Shown here in pieces: positions 1 through 64,000 of a stretch of DNA of 64,000 nucleotides. Positions within the stretch are counted from its first letter, which is position 1, and the number at the start of each line of letters is the position of its first letter. The translations under genes were made by a program, and so were the position numbers. This DNA comes from Massilia putida (lineage in GTDB: Bacteria > Pseudomonadota > Gammaproteobacteria > Burkholderiales > Burkholderiaceae_D): assembly GCF_001941825.1 (NCBI RefSeq), contig NZ_CP019038.1:3286001-3350000 (forward strand), in the 5' to 3' direction. The notes under the pieces are model-generated. The model was given only the letters and a program-made list of their open reading frames with translations, was not told the DNA's origin and made no database searches.

Positions 1-340
1 TTTTACGCTGCCGTCCGCTAACACTACCCTTTCCCATACCCTCATTGATCAGCGGCCTATATAGCTGCGGTACGAGATACATTAATTATCTGACCGAAAT
101 TACAGCCGCCGCCGAGGCTGTAGAGGCCGCGCATCCACTGCCGCGCTACGTCGTTGTTGCTATTGCAGAGTTCGCTAGACATGCGATATGCTTACGCGCA
201 GGCGTCCGCCAGAGTTCCAGCGACTCAAATCCGACCATGTTCCTTCTTGTAGTATCCCAACTTTTCCGACCTCGTGCGTTTCTCGCCGGCATGGAACAAG
301 TTAAGCGCTGGTTGTTCCTTGCCTAATTTGGAGAAAACAC
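1..340. other. Left-edge region without a supported gene
   Basis: This stretch precedes the first convincing gene. A 93-codon frame opens at 45 but has no clear ribosome-binding site and no recognisable domain, so it is not called. A GGAGAAA ribosome-binding site lies just before position 341 and belongs to the next gene. No promoter boxes could be assigned with confidence. Confidence 0.4.
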
Positions 341-1234
341 ATGAGTACGGATTTCGCATCCCTGTCCTATTCCTTTCGTGTAGTGAGCCAGCAGCGTGAC
401 ATCGCCATCAAACTTGGCCACGCCCAGCAGCTCCTCGCCTGCGCTTTCGGCTACCAGACGCTGGCTGGCTACCAAAGGTCGAGTGAAGAACCGGCCACGA
501 TCAATGATGGTGTTCACCTCGTCCTCGACGCAGCCACGTTGCGGCAGCGTGCAACAGATCTAGGCCTATCCTTGACGAGCAAGCAACTGGTCGACCTCAT
601 CGATGCGGCTTTCGCCAGCCGGCTACGACGAAGCGGTGTGCACGCATCGGAAATGGACTTCTTCGACTTCCTGCACGGCAGCTTACAATCCACCGTGGTC
701 AATGACGATGACGTGGGACGCATAACGGCAGACATGAACACGAACGGTGTCCGCGAGATCTACGTGCCGTTCGATTTCACCCTTGCCGACCTACCCGAGG
801 TCGGCGAGACTTTATCGATACCCGTGGTCGGACATCTGAGCATGGAAATCGACCTGGAGCGGCCTTATGCCGGACACCAAGTCGATGTCGAGGCGATCGT
901 GAGCGTAGATCGTCTGGGTCGCCGGCTCGTCGGCAATGTGCACATGGAGATCGAACGGGCGTCTGAGAACGCCCCCTACGCCGACCGGGCCCTCATCTCG
1001 CGTGCACAGGCGTATGCGGATAGGCTGGATATGCCGCTTGAACTCATGGAGCAGCTCGACAACGTGCTCGTCGACGAGAACGCTGGCACGAGTGGCGATG
1101 GTGCATACGGGTACTGGCTCGACTTCTCGGCGGCTGACCCACAGCACGTCGTTGCGGCGATCCTGCAAAAGCATGGAACACTACTGTTCGACGTTGGGCC
1201 AAGCTTCTTCGAAGACGTCGAACGGGAGGATTAA
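341..1234 (+). CDS. Hypothetical protein of the defence island
   Basis: 297-residue protein that I do not recognise. The start is supported by GGAGAAA about six bases upstream of the ATG. Residues 20-45 (a GHAQQLLACAFGYQTLAGYQ-like stretch) resemble the short helical pattern seen at the N-terminus of many small accessory proteins, but this gives no function. The rest is acidic, with no signal peptide or transmembrane segment. It sits alone, about 660 bp upstream of the Hachiman genes and in the same direction, so it could be an accessory gene of the island; this is inference from position only. Confidence 0.6.
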   Translation: MSTDFASLSYSFRVVSQQRDIAIKLGHAQQLLACAFGYQTLAGYQRSSEEPATINDGVHLVLDAATLRQRATDLGLSLTSKQLVDLIDAAFASRLRRSGVHASEMDFFDFLHGSLQSTVVNDDDVGRITADMNTNGVREIYVPFDFTLADLPEVGETLSIPVVGHLSMEIDLERPYAGHQVDVEAIVSVDRLGRRLVGNVHMEIERASENAPYADRALISRAQAYADRLDMPLELMEQLDNVLVDENAGTSGDGAYGYWLDFSAADPQHVVAAILQKHGTLLFDVGPSFFEDVERED

Positions 1235-1896
1235 CGCCATCTGGACAAGTGGATAAGCTGGCCGTGAGCGATCATCGGTCATGAGCAGCTCTAGCGTCCC
1301 TCAAGCAGACGTGAGTTCGACAGCAAGCGCCGACTCTGGCGACGCAGCAGGCGTAATAAACGCTTAGGTGTAGCTCAAGCATCTGGCACAGCCGACGTAG
1401 AATACGCACGCTAATGCTCCTGCACGAATCCGTACTTCACCGGGACACCTCGGCGAAGTACGCGGCCGCCATTTTTTGAATATCTCCTTCTGTGTGACGT
1501 TTCTGCTCCGCCTTCAGACGGCGGAGCTCCACTTGCTGCTCGTTGCTGGCTTGTTGCTCAACCGGCGTTGCACTGTACCGCTTTACTCACTGATATAGGC
1601 TATATCCGCTGACCGGTACATGCCGCTACCTCGGCTACCATATGGCCACGCTCGCTGACCTGCTCGACCGCTTCGATGCTGAATTCTTCGGCGTATCGCT
1701 CGCTGCTAATTACCTGTCCACATGCCTCATTGTAAGGCTGAAGAGTATCCACGGTAGCGGTGGCAATTCACTTCGACTGGCCAGCCCTACCAAAAGTGCA
1801 ACAGTTGGAGAGATTCTTAAGGACAATCTAAGATAGTATGACGACTTACCTCCTTGTCAAGCTTTTGACGATCCTGATGGTTTTGCCTCGACAATA
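1235..1896. other. Intergenic region before hamA, no supported gene
   Basis: About 660 bp with no convincing coding region. A 64-codon frame at 1642-1836 has no good start signal or recognisable content. The frame of hamA is open back to a TAG at 1834-1836, but no ATG, GTG or TTG occurs between that stop and the hamA ATG. The hamA promoter must lie in this gap, but I could not place its boxes. Confidence 0.4.
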
Positions 1897-2811
1897 ATGG
1901 ACTTCGAAATACTCATCGACGACTCGTTCCTCAACCTCAACACTAAACCTGGACTCTCGCCTCTGGATCGTAAGCATGTACTCAGCCTTGTAAACGGCTT
2001 CGAGGACGGCAAGTGGCAGTTTTCGGACTTGCACAACTTCGTTTGGGACAATATTGCGGAAACTGCCCTGTCGGAGCGTGAAAGGGCCAGCTTAGTCGGG
2101 AAGGCTCACAGTCAGCTAACTGCCGCAGCGCGGAATCTACGCCTGACCGATAAGGAAGACGAATTCGGAAAAGGAAGCGAACTTGCCGAGATAGTCTTGT
2201 ACGGAATAATGAAAAAGCATTACGATGCCTTGCCTGTAGTGCCAAAGATATTTTATAAGCAAAACGCCCAGGATAATGCTAAAGGCGCAGATAGTGTCCA
2301 CCTTGTCATAGCCAACGGCGATTTTTCGCTATGGCTTGGGGAAGCAAAATTTTATAACAGCATAGACAACTCTCGACTAGCCAGCATTATCCAGTCCGTA
2401 GGGAATGCACTTGATACGAATAAGCTAAAGAAAGAAAATAGCATCGTAACAAACCTTCAGGACATCCAACACCTTATCAGCGACGAAGATCTACGCAATC
2501 GCATTCTTAGTGCTTTAGCAGTACGAAAGTCGATTGACGAGCTGGTAAGTCGAATCCATATTCCCATTCTTCTCATCCACGAGTGTGCGATTACAGCTGA
2601 GGCCACAGCCCTATCAGAAGAATATATAAAACAGGTTCGGCGTTTTCATAGGGACCGCGCACAAGCCTATTTCGAATCGCAAATCGCGAAGCTAAAATCT
2701 TTCCACAAATATCCACAAATAACTTTTCATCTCATACTGTTTCCAGTGCCTGACAAGAAGAAGATCATTGATAAATTCATTGCTAATGTAGAATACTACA
2801 AGGATCAGTAA
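1897..2811 (+). CDS. hamA: HamA, Hachiman anti-phage nuclease subunit (DUF1837)
   Basis: 304 residues. The DUF1837 signature is visible: E95 in a GKGSELAE stretch, D132 in KGADSVH, and the GEAKFY motif with E149 and K151, which together give the spacing of a PD-(D/E)xK nuclease core. In Hachiman systems HamA is the effector nuclease, held in check by the helicase HamB until damaged or invading DNA is sensed. The stop overlaps the hamB start by one base (TAATG), which implies translational coupling. No clear Shine-Dalgarno is seen, but 1897 is the only usable start in the open frame. The gene is markedly AT-richer than the chromosomal genes after 17 kb, consistent with horizontal transfer. Confidence 0.88.
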   Translation: MDFEILIDDSFLNLNTKPGLSPLDRKHVLSLVNGFEDGKWQFSDLHNFVWDNIAETALSERERASLVGKAHSQLTAAARNLRLTDKEDEFGKGSELAEIVLYGIMKKHYDALPVVPKIFYKQNAQDNAKGADSVHLVIANGDFSLWLGEAKFYNSIDNSRLASIIQSVGNALDTNKLKKENSIVTNLQDIQHLISDEDLRNRILSALAVRKSIDELVSRIHIPILLIHECAITAEATALSEEYIKQVRRFHRDRAQAYFESQIAKLKSFHKYPQITFHLILFPVPDKKKIIDKFIANVEYYKDQ

Positions 2812-4913
2812 TGACCATAGATTTGTTTGACTTATGCAATGTCATCAATGATCTTCTCATTGCCGGGCAGGAAACCGAAGCACGCGACGAACTTATCCGA
2901 ACTCTCGACTATTGTAAGCGCCACAGTGTCGAGTTCACGCCGCTACTAAACCACTTGATCCGTCAGACTGGGCTATATCCATATCTTCAGTTGTCTAGCG
3001 CAGACTGGCAGGACCGCTACGTCTACGAAGCATTCAAAGTAGATGTGGGAGAAAAAAAGCCTGTCGCGTTACATAGGGAACAGTCCGCCCTACTGGCATC
3101 ATTATTAGATGGTGAAAGTCTAGCCGTTAGCGCACCAACCAGCTTCGGCAAAAGCTTCGTTATTGATTCCTTCATTGCCGTTAAGCAACCTAAAAATGTA
3201 GTGATTATTGTCCCTACGATTGCTCTAACCGATGAGACAAGAAGGCGTATTCAGCGAAAGTTCGGCCGAGATTACAAGGTAATTACGACTGCAGACGTTG
3301 AGCTAGGTGAGAGGAATATTCTGATATTTCCCCAAGAACGAGCGATCGGATATGCGAGTCGCCTGCCTGAAGTCGATATATTGATCATCGATGAGTTTTA
3401 CAAAGCAAGCAAAAAGTTTGACAAAGAACGATCGCCATCCCTCTTAAGGGCAATACTAAGCTTAAGTGAACGGGCAAAACAGCGTTATTTTCTTGCCCCA
3501 AATATTTCAGGCCTAAATGACAGTCCGTTCACCCGCGGCATGCGGTTTGAGAAATTTGACTTCAATACCGTTTTCCTGGAAAAGAAGGAATATTTCAGAC
3601 AGATTGGCACAGACGAGGTAAAGAAGAGCAAATATCTCTTGAGAATACTTGGAGAGAATGAAAAGAAAACGCTAATCTACGCAGGAAATTATCCAAACAT
3701 TCACAAAGTCAGCAATCTTCTTATAGATAACTTAACGCCAGTACGCAGCAAGCTACTGTCGGCATTCGAATCCTGGCTCTCGAGCAATTACGACAAGAAT
3801 TGGCACCTAACCTCGCTCGTAAAAAGGGCTGTAGGAGTACACAACGGGCAGCTTCACCGATCTCTTAGCCAGATACAAGTACGTCTCTTCGAGGAAGCAG
3901 ACGGGCTGATGAGTATGATATCAACATCATCGATCGTGGAGGGCGTAAACACATGTGCCGAAAATGTTGTCATATGGCGTAACAAGAATGGGAACTCGAA
4001 TTTAAAGGACTTTACATATAAGAACATTATTGGCCGAGGTGGACGAATGTTCAAGCATTTCGTCGGCAAAATCTATATTCTTGAAAGTCCACCAGCCGAC
4101 GAGCAGGCCGAACTCGACTTAAAAGTCCCTGATGAGCTGTTAGGTGATATTGATGAGGAGAAGTATCGCGATGATCTTACTCCTGATCAAATCGGGAAAA
4201 TCATAGAATACCGGAGAGAAATGCAGTCCATCCTCGGAGACAAAGAGTATCAATCCTTGCACGACGATGGAATCTTTCAGTCCAGCGATAGTTTCCTACT
4301 AAAACGAATTGCAATTGATATCAAAAGGAACCCGCAGTGGAATGGCCTTGGATATTTAAACTCGCCTAATCCGGCCGACTGGGATCGCTTGCTGTACAAA
4401 GTAATCGCGCTAGCACCTGGGGGATGGGACATAGAATATAGCAAGTTTGTAGCATTCGTAAAGATTTTATCAAAGAACTGGTCTTTGTCTATTCCGCAGC
4501 TATTATCAATGTTGGACAGCGTGGACGTTGGAATTGACGATTTCTTTAAGCTCGAAAGGAACGTGGTTTTTAAGCTTTCTGCACTGCTCGCTGACGTTAA
4601 TACGATCCAGAGTGCTATTCTAAAAGACAAAAAATACGATATATCTTCGTTTGTAGCAAAAACGTCATTCGCTTTCCTTCCACCGGTTGTATTCCAGCTA
4701 GAAGAATACGGACTCCCGAGGATGTTAAGCAGAAAAATCCACAGGGCCGGCTTAATCGATTTCGAAGCTCAAGAACTTTCGCTTCATACGGCAGTTGCCA
4801 AGTTAAATAAAATCGGGATAGAAAAAATTATGACTACCGTGGAAAATTTAAGCGAGTTCGACCGATACTTATTAGAATATTTTTACGAGGGAATTCAGGT
4901 GGAAGAATTTTAG
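2811..4913 (+). CDS. hamB: HamB, Hachiman superfamily 2 helicase
   Basis: 700 residues, the usual size for HamB. Helicase motifs in order: Walker A APTSFGKS around residues 108-115 (K114), Walker B IIDEFYK with D194 and E195 (DEFY instead of DEAD), a motif III-like APNISG near 228, and an arginine-finger motif VI as GRGGR near 407. The C-terminal third has no recognised domain and probably contacts HamA or DNA. Known role: HamB scans and unwinds DNA and licenses the HamA nuclease during phage infection. It is translationally coupled to hamA by the TAATG overlap, and the low GC content matches hamA. No third gene follows, so the system is the minimal two-gene type. All motifs look intact. Confidence 0.88.
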   Translation: MTIDLFDLCNVINDLLIAGQETEARDELIRTLDYCKRHSVEFTPLLNHLIRQTGLYPYLQLSSADWQDRYVYEAFKVDVGEKKPVALHREQSALLASLLDGESLAVSAPTSFGKSFVIDSFIAVKQPKNVVIIVPTIALTDETRRRIQRKFGRDYKVITTADVELGERNILIFPQERAIGYASRLPEVDILIIDEFYKASKKFDKERSPSLLRAILSLSERAKQRYFLAPNISGLNDSPFTRGMRFEKFDFNTVFLEKKEYFRQIGTDEVKKSKYLLRILGENEKKTLIYAGNYPNIHKVSNLLIDNLTPVRSKLLSAFESWLSSNYDKNWHLTSLVKRAVGVHNGQLHRSLSQIQVRLFEEADGLMSMISTSSIVEGVNTCAENVVIWRNKNGNSNLKDFTYKNIIGRGGRMFKHFVGKIYILESPPADEQAELDLKVPDELLGDIDEEKYRDDLTPDQIGKIIEYRREMQSILGDKEYQSLHDDGIFQSSDSFLLKRIAIDIKRNPQWNGLGYLNSPNPADWDRLLYKVIALAPGGWDIEYSKFVAFVKILSKNWSLSIPQLLSMLDSVDVGIDDFFKLERNVVFKLSALLADVNTIQSAILKDKKYDISSFVAKTSFAFLPPVVFQLEEYGLPRMLSRKIHRAGLIDFEAQELSLHTAVAKLNKIGIEKIMTTVENLSEFDRYLLEYFYEGIQVEEF

Positions 4914-6100
4914 ATCGGCGCAGACGATCGGAGTTGCCTCTATGTGCTTTTTCGGTCAACTGCTCTTTTACCTAAACCTTGCAACACACCATCAATATGC
5001 CGCGAAATGTCACTTATTGAACTTGAGGATGCAAGATACTGCTTCGCAGCAGGTCCGAGACAGATTCATTTAGCAATAAGAATCCTGGCCGTTGTCTTCG
5101 GAAATAGCAGCGCACGAGGTTTTGCAATCCTTGTTTTGGGCTGCCCCCTCCCGTTGCCGTTCTTGTTTCGCTCAATGCCGCGCGCTACACTAAACCGTGC
5201 TTAACATAGCCTATCACAAATTAGATTCAGCAAAATTATTGTTTATTCGACCAAGACCGTTAGATCAGCGTAAGATTTCTTAGCAATTGCCGTTGCCGTT
5301 GAGCATGTCTCGGCATTGGAAATATGCGCCCAGTGGTTATCAAGCCGCCAAATAGCGCGCCGCGATAACTCGTGTTTTCGCTCGAAAGCTGTTATGTCCA
5401 TTTAACGGCTGATCGGCCAACGCCGCGCGCGACAAAGGAAGGGCAGCGTGCACTGAGCCTGCCGACAGTTCGGCCTATATACATATCACTTCGCATAAAT
5501 CTTCAAGTCGACAATACATTTCTGATATCGGGTCTATTTGATAAGTTTCGGAGAATGGGGGAGCGATGAGCGGCAGCGTACCTTTGCGCCGCCTGCGCAT
5601 CGCCTGCCCCCTTCAGTCGTGTGAAGGGATTCCGACCGACTCGCCGGTCTGCCTGCGCGATCAAACGAAAAGCCCGCGCAGAGAGTGACCGACCGCCGCC
5701 CTGGCAGCGGCTGACTACCTGGCTCGCCCTCGTGCGCAAGCACGTCCTTCGTGAGCAAGACGCGAGCCACGCGAGCCGCGCGCCTTGTGCCCGCTCGATG
5801 CGCAGCCGTACCGTGTGCATCGCTGCGCCCAACTTTCGCGCGAAAGCCCTGGCCTGTTTTAGTGGCGCAGCTCCTCGATCACGGGTTGATGTTCCAGATG
5901 GTCGACGGCGGCGGCAAGTGGCAGCGAGCAAACGCCGCTAGCCGCGTAAGCGTCATGAATGGAAGCTTCCAAGGCGAGACCGTACCGCAGCCTCGATGCG
6001 AAGCACGACAGTGCGGTCCGAGGGCCATGCCCGAGGAGACGCGCTACACTGGACGGGCCCAGCTCGCCGCAGTAGCATCGATTCTTTGCCCGGCACGACC
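4914..6100. other. Long gap after hamB, no supported gene
   Basis: About 1.19 kb. The first half is AT-rich like hamB and contains only short frames without start signals. The second half (from about 5560) is GC-rich and carries overlapping frames on both strands that look like compositional noise; none shows a motif I recognise. The jump in composition near 5550 may mark the end of the transferred Hachiman segment. A degraded gene here cannot be excluded. Confidence 0.4.
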
Positions 6101-7015
6101 ATGAACGACAGCGACCAATTGACTGCGGCCACGCCTAAGCGGGGCCGTCTGGCTTCGACGCACTATCAATGGGGCTTCCACCTCAACGGCAACGAACACT
6201 GGCTCGAAAGCTTCACCAACTTCTTCACCTCAGTCGACATAGCGATCATTGCGAATCACGAAGACGACAGGCCTACAACCTTCGATTTCACGTCTACGCA
6301 CCTGAACGGGTTGACCGGCGTACAAGCCGCGATGCGCGCGCGCGAGCTGCTGACCTTGTTTAACGGTGTTATGCAGTTGCGCGAGGGCGACAGATTTCGC
6401 CCGTTTCGGATCGGAGAGGGCTACGATTTCTGGTCCCACGCCCGGGCGCGGGTTGATTACTTTCGCACCGTGCCGGTGCCGATGTTCCCTGACGACGTCG
6501 AAAACCTGCGCTACCTGAGGCACAGCCAGCGCAAGCTTGATCCGACGAGCAAGCAGCTGTTCCTGGCCAGGTCGGACAGGTACCTACGCACAATCTTCCG
6601 GACGCTCGGTCGCGAAGGCGTCTCGTTCGTGGCCCTGTCGAAGGTACAGGACACGATCGCGGCGCACCTCCAACTGAGCGGCAAGAAGGCAACCCGGGCA
6701 GAACTGGCGGCGCTCGGCGACAAGACGGCGAGCGACGTCGAAAATTTTGACTGGACGGCCAACAACTTCGACGTCGCGGGCGAGGATGCACGTCACGGGC
6801 TGAACGCAAAGTTCAAGCCATCGACGAGGTTGAGGGCGCTAACGCTCGAGGAAGCGGCCGACGTAATGTTCCCGATCATCCGTGGGTTCGTGCGGGAACG
6901 CGTCGACCAGACCTTCGACCAGCAATGGGAGGCGGTCCTGATCGATAACGTAGAGGGGGTAGATCCACCGATACCGCGCCCCGAAGATACGCGGCCGGAT
7001 TACAGGCCAGGGTAG
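6101..7015 (+). CDS. Hypothetical protein
   Basis: 304 residues counted from the ATG at 6101; the frame is open further upstream (to 5996), but that extension reads as low-quality sequence. The N-terminal third reads plausibly as a folded domain (HYQWGFHLNGNEHWLESF near residues 21-38), and the C-terminus is proline-rich. There is no signal peptide, membrane segment or catalytic motif that I recognise. It stands alone between Hachiman and the interrupted nuclease gene, which is transcribed toward it. It is probably an island-specific protein; function unknown. Confidence 0.6.
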   Translation: MNDSDQLTAATPKRGRLASTHYQWGFHLNGNEHWLESFTNFFTSVDIAIIANHEDDRPTTFDFTSTHLNGLTGVQAAMRARELLTLFNGVMQLREGDRFRPFRIGEGYDFWSHARARVDYFRTVPVPMFPDDVENLRYLRHSQRKLDPTSKQLFLARSDRYLRTIFRTLGREGVSFVALSKVQDTIAAHLQLSGKKATRAELAALGDKTASDVENFDWTANNFDVAGEDARHGLNAKFKPSTRLRALTLEEAADVMFPIIRGFVRERVDQTFDQQWEAVLIDNVEGVDPPIPRPEDTRPDYRPG

Positions 7016-7037
7016 CCAGGTTTTTTTATCCAAGTCC

Positions 7038-7061
7038 ACTTTCGCGCGTCAGCGCGAAAGT
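7038..7061. terminator. Hairpin between convergent genes
   Basis: A perfect 10-bp inverted repeat ACTTTCGCGC / GCGCGAAAGT with a 4-base loop, in the gap between the convergent genes ending at 7015 (+) and 7172 (-). There is no T-run directly after it, so it would be a weak or factor-assisted terminator. A TTTTTTT run sits just upstream at 7020-7027. Confidence 0.45.
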
Positions 7062-7070
7062 CTAACTATA

Positions 7071-7096
7071 GGTGCACGCGAGAGGTGCACGCGAGA
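7071..7096. repeat. Tandem 13-bp repeat, two copies
   Basis: The unit GGTGCACGCGAGA occurs twice head to tail (7071-7083 and 7084-7096). A second short tandem pair, CGATTAGGTGT at 7158-7168 and 7169-7179, covers the stop codon of the interrupted nuclease gene, so the last codons of that gene could have been changed by slippage. Confidence 0.75.
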
Positions 7097-7171
7097 GCCT
7101 GATCCATCGCCGCATGGTCGCCCAGGTCTGGTAAGCCCTTTGCCGCGAGAACCTTAGCGATTAGGTGTCGA

Positions 7172-7790
7172 TTAGGTGTGGCTCTGGCCTACTTCGGCGA
7201 CCACGCTACCAAAATCACGATGCGCAAGGTCTGAAAATGCAGCCTCGACCTGAGAAATCTGCCGCTTGGAAAGCGAATTGATGACATCATTCGGAGTCGC
7301 CATTGGATGGTCCAGGAAGTGCTGCTTCATCACCTTGCGGAGCTCTGGAAGTGTCTTCACCAATTTTTCGATATCTTGAGCAAGCAGGACTTTAATGGTG
7401 TATCGATCCGGGTCTACTGTCGCCTGTGCGGTCGAGAGTCTTTTTTGAGCTTCGGGCGAAAGCTCGCCAGTGAGCCACAATTCGAAGGCGAGCTTAATAT
7501 TCTTGAATTCAGAATTCTCGAGGGTTTGGCTTCTCACGCTTGGAATGCGCTTGGTTAACCAAGCTTCGATTTCTGAATCTGGCAGCATTCGGCCGGGTAG
7601 TAGGCCTTTGCATTCGATGAATCTGATCTCGTGGTCGGGCACGTGGACTCTGACGTCGACTTCTGCTACATCCTTACCGTCCTTGCGATAAATCTTGTTC
7701 ATAAGGATATGGGCGCCTGGAACTGTTTTCCGCATCACGTCTGCGACGACGAACTCGAAGAGGGCCCCGCGGAGCGTGCCGGCTGCGCCC
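7172..7790 (-). pseudogene. C-terminal third of a PD-(D/E)xK nuclease-like gene cut by IS21 and IS256
   Basis: On the minus strand this segment encodes about 205 residues ending in GQSHT. It contains a nuclease-like pattern: an acidic VAEVDVRV strand, then IRFIECKG, giving the D...E-x-K arrangement of PD-(D/E)xK enzymes. The frame runs into the IS21 end at 7791. The 6-bp target duplication GCGCCC is at 7785-7790 and again at 10505-10510. Joining across the element gives ...GKVEGA-AGTLRGALFEF... in frame. The reconstructed gene is 7172-7784, 10505-11245 and 12605-12876: 1626 bp, 541 residues. Confidence 0.85.
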
Positions 7791-7919
7791 TGCGTATTCC
7801 GCCGAAACTGGACACCCGTTCCGCCGCAAACTGGACACGCATTCCAGCGCAAACTGGACACCTGTTCCAGGCCAAACTGGACACTCGGGGCGTGACGGCA
7901 CGGGGTCGAGGTTCGGGTT

Positions 7920-8672
7920 TTACTCCTGATGAGCTGGTCTTGTCAAATTGGCCCGTTTTTTTCGCAGGGAATCTCCTTTCAAGTTGAGCTGGTGGGCGTT
8001 GTGGACGAGCCGGTCAAGGATGGCGTCGGCCAGGGTCGGGTCGCCGATGGCGGGATGCCAGTGCTCGATGGGCAGCTGGCTGGTCACGATGGTCGAGCGG
8101 GTTCCGTGGCGGTCGTCGAGCACTTCCAGCAGGTCGCGCCGGTGGGCATCGTCGAGCACAGCCAGGCCCCAGTCGTCGATCACGAGCGTGTCGATCCTGG
8201 CCAGTTGCTTGAGCAGCTTGCCATAGCGCCCGTCGGCACGGCCAATGCCCAGTTCGTCGAGCAGGCGCGGCAAGCGCACGTAGTACGCGCTGTAGCCCTG
8301 GCGGCAGGCCTGGTGTGCCAGCGCGCATGCGAGCCAGGTCTTGCCCACGCCGGTGGGGCCGGTCAGCAGCACGTTCTGCCTGTCAGTCAGCCATTGCCCG
8401 GCCAGCAAGCGCTGAAACAGCGCCTTGTCGAGGCCACGCGGGTGGCGGTAGTCGATGTCCTCGGCGGCTGTGTTGGGTTTGAGCCTGGCGCGCTGTAGGC
8501 GCAGGGCCAGTGCCTTCCCGTCGCGCTCGGTCACTTCATGGTCTACCAGCAGGCCGAGACGCTCTTCGAAAGTCAGATGGTCCAGGTCCAGTGCGCTCTG
8601 CTCGGCAAAGGCGCGCGCCATTCCAAACAGCTTCAGGCGCGTCAGTTTGTCGTGGGTGGGATGATGCAACAT
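7920..8672 (-). CDS. istB: IS21-family helper ATPase IstB
   Basis: 250 residues from the ATG at 8672 (MLHHPTHDKL); the frame is open upstream to 8729. AAA+ ATPase of the DnaC-like IstB family: Walker A GPTGVGKT near residues 104-111 and Walker B TLVIDDWG near 165. IstB assembles on target DNA and delivers it to the IstA transposase. It lies downstream of istA in the same direction, the usual order. No frameshift seen. Confidence 0.92.
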   Translation of the reverse strand: MLHHPTHDKLTRLKLFGMARAFAEQSALDLDHLTFEERLGLLVDHEVTERDGKALALRLQRARLKPNTAAEDIDYRHPRGLDKALFQRLLAGQWLTDRQNVLLTGPTGVGKTWLACALAHQACRQGYSAYYVRLPRLLDELGIGRADGRYGKLLKQLARIDTLVIDDWGLAVLDDAHRRDLLEVLDDRHGTRSTIVTSQLPIEHWHPAIGDPTLADAILDRLVHNAHQLNLKGDSLRKKRANLTRPAHQE

Positions 8673-8762
8673 GGTACGTCCTTTCATGGTTGCAGAGCGC
8701 GCCCGGGGGGGCGCAGCTTCCGCGTTCAATGCATAAATTGTTTATATCGTTTATTCGCGATG

Positions 8763-10292
8763 TCAGTGCAGCTGATGCGATTGGTAGTAGGCGGCGCCGC
8801 GCAGGTTCTCGTGCTCGGGCAAGTCGAGCGTGCGCTGCACGCCCTGCGGTTGCTGGTCGAGTCCGTTCTTGAGGATGGCCTGCACGCTCTTCCAGCTCAC
8901 CGCACCGTGCTTGAGGGCGTGGGCGCAGGCCGCCTCCAGGCGTTCGACGCCATATCGCTGGCCCAACGACAGCACGCCGAGGCAGCTGCGGTAAGCCTGC
9001 TGGGGATGACGCCGCTGATGCAGCAGCCGCTCAACCAGCACCGCGCAACGCGGCCCGATCGCAGCGGCCCGCGTCGTCAGCGTGGTGGCGTTCCAGCCGG
9101 CGACTTCACGGTGCGCCGCGGGCATGTGCGCGTCGATCGTCGTATGGCGGCCCTTGACGGTGCAGTAGGCGTGGCTGGCGATGCGCTGGCCGCGCTGGAA
9201 GATTTCGACGGTCATCTTGGTGACGCGCACGTCCACCTGGGCGCGCGCGTGCTGGCATGGTACCGAGTAGTAGTGCCCGTCGATCTCGACGTGATAGTCG
9301 ATGCCCACCCGGGCCACCTTCCATTCGGCGTACTCGTAGCGCCGTTGCGGCAGCGGACGCAGGGCCGGCTGGTCCATCTCCGCAAAGGCGCTGGCGCGGC
9401 AGCCCGGCAGCTTCTTGAAGGGCCGCTGGTTCACATCGGCCAGCAGGGTCCGCAGTGCGCGATTGAGCTCGTTGAGGCTGAAGAAGCGCTGGTGGCGCAG
9501 CCGCGCCAGCACCCAACGGGTGATCACCAGCACGCCGTTCTCGACCTTCGCTTTATCTTTCGGACGTCGGGCACGTGCCGGCAGCACGGCCACGCCGTAG
9601 TGCTCCGCCAGGTCGTGGTAGGTCGGGTTGAGGTCCGGCTCGTAGCGCGACGCCTTGGTCACGCCGCTGCGCAGGTTGTCCGGTACCCACAGCTCCGTGC
9701 AGCCGCCGAAGAACTCGAGCGCGCGCACGTGGCTGCCAATCCAGTCAGGCAGCTGCTGGCTCCAGGTGGCTTCGAGATAGGTGTAGTTCGACGCGCCCAG
9801 TACGGCGACAAAGATCTGCGCGTCGCGGATTTCGCCGGTGGCGCCGTCGGTGACGCCGACGGTCTGGCCGGCATAGTCGACGAACAGCCGTTCGCCCGGC
9901 GTGTGGGTCTGGCGCATCGACAGCGTCAGCTGCTGGCGCCAGCGGCGGTAGTGGTCGCAGAAGGCGCTGTACTGCAGGCCGTCGGCCTGCTCGACCTTGT
10001 ACTCCTGCCACAGCAGCTCGAGCGTGACGCCCTTGCGGCGCAGCTCGTTGTGCACCGTCAGCCAGTTCGGCGCCGGACGCTTCACTGACGATGGCTCGCT
10101 CGGCGGAAACAGCCGCCACTCAAGCGCGGCGTCGTCAAGATCCGCCGGCATCGGATACGGCAAGCCTGCCACCTTGGCGCGGGCCAGGTAGTCCGACACG
10201 GTGGTCGGCGAGGCGTTGATGATGCGGGCGATCTCCCGCTTGGAGCGGCCGTGCTCGAAATGCAGCCGCAGGACTTCATGGATTTTGCGCAT
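8763..10292 (-). CDS. istA: IS21-family transposase IstA
   Basis: 509 residues from the ATG at 10292 (MRKIHEVLRL); a TTG seven codons upstream is a weaker alternative. The N-terminus has a helix-turn-helix (SKREIARIINASPTTVSDYL). The integrase core carries the DDE residues: D in LFVDYAGQ, D in WVPDNLRSG, E in KDKAKVENG. It catalyses strand transfer together with IstB. The gene looks full length and intact. Confidence 0.93.
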   Translation of the reverse strand: MRKIHEVLRLHFEHGRSKREIARIINASPTTVSDYLARAKVAGLPYPMPADLDDAALEWRLFPPSEPSSVKRPAPNWLTVHNELRRKGVTLELLWQEYKVEQADGLQYSAFCDHYRRWRQQLTLSMRQTHTPGERLFVDYAGQTVGVTDGATGEIRDAQIFVAVLGASNYTYLEATWSQQLPDWIGSHVRALEFFGGCTELWVPDNLRSGVTKASRYEPDLNPTYHDLAEHYGVAVLPARARRPKDKAKVENGVLVITRWVLARLRHQRFFSLNELNRALRTLLADVNQRPFKKLPGCRASAFAEMDQPALRPLPQRRYEYAEWKVARVGIDYHVEIDGHYYSVPCQHARAQVDVRVTKMTVEIFQRGQRIASHAYCTVKGRHTTIDAHMPAAHREVAGWNATTLTTRAAAIGPRCAVLVERLLHQRRHPQQAYRSCLGVLSLGQRYGVERLEAACAHALKHGAVSWKSVQAILKNGLDQQPQGVQRTLDLPEHENLRGAAYYQSHQLH

Positions 10293-10504
10293 GGATAACC
10301 TTTTGTTGGTCAAGCAACCCTCCCGGAAAAATCCGCGAGAGTGCCACAGTTATCCCTTGCCGCCAGCCCCTTCGGCCCGCTTCAAACTGTCCAGTTTGGA
10401 GCGGAATCAGTGTCCAGTTTGCGCTGGAACGGGTGTCCAGTTTGCCGCGGAATCAGTGTCCAGTTTGCCGTGGAATGGGTGTCCAGTTTGGTCTGGAATA
10501 CGCA

Positions 10505-11253
10505 GCGCCCTCAACCTTTCCGAGTTTATCGAACAGATGAGAGAACTTATCGGGGTCTACAGCTTGAGTCGCAGCTTGCGTCAGCGTGCCGCTTAGCTCC
10601 ATCAAAGCACGGGCCACATCAGTTCCGAACAGCGACTCAGTCGTAGCCGGAATGATGCCTTCCTGACGAATTGCATCGAGGGCGTCGCGGCTATATCGAT
10701 GAGCAACGAAGAACTGCAGCGTGCGAACGTTGCGCACCTGGCGTAGCGTCCTGCACTTGTAGATGAAAGGCATCATGTCGTCTAATTCGACCTGCTCCTT
10801 CAAAAGCACGTCGAGAACCATAAAGCCTGGTTTGGGGCGGCCTGAGTTGGTCCAACTCGTCAGCGCACTGACATATGATGGAGCTGTCAAATCCCACTCG
10901 AACACGGAGACGGTAGGCGCGGTTCCTTGTTGGCTATCCCGCAACATAAAACTAGAGAAGCTACCAAGTCCGAGTTTTGCGGCCCATTCTTGTACGGACT
11001 GAAGAAGCACGGTTTCCGCAATCATTCGAGCGCGTATTCCAGGGAGCAATTCGTCAAGATTTGCGGCCTTCTTCGTGAACGCGAAGCACTCGCCCAAACC
11101 AGGTACTTCTATGGTCTGGAAGAGCGTAGTGCCGACAAGGTCCTGCCAGACACGTTCAAATGAGATTTGGCGGGTGCCGGATGAGATGCCAGCAGCGGAA
11201 GCGAGATGTGCCAGGGGGAGAAGGCCGCCGCGAGCATGCAGTGCTCGAATCAC
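10505..11253 (-). pseudogene. Middle segment of the doubly interrupted nuclease-like gene
   Basis: This piece of the same reading frame lies between the two insertion sequences and encodes about 247 residues of the 541-residue reconstructed protein. It has no recognised motif. At its 5' side it joins the N-terminal segment through the 8-bp duplication CGAATCAC (11246-11253 and 12605-12612); at its 3' side it joins the C-terminal segment through GCGCCC. An apparent ATG-initiated 305-codon frame (10453-11370) is an artefact: its first and last codons lie inside the two elements. Confidence 0.85.
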
Positions 11254-12604
11254 GAGGGTGTAAATAATATTGTGTAAACGGTCATTTGGCAGGACACTGC
11301 CGCCATTAGGAGAAACGATGACCGTTGTAAAGCGTAACAAGCGGGCCAAGCCCGATCCGGAACTGCTCAAACTTGCCGACGGCCTGCTGGCAAACTACCA
11401 GAAGCCCGAGGACCTGATCGGCGAAAATGGGCTGCTCAAGCAGCTCACCAAGATGCTGGTCGAGCGCGCGCTGGAAGTCGAGATGACCGACCACCTGGGC
11501 CACGACAAAAGCGGCGAGGTGACCAACAGCACTGCCAACACCCGCAACGGCCATAGCATCAAGACGCTCAAGGGCGATTTCGGCGCGCTGCCGCTTGACG
11601 TTCCTCGCGACCGCCAGGGCACGTTCGAGCCGCAGATCGTCGTCAAGCATCAGACACGCTGGACCGGCTTCGACGACAAAATCATCTCGCTCTACGCGCG
11701 TGGCCTGAGCGTGCGGGAGATCCAAAGCCATCTGGAAGAGATGTACGGCACCGAGGTGTCACCGACCCTCATTTCCAACGTCACGGACGCTGTCAGCGAG
11801 GATGTGAAGCTCTGGCAGGCCCGCCCGCTCGACGCCGTGTACCCGATCCTCTATCTCGACTGCATTCACGTCAAGGTGCGCGACAACGGCGCGGTGCGTA
11901 CCAAGGCGGTCTACCTGGCCATCGGCGTCAACATGGATGGCCACAAGGAGGTGCTGGGCCTGTGGATCTCCCAAACTGAAGGCGCGAAGTTCTGGCTGCA
12001 GGTCGTGACCGAGCTAAAAAATCGTGGCGTGCAGGACATATTCATCGCCTGCGTCGACGGCCTGAAAGGCTTCCCGGACGCCATCGAGGCGGTCTACCCG
12101 CAGACCTCGGTTCAGCTGTGCATCGTTCACATGGTGCGCAACAGCCTGAATTTCGTGCCCTGGAAAGCGCAGAAGGAAGTCGCCGCCGATCTGAAGTTGA
12201 TTTACAGTGCAGCCACTACCGACGAGGCTGAACTCAGGCTTGCCGAATTCGAAGATAAATGGGATAAACAGTATAAACCGATAGGTCAGTCCTGGCGCCG
12301 TAACTGGGCGCGCGTCATACCGTTCTTCGACTACCCGCCGGAAATCCGAAAGGTGATATACACCACGAACGCTATTGAATCGATTAACATGAGCCTGCGA
12401 AAAGTGACCAAGGCCCGCAGTTCCTTTCCGACCGATGAAGCTGTCAGCAAGCTGTTTTATCTTGCCCTGAACAACATCAGCAAGAAGTGGACGATGCCGA
12501 TACGGGACTGGAAAGCTGCGTTAAACCGCTTCGCCATCCAGTTTGAAGACCGGGTGCCGCAGACTTAAACGAAGAATCGTTTACACAGAATCTGGTACAC
12601 CCCC
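11254..12604 (+). mobile_element. IS256-family insertion sequence
   Basis: 1351-bp element flanked by the 8-bp direct repeat CGAATCAC (11246-11253 and 12605-12612); 8 bp is typical for IS256. The ends are imperfect inverted repeats sharing GGGTGTA followed, after a variable stretch, by TGTGTAAACG. One transposase gene reads rightward. The element is inserted in antisense orientation to the host gene. Confidence 0.92.
11318..12568 (+). CDS. IS256-family (mutator-type) transposase
   Basis: 416 residues from the ATG at 11318, preceded by AGGAGAAACG. Typical IS256 features: N-terminal LIGENGLLKQLTKMLVERALEVEMTDHLG, the catalytic D in YLDCIHVK, D in ACVDGLKG followed by the HMVRNS region, and the final E in TTNAIESIN. 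It fills most of the element and shows no interruption, so it is probably functional. Confidence 0.95.
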   Translation: MTVVKRNKRAKPDPELLKLADGLLANYQKPEDLIGENGLLKQLTKMLVERALEVEMTDHLGHDKSGEVTNSTANTRNGHSIKTLKGDFGALPLDVPRDRQGTFEPQIVVKHQTRWTGFDDKIISLYARGLSVREIQSHLEEMYGTEVSPTLISNVTDAVSEDVKLWQARPLDAVYPILYLDCIHVKVRDNGAVRTKAVYLAIGVNMDGHKEVLGLWISQTEGAKFWLQVVTELKNRGVQDIFIACVDGLKGFPDAIEAVYPQTSVQLCIVHMVRNSLNFVPWKAQKEVAADLKLIYSAATTDEAELRLAEFEDKWDKQYKPIGQSWRRNWARVIPFFDYPPEIRKVIYTTNAIESINMSLRKVTKARSSFPTDEAVSKLFYLALNNISKKWTMPIRDWKAALNRFAIQFEDRVPQT

Positions 12605-12876
12605 CGAATCACTCGCGCATAGGCTCCGCTACCTTCCTCAAGCGCTTTAGCCAACTGGCCCCAAAATCGATCGCTCCCGTACTGACTTGCCACATACAAA
12701 AACTTTGCTCTGCGTGCGAAAGGTAGCTTCAATTCGCGAACAGACTTGCTTCGTCGTTCGATTTTCTTACGAGCGGCAGCCGGCGTAATACCAAGCCATT
12801 TTTCAAGGCCGAGAGCAAGCTGGCCGCTCAACTGCGGGCCATCGCTTAACAAGAAGTCATGTACCTCATCACGCAT
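12605..12876 (-). pseudogene. N-terminal segment of the doubly interrupted nuclease-like gene
   Basis: The true start of the interrupted gene. The ATG at 12876 is preceded on the minus strand by a strong GGAGGA (12882-12887) at normal spacing, which shows this was a real, well-translated gene. About 90 residues are encoded before the IS256 duplication. The sequence is rich in basic and helical residues (GITPAAARKKIERRSKSVRELKLP), possibly a DNA-binding helical domain. At most a truncated, IS-fused peptide can now be made. Confidence 0.85.
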
Positions 12877-13192
12877 GTTGCTCCTCCAGTGTCACAGAGC
12901 GCTATTTATAATCGTACGGCGGAGTGACAGTGGAGCGCAAACTTTTATTGGCGTCGTCAAAAAAGATCAACAAAAACAGATACTTAAAGATTTTTCGCTT
13001 AAAAGAGACCGGAAACATGTTGTCACAGTCCAAAAGCTTTTCTTAGTTGAGCTCCGAATGGCTGCCGAATTTACTGTTTTGACTAGAAATACTTGGTACC
13101 GGCAGATGCAGGCTTTAGGCGAAGTTCAGTAGCAAGCATAGCCGCGCTTGGGCGCTTGCGGCCCGAATGCAGTCTGCAAATGAGATTCGTGG
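12877..13192. other. Gap between broken gene and Mrr remnant
   Basis: About 315 bp. It contains the ribosome-binding site and presumably the promoter of the interrupted gene, read leftward. On the plus strand an open stretch ending at 13132 (…MQALGEVQ) lacks a plausible start and is not called. Confidence 0.4.
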
Positions 13193-13618
13193 TCATTGCC
13201 ATTCAGAGTACAGCATGCATTCCACTTCCAGCATCGTAACCGGGTACGCGTTAAGGAGCCGTGCAAGGTCCTCCTGGTCGAGCAGCTGCATCGGGTTGAA
13301 TGATGCATTTTCCCGTGCGTGACCGTTGAAGAACTGGTTCGTGATGCATACTTGCTCAAAGCGCACACCCGAATGGCGGCGCCGATAGTAAGCTTCGCCG
13401 GCGACGACCTCTTTGACGGCATCTCAGCCGAGCATGGCCCCATCCTTGCCCGGGCTCTTAGCCTGCACCAGCTGTCCGCGGTCTCCCGAGATGGCAACGA
13501 CATCCACTCCATAGCCCTTGGTACTCGGCGTGCGATAGGTTTCGTGACCCTGCTTTACCCACAGGACGCCGGTCAGGCATTCGAAGTGCTGTCCGCCCAT
13601 GCGCAGCGCCATGTCCAA
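13193..13618 (-). pseudogene. Mrr-like restriction endonuclease remnant with in-frame TGA
   Basis: One frame on the minus strand reads like the catalytic domain of an Mrr-type restriction endonuclease: FECLTGVLWVKQGHETYRTP, then GYGVDVVAI and QLVQAKS, giving the G-x-G-x-D...Q-x-K pattern of this PD-(D/E)xK subgroup. A TGA at 13424-13426 interrupts it exactly where family members normally carry the W of a WDAVKEV stretch. The same frame continues for 76 codons (AVKEVVAGEAYY…) to a TGA at 13193. The only start is a TTG at 13618, and the frame is closed upstream by a TAA inside a palindrome, so the N-terminal part is missing as well. Non-functional as read. Confidence 0.75.
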
Positions 13619-13627
13619 CGTGAACCA

Positions 13628-13652
13628 TTGTTAATCTCGAAGAGATTAACAA
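13628..13652. repeat. Perfect 25-bp palindrome at the truncation point of the Mrr remnant
   Basis: Arms TTGTTAATCTC (13628-13638) and GAGATTAACAA (13642-13652) with a 3-base centre GAA. It lies exactly where homology to the Mrr-like gene stops. It could be an operator, a recombination scar or the end of a lost element; the sequence alone does not decide. Confidence 0.7.
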
Positions 13653-13906
13653 TACGAGACGCCAGTCTATCCTGCCTCCAAAAACCAACCCCAAAGACAC
13701 TGCTTTCAATACTCTCGAGCCGAGTCTAATGACGCTTGCATAGGTATCAGCGCAATATCCCGGACGCCACTCGACGGCACACTGCTACCTGCGTCGCAGC
13801 CGCGCTAAGGATCCTATGCAGTCACTGCACCGACGACGCGACGACACCCGCGCTATCCGGCTATGCGGCAGCGATGCTTCTTTTCAGGCTCATTTTGGAG
13901 GCGTAC

Positions 13907-14161
13907 ATGTATCAGCAAACGGTCGATGTGGCGGTTGAACGCCGTGCGTCGAGCAATCGTGCCGACGTTCGGTTCCTCAGACTTAAGGAAGTGCTCGCCA
14001 TCTGCGGCAAGTCGCGAAGTAGCGTCTACGACGCAATCAAAAAAGGTGACTTCCCAAAACCGGTAAAGCTCAGCGGCAGGTCGTCCGCGTGGATCAAGAG
14101 CGAAGTGGAACAGTGGGCTGTCGAATGCATTCGCGCCAGCCGACGGGATTCAAGGCCTTGA
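13907..14161 (+). CDS. AlpA-family DNA-binding regulator
   Basis: 84 residues. The start at 13907 is fixed by a GGAGG five bases upstream, although the frame is open from 13736. The core RFLRLKEVLAICGKSRSSVYDAIKKGDFPKPVKLSGRSSAWIKSEVEQW is the AlpA/excisionase-like winged helix found in prophages and integrative islands, where it activates excision or island gene expression. No integrase is present in the window, so the element it belongs to extends beyond the left edge or has been lost. It is followed by a small leftward ORF and the methyltransferase-HNH operon. Confidence 0.88.
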   Translation: MYQQTVDVAVERRASSNRADVRFLRLKEVLAICGKSRSSVYDAIKKGDFPKPVKLSGRSSAWIKSEVEQWAVECIRASRRDSRP

Positions 14162-14235
14162 GCTACGGGCCGTCGACTATGAACGAACGCCGCGTCCGAA
14201 TGGATGCGGCGCGATTCGTCGCCTTCATGCTGCCC

Positions 14236-14415
14236 CTACGGGTTCTGGTACGGACGCATGACGTTCGCCACCCTGCAGATTTCGGCGTCGTGCCATAGTT
14301 CATCTATCGTGGCGTGCTTGCCGTTCCAAGCCTCGCGCAGCGCTTCGAGAGCGACATCGAGACCGATCTTATTGCTCAAGAATTCTGTCGTCTGGTGGTT
14401 TATCTCGCCAGCCAT
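14236..14415 (-). CDS. Small hypothetical protein, divergent from the methyltransferase-HNH operon
   Basis: 59-residue frame from an ATG at 14415 to a TAG at 14236 on the minus strand. The composition is protein-like (ATIDELWHDAEICRVANVMRPY near the C-terminus, helix-rich), unlike the shadow frames around it. No family is assigned. It is divergently oriented from the methyltransferase-HNH gene with two palindromes (14491-14532) in the shared intergenic region, so both could be under the same operator. Coding status rests on composition and layout only. Confidence 0.5.
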   Translation of the reverse strand: MAGEINHQTTEFLSNKIGLDVALEALREAWNGKHATIDELWHDAEICRVANVMRPYQNP

Positions 14416-14490
14416 ACAAAATCTAGGCAGCTATCCATATTTGCCGAGCTTTTGTGCAGAATATCGGCCGGAGTAAGGCAAACAGGTCAA

Positions 14491-14532
14491 GTGTTCGTCA
14501 TGACGAACACTCGGATTTCGTCATGACGAAAT
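14491..14532. promoter_or_regulatory. Two palindromic operators upstream of the methyltransferase-HNH operon
   Basis: GTGTTCGTCATGACGAACAC (14491-14510, a perfect 20-bp palindrome) and ATTTCGTCATGACGAAAT (14515-14532, a perfect 18-bp palindrome). Their centres are 23 bp apart, roughly two helical turns, so a dimeric repressor could bind both on one face. The same core recurs at 16987 and 17089 upstream of the VapB-like gene. The binding protein is not known; the VapB-like protein is a candidate. Confidence 0.7.
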
Positions 14533-14637
14533 TCCTCCTTGCGCCCTTGTTGGAAGTTGCACCAATGAAACAAAATGTGGATATTGAACAGTTCCACATT
14601 ACAATGGCAGTTAGCTCAACAGCAAGGGCAACAGCCG

Positions 14638-16392
14638 ATGTCCGCAATCCTCTATTACGAACAGCACGCAACCCGGCTGGTGACGCAGTACGAGTCGCTG
14701 TCATTTGAAGACGTCCACGCGGACCTGATGGCTGTACTGCCGGCGCCGGGAAGTACGGTTCTCGATATCGGCGCAGGTTCCGGCCGCGACGCGGCGTGGC
14801 TCGCGGCAAAGGGATACGACGTCGTGGCCGTCGAGCCGTCCGAGGCCATGCTCGCCCACGCGCGCGCTAAACACGCATCGAACCGGATCCAATGGCTTTC
14901 CGACAGCCTGCCTGACCTCGCAAGGGTCCGCCGCCTCGGCCTGAGCTTCGACCTCATTCTGCTGTCCGCCGTCTGGATGCAAATCCCTCCAGCGGCGCGC
15001 CAGCGCGCGTTGCGCAAGCTGGTGACGCTGCTGGCGCCGAAAGGACGTATCGCGATCAGCCTCCGGCTCGGCGCGCCCGAGACCGAACGCGCGATGTACG
15101 AGGTCTCGCTGCCGGAACTGGCCGGCCTTGCCCAGCAATTCGGGCTGCGCATCGTCCACACCAGCGACAGTCAGGACAAGCTGGGACGGAGCGAGGTGTC
15201 GTGGACGAACGTCTTGCTGGGACTTCCCGACGACGGCCTCGGCGCCCTGCCCCTGCTACGGCACCTGATCCTCGTAGACGAAAAGTCGTCGACGTACAAG
15301 ATCGCGCTGCTGCGCGTCTTGGCGCGCATTGCCGATACCGCCGCGGGACTAGCCAGGTACGATGCAGAATCCGTAGTTGTGCCGCTGGGTCTCGTATCGC
15401 TGTTCTGGCTCCGCATGTACAAGCCCCTGATCGAACATCTCCTTCCTCAGATGCCGCAGAGGACCGGCCCCGGCTTCGTCACCAACAACTTCACCTCGCT
15501 GCGGTCCGTCACCGCGGTCGAATTGCGCATCGGCTCCATGTTCAGCGGCCAGACGGCAAAACACCTGCACCAGAGTCTTTCCGAGATCTCGCAGGTGATC
15601 CGCAACATGCCCGCGAACTACCTGCGTTGGCCCGCGAGCGACAATCCGATTTTCGAAGTCACGCGGCGCCGCATGGTGCCGACGCCGTCCCCGTTGCAGA
15701 TCGACGAAGCCTTCCTGTGGAGTCTCGGCGACTTCCGCATCCCACTTGAGATCTGGCAGGCGCTCACGCATTACAACGTGTGGATCGAGCCCGTCCTCGT
15801 GTCCGAATGGGTCCGACTGATCGAATCCTACTGCTCGGATGGACGACCCGACGTCCGCACGCTTGCACACTCGCTGCTCGCATGGGTCGATCCTGCGCGC
15901 GACACCAGCTTCGCCCGCGCGGCGGTCGATCGCATGCGTGCAGCCGGCAAGCCGGTGTATTGCGTCTGGTCCGGTGCGCGGCTGCGCGACGAGTACGACG
16001 TCGACCACTGCTTTCCATTCGCCGCATGGCCCTGCGGCGACGCATGGAACCTAATGCCGGCGTCACGCCAGATCAACATCCAGAAGTCGAACCGGCTCGT
16101 CACCCAGGTCGCGCTGGAGAGCGCGAGCGATACCATCAGCAGTTGGTGGCATGACGCGTTCCTGAGTCAGGGCGACGGCCTACGGCGCCAGTTCTTCCTC
16201 GAAGCCTCGCAGACGCTGCCGATTCTCGTGGCCACGCCGGAGCCGGCCGACGTCATCGACGCGATGAAAGTCCATCGCATCAGGTTGAGCAAGGATCAGG
16301 GACTGCGTCCTTGGGAGCCGTCGACTGCCACTGGTCGCAACCGGACCGCGGCGCCAAGCCTTCCGTCAATATCGCAACCGAATATCGAGTGA
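14638..16392 (+). CDS. SAM-dependent methyltransferase fused to HNH endonuclease
   Basis: 584 residues from the ATG at 14638; the frame also holds an ATG 21 codons earlier (14575), which would add a glutamine-rich, unlikely leader. Residues about 20-170 form a class I methyltransferase: motif I VLDIGAGSG (41-49), then VVAVEPSE, then FDLILLSAVWMQIPP. The last lacks the (D/N)PP(Y/F) signature of amino-DNA methylases, so DNA as substrate is not assured. After about 240 residues without a known motif comes an HNH nuclease: CVWSG (C442), DVDHC (D456, H457), WNLMPASRQINIQKS (N471). The next gene follows after 10 bp. Candidate restriction-like effector in a defence island. Confidence 0.82.
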   Translation: MSAILYYEQHATRLVTQYESLSFEDVHADLMAVLPAPGSTVLDIGAGSGRDAAWLAAKGYDVVAVEPSEAMLAHARAKHASNRIQWLSDSLPDLARVRRLGLSFDLILLSAVWMQIPPAARQRALRKLVTLLAPKGRIAISLRLGAPETERAMYEVSLPELAGLAQQFGLRIVHTSDSQDKLGRSEVSWTNVLLGLPDDGLGALPLLRHLILVDEKSSTYKIALLRVLARIADTAAGLARYDAESVVVPLGLVSLFWLRMYKPLIEHLLPQMPQRTGPGFVTNNFTSLRSVTAVELRIGSMFSGQTAKHLHQSLSEISQVIRNMPANYLRWPASDNPIFEVTRRRMVPTPSPLQIDEAFLWSLGDFRIPLEIWQALTHYNVWIEPVLVSEWVRLIESYCSDGRPDVRTLAHSLLAWVDPARDTSFARAAVDRMRAAGKPVYCVWSGARLRDEYDVDHCFPFAAWPCGDAWNLMPASRQINIQKSNRLVTQVALESASDTISSWWHDAFLSQGDGLRRQFFLEASQTLPILVATPEPADVIDAMKVHRIRLSKDQGLRPWEPSTATGRNRTAAPSLPSISQPNIE

Positions 16393-16402
16393 GTTCGACG
16401 AC

Positions 16403-16951
16403 ATGAAAATTATCCTGATCCTCCTCGTGCTGGCCGTGCTGGCGGTGGCCGCCCTTGCTGCAAAGTCGAAGAGTACGAAAAAAACTAGCCGGACCGGTAC
16501 CTACCGCCAGCGCAAAATCATGAGCGATAACGAGGAAGAGTTTTTCGGCCGACTCGTCGTGGCACTTCCCGACCACTACATTTTTCCGCAGGTAGCGATG
16601 TCCGCCCTGCTGGATCCGGCTAGCAGCGACAAGAAAGAAGCCCATAGCGACAGGATGAGCATCGCCCAGCAGCGCGTCGATTACGTCGTCTGCACCAGAC
16701 GATGCGAGGTCGTCGCGGTCGTCGAACTGGACGACAAGACGCACACCCGCGCGAAGGACGAACTGCGGGATGCACGGCTCGAACAGGCGGGCATCCGGAC
16801 CGTCCGCTTCCAGGCCCGTCACAAGCCGAAGGTCGAGGCCATCCGGAGCATGATTCTCGGCCCCACGATGACCGAGGCCGGCAACGCAGCAGCCGAACCC
16901 ACCGGTCAGGGTGCCGCGCCTGCCGGCGCCACACCATTTACACAGCAATAG
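16403..16951 (+). CDS. Membrane-anchored DUF2726 protein
   Basis: 182 residues. Residues 3-20 form a hydrophobic N-terminal anchor, followed by a basic linker. The DUF2726 core spans about 40-155: EEEFFGRLVVALPDHYIFPQVAMSALL, then RVDYVVCTRRCEVVAVVELDDKTH, then RDARLEQAGIRTVRFQ. This family is regarded as restriction-endonuclease-like; here the visible acidic residues are D in RVDYV and E-D-D in VELDDKTH. It begins 10 bp after the methyltransferase-HNH stop, so the two form an operon and probably act together, possibly placing nuclease activity at the inner membrane. Its exact role is unknown. Confidence 0.8.
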   Translation: MKIILILLVLAVLAVAALAAKSKSTKKTSRTGTYRQRKIMSDNEEEFFGRLVVALPDHYIFPQVAMSALLDPASSDKKEAHSDRMSIAQQRVDYVVCTRRCEVVAVVELDDKTHTRAKDELRDARLEQAGIRTVRFQARHKPKVEAIRSMILGPTMTEAGNAAAEPTGQGAAPAGATPFTQQ

Positions 16952-16986
16952 TCGCCACGTCTGCATCGGCACGACAACGCGCCGGA

Positions 16987-17006
16987 TTTTTCGTCATGAC
17001 GAAAAA
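16987..17006. promoter_or_regulatory. Palindromic operator-like site, third copy
   Basis: TTTTTCGTCATGACGAAAAA is a perfect 20-bp palindrome sharing the TTCGTCATGACGAA core with the two sites at 14491-14532. It lies 35 bp after the DUF2726 stop and about 185 bp before the VapB-like gene. Its T/A-rich arms could also act as a weak terminator for the upstream operon. Confidence 0.65.
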
Positions 17007-17088
17007 ATTTGTGGCCCGCAATGCCGGCATCCCGTCACGGGAACGACAGTGAACCTGAGCCAACAGCGCGGTCATGGCGAACAGCCAG

Positions 17089-17106
17089 ATTTCGTCGCGA
17101 CGAAAT
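17089..17106. promoter_or_regulatory. Palindromic operator-like site, fourth copy
   Basis: ATTTCGTCGCGACGAAAT is a perfect 18-bp palindrome. It differs from the other three only in its central bases (GC in place of AT). It sits 85 bp upstream of the VapB-like gene, a normal distance for a promoter operator, which suggests autoregulation. Confidence 0.65.
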
Positions 17107-17191
17107 TTGTACCCATCGCTTTGGGCCGGCATCGCATATAAAGACGCTCTCCTGATGCAAAATCCTTCATATTTGACGTAGGGAGCAACCA

Positions 17192-17395
17192 ATGCGAATC
17201 ACCGTGACGATTGACGACGCGTTGTACGAAAAGGCGCTGGAGATGGCGGACCCAGACATAGACAAGGCCGACCTGTTTCGTGAGGCAATCAAGACCTTCG
17301 TGCGTGTCCAGGCCGCGCGGCGTCTTGCCAGCCTTGGTGGCGCGGCGCCTGACATAGCAAACATTCCGCGCCGGTCCGGTGAGCCAGCGGAATGA
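17192..17395 (+). CDS. Orphan VapB-family antitoxin-like protein
   Basis: 67 residues beginning [21 protein letters not shown], the ribbon-helix-helix DNA-binding start of VapB-type antitoxins (DUF2191), followed by [26 protein letters not shown] and a disordered tail. VapB proteins bind palindromic operators and neutralise a VapC PIN-domain RNase. An ATGA overlap at the stop looks like the usual coupling to a vapC, but the frame that follows stops after about 24 codons and has no PIN motif, so the toxin is missing. It may now work as a stand-alone repressor acting on the palindromes in this region. Confidence 0.8.
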
Positions 17396-17641
17396 AAGCT
17401 GTAATAGCGGGCGCAACGTCAGCGCTTGGAAACGGCAGTGAACTAAGCTACGCGACAAGGGTCTAAGTGGTCAGCGGGATTTTGCATTCAAAAACCGCAT
17501 CCGTACCCTAAACGGTTGAGCATCCACAGGTGTATCCATGCCACAGATGAGCCCGCCAAGAAAACCCAGCAGCCACGCGGCGTCCAGCGGACTCATCGAT
17601 TCCGGCCGGAGCACCATTCCTGAGTAGTCATCTGACGCCGG

Positions 17642-18382
17642 TTAACGCGCCGGCAATCCCCAGTCGTCGTACTTGTGCACGATTGCACGCGCGGTGCCGT
17701 CGCGCTCCATGTTCTCCAGCGCGCCGTTCATGCGCGCCACGAGGGCATCGGGCACGGCCCGGTTGCAGGCCAGGTAGACGCGGATGCGATTGAATACCAG
17801 CACCGGCACCACCTTTCCCGTATAGCCCAGCCGGTCGAGCGTGATGCTGCCGCGCCGGATGCTGGCGGCCCACAGGTCGATCCGGTCCATCATCAGCTTG
17901 CGGGGATTGATCATGTCGTTCGGCGCGGGGTCGACGTTGAAGCCGCGCGCGCGCAGGAACTGGTCGCGCGCGTCGCCGTTGTAGGTGCCGACGCGATAGG
18001 CGCGCGCATCGTCCAGGCTGCGCAGGTCGAAGTGCCGGTCGGCGCGTCCCATCAACACCCATTCGGCCTCGCCGATCGGGCCGATCCATTTGAAATTCGG
18101 CTCGCGCTCGGGCGTGCGGGTGGTCGAAAACACGCAAGCGTCGCCACGTTCCAGCGCGGCCGTGTAGGCGCGCTTCCACGGCAGCAGGTCGATCGAATAG
18201 GCGATACCGGCCCGGGACATGATCTCGCGCACCATGTCGGTACCGATTCCCATCACGCGGTCGCCTTCGCGCATGCTGTACGGTGCCGAGGTCTCGGTGG
18301 TCAGGTACAGCCGCGGCGCCGGCTCCGCCCGCGCGAGTGTGCAAGCCACCGCCAGCAGTGCGGCCAGAACTGTCGTTTTCAT
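17642..18382 (-). CDS. Periplasmic solute-binding protein, amino-acid type (SBP_bac_3-like)
   Basis: 246 residues from the ATG at 18382. A signal peptide (KTTVLAALLAVACTLARA) is followed by the family-3 solute-binding fold: LYLTTETSAPYSMREGDRVMGIGTDMVREIM, then a SIDLLPWKRAY segment and AARAIVHKYDDWG near the end. Such proteins bind amino acids or similar small molecules in the periplasm. No ABC permease or ATPase is adjacent; instead a large MHYT sensor kinase is divergently transcribed, so it may act as a sensory input rather than in transport. This gene marks the return to typical chromosomal composition. Confidence 0.78.
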   Translation of the reverse strand: MKTTVLAALLAVACTLARAEPAPRLYLTTETSAPYSMREGDRVMGIGTDMVREIMSRAGIAYSIDLLPWKRAYTAALERGDACVFSTTRTPEREPNFKWIGPIGEAEWVLMGRADRHFDLRSLDDARAYRVGTYNGDARDQFLRARGFNVDPAPNDMINPRKLMMDRIDLWAASIRRGSITLDRLGYTGKVVPVLVFNRIRVYLACNRAVPDALVARMNGALENMERDGTARAIVHKYDDWGLPAR

Positions 18383-18615
18383 ACGTGTCGCACCCAATGC
18401 GGGCGTCCAAGGCGGACGACCCCGTCTTAACTAGCATAGCAGCAACATCACGGACGCGGCAACGCGTAACAACTCGGCAACATTGTCCGTCTTCCGGTGG
18501 CATCCATACGACAACTTTCATGTTCGTTCGGCATTTGATAATAGTCGGAAAGACTTTCACTTCGGAAAATGCCATACTGACGAGCAACAAGTAAATCTCT
18601 CAAAAAATCACAGCC

Positions 18616-21600
18616 ATGCTGTCCGTGTTCACACTCCCGTCCGACCCGTCGCTGCTCAGCTACGGTCTATACACGCCCAAACTGGTCGCGTTGTCCGTAC
18701 TGGTCGCCATCTTTGCCTCGTGGATGGGTCTGCAGATCGCGGGCCAGGCCGCCGCCAACCGTGCCCAGCGCTGGATCATCCTCGGCACCGGCAGCCTGTC
18801 GCTCGGCGCCGGCGTGTGGGCGATGCACTTCATCGGCATGCTCGCGTTCGACCTGTGCACGGACGTCGACTACGACCCGACCGCCACCATCCTGTCCAGC
18901 CTGCCGAGCATCGGCGCCTCGTTCGTGGCGCTGGCGGTGATCGCGCGCGATCGCCTGGGCGGCTGGGGCTTGCTGGCCGGCGGCGTGCTCGTCGGCGCCG
19001 GCATCGGCGTCATGCACTATGCCGGCATGGCCGGCATGCGCATGGACCTGGGATTGCGCTACGACCCGTTCATGTTCGCCCTGTCGATCGTCGTCGCGGT
19101 GGTGCTGGCGACCCTGGCGCTGTGGGTGCGCTTCGGCCTGTCGAGCCTGTCGCACCGGCTGAGCGAGCAGCGCCGCCTGCTGCTTGCCGCCATCGTGATG
19201 GGATGCGCCATCTCCGGCATGCATTACACCGGCATGGAAGCCGCGCGCTTCGTCGGCCACATCGACAATCTGACGCCGCACAAGGCCAGCAACGGCACCT
19301 TCCTGGCGCTGGCGATCACGCTGATCGTCGTCGCGTTCACCGTCTTCGTGCTGGCGGCCAACGGCCTGCTGCGCTACCGCCAGATGTTCCGCGAACTGTC
19401 GCGCAGCGAAGCGTGGATGCGCGCCCTGCTCACTACCACCGTCGACGGCGTGATCACGGTCGACCGCCAGGGCATCATCCGCGAATTCAACGCGTCGGCC
19501 GAGCGCATCTTCGGCTGGCGCCGCGACGAGATCGTCGGCCAGAACATCCGTCTCGTGATCGGCAACGAGACCGCGTCCGAAGAAGTCGGCCTGCTGCGTT
19601 CGCTGCGGACCGGCGAAATCAGCTCCAGCGTGCGCGGCGCCGACGTGACCGGCCGGCGCAAGGACGGCACCATCGTGCCGATCCGGCGCGCCCTCGGCCA
19701 TGCGCGCCTCGACCAGCAAGACTTGTTCGTCTGCTTCATCACCGACATCAGCGAACGGCGCAAGATGGAGCAGGCGCTGCGCGCGAGCGAGCAGCAGTTC
19801 CGCTCGCTGATCGGCAATATCCCCGGCATTTCCTACCGCAGCAGCCTGATCGAAGGCGAGGCGCCGATGCTGTTCATCAGCGACGCCGTCGAGCGCGTCA
19901 CCGGGTATGCGGGCCGCGACTTCCTGGGCGCGACGCCGCGCCGCACCTTCGCGCCGCTGATCCACGCGGCCGACCGGGTGCGCGTGTCGGAGACGATCGC
20001 CACCGCGCTGCGCGAGGACCGCCCCTACCTCGTCGAATACCGCCTGCTGCACGCGGACGGCAGCACCCGCTGGATGTGGGAGAACGGCACCGGCGTGCGC
20101 AACGATGACGGCGAACTGTGCTGGCTGGACGGCGTCATCCTCGACATCACGGAACGGCGCCAGATGGAAGACGCGCTGCGCGAAGCCAAGGAAAACGCCG
20201 AGCAGGCGGCCGCGGCGCGCGCCAGCTTCGTCGCCAACATGAGTCACGAGATCCGCACGCCGATGAATTCCATCCTCGGCTTCACCGACGTGCTGCTGGA
20301 CGGCGAACTGAACACCGACCAGCGCCGCCACCTGGACACGATCCGCAGCTCGGGCCGCGCCCTGCTGCGCCTGCTCAACGAGATCCTCGACACGGCCAAG
20401 CTGGAAAAGGGCGCCGTGGAGCTGGAACAGAACGATTACAACCTGCTGTCGCTGATCGACGAACTGTCGTCCACGCTGGCGGCGAACGCACGCGCCAAGG
20501 GCCTGCACGTCGACATCCACTACGATCCTCTGCTGCCGACCTGCCTACGCGGCGACGAGCTGCGCGTGCGCCAGGTGCTCACCAACCTGCTCGACAACGC
20601 GATCAAGTTCACGGAACAGGGCAGCGTCACGCTGCGCGCCGAGCTCAAGGACGAACAGCTGCACTTCACGGTGACCGACACCGGCATCGGCATCGCGCCG
20701 GACCGCTTGAGCGCCATCTTCGAACCGTTCACCCAGGCCGACGCCTCGATGACGCGCCGCTTCGGCGGCACCGGTCTCGGCACCACGATCAGCAAGCAGC
20801 TGGTCGATCTGATGGGCGGCCGCATCTGGGCCGAGAGCGAACCGGGCCGCGGCACGACGTTCCATGTGGTGCTGCCGCTCGCGCTGGCGCGCTTCGCCCC
20901 GCAGCAGCCGCGCGTACGCACGGCCGCCGCCCTGCCGCCGCTGCGCGTGCTGGTGGCCGACGACGTGCCGCAAAACCAGGAACTGCTGCAGCTGTTGCTG
21001 GCGCGCCGCGGCCATACGATGACGGCCGTCAGCGACGGCGCCGCGGTCGTCGACGTGGCGGGCCGCGAGCGCTTCGACGTGATCCTGATGGACTTCCAGA
21101 TGCCGACCCTCGACGGCCTCGACGCCACGCGCCTGATCCGCCAGCAGGCCGAGGAAGCCGGGCGCCCGCGCGTGCCGGTCATCGCCATGACCGCCAGCGT
21201 GCTGCCAGAGCACCGCCGTGCCAGCGTCGAAGCCGGCATGGACGGCTTCGCCAGCAAGCCCGTCGACTGGTTCGCGCTGTCGCACGAGATCGCGCGCGTG
21301 CTGGGCCTCGGCCCGGGCCAGCAGGCGAACGACCTGCCGGCGCAGGAGCGCCGGACCCTGAACCGCCACGCCGGCCTGCGCCGCTGGAGCGGCAACGAGG
21401 ACGCGTACGTGGAAGCCCTCGCCCACTTCTCCGCCCAGCATGACGGTCTGGGCGCGGCGCTCGAGGCCCTGGCCACGGCCGCCGACTATCTCGCGCTACG
21501 CATGCAGGTGCACAAGGTCCGCGGCATCGCCGCCAACCTCGGCCTGGAACTGTTGGCCGACGCGCTGGCCCAGCTGGAAAGCCTCGTCGACAGCGACAGC

Positions 21601-21992
21601 AGCAAGCTGTATCCGGGTGCCGAGGCCGCGCTGCAGCAGATGCTGGATGCCGTGTGCGGCCAGCTCGACGACGCGTTGGGCGCGATCCGCGCGGCGCAGC
21701 CGGCCCCCGCGGGCAGCGCGCCGAGCGGCACGAACAAGCCGCAAGGCGCCCGTCCCGCGGCCGACCTGGACCGCGCGCGCCGCGCCGGCAACGTCCTGCG
21801 CGACGCGCTCAAGCGCGGCGGGCTGGACGACGCCGCGCTGGCCGGCCTGGCGGCCGCCACGAGCGGCCATCCGCTGGCGGGCCGCGTGGCGCAGGTGCAC
21901 GCCGCCATTTCCGATTTCGAGTTCGACCTCGCCCTGCAACAACTTGACACCGTGCTAGCCGCCATCGACGAGCCGGCACAGGAGATTATCGA

Positions 21993-21996
<4 letters not shown>
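18616..21996 (+). CDS. Hybrid sensor histidine kinase, MHYT-PAS-PAS-HK-REC-Hpt
   Basis: 1126 residues. The N-terminal MHYT membrane sensor has the repeated motifs WAMHFIGM, GVMHYAGM and SGMHYTGM within seven predicted membrane segments (about 15-255). Two PAS domains follow (about 265-390 and 395-520), then HisKA with phospho-accepting H544 in SHEIRTPMN, and HATPase with DTGIGI and FGGTGLG. A receiver domain (D826 in LMDFQMP) and an Hpt-like domain with HKVRG (H966) complete a phosphorelay. MHYT domains are proposed to sense diatomic gases or redox through bound metal. Its stop overlaps the next gene, an HD-GYP regulator, by 4 bp (ATGA), so the two are coupled. Confidence 0.92.
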
Positions 21997-23018
<1,022 letters not shown>

Positions 23019-23038
23019 GGTGGGTGCGGCCGGCGTAG

Positions 23039-23053
23039 GCACCCCGTGCCCAC
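23039..23053. repeat. Short intergenic repeat, also at 47950
   Basis: GCACCCCGTGCCCAC lies between the convergent HD-GYP and glycosyltransferase genes. Its exact reverse complement recurs at 47950-47964, also between convergent genes. It looks like a REP-type unit that may serve in termination. Confidence 0.55.
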
Positions 23054-23061
23054 GCGTGACG

Positions 23062-24225
23062 CTATCCTAGACGCGGCGCGGCGGCCAATCGCACTTCCGC
23101 CTTGCGCGCCACCAGTTCCTGGTACAGGTGCGCATAGTTGTCGGCCATCTGCGCCGACGTGAACAGCTGCCAGTAGCGCGCCTCGGCCCGCTGGCCCATC
23201 TCCTGCGCCATCTGCGGATCGTTCCACAGCGTGTTCATCGCGGCGCGCAAGGCGTCGTGGTCGGACGGCGGCACGACGAGGCCGGTCTCGCCATGCACGT
23301 TGATGTAGGTGGTGCCCGTGCCGATCTCGCTGGAGATCATCGGCTTGCCGTACATCGCGCCTTCCAGCAGGGAGATGCCGAAGGCTTCCGAGCGCAGGTG
23401 CGACGGGAAAGCGACGGCGTAGCAGAGCTTGAGCAGCGCCGCCTTGTCGAGGTCGTCCACGGCACCCACGAACTGCACGCGCGTCAGCCCCAGGCGCGCG
23501 GCGTGCGCCTTGAGTTCCGCCTCGATCGGCCCCGCGCCGACGATCACGACCGGATAGTCGGTGCCGGCCACCGCGTCGAGCAGGATGTGCAGGCCCTTGT
23601 AATAGCGCAGCACGCCCACGAACAGGAAGAATTTCGGGCCGACCTTGGCGCGCCAGTGATCCAGGCGCGCCTCGTCCGGCTCCGGATAGCTGGATTTATC
23701 CAGGCCGAAGGTGATCACGCGCGTCTTGTCGCGGTAGCGGTCGAGCACGGCCGACGAGGCGAGATAGTTGGGCGACGTGGCGACGATCGTGTCGACGCTT
23801 TCCAGGAAACGGTGCTTGAGCGGCTGGTACAGCTTCAACAAGGCCTTTTGGCGCACGATGTCGGAGTGGTACGTGACGACGGTCGGCTTGTCGATGCGCG
23901 CCAAAAAGTGCGCCACGTCCATGAAGGGCCACGGGAAGTGGTAGTGCACGACGTCGGCCTCAGCCGCCATGCGCGCCAGCTTGCCGATCGCCTGCACCGA
24001 CACCGCGTTCGACGCCACCTCGAAGTTCAGCGGCGCGCGGTGCACAGTGTGGCCTTCGTAATCAAAGGGTTCGAGGCGGCGGTCGCGCGACAGCGACAGC
24101 ACCTGGTTCGTGATGCCCAAGCGCCCTGTCCCCACACACATCTGACGGATGACCTGTTCGACCCCGCCCACCGAGTCGGGAAAATAGGTCTTGTAGAAGT
24201 GGAGGACACGCATGGGTTTGAACAT
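23062..24225 (-). CDS. Glycosyltransferase family 4
   Basis: 387 residues from the ATG at 24225; MRVLHFYK at 24213 is an alternative start. GT-B fold, GT4 type: N-terminal FYKTYFPDSVGGVEQVIRQM, and C-terminal FVGVLRYYKGLHILLDAV and SEAFGISLLEGAMYGKPMISS (the E-x7-E donor-binding motif). It adds a sugar to a growing polysaccharide or lipid-linked glycan in the cytoplasm. It is the last gene of the gmd-rmd-GT-GT operon, so GDP-D-rhamnose or GDP-mannose is the probable donor (inference). Confidence 0.87.
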   Translation of the reverse strand: MFKPMRVLHFYKTYFPDSVGGVEQVIRQMCVGTGRLGITNQVLSLSRDRRLEPFDYEGHTVHRAPLNFEVASNAVSVQAIGKLARMAAEADVVHYHFPWPFMDVAHFLARIDKPTVVTYHSDIVRQKALLKLYQPLKHRFLESVDTIVATSPNYLASSAVLDRYRDKTRVITFGLDKSSYPEPDEARLDHWRAKVGPKFFLFVGVLRYYKGLHILLDAVAGTDYPVVIVGAGPIEAELKAHAARLGLTRVQFVGAVDDLDKAALLKLCYAVAFPSHLRSEAFGISLLEGAMYGKPMISSEIGTGTTYINVHGETGLVVPPSDHDALRAAMNTLWNDPQMAQEMGQRAEARYWQLFTSAQMADNYAHLYQELVARKAEVRLAAAPRLG

Positions 24226-24242
24226 ATGGACGGTCTGTTGCT

Positions 24243-25466
24243 TCAGAGGAGAGAACGGTAGACGGCAGCGGTCAGGCGCGCCGTCGCGTTCCAGGTCAGC
24301 TGGGCGGCACGCGCGCGGCCGGCCGTGATGCAGCGCGCCCGCACGGCGGATTCGCGCGCCAGCGTGAGCATGGCATCGGCGATCGCGCCCGTGTCGAGCG
24401 GATCGACCTCGAGCGCCGCGCCGGCCGTCACCTCCGGAAGCGACGTCGTGTTCGACGCGACGACCGGCACGCCGGACGCGAACGCTTCCACCACCGGGAT
24501 GCCGAAGCCTTCGTACAGCGAGGCGAACACGAACACGCCCGCGCCCGCATACACGTGGCGCAGCTCCCCGTTGTCGGTGAGGTGGTTCAGCCACACGACG
24601 TTGGCGCCGTCCTGCACGGCGGCGGCGATGCGGCGCAGCACGTCTTCGGACCGCGCGCCGGCGCTGCCGACGATGACGAGCTGGCGCTCCGCGCGCACGG
24701 CGGCCGGCAGCGACAGATACGCGTCCAGCAGACGTTCGACGTTCTTGCGCGGCTGCAGCGTGCCCACGAACAGGAAATACCCCGGCCGCAAGCCGTTGGC
24801 CTGCAAGGTGGCCGCCACGGCGTGGGCCGGCGGCGGATCGAGCCATTCGTCGTCCACGCCGCACGGCACCACGGTGATGCGGCGCTCGTCGATGCCGAAG
24901 CAGTCGACCAGTTCGTCGATGGCGAAGTGCGACAGCGCGATCACGTGGTCGGCCTTTTGCGCGGCCTTGCGCTGCAGCCAGTTCTTCAGGCCGCGCAGGC
25001 GCGGGTTGCACCACTCGGGATGCTTGACCGGCAGCGCATCGTGCAGGCTCGCCACGACGGGGCAATCCATGCGCACGACACGGTAGTCGGTCACGTGGAA
25101 CACGTCGACGGGCATGTGCACGCGGTACGCGCTCGGGGTCACCAGGTCGATGAAGGAGGCGCGCTCAAACGTGTGCGGCAACGCCGTGCCCGCCGTGATG
25201 GGGCCGGCGCCGCGCACGCGCGGCCAGGAATACGGCCGCGTCGCGCAGCCGGCGCCCGGCAGATGGCGCAGCAGCGCCTGCGTATAGACGCCGATGCCGT
25301 CCAGGTGCCCGCCCGTGAAGGCGGGTTCGATCATGGTCGTGCCGATGCCGATGCGCAGGTCGGGCAGCGCTTCCGCGTCGTTCGCCGCGGCCGGCACCGT
25401 ACGGATGCGATCGTGGAATCCGGCCGCGCCGTCCGGTCGTCGTTTGGGAAGGCCCAGTTCGATCAT
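24243..25466 (-). CDS. Glycosyltransferase family 4 (WbpY/WbpZ-like)
   Basis: 407 residues from the ATG at 25466 (MIELGLPKRR); the frame runs on upstream into rmd, so this start, 28 bp after the rmd stop, is preferred. The true domain may begin near LRIGIGTTMIEP, residue 37. GT4 features: VDVFHVTDY, PGYFLFVGTLQPRKNVERLL and SLYEGFGIPVVEAFASGVPVVAS. Its position next to gmd and rmd resembles the arrangement of D-rhamnan (common polysaccharide antigen) genes, so a mannosyl- or rhamnosyltransferase is likely. Confidence 0.84.
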   Translation of the reverse strand: MIELGLPKRRPDGAAGFHDRIRTVPAAANDAEALPDLRIGIGTTMIEPAFTGGHLDGIGVYTQALLRHLPGAGCATRPYSWPRVRGAGPITAGTALPHTFERASFIDLVTPSAYRVHMPVDVFHVTDYRVVRMDCPVVASLHDALPVKHPEWCNPRLRGLKNWLQRKAAQKADHVIALSHFAIDELVDCFGIDERRITVVPCGVDDEWLDPPPAHAVAATLQANGLRPGYFLFVGTLQPRKNVERLLDAYLSLPAAVRAERQLVIVGSAGARSEDVLRRIAAAVQDGANVVWLNHLTDNGELRHVYAGAGVFVFASLYEGFGIPVVEAFASGVPVVASNTTSLPEVTAGAALEVDPLDTGAIADAMLTLARESAVRARCITAGRARAAQLTWNATARLTAAVYRSLL

Positions 25467-25494
25467 GGTCGTGTCCAGGCGGTCGGCAGGCGGC

Positions 25495-26448
25495 TCACGC
25501 CTGGTACATCCAGCGCAGCGTCTCGACCAGCGGGGTGGGCGCGATGGCACCGATCGCGCCGGCCAGCTTGGCGTTGTTGCCGGACAGCGTGAGCACCTCG
25601 TTGGCGCGCACGAAGGCCGGATTGACGTGCACTTCGATGCGGTAGCCGGCGATGTCGCTCATCATGTCGATCAGGCTTTCGAGCGAATGCGAACGGCCGG
25701 AGCAGACATTGAAGACTTCCCCGGCGGGCGCTGCCGCGAGCAGGCGGCGGTAGCTCTTCGCCACCGTGCGCACGTCGGAAAAGTCGCGCGCGATGGCCAG
25801 GTTGCCCAGTTCGATGCGGCGCGCGCCCTTGCGGAAGTGCGACACGATCTTGGGCAACAGGAAGTTCTCGTTCTGGCCGACGCCCGTGTAGTTGAACGGG
25901 CGCGCGATCACGATCGGCAGCTTGTCCATCCACAGGCGCGCCATGTATTCCATCGCGAGCTTGCTGACGGCGTAGTCGTTAGCCGGCGCGGGCGCCACGA
26001 ATTCGTCGATGACGGGCACGTCGGCATTGCCGTAGATATTCGCCGACGAGGCCAGCAGCACGCTGGACGGTTTATGCGAACCGTGCGCCAGCGCTTCCAG
26101 CAGGTTGCGGGTACCGACCACGTTGACGCGGTACATCTGCTCGGCGTCATTGTGGGCCACGAACGCGATGGCGGCCAGGTGGACGACCACGTCCGGCCGC
26201 ACCTGCTCGATCACGGCGGCCAGCGCGGCGCGGTCGCTCAGGTCGACGGTGAAGATGTCCGGTCCGGTCTCGTCGCCCGGCAGCACCGTGCCGTGGACGT
26301 GGTAGCCCGCCGCGGTCAGCTCGCGCGCCATGTAGTAGCCGGTAAAGCCGCGCAGGCCGGTGATCAGGGCGCGCTTGCCCTCACCCTCACGCGGCTCGAC
26401 ATGCGGCTCCGCCATACGGACGAGATCTTCCGTGACCATACGGTTCAT
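25495..26448 (-). CDS. rmd: GDP-6-deoxy-D-mannose (GDP-4-keto-6-deoxymannose) reductase
   Basis: 317 residues, extended SDR fold. The nucleotide-binding motif GLRGFTG is at 31-37 and the catalytic Y159-x3-K163 in NDYAVSK. It reduces GDP-4-keto-6-deoxy-D-mannose, the product of Gmd, to GDP-D-rhamnose. The start lies one base after the gmd stop. The first 25 residues are acidic and variable and may be an over-extended start. A paralogous epimerase function is possible, but the pairing with gmd favours Rmd. Confidence 0.85.
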   Translation of the reverse strand: MNRMVTEDLVRMAEPHVEPREGEGKRALITGLRGFTGYYMARELTAAGYHVHGTVLPGDETGPDIFTVDLSDRAALAAVIEQVRPDVVVHLAAIAFVAHNDAEQMYRVNVVGTRNLLEALAHGSHKPSSVLLASSANIYGNADVPVIDEFVAPAPANDYAVSKLAMEYMARLWMDKLPIVIARPFNYTGVGQNENFLLPKIVSHFRKGARRIELGNLAIARDFSDVRTVAKSYRRLLAAAPAGEVFNVCSGRSHSLESLIDMMSDIAGYRIEVHVNPAFVRANEVLTLSGNNAKLAGAIGAIAPTPLVETLRWMYQA

Positions 26449-26449
26449 G

Positions 26450-27855
<1,406 letters not shown>

Positions 27856-30168
27856 TCAACGCTCCGACACGGCGTCCACGACGCACAGCGCCGTCATGTT
27901 GACGATGCGGCGCACGGTGGCCGACGGGGTCAGGATGTGCACCGGACGCGCGCAGCCCAGCAGCACCGGACCGACGGCGACGCCGCTGCCGGCCGCCGTC
28001 TTGAGCACGTTGTAGGCGATGTTCGCCGCTTCGATGTTCGGCATCACGAGCAGGTTGGCGTCGCCCTTGAGCGTCGACTGCGGCATGATCTTGGCGCGCA
28101 GCTTCGAGTCCAGCGCGGTGTCGCCGTGCATCTCCCCGTCGACTTCCAGCTCCGGCGCCTTCTGCTGCACCAGCGCCAGCGCGGCGCGCATCTTTTTAGC
28201 CGATTCGCTGTTCGACGTGCCGAAGTTGGAGTGCGACAGCAGCGCCACGCGCGGCGTGATGCCCAGGCGCTCCAGTTCCTCGGCCGCCATGAGCGTGATC
28301 TCGGCCAGCTCTTCCGCGGTCGGGTTCTCGTTCACGTGGGTGTCGACCATCGCGATCTGGCGTTCCTGCGTGATGATGAAGTTCAGCGCGGCATACACAT
28401 TGCTGCCGGCGCGCTTGCCCAGCACCTGGTCGATGTATTGCAGGTGGACTTCGGTCGTGCCGTAGGTGCCGCAGATCATGCCGTCGGCGTCGCCCTTGTG
28501 GATCATCATCGCGCCGATCAGCGTGTGGCGGCGGCGCATCGCCAGTCGGGCGAGGTCTTCCGTGACGCCCTTGCGCATCACCATCCGGTGGTAGGTCTGC
28601 CAGTAGTCGCGGTAGCGCTCGTCGAAATCCGGGTTGATGACGTCGAAGTGCTGGCCCTGCTTGAGGCGCAGGCCGAACTTCTCGATCCGCTTTTCCAGCA
28701 CGGCCGGACGGCCGACGAGGATCGGACGGGCCAGGTTCTCGTCGACGACGGCCTGCACCGCGCGCAGCACGCGCTCTTCCTCGCCCTCGGCGTAGACGAT
28801 GCGCTTCAGTTCGGCCGGCGCGCTCTTGGCGATCTGGAACAGCGGCTTCATGAAGCTGCCGCTGCGGTAGACGAATTGCTGCAGGCTCTCGGCGTATGCG
28901 GCCAGGTCGGTGATCGGACGGGTGGCGACGCCGCCTTCCATCGCGGCCTTGGCCACGGCCGGCGCGATGTGCGTCAGCAGGCGCGGATCGAACGGCATCG
29001 GGATCAGGTATTCCGGACCGAACGACAGGTTCGAGATGCCGTAGGCCGATGCCACGATGTCCGACTGCTCGGCGTGCGCGAGGTCGGCGATGGCGTGCAC
29101 GACGGCGATTTCCATCTCGCGCGTGATCGTCGTCGCGCCGCAGTCCAGGGCGCCGCGGAACATGTACGGGAAGCACAGCACGTTGTTGACCTGGTTCGGG
29201 TAATCCGAACGGCCGGTGGCGATGATCACGTCGTTGCGGACGGCCTTCGCGTCTTCCGGCAGGATTTCCGGATTCGGGTTCGCGAGCGCCAGGATCAGCG
29301 GGTTCGGCGCCATCTTGGCGACCATCTCGGGCTTGAGCACGCCGCCGGCGGACAGGCCGAGGAAGATGTCGGCGTCGGGGATGATCTCGGCCAGCGAACG
29401 GTACGGGGTGTCCTGGGCGAAGCGTTCCTTGTCCGGGTCCATCAGCTCGGTGCGGCCTTTATAGACGACGCCGGCGAGGTCGGTCACGTAAATATTCTCG
29501 ATCGGGAAGCCGAGGTCGACGGCCAGGTCGAGGCAGGCCAACGCCGCCGCGCCCGCGCCGGACACGACCATCTTGCACTTCTTGAGATCCTTGCCGACGA
29601 CTTTCAGGCCGTTCAGGATGGCGGCGCCGACGATGATCGCGGTGCCGTGCTGGTCGTCGTGGAAGACGGGGATCTTCATGCGCTCGCGCAGCTTGCGCTC
29701 GATGTAGAAGCACTCGGGCGCCTTGATGTCCTCGAGGTTCACGCCGCCGAACGTCGGCTCCAGCGCGGCGATCACGTCGATCAGCTTGTCCGGATCGTTT
29801 TCGTTGATCTCGATGTCGAACACGTCGATGCCGGCGAACTTCTTGAACAGCACGCCCTTGCCTTCCATGACGGGCTTGCTGGCCAGCGGGCCGATATTGC
29901 CGAGGCCAAGCACGGCGGTGCCGTTCGAGATCACCGCGACCAGGTTGCCGCGCGCCGTGTATTTATAGGCGGTGGTGGGGTCCTTGACGATTTCTTCGCA
30001 GGGCGCGGCCACGCCCGGCGAGTACGCCAGGGCCAGGTCGCGCTGGTTCAACACGGATTTGGTCGGGGTGACGGCGATCTTGCCGGGAGTGGGAAACTGG
30101 TGGTACTCGAGCGCGGCAGCCCGCAGTTGTTGACGTAATTCTTCTTTTTTATCGATTGACGAATCCAT
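27856..30168 (-). CDS. maeB: NADP-dependent malic enzyme with phosphotransacetylase-like C-terminal domain
   Basis: 770 residues, the normal length for MaeB. The N-terminal malic-enzyme part (about 1-430) has YSPGVAAPC, the [11 protein letters not shown] region and the NAD(P)-binding [14 protein letters not shown]. The C-terminal part (about 440-770) is the phosphate-acetyltransferase-like regulatory domain ([28 protein letters not shown]). It decarboxylates malate to pyruvate, giving NADPH; the C-terminal domain usually mediates allosteric control by acetyl-CoA. Monocistronic. Confidence 0.95.
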
Positions 30169-30331
30169 GCTCTGCTGCCTTTTTGAACTGACGGGGGGTC
30201 TCCGATTTTAGCAGAGTGTCACCGTCCCTCGTCTACGTATTTCTTGGTATCGACAGCAGCGACCAAGGGCGGGTAGCATGGCAACCCGCCCCATCGCCTG
30301 TGTCGGGCGGGCGCTTTCGGGAAGTCACGGG

Positions 30332-30439
30332 ATGCCGCCGGCCATCGGCTATCAATCGGAAGCCGCGTTCAAGCGCGTGTTCAAGCGCCATTACGGAATC
30401 GGGCCCGGCGGCTACCGGCGCACGGTCGTCCCGGATTAG
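30332..30439 (+). pseudogene. AraC-family regulator, C-terminal remnant
   Basis: 36 codons reading IGYQSEAAFKRVFKRHYGIGP then GGYRR, which is the second helix-turn-helix and signature end of an AraC-type activator. Nothing upstream in this frame resembles the rest of the protein. It ends at a TAG 9 bases before thiL. It is a decayed fragment of a regulator that once stood in front of thiL. Confidence 0.75.
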
Positions 30440-30448
30440 AATCGCGGC

Positions 30449-31423
30449 ATGCTTTCCGAATTCGATCTCATCAAACGCTACTTCCAGCGCGACCGCGCGC
30501 CCGGCCCAAATACCGTCCTCGGCGTCGGCGACGACTGCGCCCTGCTCGCGCCCACGCCCGGCAAGCTGCTGGCCATTTCGTCCGACATGCTCGTCGAGGA
30601 CCGCCATTTCTTCGCCGGCGCCGACCCGTTCCTGCTGGCCCACAAATGCCTGGCCGTGAACCTTTCCGACCTGGCCGCGATGGGTGCCAGGCCGCTCGGT
30701 TTCACCTTGGCGCTGGCGCTGCCGGCCGCCGAACCGGACTGGCTCGATGCCTTCTCGCGCGGCCTGTTCGCGCTGGCCGACGCCCACGGCTGCGAGCTGG
30801 TGGGCGGCGACACGACCAAGGGCCCGCTGAACATCTGCATCACGATCTTCGGCGAGACGGCGCCCGGCCAGGCGCTGCGCCGCGACGCCGCGCGCGCCGG
30901 CGACGACATCTGGATCTCCGGCACGCTGGGCGACGCGCGCCTGTGGCTGGCGGCGCGGCGCAGCGAGGTCGCGCTGGACGCGGCCGACCATGCGGCCGCC
31001 GCCGAGCGCATGCACGCACCGGCGCCGCGCGTGGCGCTCGGGTGCCTGCTGGCGGAAGGCGGCCTGGCGCACGCCGCGCTCGACATCTCGGACGGCCTCG
31101 TGGGCGACCTGCGCCACATTCTCGCCGCGTCGCGCGTGGGCGCCGTGCTGGACGTCGATGCGCTGCCGGCCGGGCCGGCGCTGCAACGCCAGCCGCGCGC
31201 GCTGCGCCGCCGTTTCGCCGCGGCGGGCGGCGACGATTACGAACTTTGCTTCACGGCGCCGGTGGAACAGCGCGAGGCGATTCTTGCGGCCGGGGCGGCG
31301 AGCGGCACGGCCGTGACACGGGTCGGCTCGATCACGGCGGAGCCGGGGTTGAAGCTGGTCGATGCGGACGGCGCCGCGCTCGATCTGCAGCTGGCCGGCT
31401 GGGACCATTTCAGCCCCGGCTAA
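30449..31423 (+). CDS. thiL: Thiamine-monophosphate kinase
   Basis: 324 residues. ThiL/PurM-type ATP-binding fold: GVGDDCALL near residue 26, ISSDMLVEDRHF, VGGDTTKG, and ALDISDGLVGDL. It phosphorylates thiamine monophosphate to thiamine diphosphate, the last step of vitamin B1 coenzyme synthesis. In many betaproteobacteria thiL is followed by pgpA and pncC; here the downstream neighbour is a convergent signalling operon and pncC lies 5.6 kb away. Confidence 0.94.
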   Translation: MLSEFDLIKRYFQRDRAPGPNTVLGVGDDCALLAPTPGKLLAISSDMLVEDRHFFAGADPFLLAHKCLAVNLSDLAAMGARPLGFTLALALPAAEPDWLDAFSRGLFALADAHGCELVGGDTTKGPLNICITIFGETAPGQALRRDAARAGDDIWISGTLGDARLWLAARRSEVALDAADHAAAAERMHAPAPRVALGCLLAEGGLAHAALDISDGLVGDLRHILAASRVGAVLDVDALPAGPALQRQPRALRRRFAAAGGDDYELCFTAPVEQREAILAAGAASGTAVTRVGSITAEPGLKLVDADGAALDLQLAGWDHFSPG

Positions 31424-31523
31424 CCGCCGCACGGTATGCCGAAACCGTGCGCGGCGCGCATGCCGCGGTTGAACGCGTGGACGGCCGGGCCGTCGACCCT
31501 GCCCGCAACGCCGGGTATTCGCG
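31424..31523. repeat. Intergenic segment resembling part of 41237-41460
   Basis: Between the convergent thiL and signalling genes. Two blocks, GGTTGAACGCGTGG (about 31468-31480) and CCTGCCCGCAACGC (about 31498-31511), recur in the same order in the gap after the M16 peptidase (about 41338-41350 and 41396-41409). It is probably a diverged dispersed repeat. Confidence 0.45.
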
Positions 31524-34103
31524 TCACGCCGCCTCTTCATCTCCCCGCGGCGTCCTGCGGTCGTCATACGGCCCGTGCGTGAGCCAGTACTGGCGGAACG
31601 CGAGGCGCACGTTGTCGCGCAATTCGGTGTCGTTCCACGGCTTCGTGTAGAAGCGGTAGATGGCCCCGCGGTTGATCGAATCGAGCACCGTCTCCACGCC
31701 CGTGTAGCCGGACAGGATGATGCGCATCGTGTCCGGATACATCTCCTTGACCTTGCTGAGGAACTCGGTGCCGCTCATTCCCGGCATGCGCTGGTCGCAC
31801 AGGATCACCTGCACGTGGTACAGCGCCAGCAGCTCGAAGCCCTCGGCCGGCGACGCGGCCGTCAGCACCCGGTAGTTGTCGCGCCTGAACAGGCGGTGCA
31901 GCACGGTCAGCACGTTGACGTCGTCGTCGACCACGAGCAGCGTCTGGACGTTGCGGTCGTCCTCCGCCGGGCGCGTGGGCTGGGCACGGTTTTCCAGGAT
32001 CAGCCGGGCCAGTTCGGCGGGCGCGAGCGCGCGCGCGAAATGAAAACCCTGGATCTCGTCGCAGCGGTGGCGGCGCAGCAGCACCATCTGGGCGCGCGAT
32101 TCCACGCCTTCCGCGATCACCTGCATGTGCAGGCTGTGCGCCATGCTGATGATGGCCAGCGCGATCGCGGCGTCGTCCGGGTTCGTCGTGATGTCGCGCA
32201 CGAACGCGATGTCGATCTTGAGCTTGTCGATCGGGAAGCGCTTCAGGTAAGCGAGGCTCGAATAGCCGGTGCCGAAATCGTCGATGGCGATGCGGATGCC
32301 CATCGCCTTCAAACGCTCCAGCACCTGCACCGTGTGCTCGAAGTTCGACATCAGCGCGCTCTCGGTCAGTTCCAGTTCGAGCAGGCTCGGATCGACGCGA
32401 TGCGCTTCCAGCGCGGCGCGGATGTCGCCTTCCAGGTCGCCCTCGACGAACTGGCGGCTCGACACGTTCACGGCCACGCGCACGTCGCGCACCCCGTCGA
32501 GCGTCCACGCGGCGATCTGGCGGCAGGCCTCGCCGATGATCCACGCGCCCACGCGCACGACCATGCCCGTGTCTTCCATGATGGGCACGAATTCGGCCGG
32601 ATACACGAGGCCGAAACCGGGACGGCGCCAGCGCAGCAGCGCCTCCACGCCGCTCACGCGGCCCGTGTTCAGGTCCAGCTTGGGCTGGTAGTGCAGCTCG
32701 AACTGGTTGTCGTCGATGGCGCCGCGCAGCGCCATTTCGAGGTCCAGGCGCGCCAGCACCTGCACGTTCATCCCGGCCGTGAAGAAGCGGTAGCCGTCGC
32801 GCCCGGCCTCCTTGGCGCGCACCATCGCCACGTCGGCGTATTTGACGAGCGTGCCGGGGTCGGTGGCGTCGTCGGGATACATCGAGATGCCGATGCTGGC
32901 CGTCATCACGGCCTGCTGGCCGTTCAGGTCGAACGGCGCGCGCAACGCCTCGCGCACCTCGTTGGCGACATTCACCGCCTCGTCCTCGGTCTGCTCGCGC
33001 GTCATCGTGAGGATCAACGCGAACTCGTCGCCGCCCAGCCTCCCGATGGTGTCGCGCAGGCGCACGGAGCGCACCAGTCTCGTGCTGAACTGGCGCAGCA
33101 GTTCGTCGCCCAGCGCCGGGCCGAGCGAATCGTTGACGATCTTGAAGCGGTCGAGGGTGATGAACAGGACGGCGATGCGCCAGTTCTTGTCCTGCGCGAG
33201 TTCGATGGCGTCGCGCAGCGTGTGGAAGAACAGGCTGCGGTTCGGCAGGCCCGTCAGGCTGTCGTAGTTCGACATGTGCTTCAGGCGCTGCGCGGCCTGC
33301 AGGCGTTCGCTGATGTCGCGCGCGACGGCGATCAGGATGCGGGTCTGGTCCAGCGACTGCAGCTGCCAGCTGATCTCGACGGGCACGGAGCCCTGCCCGT
33401 CCGAGCGCAGCAGCTCGGTCTCGACGATGTCGTGCTCGCGCGACGTCGACGCCGGATCGGCGTAGCGTTCGAGCTGCACGCGTTGCGCGAGGCCCAGCGC
33501 GACCGGGTCGATGCGAAGCAGCGCCTCGCGCGAAAAACCCAGCATGCGGCAGGCGCCGTCGCTGACGTCGACCATCGCCATCGTGTGCGCGTCGACGAGG
33601 AAGATGGCATCCGACGTCGCATCCATCGCGCCGCGGAAGCGCTGCAGTTCGGCCGTGCGCTCGCGCACCTTGCGCTCCATGCGCACGCCGTAGTCGCGCG
33701 ACTCCTTGTGGAACAGCCGCACTTCGAGCAGGTTGCGGATGCGCGTCAGGACTTCGACCGTGTCGAACGGCTTGCCGATGAAGTCGCGCGCGCCCGCTTC
33801 CAGCGCGGCCAGCTTCTTGTCCGGCTCCGCCGTCACCACGAGCACCGGCAGCCAGGATTCGCGCTCCATCGGTTTCAGCGCTTCCATCACCTGGAAGCCG
33901 TCCATGTGCGGCATCTGCAGGTCGAGGATGATCAGGTCGTAGCGGTGCTGCAGGTGCAGCGCGGCGACCTGGCGCGGATCCGTGGTGCTGGCGACGTTCT
34001 CGTAGCCGCTCGTCTTGAGCAGGAACTCGAGCAACTGCACGTTCACCGGTTCGTCGTCGACGACGAGGATGTGCGCGCGGCGAATGTCGTTGGGCGAAAT
34101 CAT
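31524..34103 (-). CDS. Cyclic-di-GMP signalling protein REC-PAS-GGDEF-EAL-REC
   Basis: 859 residues. First receiver at 10-130 (D61 in IILDLQMPHMDG), PAS about 155-270, GGDEF with intact GGDEF (357-361) and an RLRD inhibition site (348-351) five residues before it, EAL with EALLRW (487-489) and DDFGTGYSSL, then a second receiver at about 725-840 (VILCDQRMPGMSG). Both making and degrading cyclic-di-GMP look possible. Receivers at both ends are unusual. It starts 10 bp after the upstream hybrid kinase, which is its likely phosphodonor. Confidence 0.92.
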   Translation of the reverse strand: MISPNDIRRAHILVVDDEPVNVQLLEFLLKTSGYENVASTTDPRQVAALHLQHRYDLIILDLQMPHMDGFQVMEALKPMERESWLPVLVVTAEPDKKLAALEAGARDFIGKPFDTVEVLTRIRNLLEVRLFHKESRDYGVRMERKVRERTAELQRFRGAMDATSDAIFLVDAHTMAMVDVSDGACRMLGFSREALLRIDPVALGLAQRVQLERYADPASTSREHDIVETELLRSDGQGSVPVEISWQLQSLDQTRILIAVARDISERLQAAQRLKHMSNYDSLTGLPNRSLFFHTLRDAIELAQDKNWRIAVLFITLDRFKIVNDSLGPALGDELLRQFSTRLVRSVRLRDTIGRLGGDEFALILTMTREQTEDEAVNVANEVREALRAPFDLNGQQAVMTASIGISMYPDDATDPGTLVKYADVAMVRAKEAGRDGYRFFTAGMNVQVLARLDLEMALRGAIDDNQFELHYQPKLDLNTGRVSGVEALLRWRRPGFGLVYPAEFVPIMEDTGMVVRVGAWIIGEACRQIAAWTLDGVRDVRVAVNVSSRQFVEGDLEGDIRAALEAHRVDPSLLELELTESALMSNFEHTVQVLERLKAMGIRIAIDDFGTGYSSLAYLKRFPIDKLKIDIAFVRDITTNPDDAAIALAIISMAHSLHMQVIAEGVESRAQMVLLRRHRCDEIQGFHFARALAPAELARLILENRAQPTRPAEDDRNVQTLLVVDDDVNVLTVLHRLFRRDNYRVLTAASPAEGFELLALYHVQVILCDQRMPGMSGTEFLSKVKEMYPDTMRIILSGYTGVETVLDSINRGAIYRFYTKPWNDTELRDNVRLAFRQYWLTHGPYDDRRTPRGDEEAA

Positions 34104-34113
34104 GGCGTGGTCC

Positions 34114-36122
<2,009 letters not shown>

Positions 36123-36129
<7 letters not shown>

Positions 36130-36677
36130 GCCGCCAGTGCCAGCAGGCGCGCACTGATGCGCAGCTGCGCGGCCATCGCTTCGAGGCGGTCGATGCGCAG
36201 CCGCAGGCGCTCGCCGTCCGCCATCAGCCCGACCACGCAGCCGTGTCCGGGCGCGCCGTCGCAAACCGTCAGGACGGGCTGGCTGCGCACGGCGTCCAGC
36301 AGCCGGCCGCGCGCGGGCGCGGCGCTCACGAACAGGACGTGCAGGCCGCGCGGCATGGCGCGCGGATCGAGGCGGGAATCGATGCGGACGACGGCCAGCG
36401 GCCGGCCGTGCACGAGGCGCCCGTCCATGAACCGCCCGGCCTCGTCGGCCAGCGCGTCGTCGCCGGCGACGCCGATCAGCAAGGGACCATCCGCGCGCGC
36501 GAACGCGGCATCCGGCCAGTCGACGAACGTGGCGACACGATAGATATAGGCCGCCTTGAGCTTGCGCTCAGGGGTGGCAACGGGGCTGGTCCGGGCATGG
36601 ACGGCACCCGCTACGATCAGCAGGCACAACACCGCCCGACGGGCGCCGCGCGCGGCTGCAAAGGACGACGCCATCAT
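36123..36677 (-). CDS. YfiR-family periplasmic regulator (DUF4154)
   Basis: 184 residues with an N-terminal signal peptide (AVLCLLIVAGAVHA). The YfiR core KLKAAYIYRVATFVDWPDAAF and the later GHGCVVGLMADGERLRLRI are visible. YfiR proteins sit in the periplasm and hold a membrane cyclic-di-GMP or kinase partner inactive, often responding to redox state. First gene of a three-gene operon with the hybrid kinase and the GGDEF-EAL protein. No YfiB-type lipoprotein is adjacent. Confidence 0.85.
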
Positions 36678-37037
36678 GGTTATGCCGGCCCCGGATAATC
36701 ATGCGCGAAACGGTCGAGCGGCATGCGAGGTCCTGGTTCGGTCAATGAGCAACGGTGCGGGCAGAGCCCGCAAGGCGAGCAGAATAGCAGCCCGGCCGGG
36801 TGTAATGTCGCACGGAACGAACTCGTTCATTAACGATGGTAAATACAATAACATTTGTAAGGACAAGGCAGGCATGGCTTTTCGTTAAGATTCCGACGCC
36901 GCACGCTGGGAAGGCGCGCTAAAATGGATGCGAGCGCGCAGCGGATCCATCCACGCCCGGCACACGGCGGCGCGCCCGCGAAAGATCCTGGAGACCCTGG
37001 CGGCCCGCTGGTCCGCCATTACAAGGAGGAGCGACAC
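36678..37037. other. Divergent promoter region yfiR / pncC
   Basis: About 360 bp between divergent genes. The middle (36815-36870) is AT-rich and probably holds the promoters. AAGGAGGAG at about 37023 is the ribosome-binding site of pncC. No gene, terminator or clear operator was found. Confidence 0.45.
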
Positions 37038-37520
37038 GTGACGAACGACATCATCGACCTGGCCACCCGTGTGGGCCGGGCACTCGAAGCCAAGGGCCTG
37101 CTGCTGGCCACCGCCGAATCCTGCACGGGCGGCGGCGTCTCCCAGGCCATCACGGAAATTCCCGGCTCGACCGGCTGGTTCGAATGCGGCTTCGTGACGT
37201 ATTCGAACGCCTCCAAGACGGAGATGCTGGACGTGCCGGCCGCGTTGATCGCGCAATTCGGTTCCGTCAGCGAGGAAGTCGCGGGCGCGATGGCCGAAGG
37301 CGCGGTCGCGAACAGCAATGCCGACGTGGCGGTCTCCACCACCGGCATCGCCGGCCCCACCGGCGCCGTTCCCGGCAAGCCCGTGGGCACGGTGTGCTTC
37401 GGCTGGTCGAAGGGCGACACGACGTACACCGAACGCCTCGTATTCTCCGGCGACCGCCACGCGGTGCGCGAGCAGACCGTGGCGCACGCGCTGTCCGGCC
37501 TCCTGCGCCTGCTCGAGTAA
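37038..37520 (+). CDS. pncC: CinA-family nicotinamide-nucleotide amidase
   Basis: 160 residues from a GTG at 37038; AAGGAGGAG at ideal spacing fixes this start although the frame is open to 36924. The PncC/CinA-C fold is evident: LLATAESCTGGGVSQAIT with the catalytic Ser-Lys type residues, VTYSNASKTEML, and STTGIAGPTGAVPGKPVGTV. It deamidates nicotinamide mononucleotide to nicotinate mononucleotide in NAD salvage. Stand-alone short form without the CinA N-terminal domain. It is followed 2 bp later by a phosphoesterase gene. Confidence 0.92.
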   Translation: MTNDIIDLATRVGRALEAKGLLLATAESCTGGGVSQAITEIPGSTGWFECGFVTYSNASKTEMLDVPAALIAQFGSVSEEVAGAMAEGAVANSNADVAVSTTGIAGPTGAVPGKPVGTVCFGWSKGDTTYTERLVFSGDRHAVREQTVAHALSGLLRLLE

Positions 37521-37522
37521 GG

Positions 37523-38422
37523 ATGCCCCGCCTGCCGCTGCGTGCCACGGCCGCGCTCACGATGTTCGTCTGCGTGAGCGCGCTTGCCGCGGGCGTCGAC
37601 GAGGGCATCACCGTGTACGCGGCCGGCGACATCGCGCGCTGCGCCTCCCCTGACCCGGCATATTCGGGCGCGGCCGAGACGGCCGCCACCGTCGCCGCCG
37701 GGCTCGCGCAGGACCCGCACGCCGTCGTGCTGGCGCTGGGCGACCTGACCTATCCGCGCGGCGCCATGAAGGAATTCACCGGCTGCTACGCGCCCACGTG
37801 GGGCCGCTTCAAGGACCGCACCTGGCCCGCGCCCGGCAACCACGAGTACTACACGCCGGGCGCCCAACCGTATTTCGCCTACTGGGGCGCACGCGCCGGC
37901 CGCGGCTACTACAGCTTCGACCTGGGCACCTGGCACATCGTCTCCCTGGACAGCAACCTGGCCCCGGCCGCGCACGCGGCCCAGCTGGACTGGCTGCGCG
38001 CCGATCTCGCCGCCCACCCCGCGCGCTGCACGCTCGCGTATTGGCACCATCCGCTGTACAGCTCGGGCGGTCACGGCAGCATCCCCAAGATGCGCGACGC
38101 CTGGAAACTGCTGTACGACGCCGGCGCCGAGCTGGTGCTGTCCGGCCACGACCACGATTACGAACGCTTCGCCCCGCAGGATGCGGACGGCCGGCTCGAT
38201 CCGGCGCGCGGCATTCGCCAGTTCGTGGTCGGCACCGGCGGCGCGTATCCGACGCCATTCCTGCTCACCGTCGCGCACAGCGAGGTCCGCGACAGCAACC
38301 GCACCGGCGTGCTGCGCCTGCAGTTGTACGCGGGCGGCTACGGCTGGGAATTCGTCGAGTCGACGCGGCTCGCTTCCTTCGGGGTCGCGCCGCCCGACCG
38401 GGGCAGCGCCGCCTGTCATTAA
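37523..38422 (+). CDS. Secreted metallophosphoesterase
   Basis: 299 residues from the ATG at 37523, two bases after the pncC stop. Signal peptide (ALTMFVCVSALAAG). Calcineurin-like metal motifs: AAGDIARC, LALGDLTYP, PGNHEYY, AYWHHPLYSS and LSGHDHDYERF. It resembles purple acid phosphatase-like alkaline phosphodiesterases. Probably periplasmic phosphate-ester cleavage; the substrate is unknown. Confidence 0.88.
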   Translation: MPRLPLRATAALTMFVCVSALAAGVDEGITVYAAGDIARCASPDPAYSGAAETAATVAAGLAQDPHAVVLALGDLTYPRGAMKEFTGCYAPTWGRFKDRTWPAPGNHEYYTPGAQPYFAYWGARAGRGYYSFDLGTWHIVSLDSNLAPAAHAAQLDWLRADLAAHPARCTLAYWHHPLYSSGGHGSIPKMRDAWKLLYDAGAELVLSGHDHDYERFAPQDADGRLDPARGIRQFVVGTGGAYPTPFLLTVAHSEVRDSNRTGVLRLQLYAGGYGWEFVESTRLASFGVAPPDRGSAACH

Positions 38423-38437
38423 AAAAACGGAGTCCGC

Positions 38438-41236
38438 ATGACACGCCTCCTGTCCATCCTGCCCCTGTTGCTGCTCCTCGCGGGACCGCCGGCGGCGCAT
38501 GCCCAGCCCGCAGCGGCCGCCGCCGTGCCGCAGATCCGCTACGACAAGACGCAGCTTCCCAACGGCCTGGAAGTGATCCTCGTCGAAGACCACCGCCTGC
38601 CCATCGTGGCCGTCAACATCTGGTACCACGTCGGTCCCGCCAACGAGGCGCCCGGGCTGACCGGCTTCGCCCACCTGTTCGAGCACATGATGTTCGCCGG
38701 GACGCGGCACCTGCCGCGCGGCCTCGCGGACCGCCTGCTGGAAGGCGCCGGTGCCACCGACAGCAACGGCAGCACGGACTACGACCGCACCAATTATTAC
38801 GACACGGTGCCGTCGAACCAGCTGGAACTCGCGCTGTGGGTGCACGCCGACCGCATGGGCTATCTGCTCGACGTGCTCGATCAGACCGCGCTGTCGAACC
38901 AGCAGGACGTCGTGCGCAACGAGCGGCGCCAGAGCGTCGAGAACCGCCCGTACGGCATCGTCGAGGAAGCGCTGAACCACGCGCTGTTCCCGAAGACCCA
39001 TCCGTATTACGCGGCCGTCATCGGCTCGCATGCCGACATCCAGAACGCGAAGCTGGCCGACGTGCGCGACTTTTTCAAGCGCTACTACGGCCCGAACAAC
39101 GCCAGCATCGTGATCGCCGGCGACATCGACAAGACCAAGACGCGCGCCCTCGTGGCCAAGTACTTCGGCAGCTTCAAAAAGAGCCCGCCGGTCGTCCGCC
39201 CGCAGGTAACCACGCCCGCTATCACCCGCGAGCGCCGCATCATGGTGCCGGACCGCGTCGAGCTGCCGCGCGTGTACATGGCGTGGCTCACGCCGCCCGC
39301 GTTCCAGCCGGGCGACGCCGAGCTGGAAGTGACGGCGCAGATCCTCGCCGGCGGCAAGGCGAGCCGCCTGTACAAATCGCTCGTGTACGAAGGCCAGCTC
39401 GCCCAGGAGACATCGGCCGCGCAGAATTCGAACGCGCTCACGTCGACCTTCATCGTCGACGCCACCGCGCGCCCCGGCCACGACGCGGCCGAGCTGGAAG
39501 CGGCCATCGACGCGGAACTCAAGGCGCTGCGCGACAACGGCCCGTCCGAACAGGAAGTCGAACGCGCCCGCAACACGATCGAGACGGCGATGCTGACGTC
39601 GATCGAAAAGCTGGGCGGCACGGGCCTCGCGAACCAGATCAACCAGTACAACCAGTACACGGGCGATCCCGGCTACCTGCCGAAGGACATCGCCCGCCTC
39701 ACCCGCGTCACCGCCGCCGACGTGCGCCGCGTGGCGCAGGCCTATTTGCAGCCGAACGCGCGCGTGATCGTCGTGGGCGTGCCGGGCAAGCCGGATCTCG
39801 GTCCGGACGTCCCGACGCCGCCGGCACCGAAAGCGTCCAAGACCGGGCTTGCCGCCGGCATCAACCGCGACGAACCCTGGCGCCGCGCGCCGCCGAAACC
39901 GGGACCGGCACCGCGCTTCGCGCTGCCGCAGGGCGAATCGTTCAAGCTGCCGAACGGCCTCACCGTCATCTTCCATCCGAATCCCGCGCTGCCGCTCGTG
40001 GCCGCGGAACTGGTCGTGAAAAGCGGTTCCGACGCCAACCCGTCCGACCAGCCGGGCCTCGCCGGCTTCACGGCGCAGATGCTGGAAGAAGGCACGGCCA
40101 CACGCAGCGCGCCGCGCATCGCCGACGAGATCGCGCAACTGGGCGCCTTCCTCGGCAGCGCCGCGTCGAACGACGCGTCGACGGTATCGCTGCTGGCGTT
40201 GCGCGCCACGTTCCCGCAGGCGCTGGACGTGCTGGCCGATGTCGTGCTGCACCCGGCCTTCCCGACCGCCGAAGTCGAGCGCCAGCGCGCCGCGCGCCTG
40301 GGCGAATTGACGCAGCAGCGCGACGACCCGGCGCTGGTCGCCGCCGTTGCCGCGGCCGGTGCGCTGTACGGACCGAACCACCCCTACGGCTACGGCCAGC
40401 TGGGCACGGAACAGGCGATCCGCGCGACGACGCGCGAAGACGTCGTGCGCTTCTGGCGCCGCCACTACCTGCCCGGCAATGCGGCCCTCGTCGTCTCCGG
40501 CGACATCACGGCCGACGAGCTGCGTGCGCTGGTCACCGCACGCTTCGGCGGCTGGGAACGCGCCGACGCGGCCGTGTCGGCGGTCGGCGATCCGTCCGGC
40601 ACCAAGGCGCGCCTCATCGTCGTCGACAAGCCGGGCGCACCGCAGACGGCGCTGCGCGTGACGACCATCGCGGCCGCGCGCAAGACGCCGGACTACCCGG
40701 CCATGCAAGTCATGAACGCGGCGCTGGGCGGCCTGTTCTCGAGCCGCATCAACCTCAACCTGCGCGAAGAAAAAGGCTACAGCTATGGCGTGTTCTCGGC
40801 ATTCCGCTACGACCGCACGCCGGGCCCGTTCACCATCGCGGGCAGCGTGCGCACGGACGTCACGGGGCCGTCGGTGGCCGAGATCTTCAAGGAGGTGAAC
40901 GGCATGCGTGCCAAGCCGCTGCCGACCGCCGAACTCGCGGGCGCGCGCGACTCGCAGGTGTATTCGCTGCCGGGCCAGTTCGAAACCAATAGCGGCATCG
41001 GCGCCAGCCTGGCCGAGACCTATGTGTTCGACCTGCCGGCCGACTACTGGCGCACCCTGCCCGACCGCTTTCGGGCCGTGACGGCGGCGCAGGTGCAGGC
41101 GGCGGCGCAAACTTGGTTGAAGCCCGAGCGGCTGAAAGTCATCGCCGTGGGCGACCGGGCGGCGATCGTGCCGCAGTTGCAGAAGCTTGGGCTGGGGGAG
41201 CCCGAGATGCGCGACGCTGACGGACAGCTACCGTAA
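38438..41236 (+). CDS. M16 family zinc metallopeptidase (two-domain)
   Basis: 932 residues with a signal peptide (LLSILPLLLLLAGPPAAHA). The first M16 domain has the inverted zinc motif HLFEH (79-83) with the downstream Glu in the VEEALNH region. The second half (from about 500) has the same fold but without HxxEH (GLAGFTAQMLEEG), the usual inactive partner domain. Periplasmic peptidase of the PqqL type, cleaving short peptides. Preceded by a GGAG-like site 10 bp after the phosphoesterase stop, so possibly co-transcribed. Confidence 0.92.
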   Translation: MTRLLSILPLLLLLAGPPAAHAQPAAAAAVPQIRYDKTQLPNGLEVILVEDHRLPIVAVNIWYHVGPANEAPGLTGFAHLFEHMMFAGTRHLPRGLADRLLEGAGATDSNGSTDYDRTNYYDTVPSNQLELALWVHADRMGYLLDVLDQTALSNQQDVVRNERRQSVENRPYGIVEEALNHALFPKTHPYYAAVIGSHADIQNAKLADVRDFFKRYYGPNNASIVIAGDIDKTKTRALVAKYFGSFKKSPPVVRPQVTTPAITRERRIMVPDRVELPRVYMAWLTPPAFQPGDAELEVTAQILAGGKASRLYKSLVYEGQLAQETSAAQNSNALTSTFIVDATARPGHDAAELEAAIDAELKALRDNGPSEQEVERARNTIETAMLTSIEKLGGTGLANQINQYNQYTGDPGYLPKDIARLTRVTAADVRRVAQAYLQPNARVIVVGVPGKPDLGPDVPTPPAPKASKTGLAAGINRDEPWRRAPPKPGPAPRFALPQGESFKLPNGLTVIFHPNPALPLVAAELVVKSGSDANPSDQPGLAGFTAQMLEEGTATRSAPRIADEIAQLGAFLGSAASNDASTVSLLALRATFPQALDVLADVVLHPAFPTAEVERQRAARLGELTQQRDDPALVAAVAAAGALYGPNHPYGYGQLGTEQAIRATTREDVVRFWRRHYLPGNAALVVSGDITADELRALVTARFGGWERADAAVSAVGDPSGTKARLIVVDKPGAPQTALRVTTIAAARKTPDYPAMQVMNAALGGLFSSRINLNLREEKGYSYGVFSAFRYDRTPGPFTIAGSVRTDVTGPSVAEIFKEVNGMRAKPLPTAELAGARDSQVYSLPGQFETNSGIGASLAETYVFDLPADYWRTLPDRFRAVTAAQVQAAAQTWLKPERLKVIAVGDRAAIVPQLQKLGLGEPEMRDADGQLP

Positions 41237-41463
41237 GGTGGACCGCGGCACCGCACGGTTTGTGTTCCGCAAGCGTGCACGCCGTCCACGGGTTCGACGC
41301 CGGCAGGCGTCGCGACGAACACGCAACGCTGCCGCCGGTTGAACGCGTGGGCGGTGCTCGCGCCGACGTTGCGCGGCATGCACGGTCGAGCCGCACCTGC
41401 CCGCAACGCATCGTTGCGCCACATGTGCATACGATAGCCCTTGCGCCCGCCACCCCTATGCGT

Positions 41464-41493
41464 TTAACATGTGAACAGTTCTTCACACGTTAA
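41464..41493. promoter_or_regulatory. ArsR/CzrA-type operator overlapping the repressor's start region
   Basis: Imperfect 30-bp palindrome TTAACATGTGAA-N6-TTCACACGTTAA (12 matching pairs, one mismatch inside the arms). TGAA-N6-TTCA is the core of zinc/cobalt-sensing ArsR operators. It ends two bases before the ATG of the ArsR gene, so bound repressor would block both transcription and the ribosome site. Autoregulation of the repressor-exporter operon is inferred. Confidence 0.8.
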
Positions 41494-41495
41494 GC

Positions 41496-41804
41496 ATGAG
41501 CATCCCCCCCGACATCGACAACGCGGTCGACGAGCTCGCCGACCTGTTCCACCTGCTGGGCGACCCCACGCGCCTGCGGATCGTGCTCGCCTGCCTCGCG
41601 CAGCCGACCGCCGTGGGCGACATCGCCGCCGCGTTGAACCTGTCCAGTTCGCTGGTCAGCCACCACCTGCGCCTGCTGCGCGCGGCCCGCATCGTCAAGG
41701 CCGAGCGCCAGGGCAAGCAGGTGTTCTATGCGGCCGCCGATGCCCACATCAGCGGCCTGCTCTCTGACATGTTCGAACACATCGCCGAACCCATCGTCGA
41801 ATAA
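41496..41804 (+). CDS. ArsR/SmtB-family metal-responsive repressor
   Basis: 102 residues: winged helix-turn-helix DPTRLRIVLACLAQPTAVGDIAAALNLSSSLVSHHLRLLRAARIV. The C-terminal DAHISGLLSDMFEHIAEP has the D-x-H…E/H spacing of alpha5 zinc/cobalt sensors (CzrA/NmtR type). It should leave its operator when zinc or a similar metal binds, releasing the CDF exporter gene that follows 16 bp later. Confidence 0.9.
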   Translation: MSIPPDIDNAVDELADLFHLLGDPTRLRIVLACLAQPTAVGDIAAALNLSSSLVSHHLRLLRAARIVKAERQGKQVFYAAADAHISGLLSDMFEHIAEPIVE

Positions 41805-41820
41805 ACTACGGACTGGACGC

Positions 41821-42840
41821 ATGAGTCAACATCATTCCCACGGCCATGGACATGGCCATCATCACCACCATCCCGCGCCGGGCGACAACGGCCGCGCGTT
41901 CGGCCTCGCGATCGCCCTGAACACGGCCTTCGTCGCCATCGAATTCGTCTACGGTTTCATCGCCAACTCGACGGCGCTGATGGCCGACGCCGGCCACAAC
42001 CTGTCCGACGTGCTTGGGCTGGGCCTCGCCTGGGGCGCCGCGCTGCTCACGAAAAGCGCGCCGACGCGCCGCTTCACATACGGCCTGCGCGGCACGTCGA
42101 TCCTGGCGGCCCTCGCCAACGCCCTGCTGCTGATGGTCGCGTGCGGCGCCATCGCGTGGGAAGCCGTGCACCGCGTCGCCCATCCGGAACCGGTGGCCGG
42201 CACGACGGTCTCCATCGTCGCGCTTGTCGGCGTGCTGATCAACGGCTTCTCGGCCTGGTTGTTCGTGGCTGGCAGCAAGGACGACATCAATGTGCGCGGC
42301 GCCTGCCAGCACATGGCGGCCGATGCCGTGCTGTCGCTGGGCGTCGTCATCGCCGGCGTCGTGATCATGTACACGGGCTGGACCTGGCTCGACCCGGCCG
42401 TCAGCCTCGTGCTGGTCGTCGTGATCGTGGTGGGCACGTGGTCGTTGCTGCGGGAATCGATCCAGATGGTGCTGGCGGGCGTGCCGGACAGCGTCGACGC
42501 GACGAGCGTGACGGCCTTCCTGGCCGCGCAGCCGGGCGTGACCGAGGTGCACGACGTGCACATCTGGGCGATGAGCACGACGGAGACGGCCCTCACGGCC
42601 CACCTCGTCATGCCGGCCGGCTATCCGGGCGATGCCGCCATCGACGACCTCGTCGGCCACCTGCGCGAGGATTTCGCCATCCACCATTGCACGCTGCAGG
42701 TGGAACAAGGGACAACCAACCACAGCAGTTGCTGCCTGCAGGACGGCATGACGGCGCATGCGCACGACGATCATGACCACGATCATGACCATGATCACGA
42801 CCACGATCATGATCACGGCGCCCATTCACATGCGCACTGA
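41821..42840 (+). CDS. Cation diffusion facilitator, zinc-type exporter with His-rich tails
   Basis: 339 residues from the ATG at 41821. The N-terminus is a HisGly-rich leader (HHSHGHGHGHHHHH). Six membrane segments follow, with the zinc-site motif ALMADAGHNLSDV in TM2 and CQHMAADAVLSLG in TM5, and then a cytoplasmic ferredoxin-like domain (VTEVHDVHIWAMS). The C-terminal tail is a run of alternating His-Asp built from tandem CATGAC-type hexamers (about 42770-42820). It exports Zn2+ or Co2+ by proton exchange (CzcD/ZitB group). The short repeat tract may vary in length between strains. Confidence 0.93.
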   Translation: MSQHHSHGHGHGHHHHHPAPGDNGRAFGLAIALNTAFVAIEFVYGFIANSTALMADAGHNLSDVLGLGLAWGAALLTKSAPTRRFTYGLRGTSILAALANALLLMVACGAIAWEAVHRVAHPEPVAGTTVSIVALVGVLINGFSAWLFVAGSKDDINVRGACQHMAADAVLSLGVVIAGVVIMYTGWTWLDPAVSLVLVVVIVVGTWSLLRESIQMVLAGVPDSVDATSVTAFLAAQPGVTEVHDVHIWAMSTTETALTAHLVMPAGYPGDAAIDDLVGHLREDFAIHHCTLQVEQGTTNHSSCCLQDGMTAHAHDDHDHDHDHDHDHDHDHGAHSHAH

Positions 42841-42852
42841 CACCGCACCGTA

Positions 42853-42885
42853 AAAAAAAGCCCCGCAGACATCGCGGGGCTTTTT

Positions 42886-42887
<2 letters not shown>
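42853..42887. terminator. Bidirectional terminator between CDF exporter and cysK
   Basis: Arms AAAAAAAGCCCCGC (42853-42866) and GCGGGGCTTTTTTT (42874-42887) with a 7-base loop. It serves both convergent genes; its right T-run reaches into the cysK stop codon. Confidence 0.93.
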
Positions 42888-43818
<931 letters not shown>

Positions 43819-43842
43819 GCATACCTCCCGGTTGAATTAGAT

Positions 43843-44349
43843 TTACTTCACCTTCAACAGTTCAACATCGAAGATCAGATCGGAATCCGGCGGGATCGAG
43901 CCGCCGCCGGCGCCGCGTTTGCCGTAGGCGAGTTCGCTCGGGATGATCAGGGTGCGCTTGCCGCCCACCTTCATGCCTTGCACGCCCTGCTCCCAGCCCT
44001 TGATGACCTGGCGCGCGCCGAGCTGGAACTCGAGCGGTTCGCGGCCCGCGTCCAGCGACGAATCGAATTTGCGGCCGTGCTGCTTGGCGGCCAGCGGCTT
44101 GTAGAACCAGCCCGTGTAATTGACCACGACGGTGCTGCCGACGGTGGCTTCCGCGCCCTTGCCGATCACATGATCGATGACCTGCACCTGCGGGCCCTGC
44201 TGGGCCGGCTGCGCCTGGGCGTCGGCGGGGTTGACGGGATTGTTCGGGTTGGCAGGATTGGCCGCGTTGGCGGTGGCCTGGGATGCGTCCTGCGCGTTGG
44301 CGGCGACAGCCGCAAGCAGCAGGCTTGCTAAGGCGATACGACGAATCAT
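43843..44349 (-). CDS. FKBP-type peptidyl-prolyl isomerase, exported
   Basis: 168 residues from the ATG at 44349. Signal peptide (IALASLLLAAVAANA), an Asn-Pro-Ala-rich spacer of short repeats (22-45), then one FKBP domain: VVVNYTGWFY, KFDSSLDAGREPLEFQLGARQVIKGWEQGVQGM, IPSELAYGKRGAGG and LIFDVELLKV. Catalyses proline isomerisation, probably in the periplasm. Confidence 0.92.
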   Translation of the reverse strand: MIRRIALASLLLAAVAANAQDASQATANAANPANPNNPVNPADAQAQPAQQGPQVQVIDHVIGKGAEATVGSTVVVNYTGWFYKPLAAKQHGRKFDSSLDAGREPLEFQLGARQVIKGWEQGVQGMKVGGKRTLIIPSELAYGKRGAGGGSIPPDSDLIFDVELLKVK

Positions 44350-44376
44350 GGAGCCTCTTTCACGAATCAGTAAAAA

Positions 44377-44497
44377 GGGCACTTCGAAAAACCGTCGCGA
44401 GCGGCGGCAATGCTGTTCGAGAAGCGGGGCTGTACGAACAGTACAGCGAGCATCGCAGGACAGCAGTGCAACGCGCAGCAGGTTTTGCGACGTGCCC
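44377..44497. repeat. 121-bp element with 17-bp terminal inverted repeats, copy 1
   Basis: Begins GGGCACTTCGAAAAACC and ends GGTTTTGCGACGTGCCC; the ends are inverted repeats with two mismatches. Read on the other strand it shares the blocks CCTGCTGCGCGTTGCACTG and TGCGATGCTCGC, and the ends, with a 72-bp element at 51269-51340, but has about 49 extra bases. It looks like a MITE- or REP-like dispersed element. Confidence 0.8.
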
Positions 44498-44505
44498 GAC
44501 TGATT

Positions 44506-45381
44506 CTATGATAACAAGGCCTCCTCCGGTTGCACAGCGTCGACGGATTCGGTTACATGTACGGGCGCCGGCACGGCATTGGCCGCGTCCGCCAGCTTGC
44601 GCAGCAGATGGCCGGCCGCGACCATGCCGAACGTCGCGGTGACGACCATGCTCGAGCCGAAGCCGGCGCAGTTCAGGCCCGTGATGCTGCCCGCATCGAC
44701 GTCGCAGGCGTCGCCCGCTTCCGGGTAGCGCAGCGGTTCCATCGAGAACACGGCGTCGATGTGGTACTTGTTCTTTTCGCCGCGCGCGAAGCCGTAGCGG
44801 GCGCGCAGGATCTTGCGCACTTTTTTCAGCAGCGGTTCCTGCTCGGTGCGGGCGAGGTCGCGCACCTCGATCTTCGTCGGATCGAGCTGGCCGCCGGCGC
44901 CGCCGATGACGATCAAGGGAATCGCATGCGCGCTGCAGTACGCGATCAGCGCGGCCTTGGCCTTGACGCTGTCGATGGCGTCGACGACGTAGTCGAAACG
45001 ACCGGTTCCGATCATGTGCGGGATGTTGTCCGGATCGATGAAGTCTTCGACGAGCTCGACTTCGCAGTACGGATTGATGAGCGCGATGCGCTGTTTCAGC
45101 GCCTCGATCTTGGGCATGCCGATCGTGGTCGACAGGGCCTGGATCTGCCGGTTGATATTCGATTCGGCCACGTTGTCGAGGTCGATGAGCGTGATGCGGC
45201 CGACGGCGCTGCGCGCCAGCGCTTCGACAATCCAGGAGCCGACGCCGCCCACGCCGACCACGCAAACGTGCGCCGCACGGAAGCGTTCCAGTGCACGCTC
45301 GCCGTAGAGGCGGGCAATGCCGCCGAAGCGGCGGCCGAAGTCGACGTCATCGAGGAGAGAGGTGGAAAGCGTAGTCATCAT
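44506..45381 (-). CDS. tcdA: tRNA threonylcarbamoyladenosine dehydratase (CsdL/TcdA)
   Basis: 291 residues, E1-like ThiF/MoeB fold: nucleotide motif VVGVGGVGSW (43-48), ESNINRQIQAL with the ATP-contacting Arg, DYVVDAIDSVKAKAAL. It cyclises t6A37 in tRNAs to ct6A using ATP. A run of nearby ATG codons leaves the exact start open by one residue. Confidence 0.93.
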   Translation of the reverse strand: MMTTLSTSLLDDVDFGRRFGGIARLYGERALERFRAAHVCVVGVGGVGSWIVEALARSAVGRITLIDLDNVAESNINRQIQALSTTIGMPKIEALKQRIALINPYCEVELVEDFIDPDNIPHMIGTGRFDYVVDAIDSVKAKAALIAYCSAHAIPLIVIGGAGGQLDPTKIEVRDLARTEQEPLLKKVRKILRARYGFARGEKNKYHIDAVFSMEPLRYPEAGDACDVDAGSITGLNCAGFGSSMVVTATFGMVAAGHLLRKLADAANAVPAPVHVTESVDAVQPEEALLS

Positions 45382-45460
45382 CCGCCCATTTTACCGGACG
45401 GCGCGGCGCTCCTTGCACTAAAATAACTTTCAGTCAATCAAAAATTTAGCCGCATTCTGC

Positions 45461-46684
45461 GTGTCCACAACAGCGATCATGAACAACATTCTTCCCGACC
45501 CCGCGCCCGATTTCGACCAGCCCGTCGCCGTCCTCAAGCATTGCCACGGACGCATCCGCAAGCAACTTGCCACGCTGGAAAAACTGCTCGCCCACCTGCC
45601 GGAACACGGTGCCGACGAGCAGGCGCGCCAGGCCGCCACGGCCGTGCTGAGATACTTCGACAAGGCGGCGCACCTGCACCACGAGGACGAAGAGCAGGAC
45701 CTGCTGCCGATGCTGCTGGCCGTCGCCAAGGGCGACGATGCGGCCACGCTGCAGGCGCTGGCGCCCGTGATCCTGCAGGAACACAAGGACATGGATGCGA
45801 TGTGGCAAGACCTGCACGAGCAGCTGACGGGCATCGCGGACGGCAGCGGCACGCAGTTGTCGGCATCCATCGTCCGCCGCTTCGTGCAGAGCTACCAGGG
45901 CCATATGGAACGCGAGGAAGGCATCGTGGCGCCGATGGCCCTGCGCCTGTTCGGACCGGACCAGATGGCGCGCCTCGGTGCTGCCATGCGCCGCCGCCGC
46001 GGCCTGGACGCACCGGCGGCGTGCGCCGAATCGGCGCCGGCCATCGGCGAACGCGTGGCCGACCTGCGCAAGGATTACGGCCAGGCCCGCCTGGACGAAA
46101 GCGACGTGGCGGACGACCCGATCGTCCAGTTCACGCGCTGGTTCGAGGAAGCGCTCAAGGCCGAGGTGAACGAGCCGAACGCGATGAGCCTGGCCACCGT
46201 GGGTCCCGACGGGCGGCCGACGTCGCGCATCGTGCTGGTCAAGCAGTTCGACGAGCGCGGGTTCACCTGGTACACGAATTATGCGAGCCAAAAAGGCAAG
46301 CAACTGGAAAGCAAGCCTTTTGCAGCTCTGCTATTCTTCTGGAGTGAACTTGAACGGCAAGTGCGAATCGAAGGCAGAGTTGAGCGCACGAGTGCCGACG
46401 AAAGCGATAAGTATTTCAACAGCCGGCCCTTGAAGAGCCGGCTGTCGGCGATCGCGTCCGAGCAAAGCGAACCGATCGCGAATCGTGCCGCCCTCGAACA
46501 ACATTACGAGGAAGTGGCGCGTCAATATGGCGAAGCACCGCCACGGCCACAGCATTGGGGCGGTTTTCGCCTGGTGCCGGAACGGATCGAGTTCTGGCAG
46601 GGGCGGCGTTCACGCTTCCACGACCGCATCGTCTACACGCGGCAGGAAGACTGGCATTGGACGCGGCAACGTTTGCAACCCTGA
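45461..46684 (+). CDS. pdxH: Hemerythrin-like domain fused to pyridoxamine 5'-phosphate oxidase
   Basis: 407 residues, about twice the usual PdxH size. Residues 18-180 are a hemerythrin-like diiron bundle with H27, H71, H73/H74, E78, H108 and H148/E152. A 16-residue Ala-rich linker leads into a complete PdxH from about V199: [48 protein letters not shown] and the final [18 protein letters not shown]. PdxH oxidises PNP and PMP to PLP with FMN and O2. A GTG at 46055 (V199) could give a separate PdxH. Either a real fusion that couples O2/iron binding to an O2-using oxidase, or two genes joined by loss of a stop. Confidence 0.85.
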
Positions 46685-46721
46685 GCCGGCGCGTCCGGTT
46701 CAGGACTAGCCGGAGATACGC

Positions 46722-47939
46722 GTGTTCGACCAGATGAAGCTTTCCGCCTGGACTTCAGGCATTCGCAGCAAATTCAACCTGCCCCTGCGCGTGGAATTGT
46801 GGAACGGCGCGCAGGTCGACCTGTCGTCCGACCACCAGCCGCGCGTGAAAATCCGCGTTCCCAACCCGGGCGGGCTGCGCTACCTCCTCGCTCCGTCGCT
46901 GGGCAACCTGGGAGAGGCCTATGTCGAAGGCGCGCTCGAGATCGAAGGGCGCGCGGCCGACATGATCCAGGTGGGTTCAGCCCTCGCGGAAACCACGGGC
47001 AAGCCGGCGCGCACCAGCCGCGTCGCCAACGCCGCGTTGCGCCTCGTCTCGCCGCACACGCGCGAAAAGGATGCCGAGGCCATCCGCTACCACTACGACG
47101 TCTCCAACGAGTTCTACAGCCTGTTCCTCGACCCGGCCATGGTGTATTCCTGTGCCTATTTCGAGAACGGCGACGAAGATCTCGCCACGGCCCAGCAAAA
47201 GAAGATCGACCACATCCTCACCAAGATCGGCGTGCAGCCGGGCCAGACGCTGCTCGACATCGGTTGCGGCTGGGGTGCCCTGGTCATGCGCGCCGCCAGC
47301 AAATTCGGCGCGCGCTGCGTGGGCGTCACGCTGTCGCAGCGCCAGTACGAGCTGGCGCGCGAGCGCGTGGCCCAGGCCGGGTTGCAGGACCGTGTCGAGA
47401 TCCGCTTGCAGGACTATCGCGACGTCGGCGGCAGTTTTGAGCGCATCACGAGCGTCGGCATGTTCGAACACGTGGGCGTGGACAACCTGCCGGAATACTT
47501 CAGCCGCATCAACAAACTGCTGGCGCCGGGCGGGGTCGTCATGAACCACGGCATCACCACGACCGACGTCGAGCAGCGCAACAGCCCGTACGGCGGCGGC
47601 GAATTCATCGACAAATACGTGTTCCCGCACGGCGAACTGGCGCACCTGTCGACCGTCATCCGCACCATGCAGGAAGGCGGCCTCGAAGTGCGCGACGTGG
47701 AAAACCTGCGCCGCCACTACGCCCGCACGTGCGCGCTGTGGACGGAGAATTTCGAGAACAACGCCGAACGCATCCGGGCGACGTGCGACCCGAAGACCTT
47801 CCGCATCTGGCACGTCTACCTGGCCGGCTGCGCGTACGGCTTCGCGCATGACTGGATCAGCCTGTATCAGATCGTGTGCGGCAAGGCAGGCGGGGAACCG
47901 GCGCAGATTCCGTGGTCGCGGCGGTATATGTACCCATGA
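46722..47939 (+). CDS. cfa: Cyclopropane-fatty-acyl-phospholipid synthase family protein
   Basis: 405 residues from a GTG at 46722, supported by GGAGA at 46712; an ATG at 46734 is the alternative. Class I methyltransferase: YHYDVSNEFYSLFLDPAMVYSCAYF, motif I LLDIGCGWGAL, ITSVGMFEHVGVDNLPEYF. It transfers a methylene from SAM to unsaturated acyl chains in membrane phospholipids. Confidence 0.91.
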   Translation: MFDQMKLSAWTSGIRSKFNLPLRVELWNGAQVDLSSDHQPRVKIRVPNPGGLRYLLAPSLGNLGEAYVEGALEIEGRAADMIQVGSALAETTGKPARTSRVANAALRLVSPHTREKDAEAIRYHYDVSNEFYSLFLDPAMVYSCAYFENGDEDLATAQQKKIDHILTKIGVQPGQTLLDIGCGWGALVMRAASKFGARCVGVTLSQRQYELARERVAQAGLQDRVEIRLQDYRDVGGSFERITSVGMFEHVGVDNLPEYFSRINKLLAPGGVVMNHGITTTDVEQRNSPYGGGEFIDKYVFPHGELAHLSTVIRTMQEGGLEVRDVENLRRHYARTCALWTENFENNAERIRATCDPKTFRIWHVYLAGCAYGFAHDWISLYQIVCGKAGGEPAQIPWSRRYMYP

Positions 47940-47949
47940 CCGGTGGGCC

Positions 47950-47964
47950 GTGGGCACGGGGTGC
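47950..47964. repeat. Short intergenic repeat, inverse copy of 23039
   Basis: GTGGGCACGGGGTGC is the exact reverse complement of 23039-23053. It lies between the convergent cfa and msrA genes. Confidence 0.55.
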
Positions 47965-47970
47965 GGCGAA

Positions 47971-48510
47971 TTACTTGACGCGCTCCGTGAACATCTTGCG
48001 GAACTTGGCGACCTTGGGCGCCACGACGAACGCGCAATAGCCCTGCAGCGGATGCTGGGCGAAATAATTCTGGTGATAGTCCTCGGCCTTGTACCACTGC
48101 TCGGCCGGCAGCACCTGCGTGACGATCGGCGCGTCCCATACGCCGGCCATCTCGGCCATCACCTTGCGCGCCGTCGCTTCCTGCTCCGGCGACGTGTAGA
48201 AGATCACCGAGCGGTATTGCGTGCCGACGTCGTTCCCCTGGCGGTTGAGCGTCGTCGGGTCGTGGATGGTGAAAAAGATTTCCAGGATGTCGCGATAGCT
48301 GATCACGTCCGGATCGAACTCCAGCTTCACCACTTCGGCATGGCCCGTCGTGCCGGCGCACACCTGCTCGTACGTCGGCGCGGGGGTCTCGCCGCCCATA
48401 TAACCCGATTCCACGCGCAGGATGCCGCGCGCTTCGAGATAAACCGCTTCCAGGCACCAGAAACACCCGCCGCCCAGGATGGCCACTTCGGTTGCGGATT
48501 GCTGGCTCAT
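47971..48510 (-). CDS. msrA: Peptide-methionine (S)-S-oxide reductase
   Basis: 179 residues with the catalytic GGCFWC motif (C16 nucleophile, C19) near the N-terminus, GYMGGETPAPTYEQVCAGTTGHAEVV, and a C-terminal QGYCAF. It repairs S-epimers of methionine sulfoxide using thioredoxin. No MsrB is fused or adjacent. Confidence 0.95.
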   Translation of the reverse strand: MSQQSATEVAILGGGCFWCLEAVYLEARGILRVESGYMGGETPAPTYEQVCAGTTGHAEVVKLEFDPDVISYRDILEIFFTIHDPTTLNRQGNDVGTQYRSVIFYTSPEQEATARKVMAEMAGVWDAPIVTQVLPAEQWYKAEDYHQNYFAQHPLQGYCAFVVAPKVAKFRKMFTERVK

Positions 48511-48631
48511 ACTGACTCCTCGAGGGATAAATAGTTTTCCATGGCTTCACTGTAACCGAAAGTGCACTGTTGTGCAGGATCAACGAGCAGCCGGCCAGAG
48601 GGAGATAAGCCATTGGTGGCATAATGCGCGG

Positions 48632-49132
48632 ATGAACACCAGCTCACCTCGCGCCATCACGCGCGGTTTCGATTCCGCCCATTTCCGCCAAGCCCTGTCG
48701 CAATTCGCGACCGGCGTCACCGTGATCACGACCCGCCTGGGCGACGGCAAATTCCGCGGCCTGACCGCGTCTTCCTTCAATTCCGTGTCGCTGGAGCCGC
48801 CACTGGTGCTGTGGAGCCTGTCGAACGTCGCCAACAGCCTGCCCATCTTCACCGGCAACTCGCACTACGTGATCAACGTCCTGTCCGCCGGGCAGGAAGA
48901 GCTGGCGCGCCGGTTCTCGCGGCGCGGCCAGGATCCGTTCGAGGGCGTCGAGTATGAACTGTCGCGCACCGGCCAGCCGATCCTGAAGGGCGTCTCCGCC
49001 TGGTTCGAGTGCCACAACCGCAGCCGCTATCCGGAAGGCGACCACGTGATCTTCGTGGGCGAAGTGGAAGACTGCGCCGTGCATCCGCAGGCCGCCCTGC
49101 TGTTCCACGGCGGGCGCTTCGGCACGACCTGA
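48632..49132 (+). CDS. Flavin reductase family protein
   Basis: 166 residues from the ATG at 48632; the frame is open upstream without a better start. Flavin-reductase (HpaC/RutF-like) features: FRQALSQFATGVTVITT, GLTASSFNSVSLEPPLVLWSL, and DHVIFVGEVEDC. It reduces FMN/FAD with NAD(P)H, often for a partner monooxygenase, but no monooxygenase is adjacent. Confidence 0.87.
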   Translation: MNTSSPRAITRGFDSAHFRQALSQFATGVTVITTRLGDGKFRGLTASSFNSVSLEPPLVLWSLSNVANSLPIFTGNSHYVINVLSAGQEELARRFSRRGQDPFEGVEYELSRTGQPILKGVSAWFECHNRSRYPEGDHVIFVGEVEDCAVHPQAALLFHGGRFGTT

Positions 49133-49197
49133 TCCTTGCTCGTTTAAAAATGAAAATGCCTGTCGCAGTTTGAAAAGATGCGCGCGGGCGGGCTTCC

Positions 49198-49203
49198 TAT
49201 AAT
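49198..49203 (+). promoter_or_regulatory. Perfect -10 box upstream of gcdH
   Basis: TATAAT lies 63 bases before the gcdH start in the only gap ahead of it. No good -35 is present at 17 bp; TTGAAA lies 22 bp upstream, so the promoter is probably helped by an activator. gcdH operons are often controlled by LysR-type regulators, but none is in this window. Confidence 0.4.
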
Positions 49204-49266
49204 GGCTCGACCCGGGCGGCCATCATTCGCCCGCCACATTCTTACAAAGATTGAGACAGGAGCCTC

Positions 49267-50460
49267 ATGAGCCGTTCCGATACGCCCCGCAAAGCCCAGT
49301 TCCATTGGGATGACCCGTTGCTGCTGAACGAGCAGCTGCTCGACGAGGAGCGCATGGTGCGCGACGCCGCAGCGGCCTATTGCCAGGACAAGCTGCTGCC
49401 GCGCGTCCTGGAAGCCTTCCGCCACGAAACCACCGACCCGGCCATCTTCCGCGAGATGGGCGAACTCGGCCTGCTGGGCCCGACCATCCCCGAGCAATAC
49501 GGCGGCCCCGGCCTGAACTACGTCAGCTACGGCCTGATCGCGCGCGAAGTCGAGCGCGTCGATTCCGGTTACCGCTCGATGATGAGCGTGCAGTCGTCGC
49601 TCGTGATGGTACCGATCTACGAATTCGGCAACGAAGAAACGAAACAGAAATACCTGCCGAAGCTGGCCACCGGCGAATGGATCGGCTGCTTCGGCCTGAC
49701 CGAACCGAACCACGGCTCCGACCCGGGCTCGATGGTCACGCGCGCGCGCAAGGTCGACGGCGGCTATTCGCTCTCCGGCTCGAAGATGTGGATCACGAAC
49801 TCGCCGATCGCCGACGTGTTCGTCGTCTGGGCCAAGGATGACGAAGGCCAGATCCGCGGCTTCGTGCTGGAAAAAGGCTGGAAAGGCCTCTCAAGCCCGG
49901 CCATCCACGGCAAGGTCGGCCTGCGCGCGTCGATCACGGGCGAGATCGTGATGGACGAGGTATTCTGCCCCGAAGAAAATGCCTTCCCCGAAGTGCGCGG
50001 CCTGAAGGGTCCGTTCACGTGCCTGAACTCGGCCCGCTACGGCATCGCCTGGGGCGCGCTGGGCGCCGCGGAAGACTGCTGGCACCGCGCGCGCCAGTAC
50101 GTGCTGGACCGCAAGCAATTCGGCAAGCCGCTGGCCGCGAATCAGCTGATCCAAAAGAAGCTGGCCGACATGCAGACGGAAATCACGCTGGGCCTGCAAG
50201 GCGTGCTGCGCCTGGGCCGCATGAAGGACGAAGGCACCGCTGCGGTCGAGATCACGTCGATCATGAAGCGCAATTCCTGCGGCAAGTCGCTGGACATCGC
50301 GCGCATGGCCCGCGACATGATGGGCGGCAACGGCATCAGCGACGAATTCGGCGTGGCGCGTCACCTCGTCAACCTGGAAGTCGTCAACACGTATGAGGGG
50401 ACGCATGACATCCACGCGCTGATCCTGGGGCGTGCTCAAACTGGCATTGCTGCATTCTGA
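49267..50460 (+). CDS. gcdH: Glutaryl-CoA dehydrogenase
   Basis: 397 residues, acyl-CoA dehydrogenase fold. Typical GcdH stretches: [54 protein letters not shown], and the catalytic E377 in [20 protein letters not shown]. It oxidatively decarboxylates glutaryl-CoA to crotonyl-CoA in lysine/tryptophan degradation, passing electrons to ETF. An AGGAG site precedes the ATG. Confidence 0.93.
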
Positions 50461-50465
50461 ATACG

Positions 50466-50494
50466 GTAGGTGGACGGCAAGCCGTCCACCCTAC
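50466..50494. repeat. REP-like palindrome after gcdH
   Basis: GGTGGACGGC-AA-GCCGTCCACC with flanking GTA/TAC gives a 29-bp near-perfect palindrome, directly followed by a terminator. It has the form of intergenic REP units scattered through genomes of this kind. Confidence 0.65.
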
Positions 50495-50495
50495 G

Positions 50496-50526
50496 AAAAA
50501 AAACCGCCACGAGGGCGGTTTTTTTT
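50496..50526. terminator. Bidirectional terminator between gcdH and ompW
   Basis: AAAAAAAACCGCC, 5-base loop ACGAG, GGCGGTTTTTTTT. It serves the two convergent genes. Confidence 0.92.
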
Positions 50527-50541
50527 ATGCTGGCGGCAAGC

Positions 50542-51219
50542 TCAGAACTTGTAGCCCAGCGTCAGCACGGTCGAGTTCGGATCCAGCTTCATGTGCTGGC
50601 CCTGATGCGTGGAGAAGTGCACGTCGGTACGCAGGCGGGTCTTCACGAGCGCGGCGTTGAGGAACCATTTCTGATTGAAATTCCAGACGGCGCCGACCTG
50701 GCCCGACACGGTCCACTTGTTGTCGATGCTGAACGTCGTCGCCGGACCGCCCGGGTTCGTCAGCGCCGTCATGCGGAACGAGCCGGTTTCCTTGTAGAAG
50801 TAGGCATAGGTCACGCCCAGGCCGACGTAAGGACGGAAGGCCGCGGTCGGCTCGAAGAAACGGTATTGCACGAACGCGGTCGGCGGCAAGGCTTGCACCG
50901 TACCCAGCTCGCCCGTGCCGGCAATGGCGCCCGCGCCGTACAGGCTGTGCTTGTACGGCGTGGCGAAGGTGAATTCGCCGGTGATGTTGTCGGTGATGCC
51001 GTAGTTGACCACGATCACCGGTTCCGTGTCCTTGCCGACGTCGCCCAGCGAGTTCGGCAGGGCCGGCGCGGTAATCGCACCGCTTTCCACGTGCGGGGTG
51101 ATCTGGGTGGCGCCGACCGACACGGCCCACTGCCCCTTGGCCTGTGCCGCAGCGCTGCCCGCCACGGCGAGCGCGCCTGCGGCCACCAGCAGTTTCACGA
51201 CGTTGGAACTTACTTTCAT
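50542..51219 (-). CDS. ompW: OmpW-family outer-membrane protein
   Basis: 225 residues. Signal peptide ending GSAAAQA, then a small eight-stranded beta-barrel: WAVSVGATQITPH, VNYGITDNITGEFTFATPYKH, LPPTAFVQYRFFE, PYVGLGVTYAYFY, and the terminal aromatic residue in VLTLGYKF needed for barrel insertion. Forms a small hydrophobic channel. Confidence 0.92.
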   Translation of the reverse strand: MKVSSNVVKLLVAAGALAVAGSAAAQAKGQWAVSVGATQITPHVESGAITAPALPNSLGDVGKDTEPVIVVNYGITDNITGEFTFATPYKHSLYGAGAIAGTGELGTVQALPPTAFVQYRFFEPTAAFRPYVGLGVTYAYFYKETGSFRMTALTNPGGPATTFSIDNKWTVSGQVGAVWNFNQKWFLNAALVKTRLRTDVHFSTHQGQHMKLDPNSTVLTLGYKF

Positions 51220-51268
51220 GTTATCTCCTGATTCTTATGGATGGCCCGTCCGCGCGGACGGGCTGGTC

Positions 51269-51340
51269 GGGAACGTCGAAAAACCTGCTGCGCGTTGCAC
51301 TGTCGTGTTGCGATGCTCGCGACGGTTTTTCGAAGTCCCC
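51269..51340. repeat. 72-bp element with 17-bp terminal inverted repeats, copy 2
   Basis: Begins GGGAACGTCGAAAAACC and ends GGTTTTTCGAAGTCCCC (15 of 17 positions pair). It is the shorter form of the element at 44377-44497, in opposite orientation. It lies between ompW and the downstream GDSL gene, whose stop is 11 bp away. Confidence 0.82.
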
Positions 51341-51350
51341 TATGTGAGGA

Positions 51351-52721
51351 TTACAGCCAGCCCTTCGTGGCCATCTGCTCGAGGACGTAGCGTGCGATCA
51401 GCCAGTTCTCGAACGGGGTCGGGTGCACGTCGTCGGCGAACATGTAGTGGCTGACGTCGCCGGCGATCACGTTCTTCGCGTTGCAGACGAGCGACGTGGT
51501 GCCCAGCGCGTTCGGGCCGCAGGCCGGGGTCGACGTGTTCGACAGGCCGTACGGCGCCGGGTTGATGACTTCGTCGTGGCTGACGCTCCACAGGTCGACG
51601 TACAGGACCTTCGGTTCGTTCGCGACGCCGACCTTCAGCTGGGCGTTGAAAGCATCGACGGCCGTCTTGATCAGGGACTGGACGGCAGCCGGCTGCGATC
51701 TGCCCGACGGCGTCGAAGCCACGTCCGGCAAGTTGTTCACGACGACGTAGTTCGCGCCCTTGGCGACGATCTGCGTCTTGACGAGGGCCGCCAGCTGGCC
51801 GCCCGCGGTGGCCATCGCGGTGACGACGCCCGCGGCATTGGCGGTCAGGTAGTCGGCGCCCGCCTTCTGGCCGGCGGCCAGCGAATCGGCCTTGGCCTTG
51901 TCGACCATCGGGCCGTACACGGTGGCCTGGGCAGCCGCAGTATTGCCGGCCATGACGGCCGCGGTGACGGCGGCCTGCACGACGGACGCGTCGGTGTGGC
52001 CGGCACGCGCCGCTTCAGTCTGGATCGCCAGGCCGATCGATTGCGCCGCGGTGGCCGGGTTCGTGGCACCGGCGGCCAGTTGCGTCGTCAGCGAGACGGC
52101 GAAGGCTTGCGAGCCGGCCGTGGTGCCGGCGGCGGTGGCGCTGGCCGACAGTTGGCCCATCAGGAACAGGATGTCGTTACCGCCGGCCAGGACGGTCACC
52201 AGCTCGGTGCCGCTGAACTTGCCGCCGCTCTTCGCCAGGTGGTTCGCGATCTGCGTCACCACCGGTACGGTCGTCTGGCCCAGCGGCGAGCCCGTGGCCG
52301 CGTTGCCGGGGCCGATCGGATTGATCACGCGCGAGCCGCCTTGCGCATAGTTCAGGCAGTTGGTGTTGAACGTGACGGGCACGGCAAAGCCCTTGGTCGC
52401 GTCGCCCTGCAGGCCGGTCTGGGCCGGGCACGGGGCCGGCAGCTTCAGTTGGGCTGCGACGAATTCGGTCCAGTTCTTGCCCGTGAGGTCGGGGCTGATC
52501 GACGTGTTGTCGCCGTTGATCGTGAACTTGCCACCGCCCAGTGCCTTCACGCCGCCGACGGCATAGGTGCCGACGTCCGACAGGCTGTCGCCGAACGATA
52601 CCTGGGCGCTGAACTTAGTGGCCGGGGTCTGGTCGCCGGCACGGGGGCTGGTGCTGCTGCCGCCGCAGGCCGACAGGACGGCGGCGGTCACCAGTGCAAG
52701 CGCGAATGAGGTCTTACGCAT
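51351..52721 (-). CDS. SGNH/GDSL-family lipoprotein hydrolase
   Basis: 456 residues. Lipoprotein signal with lipobox LSAC (C19). Block I FGDSLSDVG with nucleophile S46, Gly and Asn of blocks II-III (GGSRV, LAGGNDILFL), and block V DDVHPTPFENW with the Asp-His pair. A long Ala-rich insertion (about 185-310) is helical. Probably an esterase or lipase anchored in the outer membrane. Confidence 0.9.
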   Translation of the reverse strand: MRKTSFALALVTAAVLSACGGSSTSPRAGDQTPATKFSAQVSFGDSLSDVGTYAVGGVKALGGGKFTINGDNTSISPDLTGKNWTEFVAAQLKLPAPCPAQTGLQGDATKGFAVPVTFNTNCLNYAQGGSRVINPIGPGNAATGSPLGQTTVPVVTQIANHLAKSGGKFSGTELVTVLAGGNDILFLMGQLSASATAAGTTAGSQAFAVSLTTQLAAGATNPATAAQSIGLAIQTEAARAGHTDASVVQAAVTAAVMAGNTAAAQATVYGPMVDKAKADSLAAGQKAGADYLTANAAGVVTAMATAGGQLAALVKTQIVAKGANYVVVNNLPDVASTPSGRSQPAAVQSLIKTAVDAFNAQLKVGVANEPKVLYVDLWSVSHDEVINPAPYGLSNTSTPACGPNALGTTSLVCNAKNVIAGDVSHYMFADDVHPTPFENWLIARYVLEQMATKGWL

Positions 52722-52913
52722 TGTGTCTCCTAAAGAAATTTTTCTTATGCAACGAACGGCCGTGCTATTCGTGTCTTGACTAATATGCCAGTGTTCGACA
52801 CCGTTGTATAGCGAAAACCTTTGTCGTGCGCCGGCAACAACACCTCCGATTGTTGGGGTAGGGACAAGGCCGGCAGCGGCCGATTATAGCAACGCCGCCG
52901 GCTCGTTTTTACC

Positions 52914-54425
52914 TCAATGTGACAATGTTGATTGAAAATAATCGCGTGTCGCGGCCATGCAAAACGGCGCCACGAGGCCGGCGTGGTAAGCCGACGACAC
53001 GGCGTCGTCGCCCGAGGCCGCGCGCAGGAGCGCCTTGGCCGCCACGAAGCCGGCCTTGGCCGAGCGGTACGGGTCGTTCAGGCCGGGCGTGTCGTCGATG
53101 TCCAGCAGCGTGACATTGCTGCCGCGTGCGCTGAAATAGCTCGCTGCCGATGTCGCGTTGAAAAACGGCACGACCGGGTCGGCATGGCCGCCGCACAACA
53201 TCGTCGGAACGTTCGGCATATAGCTGCGCAGATCGTTGCGTACAAGCCACTTGCGCAGGTTGTGGGCCGGCGCGCAGGACAGCGGCGCCGTCGCGCTCTG
53301 GTCGCACGGATGCGACGCCAGGTCGGCCAGATAGCCGTTGCGGTAAGCCGTGCGGATCAGGTTATTGGCGCCGAAATACTGCGTGTAGCCGGCCGTCTGC
53401 GGCTGCGAGTCGACGGCGAACAACGCGGTCGCGGGCAGCCTGCCCTGGCCGACGAGGTCGCTGCTGCCGAGGCTGCCCGGAATCAGGTCGGCAATCGTGG
53501 ACGCATACTGCGCCTCGTAGATGTCGGACGGTGTCGTGTACAGCGCGGCGCTGGCGTGCTGGGCGGCATTGACGATCATCGGCACGATCACGGTGGCGCC
53601 ATTGCGCGGCGCGCCGCCGAACAGGTCGTCGCCGAAACGGGCGAGCGCGTACGGGCCCGACATGCCGGACGCCGCCGTCAGGTTGAACTCGTTCGTCCCC
53701 AGGTCTTGCATGGCGCGCTGCGTGGCCATCGCGACATAGCCGCCTTGCGAATAGCCGGTGACCATCAGCTTGCCGGAATCCTTGGCGCCGATTGCCGTGA
53801 ACGAGGTGCGCGCGGCGCGCAGCGCGTCGATCATGTCGGCGGCCTGCGCGATGCGGTCGAGGTAAGGGTGATAGCCGAGCGAAGAGCCGCTGTAACCCGT
53901 ATAGTTCGGCGCGACGACGATGAAACCCTGGGCCGCGAACACGGCCGCCGCCAGGCGCGCTTCTGCGTTGTTGGCAATGTCGGCCATGTCATACGATTTT
54001 TGCAACGACGTGCCGTGCGCATACAGCACGACGGGCCGCGAATTGCTGCACGAGTTGCCACCGCCGGTGGGCACGAAGACGGCGGCAGTGGCGTCCGTCG
54101 TTTCGCCGGCGCCGCCGATCGTGTTGTAGTGCACGCGATACACGGACACCGAGCACTGCGGCTGGCCCGCGACGGCCAGGGTGCCCTGCTGCGCCGCTTC
54201 GAGGAAGCCGGCCAGCACGGTGGGGGTCAGGGTGGGCAGACTGGCGCCGCCGACATTGACGGCCACGGAGGCGGCCTGCCCCACGAGGCTGCCGCGCGTC
54301 GCGACGGGCAGCGGGTCCGGATTCGTGACGCCGGCGGGCGTGCCGCCGGCGGTGGTGCCGCCGCTGCAAGCGGCAAGCAAATAGCCAAGCCCCAGGCTGC
54401 AGGCCAGGGTATAGAGGGAACGCAT
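52914..54425 (-). CDS. Secreted lipase-like alpha/beta hydrolase lipoprotein
   Basis: 503 residues from the ATG at 54425. Lipobox LAAC with C20, then a Gly/Thr-rich spacer. Alpha/beta hydrolase: PVVLYAHGTS (oxyanion region), nucleophile elbow GYSQGG, and GGHADPVVPFFNA carrying the catalytic Asp. It resembles secretory lipases (LIP family). It lies next to the GDSL lipoprotein in the same direction but about 190 bp apart, so not clearly an operon. Confidence 0.85.
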   Translation of the reverse strand: MRSLYTLACSLGLGYLLAACSGGTTAGGTPAGVTNPDPLPVATRGSLVGQAASVAVNVGGASLPTLTPTVLAGFLEAAQQGTLAVAGQPQCSVSVYRVHYNTIGGAGETTDATAAVFVPTGGGNSCSNSRPVVLYAHGTSLQKSYDMADIANNAEARLAAAVFAAQGFIVVAPNYTGYSGSSLGYHPYLDRIAQAADMIDALRAARTSFTAIGAKDSGKLMVTGYSQGGYVAMATQRAMQDLGTNEFNLTAASGMSGPYALARFGDDLFGGAPRNGATVIVPMIVNAAQHASAALYTTPSDIYEAQYASTIADLIPGSLGSSDLVGQGRLPATALFAVDSQPQTAGYTQYFGANNLIRTAYRNGYLADLASHPCDQSATAPLSCAPAHNLRKWLVRNDLRSYMPNVPTMLCGGHADPVVPFFNATSAASYFSARGSNVTLLDIDDTPGLNDPYRSAKAGFVAAKALLRAASGDDAVSSAYHAGLVAPFCMAATRDYFQSTLSH

Positions 54426-54534
54426 GGGTGTCCTTCGACTAACGGATGACAACAAAAGGTCCGCGCAGAAGGCGGACCAAAGATTGCCGTGTAGCATGCA
54501 CCGGACAGGCGTTTTTGGGAAGATTCCGAACGGA

Positions 54535-55575
54535 TTACAGCGCGGTAGTGTTGTTTATCAACCCGTGCACGATGCCGGTGGAACCATGCGCGGCGCGGCG
54601 CAGGCGGTCGTTGACGCCCGACCATGGACCATCCTGCGGCGGCGCCTCGACGAGGATGACGTCGGCGGATGCCCCATCCATCGCCCGCAGCGCCGCGTAC
54701 AGCGCGTGCGCGAAGCCTTCGGGCGACGCGGGCAGGCGTACGGCCGCATGCGTGGCCGGCAGGTCGGAATAGTGAATGAGCGCGACCTTGCGCCCTGCCC
54801 CTTGCAGCCTCGACAAGGTGTCGGCCAGCGTGGCCGTGTCCTGCATCGCGACCGGCGTATGCGGCGCGTAATGCGATTCCAGCGTGCCGGACGCGCGCGG
54901 GGCCGCGGCGTCGGGACGCGCCGGCACCTGGTCGATCACGGCCGCGATGGCGTCAAGCGAGATATGGCCCGGACGCAGCAGCACGGGGCCGTGCGTCGCC
55001 AGACGGGATAAATCCACGATCGTCGATTCGATGCCGACCTCGCTCTGGCCGCCATCCAGCACGAACGCGATGCGGCCGTGCTCGCCGATGTCGTCGCCGA
55101 ACTCGTCGCGCACGTGCTGGGCCGTCGTCGGGCTGACGGCGCCGAATTTGTTCGCGGACGGCGCGGCGACGCCGCCCTTTCCGCCCTTGAACGCCTGCAG
55201 CAGTTCGATGGCGACGGGATGCGACGGGCAGCGGATGCCGACCGTGTCCTGGCCGCCGGAGACGGCGTCCGGGATGTGCGGCGCGCGTTTCAAGATCATC
55301 GTCAGCGGACCGGGCCAGAAGGCGTCGGCGAGCTGGCGCGCTTCCGAGGGAATATCGGTGGCCCAGTAGTCCAGATCGGCGCCCGGGGCCACGTGCACGA
55401 TCACGGGATGGTCCTGCGGGCGGCCCTTGGCGGCATAGATCGCGGCCACGGCGGCCGGATTTTCCGCATCGGCGCCGAGGCCGTACACGGTTTCCGTCGG
55501 CAACGCGACGAGCCGGCCGGCCTCGAGCGCGCGCGCCGCGGCTTTGATCACATCATCCGTCACGGCAGGATTCAC
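54535..55575 (-). CDS. tsaC: L-threonylcarbamoyladenylate synthase (Sua5 type)
   Basis: 346 residues. The start is the GTG at 55575, which overlaps the purK stop by 4 bp (GTGA); the open frame upstream is ignored. Sua5/YciO domain ([60 protein letters not shown]), then the C-terminal Sua5 domain ([14 protein letters not shown]). It makes the TC-AMP used for t6A37 in tRNA. Long form with both domains. Confidence 0.93.
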
Positions 55576-56774
55576 GGCGCGATCCCGAGGATGGCGCACG
55601 CTTGCGCGACATTCGCCTGGGCTTCCTGCAAGGTGGGCGCGACGAACGTCACATGCCCCATCTTGCGGCCGCGGCGCGGGTCCGTCTTGCCGTACAGGTG
55701 CAGGTTGGCGCCGGGCAGCGCCAGCACCTTGTCCCACGCGGGTTCGCGGGCCCGCTCTTGCTCACCATTGCCGTCGAACCACACATCGCCCAGGATGTTC
55801 AGCATGACGGCCGGCGAATGCTGGCGCACATCGCCCAGCGGCAATTGCGCCATCGCGCGGACTTGTTGGGCGAACTGGCTCGTGATGCACGCGTCCATCG
55901 TGTAGTGGCCGCTGTTGTGCGGCCGCGGCGCCATTTCGTTGACGATGAGCGAGCCGTCGGCCAGCACGAAGAATTCGATGCACAGCACGCCGACATAGCC
56001 GAGCTCTGCCACGATGACGCGCGCCGCATCCTGCGCCTTGCGCGCGCATTCATCGGACACGTTCGGGCCCGGTACGGTCGTCGTGAACAGGATGCCGTCG
56101 CGGTGCACGTTCTCCGCGATCGGGTAGACGACCGACTGGCCATCCGCCCCGCGCGCCGTCAGCACGGACACCTCGTACGCGAGCGGCAGCATCTTTTCCA
56201 GCAGACAGGTCACGCGGCCCATCGACTCGAACGCGGCGCGGACGTCGTCGCGCGTGCGTACGCGCACCTGGCCCTTGCCGTCGTAACCCATGCGCACGGT
56301 TTTCAGGATGCCGGGCAGCAGGTCGTCGGCGATGGCGTCGATGTCGGCATCGCTCGCGATCACCTTGTGCGGCGCCGGCATCACGCCGGATTTATCCGCG
56401 CAGGCGACGAAGAAGGATTTTTCCGCGATGCGGTCCTGGGCGACGGACACGCCGTGCGCATTGGGCGCCACGAACACCTGCTGCGCGAGGCGCGACAGGC
56501 TGGCGGCCGGGACGTTTTCGAATTCCGTCGTGACGGCCACGCATTGCGCGGCCAGCGCATCCAGGCCGGCGGCGTCTTCGTAGCCGGCCTCGACGAGGCG
56601 CTCGGCCACCTGGCCGGCCGGGCAGTCGTCGGACGGCTCCAGCACGGCCACGCGGTAGCCCATCGCCTGCGCGGCGTGGGCGAACATGCGGCCCAGCTGG
56701 CCGCCGCCCATCACGCCCAGCCAGGCCGGTTCGCCGGCGGCCGGAAGATAGGCTCGGGACTTCATATCACTCAT
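55572..56774 (-). CDS. purK: 5-(carboxyamino)imidazole ribonucleotide synthase
   Basis: 400 residues, ATP-grasp fold: [23 protein letters not shown] at the N-terminus, [13 protein letters not shown] in the grasp domain, and [25 protein letters not shown]. It carboxylates AIR with ATP and bicarbonate. Start and purE stop overlap (TGATG); its own stop overlaps tsaC. Confidence 0.95.
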
Positions 56775-57277
56775 CAGTCGTTCACAGGCAGGGTCATGGC
56801 CTTGGCGGCGGCGGTCTGTTGCTGGCGGAATTGTTCCAGCTGGCCAGCCAGGGTGTCGTCGGTGGTGGCGATGATGGCGATGGCCGTCAACGCGGCATTC
56901 GCGGCGCCGGCCTCGCCGATGGCGAAGGTCGACACGGGCACGCCTTTCGGCATCTGCACGATCGACAGCAGCGAGTCTTCGCCGCGCAGGTATTTCGACG
57001 GCACGGGCACGCCCAGCACCGGCACGACGGTCTTCGCGGCCACCATGCCCGGCAGGTGCGCGGCACCGCCGGCACCGGCGATGATGGCGCGCAGGCCGCG
57101 GCGACGCGCCGATTCCGCATACGCGAACATCTCGTCCGGCATGCGGTGCGCCGAGATCACCTGCGCTTCGAACGGCACGCCGAACTGCTTCAGCATGGCG
57201 CAGGCGTGCTGCATCACGTCCCAGTCGGAACTGGAACCCATGATCACGCCCACGAGGGGCTTGTTCTGATCCGCCAT
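56774..57277 (-). CDS. purE: N5-CAIR mutase
   Basis: 167 residues. GSSSDWD (14-20), [11 protein letters not shown] with the catalytic His, and [12 protein letters not shown]. It moves the carboxylate of N5-CAIR to make CAIR. Two bases separate it from purC upstream. Confidence 0.96.
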
Positions 57278-57279
57278 CT

Positions 57280-58176
57280 TTACACCTTCAGCTTCTCGCC
57301 CGTCAGGCGTTCGATGGCTTCGAAATACTTGGCCTGGGTCCGGTCGATGACGTCCTGCGGCAGCGGCGGCGCCGGCGGGGCCTTGTTCCAGTCCTTCAGC
57401 GTTTCCAGGTAGTCGCGCACGAACTGCTTGTCGAACGACGGCGGCGACATGCCCGGCGCGTACGAATCCGCGGGCCAGAAGCGGGAGGAATCGGCGGTCA
57501 GGACTTCGTCCATCAGGTGCAGCACGCCGTTTTCGTCCAGGCCGAATTCGAACTTGGTGTCGGCGATGATGATGCCGCGCGTGGCCGCGTAATCGGCGGC
57601 GGTCTTGTACAGCTGGATGCTGATGTCGCGGATCTTGTTGGCCAGTTCCGAACCGATGCGCTGTTCCATGTCGGCGAAGCTGATGTTCTCGTCGTGCTCG
57701 CCCAGGTCGGCTTTCGCGGCCGGGGTGAACAGTGGCTCGGGCAGCTTGTCGGCCTGACGCAGGCCGGCCGGCAACTGGATGCCGCAGACGGCGCCGGTTT
57801 CCTGGTAATCCTTCCAGCCCGAACCGATGATGTAGCCGCGCACGACGGCTTCGACGAGGATCGGCTTCAGGCGCTTGGCGACGACGGCGCGGCCTTTCAC
57901 CTGCTCCACTTCCTCGGGTGCGACCACGGATTCCGGCGCGACGCCGGTCAGGTGGTTCGGCACGATGTGGCCGAGTTTTTCGAACCAGAAATCGCTCATC
58001 TGGTTCAGCACCATGCCCTTGCCGGGAATCGGTTCGTTCATGACGACGTCGAAGGCCGACAGGCGGTCGGTCGTGACGATGAGGATCTTGTCGTCGCCGA
58101 CGGCGTAGTTGTCACGGACCTTGCCATGGCCCAGCAATGGCAGGGAGGAAATAGTGGATTGGTAGAGGCTTTTCAT
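57280..58176 (-). CDS. purC: SAICAR synthase
   Basis: 298 residues, the long form. [28 protein letters not shown] at the N-terminus, [13 protein letters not shown], and [14 protein letters not shown] with [12 protein letters not shown]. It joins aspartate to CAIR. First gene of purC-purE-purK-tsaC. Confidence 0.96.
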
Positions 58177-58316
58177 AGAGGGGATATCTTGATAAAGCGA
58201 AACCGGCGAAGGGGCCGGTCGGATGGGCGGCGGTTGGGAGAACCGGTGCCAAAGCGATATTTTACGTGATTCCTACGCTATCGTCGTCAAAAGCAACGAT
58301 GAGCTCGCAGGAATGG

Positions 58317-58395
58317 CCGTCGCCCCTGCGGAGGCAGGGGCCCACTTCGTGGCTCAGCTGATGAAATTGGGTCCCCGCCTTCGCGGGGACGACGG
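58317..58395. repeat. REPIN-like inverted pair upstream of purC
   Basis: Two inverted units of about 27 bp, CCGTCGCCCCTGCGGAGG… and its counterpart …CCTTCGCGGGGACGACGG, each able to form a small GC hairpin, separated by about 25 bases. This is the layout of a REP doublet (REPIN). It lies in the 230-bp gap between fba and purC. Confidence 0.75.
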
Positions 58396-58409
58396 GTTAC
58401 TGCAAACTA

Positions 58410-59474
58410 TTACTGAACGATCTGCGCCAGTTCGCCAGCTTTATAGCGCTCAGCCATTTTCTCCAGCGGAATCGGCTTGATCTTGGCGGCCATGCCTTCG
58501 CAGCCGAACGAGATATAGCGTGCCTTGCAGATCTGCGTCGCGGCTTCGCGCGCCGGCTTCAGGTAGTCGCGCGGGTCGAACTTGGACGGGTTCTCGAACA
58601 GGTATTTGCGGATCGCGGCCGTCATCGCCAGGCGGATGTCGGTGTCGATATTGATCTTGCGGACGCCGTGCTTGATGCCTTCCTGGATTTCCTCGACCGG
58701 CACGCCATAGGTTTCCTTCATGTCGCCGCCGAATTCGCGGATGATGGCCAGCAGCTCCTGCGGGACCGACGACGAACCGTGCATCACGAGGTGCGTGTTC
58801 GGGATGCGCGCGTGGATTTCCTTGATGCGGTCGATGGCGAGGATGTCGCCGGTCGGCTTGCGCGTGAATTTGTAGGCGCCGTGCGAGGTGCCGATGGCGA
58901 TGGCCAGCGCGTCGCACTGGGTGCGCGCGACGAAGTCGGCGGCCTGCGCGACGTCGGTCAGCAGCTCTTCGCGGGTCATGGTGCGGTCCGCGCCGTGGCC
59001 GTCTTCCTTGTCGCCCTTCATCGTTTCCAGCGAACCGAGCACGCCCAGTTCCGCTTCGACGGTGACGCCGATCGAGTGCGCGAACTTGACGACTTCCTTC
59101 GACACCTCGACGTTGTAGTCGTACGAGGCGACGGACTTGCCGTCCGCTTCGAGCGAACCGTCCATCATGACGGACGTGAAGCCGGAACGGATCGCGGCCA
59201 TGCAGACGGCGGGCGACTGGCCGTGGTCCTGGTGCATCACGACCGGGATGTGCGGGTAGGCTTCGACGGCGGCGTCGATCAGGTGGCGCAGGAAGGCTTC
59301 GCCGGCATATTTGCGGGCGCCGGCCGAGGCCTGCATGATCACCGGGCTGCCGGTCTGGTCGGCCGCGGCCATGATGGCCTGGACCTGTTCCAGGTTGTTG
59401 ACGTTAAACGCCGGGAGGCCGTAGCCGTGTTCGGCGGCGTGGTCCAGCAGTTGACGCATTGATACGAGTGCCAT
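58410..59474 (-). CDS. fba: Fructose-bisphosphate aldolase, class II
   Basis: 354 residues, the common betaproteobacterial form (Calvin-cycle subtype). Zinc site and catalysis: MHQDHGQSP with H81, D83 and H84, [46 protein letters not shown]. Cleaves fructose-1,6-bisphosphate. Last of the pgk-pyk-fba run on this strand. Confidence 0.96.
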
Positions 59475-59636
59475 GGTTTAGCTCCATAGGAATAAAGAAA
59501 CCTTTCCGGGTCTCACACCTGCTGCGCGCGCATGCGCCTGGCCTCGCGCGACAGGCGCGTCAGCCATGCACATCTTTCGTTCGACATGCGGCGCGGCCGC
59601 GGGTTGCGGCCGCGCGCTCAGGTGTTGAGCTCCCTC

Positions 59637-61085
59637 TTAATCAAATTCCCCGACGCGAACGATCTTCAATGCGTTCGTACCGCCGACCTGGCCCATCGGC
59701 TCGCCCCACGTGACGACGATCATGTCGCCCTTCTTGACGATGCCGTTGGCCACCATCAGGTCTTCCGCCTGTTTCAGGACGGCGGCGCTGTCGCCGCGCT
59801 GAGTCAGGTGGTACGCATGCACGTTACGATACAGCGATACCTTGCGCTGGGTGGTGACGCTTGGCGTCAGGGCATAAATCGGGGTGTCGACGTGGTGACG
59901 GCTCATCCACAGCGCGGTCGAACCGGATTCGGTCAGCGCCACGATCGCCTTCACGCGCAGGTGGTGCGCGGTGAACAGGGCGCCGTACGCGATCGACTGG
60001 TCGATGCGGGTGAACTGCACGTTCAGGAAGTCGGCTTCGAGTTTGTTGTATTCGGAACGCTCCGCTTCGACGCAGATCGCGGACATCATCTCGACCGTCT
60101 CGACCGGCCACTTGCCGGCGGCGGTCTCGGCCGACGTCATCACGGCGTCGGTGCCGTCCAGCACGGCGTTCGCCACGTCCGACACTTCGGCGCGGGTCGG
60201 CACGGCGTTGACGATCATCGATTCCATCATCTGCGTGGCGGTGATGGCCAGCTTGTTGGAATCGCGCGCCATGCGGATCATGCGCTTCTGCAGCGCCGGC
60301 ACGGCCGCGTTGCCCACTTCGACGGCGAGGTCGCCGCGGGCGACCATGATGCCGTCGGAGGCGTCCAGGATTTCCTGCAGCACCGGAATCGCTTCCGCGC
60401 GCTCGATCTTCGCGATCATCATCGGCTTGTGGCCCGACGGCTCGCCGGCGATGTTCGCCAGCTGGCGCGCCATTTCCATGTCGGTCGCCGTCTTCGGGAA
60501 CGAGATCGCCAGATAATCGGCCTGGAAGGTCATCGCGGTCTTGATGTCTTCCATGTCCTTCGCGGTCAGCGCGGGCGCCGTCAGGCCGCCGCCCATGCGG
60601 TTGATGCCCTTGTTGTTGGACAGGTCGCCGCCCACCTTGACGATGGTGTGGATCTCGCTGCCGGCCACGCGCTCGACGATCAGCACGATCAGGCCGTCGT
60701 TCAGCAGCAGCGTGTCGCCCGGGCGGACGTCGTTCGGCAGGGCCTTGTAGTCGAGGCCGACGCGCTCCTGGTTACCCAGCTCGCCGTTCTCGCCCCAGCG
60801 GGCGTCGAGAATGAAACGGTCACCATTGTTCAGCAGGATCTTGCCTTCTTCGAACTTGCCGACGCGGATTTTCGGACCCTGCATGTCGGCCATGATCGCC
60901 ACTTCGCGACCGCACTCGGCGGCGGCGCGACGCACCAGGTTGGCGCGGTCGATGTGGTCCTGGGCGCGGCCGTGCGAAAAGTTCAAACGCACGATGTCCA
61001 CGCCTGCACGGATCATGCGGACGAGCGTATCGAAGTCGGAGGAAGCGGGGCCGATGGTTGCGACGATCTTGGTACCACGAGACAT
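59637..61085 (-). CDS. pyk: Pyruvate kinase
   Basis: 482 residues from the ATG at 61085. TKIVATIGPASS, RLNFSHG, DMQGPKIRVG, MIAKIERAEAI with the catalytic Lys, MVARGDLAVEVG and the APTRAEVSDVANAVLDGTDAVMTSAETAAGKWP region. Makes ATP and pyruvate from PEP. It lies 57 bp downstream of pgk. Confidence 0.96.
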   Translation of the reverse strand: MSRGTKIVATIGPASSDFDTLVRMIRAGVDIVRLNFSHGRAQDHIDRANLVRRAAAECGREVAIMADMQGPKIRVGKFEEGKILLNNGDRFILDARWGENGELGNQERVGLDYKALPNDVRPGDTLLLNDGLIVLIVERVAGSEIHTIVKVGGDLSNNKGINRMGGGLTAPALTAKDMEDIKTAMTFQADYLAISFPKTATDMEMARQLANIAGEPSGHKPMMIAKIERAEAIPVLQEILDASDGIMVARGDLAVEVGNAAVPALQKRMIRMARDSNKLAITATQMMESMIVNAVPTRAEVSDVANAVLDGTDAVMTSAETAAGKWPVETVEMMSAICVEAERSEYNKLEADFLNVQFTRIDQSIAYGALFTAHHLRVKAIVALTESGSTALWMSRHHVDTPIYALTPSVTTQRKVSLYRNVHAYHLTQRGDSAAVLKQAEDLMVANGIVKKGDMIVVTWGEPMGQVGGTNALKIVRVGEFD

Positions 61086-61143
61086 TGATCTATCCTTGAA
61101 GTGAAAAGCGCAGCCCGTGGACTGCGCTGGTGACCGTGAGGTG

Positions 61144-62349
61144 TTATTTCGCAGCGCTACGCTGCAGCAGGATCTCCACAGCCGGCAGCGTCTTACCTTC
61201 GAGGAACTCGAGGAAGGCGCCGCCGCCGGTCGAGATATAGCCGATCTGGTCGGCAATATTGTATTTTGCGATCGCGGCCAGGGTGTCGCCGCCGCCGGCG
61301 ATCGAGAAGGCCTTCGAGGCGGCGATGGCCGCGGCCAGGGTCTTCGTGCCTTCCGCGAACTGGTCGAACTCGAACACGCCGACCGGGCCGTTCCACACGA
61401 TGGTGCCGGCCTTGCCGATCTGCTCGGCCAGCTGGGCCGCGGTCTTCGGGCCGATGTCGAGGATCATGTCGTCGTCGGCCACATCCTTGACGTCCTTGAT
61501 GGTCGCGGCGGCCGTCGGCGAGAATTCCTTCGCGCACACGACGTCCACCGGGATCGGCACCGTCGCGCCACGGGCGGCCATCTTGTCGATGATGGATTTC
61601 GCCTCAAAGACGAGGTCCGCTTCCGCGAGCGATTTGCCGATGTTCAGGCCCACGGCCTTCATGAACGTGTTGGCGATGCCGCCGCCGACGATCAGGTTGT
61701 CGACCTTGTCGGCCAGGCTCTGCAGGATCGACAGCTTGGTCGACACCTTGGAACCGGCGACGATGGCCAGCAGCGGACGCTGCGGTGCGCCCAGCGCCTT
61801 GCCCAGCGCGTCCAGCTCGGCCGCCAGCAGCGGACCGGCGGCGACCACCGGCGCGAACTTCGCGATGCCGTGCGTGGTCGCTTCGGCGCGGTGCGCGGTG
61901 CCGAAGGCATCGTTCACATAGATGTCGCACAGCTTGGCCATCTTCTGGGCCAGCTCGTCCGAATTCTTCTTCTCGCCCTTGTTGACGCGGCAGTTTTCCA
62001 GCAACACGACCTGGCCCGGCGCGACATCGACGCCATCGACCCAGTTCTGCTTCAGCTCGACCGGCTGGCCGAGCAGCTCGGACAGGCGCTTGGCGACCGG
62101 CGCCAGGCTGTCTTCCGGCTTGAACTCGCCTTCGGTCGGGCGGCCCAGGTGCGACGTGACCATCACGGCCGCACCCGCATCAAGCGCAGCGCGGATCGCG
62201 GGAACCGAAGCGCGCACGCGCGTGTCTTCTGTAATGTTGCCGGCGTCGTCCTGAGGAACGTTCAGGTCCGCGCGGATGAAGACGCGCTTAGCCTTAAGCG
62301 CGCCTTGGTCGATCAGGTCTTGCAAGCGGGTGAAATTGAGAACGGCCAT
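61144..62349 (-). CDS. pgk: Phosphoglycerate kinase
   Basis: 401 residues from the ATG at 62349; a GTG two codons earlier is possible. [57 protein letters not shown], and the ATP loop [11 protein letters not shown] near the end. Transfers phosphate from 1,3-bisphosphoglycerate to ADP. First gene of the glycolytic run pgk-pyk-fba. Confidence 0.96.
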
Positions 62350-62389
62350 TGTCACAGTCGGTGGAATGTTTAAAAAACGCTATTTTACC

Positions 62390-62734
62390 TTAGAGGCCGT
62401 TGTGGAAAACATCAGAAACGCGCAGGACAGTGAATACCAGCATGCCGACTACGATGGTTTGCAACATGTTCCGCCGCCACAGGTAATAGGCCAGCGCAAC
62501 GATACCGGCCAACAATTTCGGGTTCGTGACGGCCAGCTGGATGTCGCCTTGCGGTCCCAGCATGAAGTCCGGAGCGACGATCGCGGCCAGCGCGCAGGCC
62601 GGCGCAAAGCGCAGCATTTCCTGCACGCGCCGGGGAATCGTCACGCGGTGGCCCACCATCCACAAGGCGCTGCGGGTGCTGGCCGTGGCCACGCCCAGCA
62701 CGGCGATGACGGTCCAGATGTCCCAGTCAGCCAT
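62390..62734 (-). CDS. azlD: AzlD-family branched-chain amino acid exporter subunit
   Basis: 114 residues from the ATG at 62734 (MADWDIWTVIAVLGVATASTRS), which overlaps the azlC stop by 8 bp. Four hydrophobic segments and the PRRVQEMLRFAPACALAAIVAPDF stretch typical of AzlD. Works as a pair with AzlC in the inner membrane. Confidence 0.9.
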   Translation of the reverse strand: MADWDIWTVIAVLGVATASTRSALWMVGHRVTIPRRVQEMLRFAPACALAAIVAPDFMLGPQGDIQLAVTNPKLLAGIVALAYYLWRRNMLQTIVVGMLVFTVLRVSDVFHNGL

Positions 62735-63482
62735 GGCCCACCTTGCGGCGTCCGCGCGTTTCCTCGACGACGATGGCGGTAACCATGCCGACCAGCACCG
62801 CGACCAGCAAGCCGAGCTTGTATGGCAAACCATGCGCCAGCACCGACACGATGCTCGCCACGAGCACGCCGCACAGGGCGGCGCCGTTGATGATCAGGGG
62901 CACCAGGATGCACAGGATGGCGAGCGTGCCGGCAAACCCCAGCTGCCATTCGGTCGGGACGGCGCTGCCCAGGAAGATGCCGACGAACGTGCCGACCTGC
63001 CAGGCGACCCAGCTCGGATACAGCAAGCCCTTGAGGAACGACAGCTTGCCCCGTTCGGGCGCCGTCCGGGGGTAGCGCTGCAGGAAGAGCGCGGTCGTCA
63101 GGTCGCCGGAGATATGACCGAGATAAAAACGCTGGAACAGCGGCAGTTGCGAGAAATGGGGCGCGAGCAGCGCGGAGAAAATGACGAAACGCAGGTTGAC
63201 GACGAAGGCGGTGGCGAAGATGACCCCGACGGGCGCGCCGGCGGCGATCAGTGGCAGCGACGCCAGCTGGGCCGAGCCGGAATACACGACGAGGGTCATG
63301 GCGCTGGCCTGCAGCACGGTGAGGCCGCTCTTGACCATCGCGACCCCGACCACCATGCCCCACGCGCCGAGGCCGAACAGCGTCGGCAGGCCGACCTGGA
63401 AGCCTTCGCGCCAGGCCGCCGGGTCATGGCCGTCGACGTCGTTGCCACGTTCCATGCCCGGGTCCAGGCGTGCTCCGTTCAT
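62727..63482 (-). CDS. azlC: AzlC-family branched-chain amino acid exporter
   Basis: 251 residues from the ATG at 63482. Membrane protein with about seven segments; family stretches AWREGFQVGLPTLFGLGAWGMVVGVAMVKSGL, YSGSAQLASLPLIAAGAPVGVIFATAFVVNLRFVIFSALLAPHF. Exports leucine, isoleucine, valine or analogues together with AzlD (overlapping gene). Confidence 0.92.
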   Translation of the reverse strand: MNGARLDPGMERGNDVDGHDPAAWREGFQVGLPTLFGLGAWGMVVGVAMVKSGLTVLQASAMTLVVYSGSAQLASLPLIAAGAPVGVIFATAFVVNLRFVIFSALLAPHFSQLPLFQRFYLGHISGDLTTALFLQRYPRTAPERGKLSFLKGLLYPSWVAWQVGTFVGIFLGSAVPTEWQLGFAGTLAILCILVPLIINGAALCGVLVASIVSVLAHGLPYKLGLLVAVLVGMVTAIVVEETRGRRKVGHG

Positions 63483-63795
63483 GTCGCGTTCCTGCAACAA
63501 AAACGGAAAACAGGCATGGCGGACGGGCGACGTTCGGACATGAAACGATGTGGTGAAAAAGCGTGAAGATTTCCTTGCCGGAATTCTACTCAACAGTGTT
63601 AAGGCCGCTATTCTACCGGACCATTCCGGCAATCAGGTCGAATCCGTTAGAATCGTGGTTTTGGGAATGCCGAGATACCGGGCGAGCGACGCCGGAGCGC
63701 CATGGATAGCTAAGGTAAGTAAATACCGTGCGCATGGCAAGCCTGCACAGTCCGGTCCGGAATTCCCCTTGCCAAACTAGTTGACGGAGAAATCA
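63483..63795. other. Divergent promoter region azlC / zinc-finger gene
   Basis: About 310 bp. A 76-codon frame at 63550-63780 has no domain or good start and is not called. GGAG at 63786-63789 is the ribosome-binding site of the next gene. Confidence 0.45.
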
Positions 63796-63990
63796 ATGAA
63801 CGACAAGACCATCCCGGTCGTGGAACTGGAAGCGAAGGACCTGCCGGCTTATTGCCCGAACCCGGCCATGCCGCTGTGGTCGTCCCACCCGCGCGTCTTC
63901 CTGGATTTCGATCATGACGGCAATGCCAAGTGCCCGTACTGCGGCACCCAGTACCGCCTGAAGCCGGGCACGGTGCTGGCGCATCACTGA
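63796..63990 (+). CDS. Small zinc-finger protein (CHCC type)
   Basis: 64 residues; C20, H31, C46 and C49 in AYCPNP…SSHPRVFLDFD…CPYCG form the CHCC zinc-finger of the family related to the complex I accessory subunit NDUFS6. Bacterial members are small cytosolic proteins of unclear role. GGAG lies six bases before the ATG. Confidence 0.9.
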   Translation: MNDKTIPVVELEAKDLPAYCPNPAMPLWSSHPRVFLDFDHDGNAKCPYCGTQYRLKPGTVLAHH

Positions 63991-64000
63991 TTCCCTTCTA

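Follow-up and report, generated by a model that had tools for sequence, protein, structure and literature searches.

The window, i.e., the 64,000-nucleotide stretch of DNA of the soil bacterium Massilia putida analyzed here, carries a gene whose product joins a methyltransferase to an HNH nuclease, and it raises the question of what kind of system such a fusion represents and which of the elements around it belong to that system. Our analysis suggests that the fusion is a member of an apparently undescribed family of bacterial defense modules. Judged by sequence comparison, the chances seem about even that it is the one-protein form of a mobile defense family in which a constant methyltransferase is combined with exchangeable effectors.

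The fusion gene and its relatives

The gene and its parts are positioned in the window as follows:

14638..16392, + strand: methyltransferase - middle domain - HNH fusion gene, 584 aa
14638..15231, + strand: class I SAM methyltransferase domain, residues 1-198 (G45, G47, G49, R50 and D51 invariant, 61/61 aligned)
14980..14982, + strand: codon 115, Q here and H in 59/61 aligned (SAVWMH motif)
15232..15957, + strand: conserved middle domain, residues 199-440 (K216, T219 and K221 invariant)
15961..16098, + strand: HNH_4 (Cas9-type) nuclease core (C442, D456, H457, N471, N480 and K483)

The fusion frame ends at 16392 and encodes 584 residues when read from 14638, the mechanical ORF start being 14575. 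The start at 14638 was preferred because the extra stretch created by 14575 contains a TACAAT box (14600-14605), and because many close relatives of the fusion are 584-587 aa long. The N-terminal part of the window protein belongs to the class I methyltransferases (PF13649, 3.5e-15), and the C-terminal part matches HNH_4 weakly (2e-4; 21.6 bits, the cut-off being 22), which bears out the methyltransferase-HNH protein of 584 residues described in an earlier note on this DNA. The middle domain, in which the conserved motif reads KSSTYKIALL in this copy, returned no Pfam match, and an Rfam search of positions 13000-18500 returned none either. The HNH residues named in the earlier note (C442, D456, H457 and N471) are present, and are conserved in 61, 61, 60 and 61 of the 61 aligned relatives, respectively.

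The motif IV region reads SAVWMQ in the window protein and SAVWMH in its relatives, so that the (D/N)PP(Y/F) motif is indeed absent, as had been claimed, and the protein is not an ordinary amino-DNA methylase. Members of the proposed family would be recognized by a methyltransferase bearing GxGxGRD and SAVWMH, to which an effector is fused or adjacent. The window protein fits in possessing the SAM motif and an HNH, but its H115 is replaced by Q, and the methyltransferase of this copy may therefore be altered.

Full-length relatives of the fusion were found in several phyla (80 loci were kept), and across the 61 that were aligned, again from several phyla, the SAM-binding motif is invariant. 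In 58 of these 61 the HNH is of the PF13395 (HNH_4) type, the Cas9 type of HNH, and single Cas9 models match up to nine of them; in contrast to Cas9, the HNH of the window protein is fused to a methyltransferase, and profile searches with this protein gave no Cas9 match and no visible RuvC match. A match of the methyltransferase part to MADS Mad2 (PADLOC PDLC04134, 6e-18) recurs in 61/61 relatives, but this likeness is confined to the methyltransferase stretch (profile positions 276-401 of 492) and is little better than that to PF13649. None of the Pfam, NCBIfam and PADLOC matches shown is specific to the fusion, which agrees with the earlier note, whose author knew of no named system with this composition. 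Among the papers listed by searches of an open-access library (preprints lying outside its scope), none was seen to describe a system built on a methyltransferase-HNH fusion. In the PADLOC comparison (120 versus 51) the unit counted is the model, not the protein.

Within the genus the fusion is patchily distributed, being carried by 20 of 62 genomes, the window's own included. Plasmid-borne copies exist, some of them near McrC or transposase genes. The genes nearest to the relatives (n=145) include five DUF3427 helicases, three WYL regulators and two C5 methylases, and the defense-type surroundings proposed in the earlier note are met with in some relatives, which lie in the vicinity of restriction and regulatory genes. 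In many fused copies of the window's genus the neighbors look, by eye, like housekeeping genes. Furthermore, 92 proteins among 1281 candidates are C-terminal pieces without a methyltransferase, many of them on short contigs, and these were taken to be probable fragments.

Partners of the unfused methyltransferase

Related methyltransferases that lack the HNH are often the first gene of a tight operon, and 23 of 38 directly adjoin a nuclease or helicase gene. These partners, 21 of which are co-directional with a spacing of -46 to +37 bp, comprise HNH_2 nucleases, unfused HNH_4 nucleases and helicases (mostly SauUSI-like); seven were assigned by Pfam, and the remaining 16 through BLASTP matches to these seven, which cover most of the proteins at 44-89% identity. 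Of the 36 fused genes, only four are followed within 60 bp by a gene in the same direction. In the reciprocal test, performed on 90 genomes, there were 16 HNH_2 partner genes of full or nearly full length, and 14 of them adjoin the methyltransferase; the full-length copies G836 and G879 lack it.

Partners also appear to be exchanged. For example, the methyltransferases of loci L266 and L280 are 91% alike and have the same downstream flank, while the adjoining nucleases are different, and in the tree the partner labels are interleaved, the fused label needing 14 changes, of which at least eight are forced by starred branches. The recurring partnership is that of methyltransferase and effector, which the window by itself could not have revealed, rather than that of the fusion and a DUF2726 protein as first proposed.

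A further kind of partner is found in coliphage phi458, where an operon pairs the methyltransferase with a hydrophobic protein, probably a membrane protein. This partner has two matches among 396 genomes, both fused to this same methyltransferase, and in phi458 as well as in the two fusions the effector-like part precedes the methyltransferase, so that the order ‘methyltransferase first’ is not universal. A scan of viral contigs with the unfused methyltransferase P0225, which finds close relatives only, yielded no confirmed copy.

No nuclease or helicase directly adjoins the other 15 of the 38 unfused methyltransferases. Among these, L286 and L291 are split fused genes, L262 is likely to be the remnant of one, L263 is a methyltransferase fused to a hydrophobic segment, and several others occupy settings that look ordinarily metabolic. 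These 15 genes, together with the flanks that some fused copies have in common in related genomes, are consistent with a housekeeping or homing-type protein with no role in defense; given the patchy presence, plasmid copies, phage-borne methyltransferase, restriction neighbors and effector exchange, we consider this explanation very unlikely.

Possible mode of action and likeness to known systems

As read from the sequences, the features in favor of a defense family with exchangeable effectors are a constant methyltransferase, changing partners, tight gene coupling, conserved catalytic motifs and some defense-type neighbors. The constant part would be a small SAM-dependent methyltransferase, and the second part an effector that can be swapped, i.e., a Cas9-type HNH in the window protein and, elsewhere, a hydrophobic protein, an HNH_2 nuclease whose N-terminus is sulfur-binding-like, or a helicase, in most cases resembling PLD-helicase-DUF3427 proteins. 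The methyltransferase would most likely be responsible for sensing or control: by transferring methyl groups, or by being occupied with SAM, it would keep the effector harmless or set its target, and an invader that disturbs the state held by the methyltransferase would cause the HNH domain to cut DNA. An anti-phage function, restraint of the effector rather than its activation, and DNA as the target of the HNH are what we infer.

It is possible, if doubtful, that these modules amount to a categorically new defense architecture, with a SAM-dependent methyltransferase as the universal sensor or control unit for interchangeable killers. The killers would range from nucleases of several folds and helicase-nucleases to a membrane protein, the window protein being the self-contained fused form, and the unit might, for example, stand guard over cellular SAM or produce a methylated signal. 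If the reading of a constant methyltransferase with exchangeable effectors is right, a gene labelled in databases only as ‘SAM-dependent methyltransferase’ would be the core of widespread unnamed defense modules, and methyl transfer would join the known ways of controlling defense effectors. The exchange of effectors behind a constant methyltransferase would also open a direct way of finding out what this enzyme senses.

Type IIG restriction-modification enzymes likewise hold a methyltransferase and a nuclease in one chain, and are defined by an amino- or C5-DNA methylase motif. The window protein differs from these in lacking both (D/N)PP(Y/F) and the C5 PC motif, as well as any Pfam DNA-methylase match. 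An unconventional restriction-modification enzyme could nevertheless be envisaged, whose methyltransferase marks host DNA by a novel type of chemistry while the HNH cuts unmarked DNA. Both activities within one protein, the leading position of the methyltransferase gene in the two-gene nuclease form (a methyltransferase gene is often first in restriction-modification operons), and the DNA methylases and, by eye, HsdR-like genes among the neighbors are consistent with this proposal. We regard it as unlikely, since the methylase signatures are missing, the best-matching solved chains are mostly small-molecule or uncharacterized methyltransferases, and the partners swap between unrelated nucleases; moreover, DNA marking would be pointless with a hydrophobic protein among the partners.

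Two of the partner types bear a likeness to modification-dependent enzymes. The domain set of the SauUSI-type IV enzymes (PLD-helicase-DUF3427) is encoded beside the unfused methyltransferase of L273 and beside the fused gene of L320, whereas the partner in L297 has PLD and helicase matches without DUF3427; the window protein itself has no PLD, helicase or DUF3427. SauUSI is reported to act as a single polypeptide (PMC3874153). The HNH_2 partner in L267 matches the N-terminus of the phosphorothioate-binding HNH enzymes (NF045808) at 7.6e-17, though far below the curated cut-off (61 versus 180 bits), and no match to NF045808 is among those listed for the window protein.

It could be argued, from the DUF3427-bearing PLD-helicases (SauUSI type, PADLOC mREase_IV) and the HNH_2 proteins with a sulfur-binding-like N-terminus, both of which resemble modification-dependent enzymes, that the methyltransferase acts on modified invader DNA, by marking or altering it, and that the partner nuclease then cuts this DNA. 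The hydrophobic partner does not fit such type IV-like restriction, and the methyltransferase is present in two of the ten genomes that exceed the dndC cut-off and in 38 of 80 others (p 0.18), or, with weaker dndC matches counted too, in 5/14 and 35/76, respectively, making it a rather remote prospect. Dependence on phosphorothioation found no support, as the presence of dndC does not track that of the methyltransferase.

The nuclease pairs, with their upstream methyltransferase and overlapping genes, and the occurrence of a hydrophobic effector also recall toxin-antitoxin modules, in which case methylation of the effector itself would be the antidote and the fused form would be self-controlled. 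We hold this to be improbable, as one methyltransferase would have to recognize unrelated effectors, and methyltransferases that are 91% alike serve different nucleases.

Neighboring genes, palindromes and the island

The following elements surround the fusion gene:

14494..14507, no strand: palindrome TTCGTCATGACGAA, upstream copy 1
14517..14530, no strand: palindrome TTCGTCATGACGAA, upstream copy 2
16403..16951, + strand: DUF2726 protein with hydrophobic N-terminus; accessory neighbor, not a core part
16990..17003, no strand: palindrome TTCGTCATGACGAA, downstream copy
17091..17104, no strand: variant palindrome TTCGTCGCGACGAA, two mismatches to TTCGTCATGACGAA
17192..17395, + strand: VapB-like ribbon-helix-helix ORF, unlinked to the fusion in relatives

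The earlier note had combined the fusion, the DUF2726 protein and the VapB-like protein into a candidate three-part module, which was not borne out. The DUF2726 protein (5.3e-22) does start 10 bp downstream of the fusion, and its N-terminus is strongly hydrophobic, in keeping with the membrane anchor ascribed to it. The two genes are seldom neighbors, which tells against the pairing by the earlier note's own measure: only four of 21 genus copies adjoin, and the single case among the 80 named loci is one of the same four genus genomes. Judging by coordinates, DUF2726 is also present elsewhere without the fusion, and in G027 it is retained while the fusion gene is almost wholly deleted. On these counts DUF2726 was rejected as a core partner and is seen as an accessory hitch-hiker of a Massilia island. 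The VapB-like ORF is real, its match (5.5e-5) lying right at the cut-off; its supposed role as regulator was rejected, as L058 is the single locus among the 33 fetched that has a match near the fusion, and there it lies ~1.8 kb beyond DUF2726.

The flanking palindromes were confirmed, with exact copies of TTCGTCATGACGAA at 14494, 14517 and 16990 and no further exact copy in the 7.5-Mb genome. In the window and in two relatives the methyltransferase-DUF2726 pair lies between such palindromes, which are degenerate in a third relative, and a DUF2726-only derivative is flanked by them as well. The same or a variant palindrome is found, by eye, inside integrase frames and near parB-like genes, and many single sites fall within coding frames; the palindromes are candidate cassette ends or operators. 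Finally, the presence of Hachiman in the island, as had been noted, is supported, with HamA at 1897-2811 (1.9e-54) followed by a DEAD helicase (2811-4913) that we read as HamB.

The fusion and its conservation

The genes concerned in the window, those of the Hachiman system lying upstream of the fusion gene, are as follows:

1897-2811, HamA (Hachiman)
2811-4913, DEAD helicase (Hachiman)
14638-16392, + strand, methyltransferase-HNH fusion gene (584 residues; N-terminal class I methyltransferase, C-terminal HNH domain)
16403-16951, + strand, DUF2726 protein gene, 10 bp downstream of the fusion gene
17192-17395, + strand, VapB-like ribbon-helix-helix ORF

The mechanically derived ORF of the fusion starts at 14575, ahead of 14638; the latter start is favoured by how long the relatives are and by a TACAAT box at 14600-14605. 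Names of near-identical proteins place the host close to Massilia/Telluria. Residues C442, D456, H457 and N471, which an earlier note had named, are indeed present. When the window protein was aligned with 60 relatives (41-84% identity to it), the SAM loop G45/G47/G49/R50/D51 was found to be invariant across all 61 sequences, as were C442, D456, N471, N480 and K483 of the HNH domain, while H457 is retained in 60. HNH_4, the Cas9-type HNH model, matches 58 of the 61 sequences, and single Cas9 profiles from PADLOC match up to nine of them. The middle region of the fusion returned no Pfam match. The motif of DNA methylases is absent after strand 4 of the methyltransferase, where SAVWMH is found instead. 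SAVWM occurs in 152 of 225 stored proteins, followed by H in 150, by Y in one (P0022) and by Q in the window protein (codon 115, 14980-14982), the remaining 73 proteins without the motif including many fragments. Because Q replaces the H115 of nearly all SAVWM relatives, the methyltransferase of the window copy may be altered.

The fusion is widespread and its architecture is fixed. A scan of genome contigs returned at least 597 pattern matches; among the matches listed, 426 stretches encode a relative at E 1e-3, some of which may encode the methyltransferase alone. The best 80 of these 426 are mostly full-length and, by record title, represent Alpha-, Beta- and Gammaproteobacteria, Acidobacteria, Cyanobacteria, Nitrospirota, Rhodothermales and others. 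In the phylum sample a match was obtained in 33 of 398 genomes, about half of these over the methyltransferase only.

DUF2726, the VapB-like gene and the palindromes

The earlier note had proposed that the fusion, the DUF2726 protein and the VapB-like regulator constitute one defence module, which the neighbour counts contradict. The fusion is present in 20 of 62 genus genomes (the window's own counted) in a total of 21 copies, and DUF2726 adjoins four of these (the window and loci L057, L058 and L059); among 80 named loci it stands beside the fusion in one, L155, which shares its genome with L059. Relatives of DUF2726 were found in 21 of the 62 genomes, and their coordinates place just the four named copies next to a fusion. 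Locus L136 (genome G027), whose two flanks match those of L057 at 83-87% identity, almost wholly lacks the fusion gene and yet retains DUF2726 and both palindromes, while L143 preserves just the start of the fusion region, adjoining AbiE-like genes, and L145 just the end of DUF2726. The VapB-like gene was matched in L058 alone of 33 fetched loci, ~1.8 kb past DUF2726. We conclude from these observations that DUF2726 is carried along as a passenger on a single Massilia island and that the VapB-like gene is unlinked to the fusion. DUF2726 is referred to in PMC3710099 as a predicted restriction-endonuclease-fold DNase.

Positions 14191-14450 of the window align with the two ends of the L057 region that holds an AbiEi-like gene, ~420 bases in between being absent, and the AbiE module therefore seems to have been deleted from the window. 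The palindrome TTCGTCATGACGAA is present in the window as three exact copies and one with two mismatches; allowing up to three mismatches, 11 window matches were found versus 2.8 expected from shuffles. It flanks the fusion-DUF2726 pair or derivatives thereof (window 14494-17104; L057, L058, L136, L143) and lies ~90-105 bp upstream of an AbiEi-like gene in some relatives. For TWCGTCATGACGWA, 44 forward matches were obtained in the 62 genomes versus two for the reversed control. In island-like regions of other genus members (L134, L137, L138, L139), TTCGTCATGACGAA is also present inside or close to genes that look parB-like by eye, where it is possibly a partition or regulator site.

Unfused methyltransferases and effector exchange

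The key result is the pairing of one METHYLTRANSFERASE with many effectors. The methyltransferase domain has relatives that lack the HNH as well. Hits in a single genus, in a single family and in samples of the class and phylum supplied 77 loci, of which 74 were parsed into 36 fused and 38 unfused. A nuclease or helicase directly adjoins 23 of the 38 unfused genes (14 HNH_2-type, four HNH_4-type and five helicases), 21 of these partners being co-directional at a spacing of -46 to +37 bp; a co-directional downstream gene lies within 60 bp of only four of the 36 fused genes. Seven of the 23 partners were identified by Pfam and the rest by BLASTP likeness to one of those seven: HNH_2 partners are 51-80% identical across 350 or more residues, the L266 partner is 89% identical to that of L284, and the L331 and L271 partners are 44-48% identical to the PLD-helicase-DUF3427 protein of L273. 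The L272 partner is a helicase with no PLD or DUF3427 match in Pfam. The PLD-helicase partners of L273 and L297 hold an embedded Peptidase_S24-like (LexA-type) segment. The 15 unfused genes without such a neighbour include two split fused genes (L286, L291), one probable remnant of a fused gene (L262) and a methyltransferase fused to a hydrophobic segment (L263); the others have no clear effector. Conversely, across 90 genomes of one genus, 14 of 16 full or near-full-length HNH_2 partner copies adjoin a methyltransferase, the exceptions being that of G836 and one copy in G879; three further hits covered the C-terminal part only.

Exchange of effectors is visible between L266 and L280, whose methyltransferase genes are 90% identical over 706 bases of DNA and agree at 187 of 205 residues of the encoded protein. 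These loci have ~100 bases upstream of the methyltransferase in common, with no match farther upstream, as well as a downstream flank at 80-83% identity; between the common parts L266 carries an HNH_4 gene, versus an HNH_2 gene and a 273-residue ORF in L280. A tree built from 97 methyltransferase domains, several rows of which are long-branched, requires 14 changes of the fused label, well-supported branches imposing at least eight of them; for the HNH_2 label it requires five (at least four imposed).

A further partner is hydrophobic. In coliphage phi458 (L338, 2336-3519) the methyltransferase, Orf3, lies beside an integrase and overlaps by four bases the preceding gene, Orf2, whose product has strongly hydrophobic stretches. 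A search with Orf2 returned weak hits (E 7e-7, 31-37% over ~70 residues) in two of 396 phylum genomes, G296 and G320, in both of which the Orf2-like segment is the N-terminal part of a single open frame with the methyltransferase.

Possible mode of action and neighbourhoods

The methyltransferase, with its SAM motif intact, is the constant part, joined to effectors of unrelated kinds including a hydrophobic protein. In restriction-modification the DNA mark must match the nuclease, whereas the pattern here is closer to that of sensor-effector defence systems, and for this reason we favour the view that the methyltransferase would control the effector. A type IV-like restriction reading is possible, in that two effector types resemble modification-dependent enzymes; however, dndC genomes are not richer in the methyltransferase (2/10 versus 38/80, p 0.18), nor when weaker dndC matches are included (5/14 versus 35/76). 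If the methyltransferase controls the effector, it might restrain it before infection, a direction guessed from the nuclease pairs, where the methyltransferase is the first product, though the reversed gene order of the hydrophobic form weakens this guess. No paper on the fusion or the methyltransferase-effector pairing was found in searches of published open-access articles.

For 78 distant loci, which may include duplicate genomes, the nearest genes number 145 and encode, among the first 25 families listed, five DUF3427 PLD-helicases, three WYL regulators, two C5 methylases, two PIN proteins, one AIPR and one Schlafen-type protein; DUF3427 is rare in the phylum (8 of 150 genomes). These neighbours matched 120 PADLOC models versus 51 for 145 control genes taken from 19 arbitrarily placed stretches of relative-carrying genomes, a count of models, not proteins, that is only indicative; no model matched more than one control gene, and most of the control models shown are for UvrD-like helicase. 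Seven plasmid copies were viewed: the neighbours of some include McrC, transposases, or a dGTPase together with a nuclease-related protein, and others have no defence gene nearby. In one family, fused genes repeatedly have a kinase close by that looks HipA-like by eye (L313, L314, L317, L318, L320).
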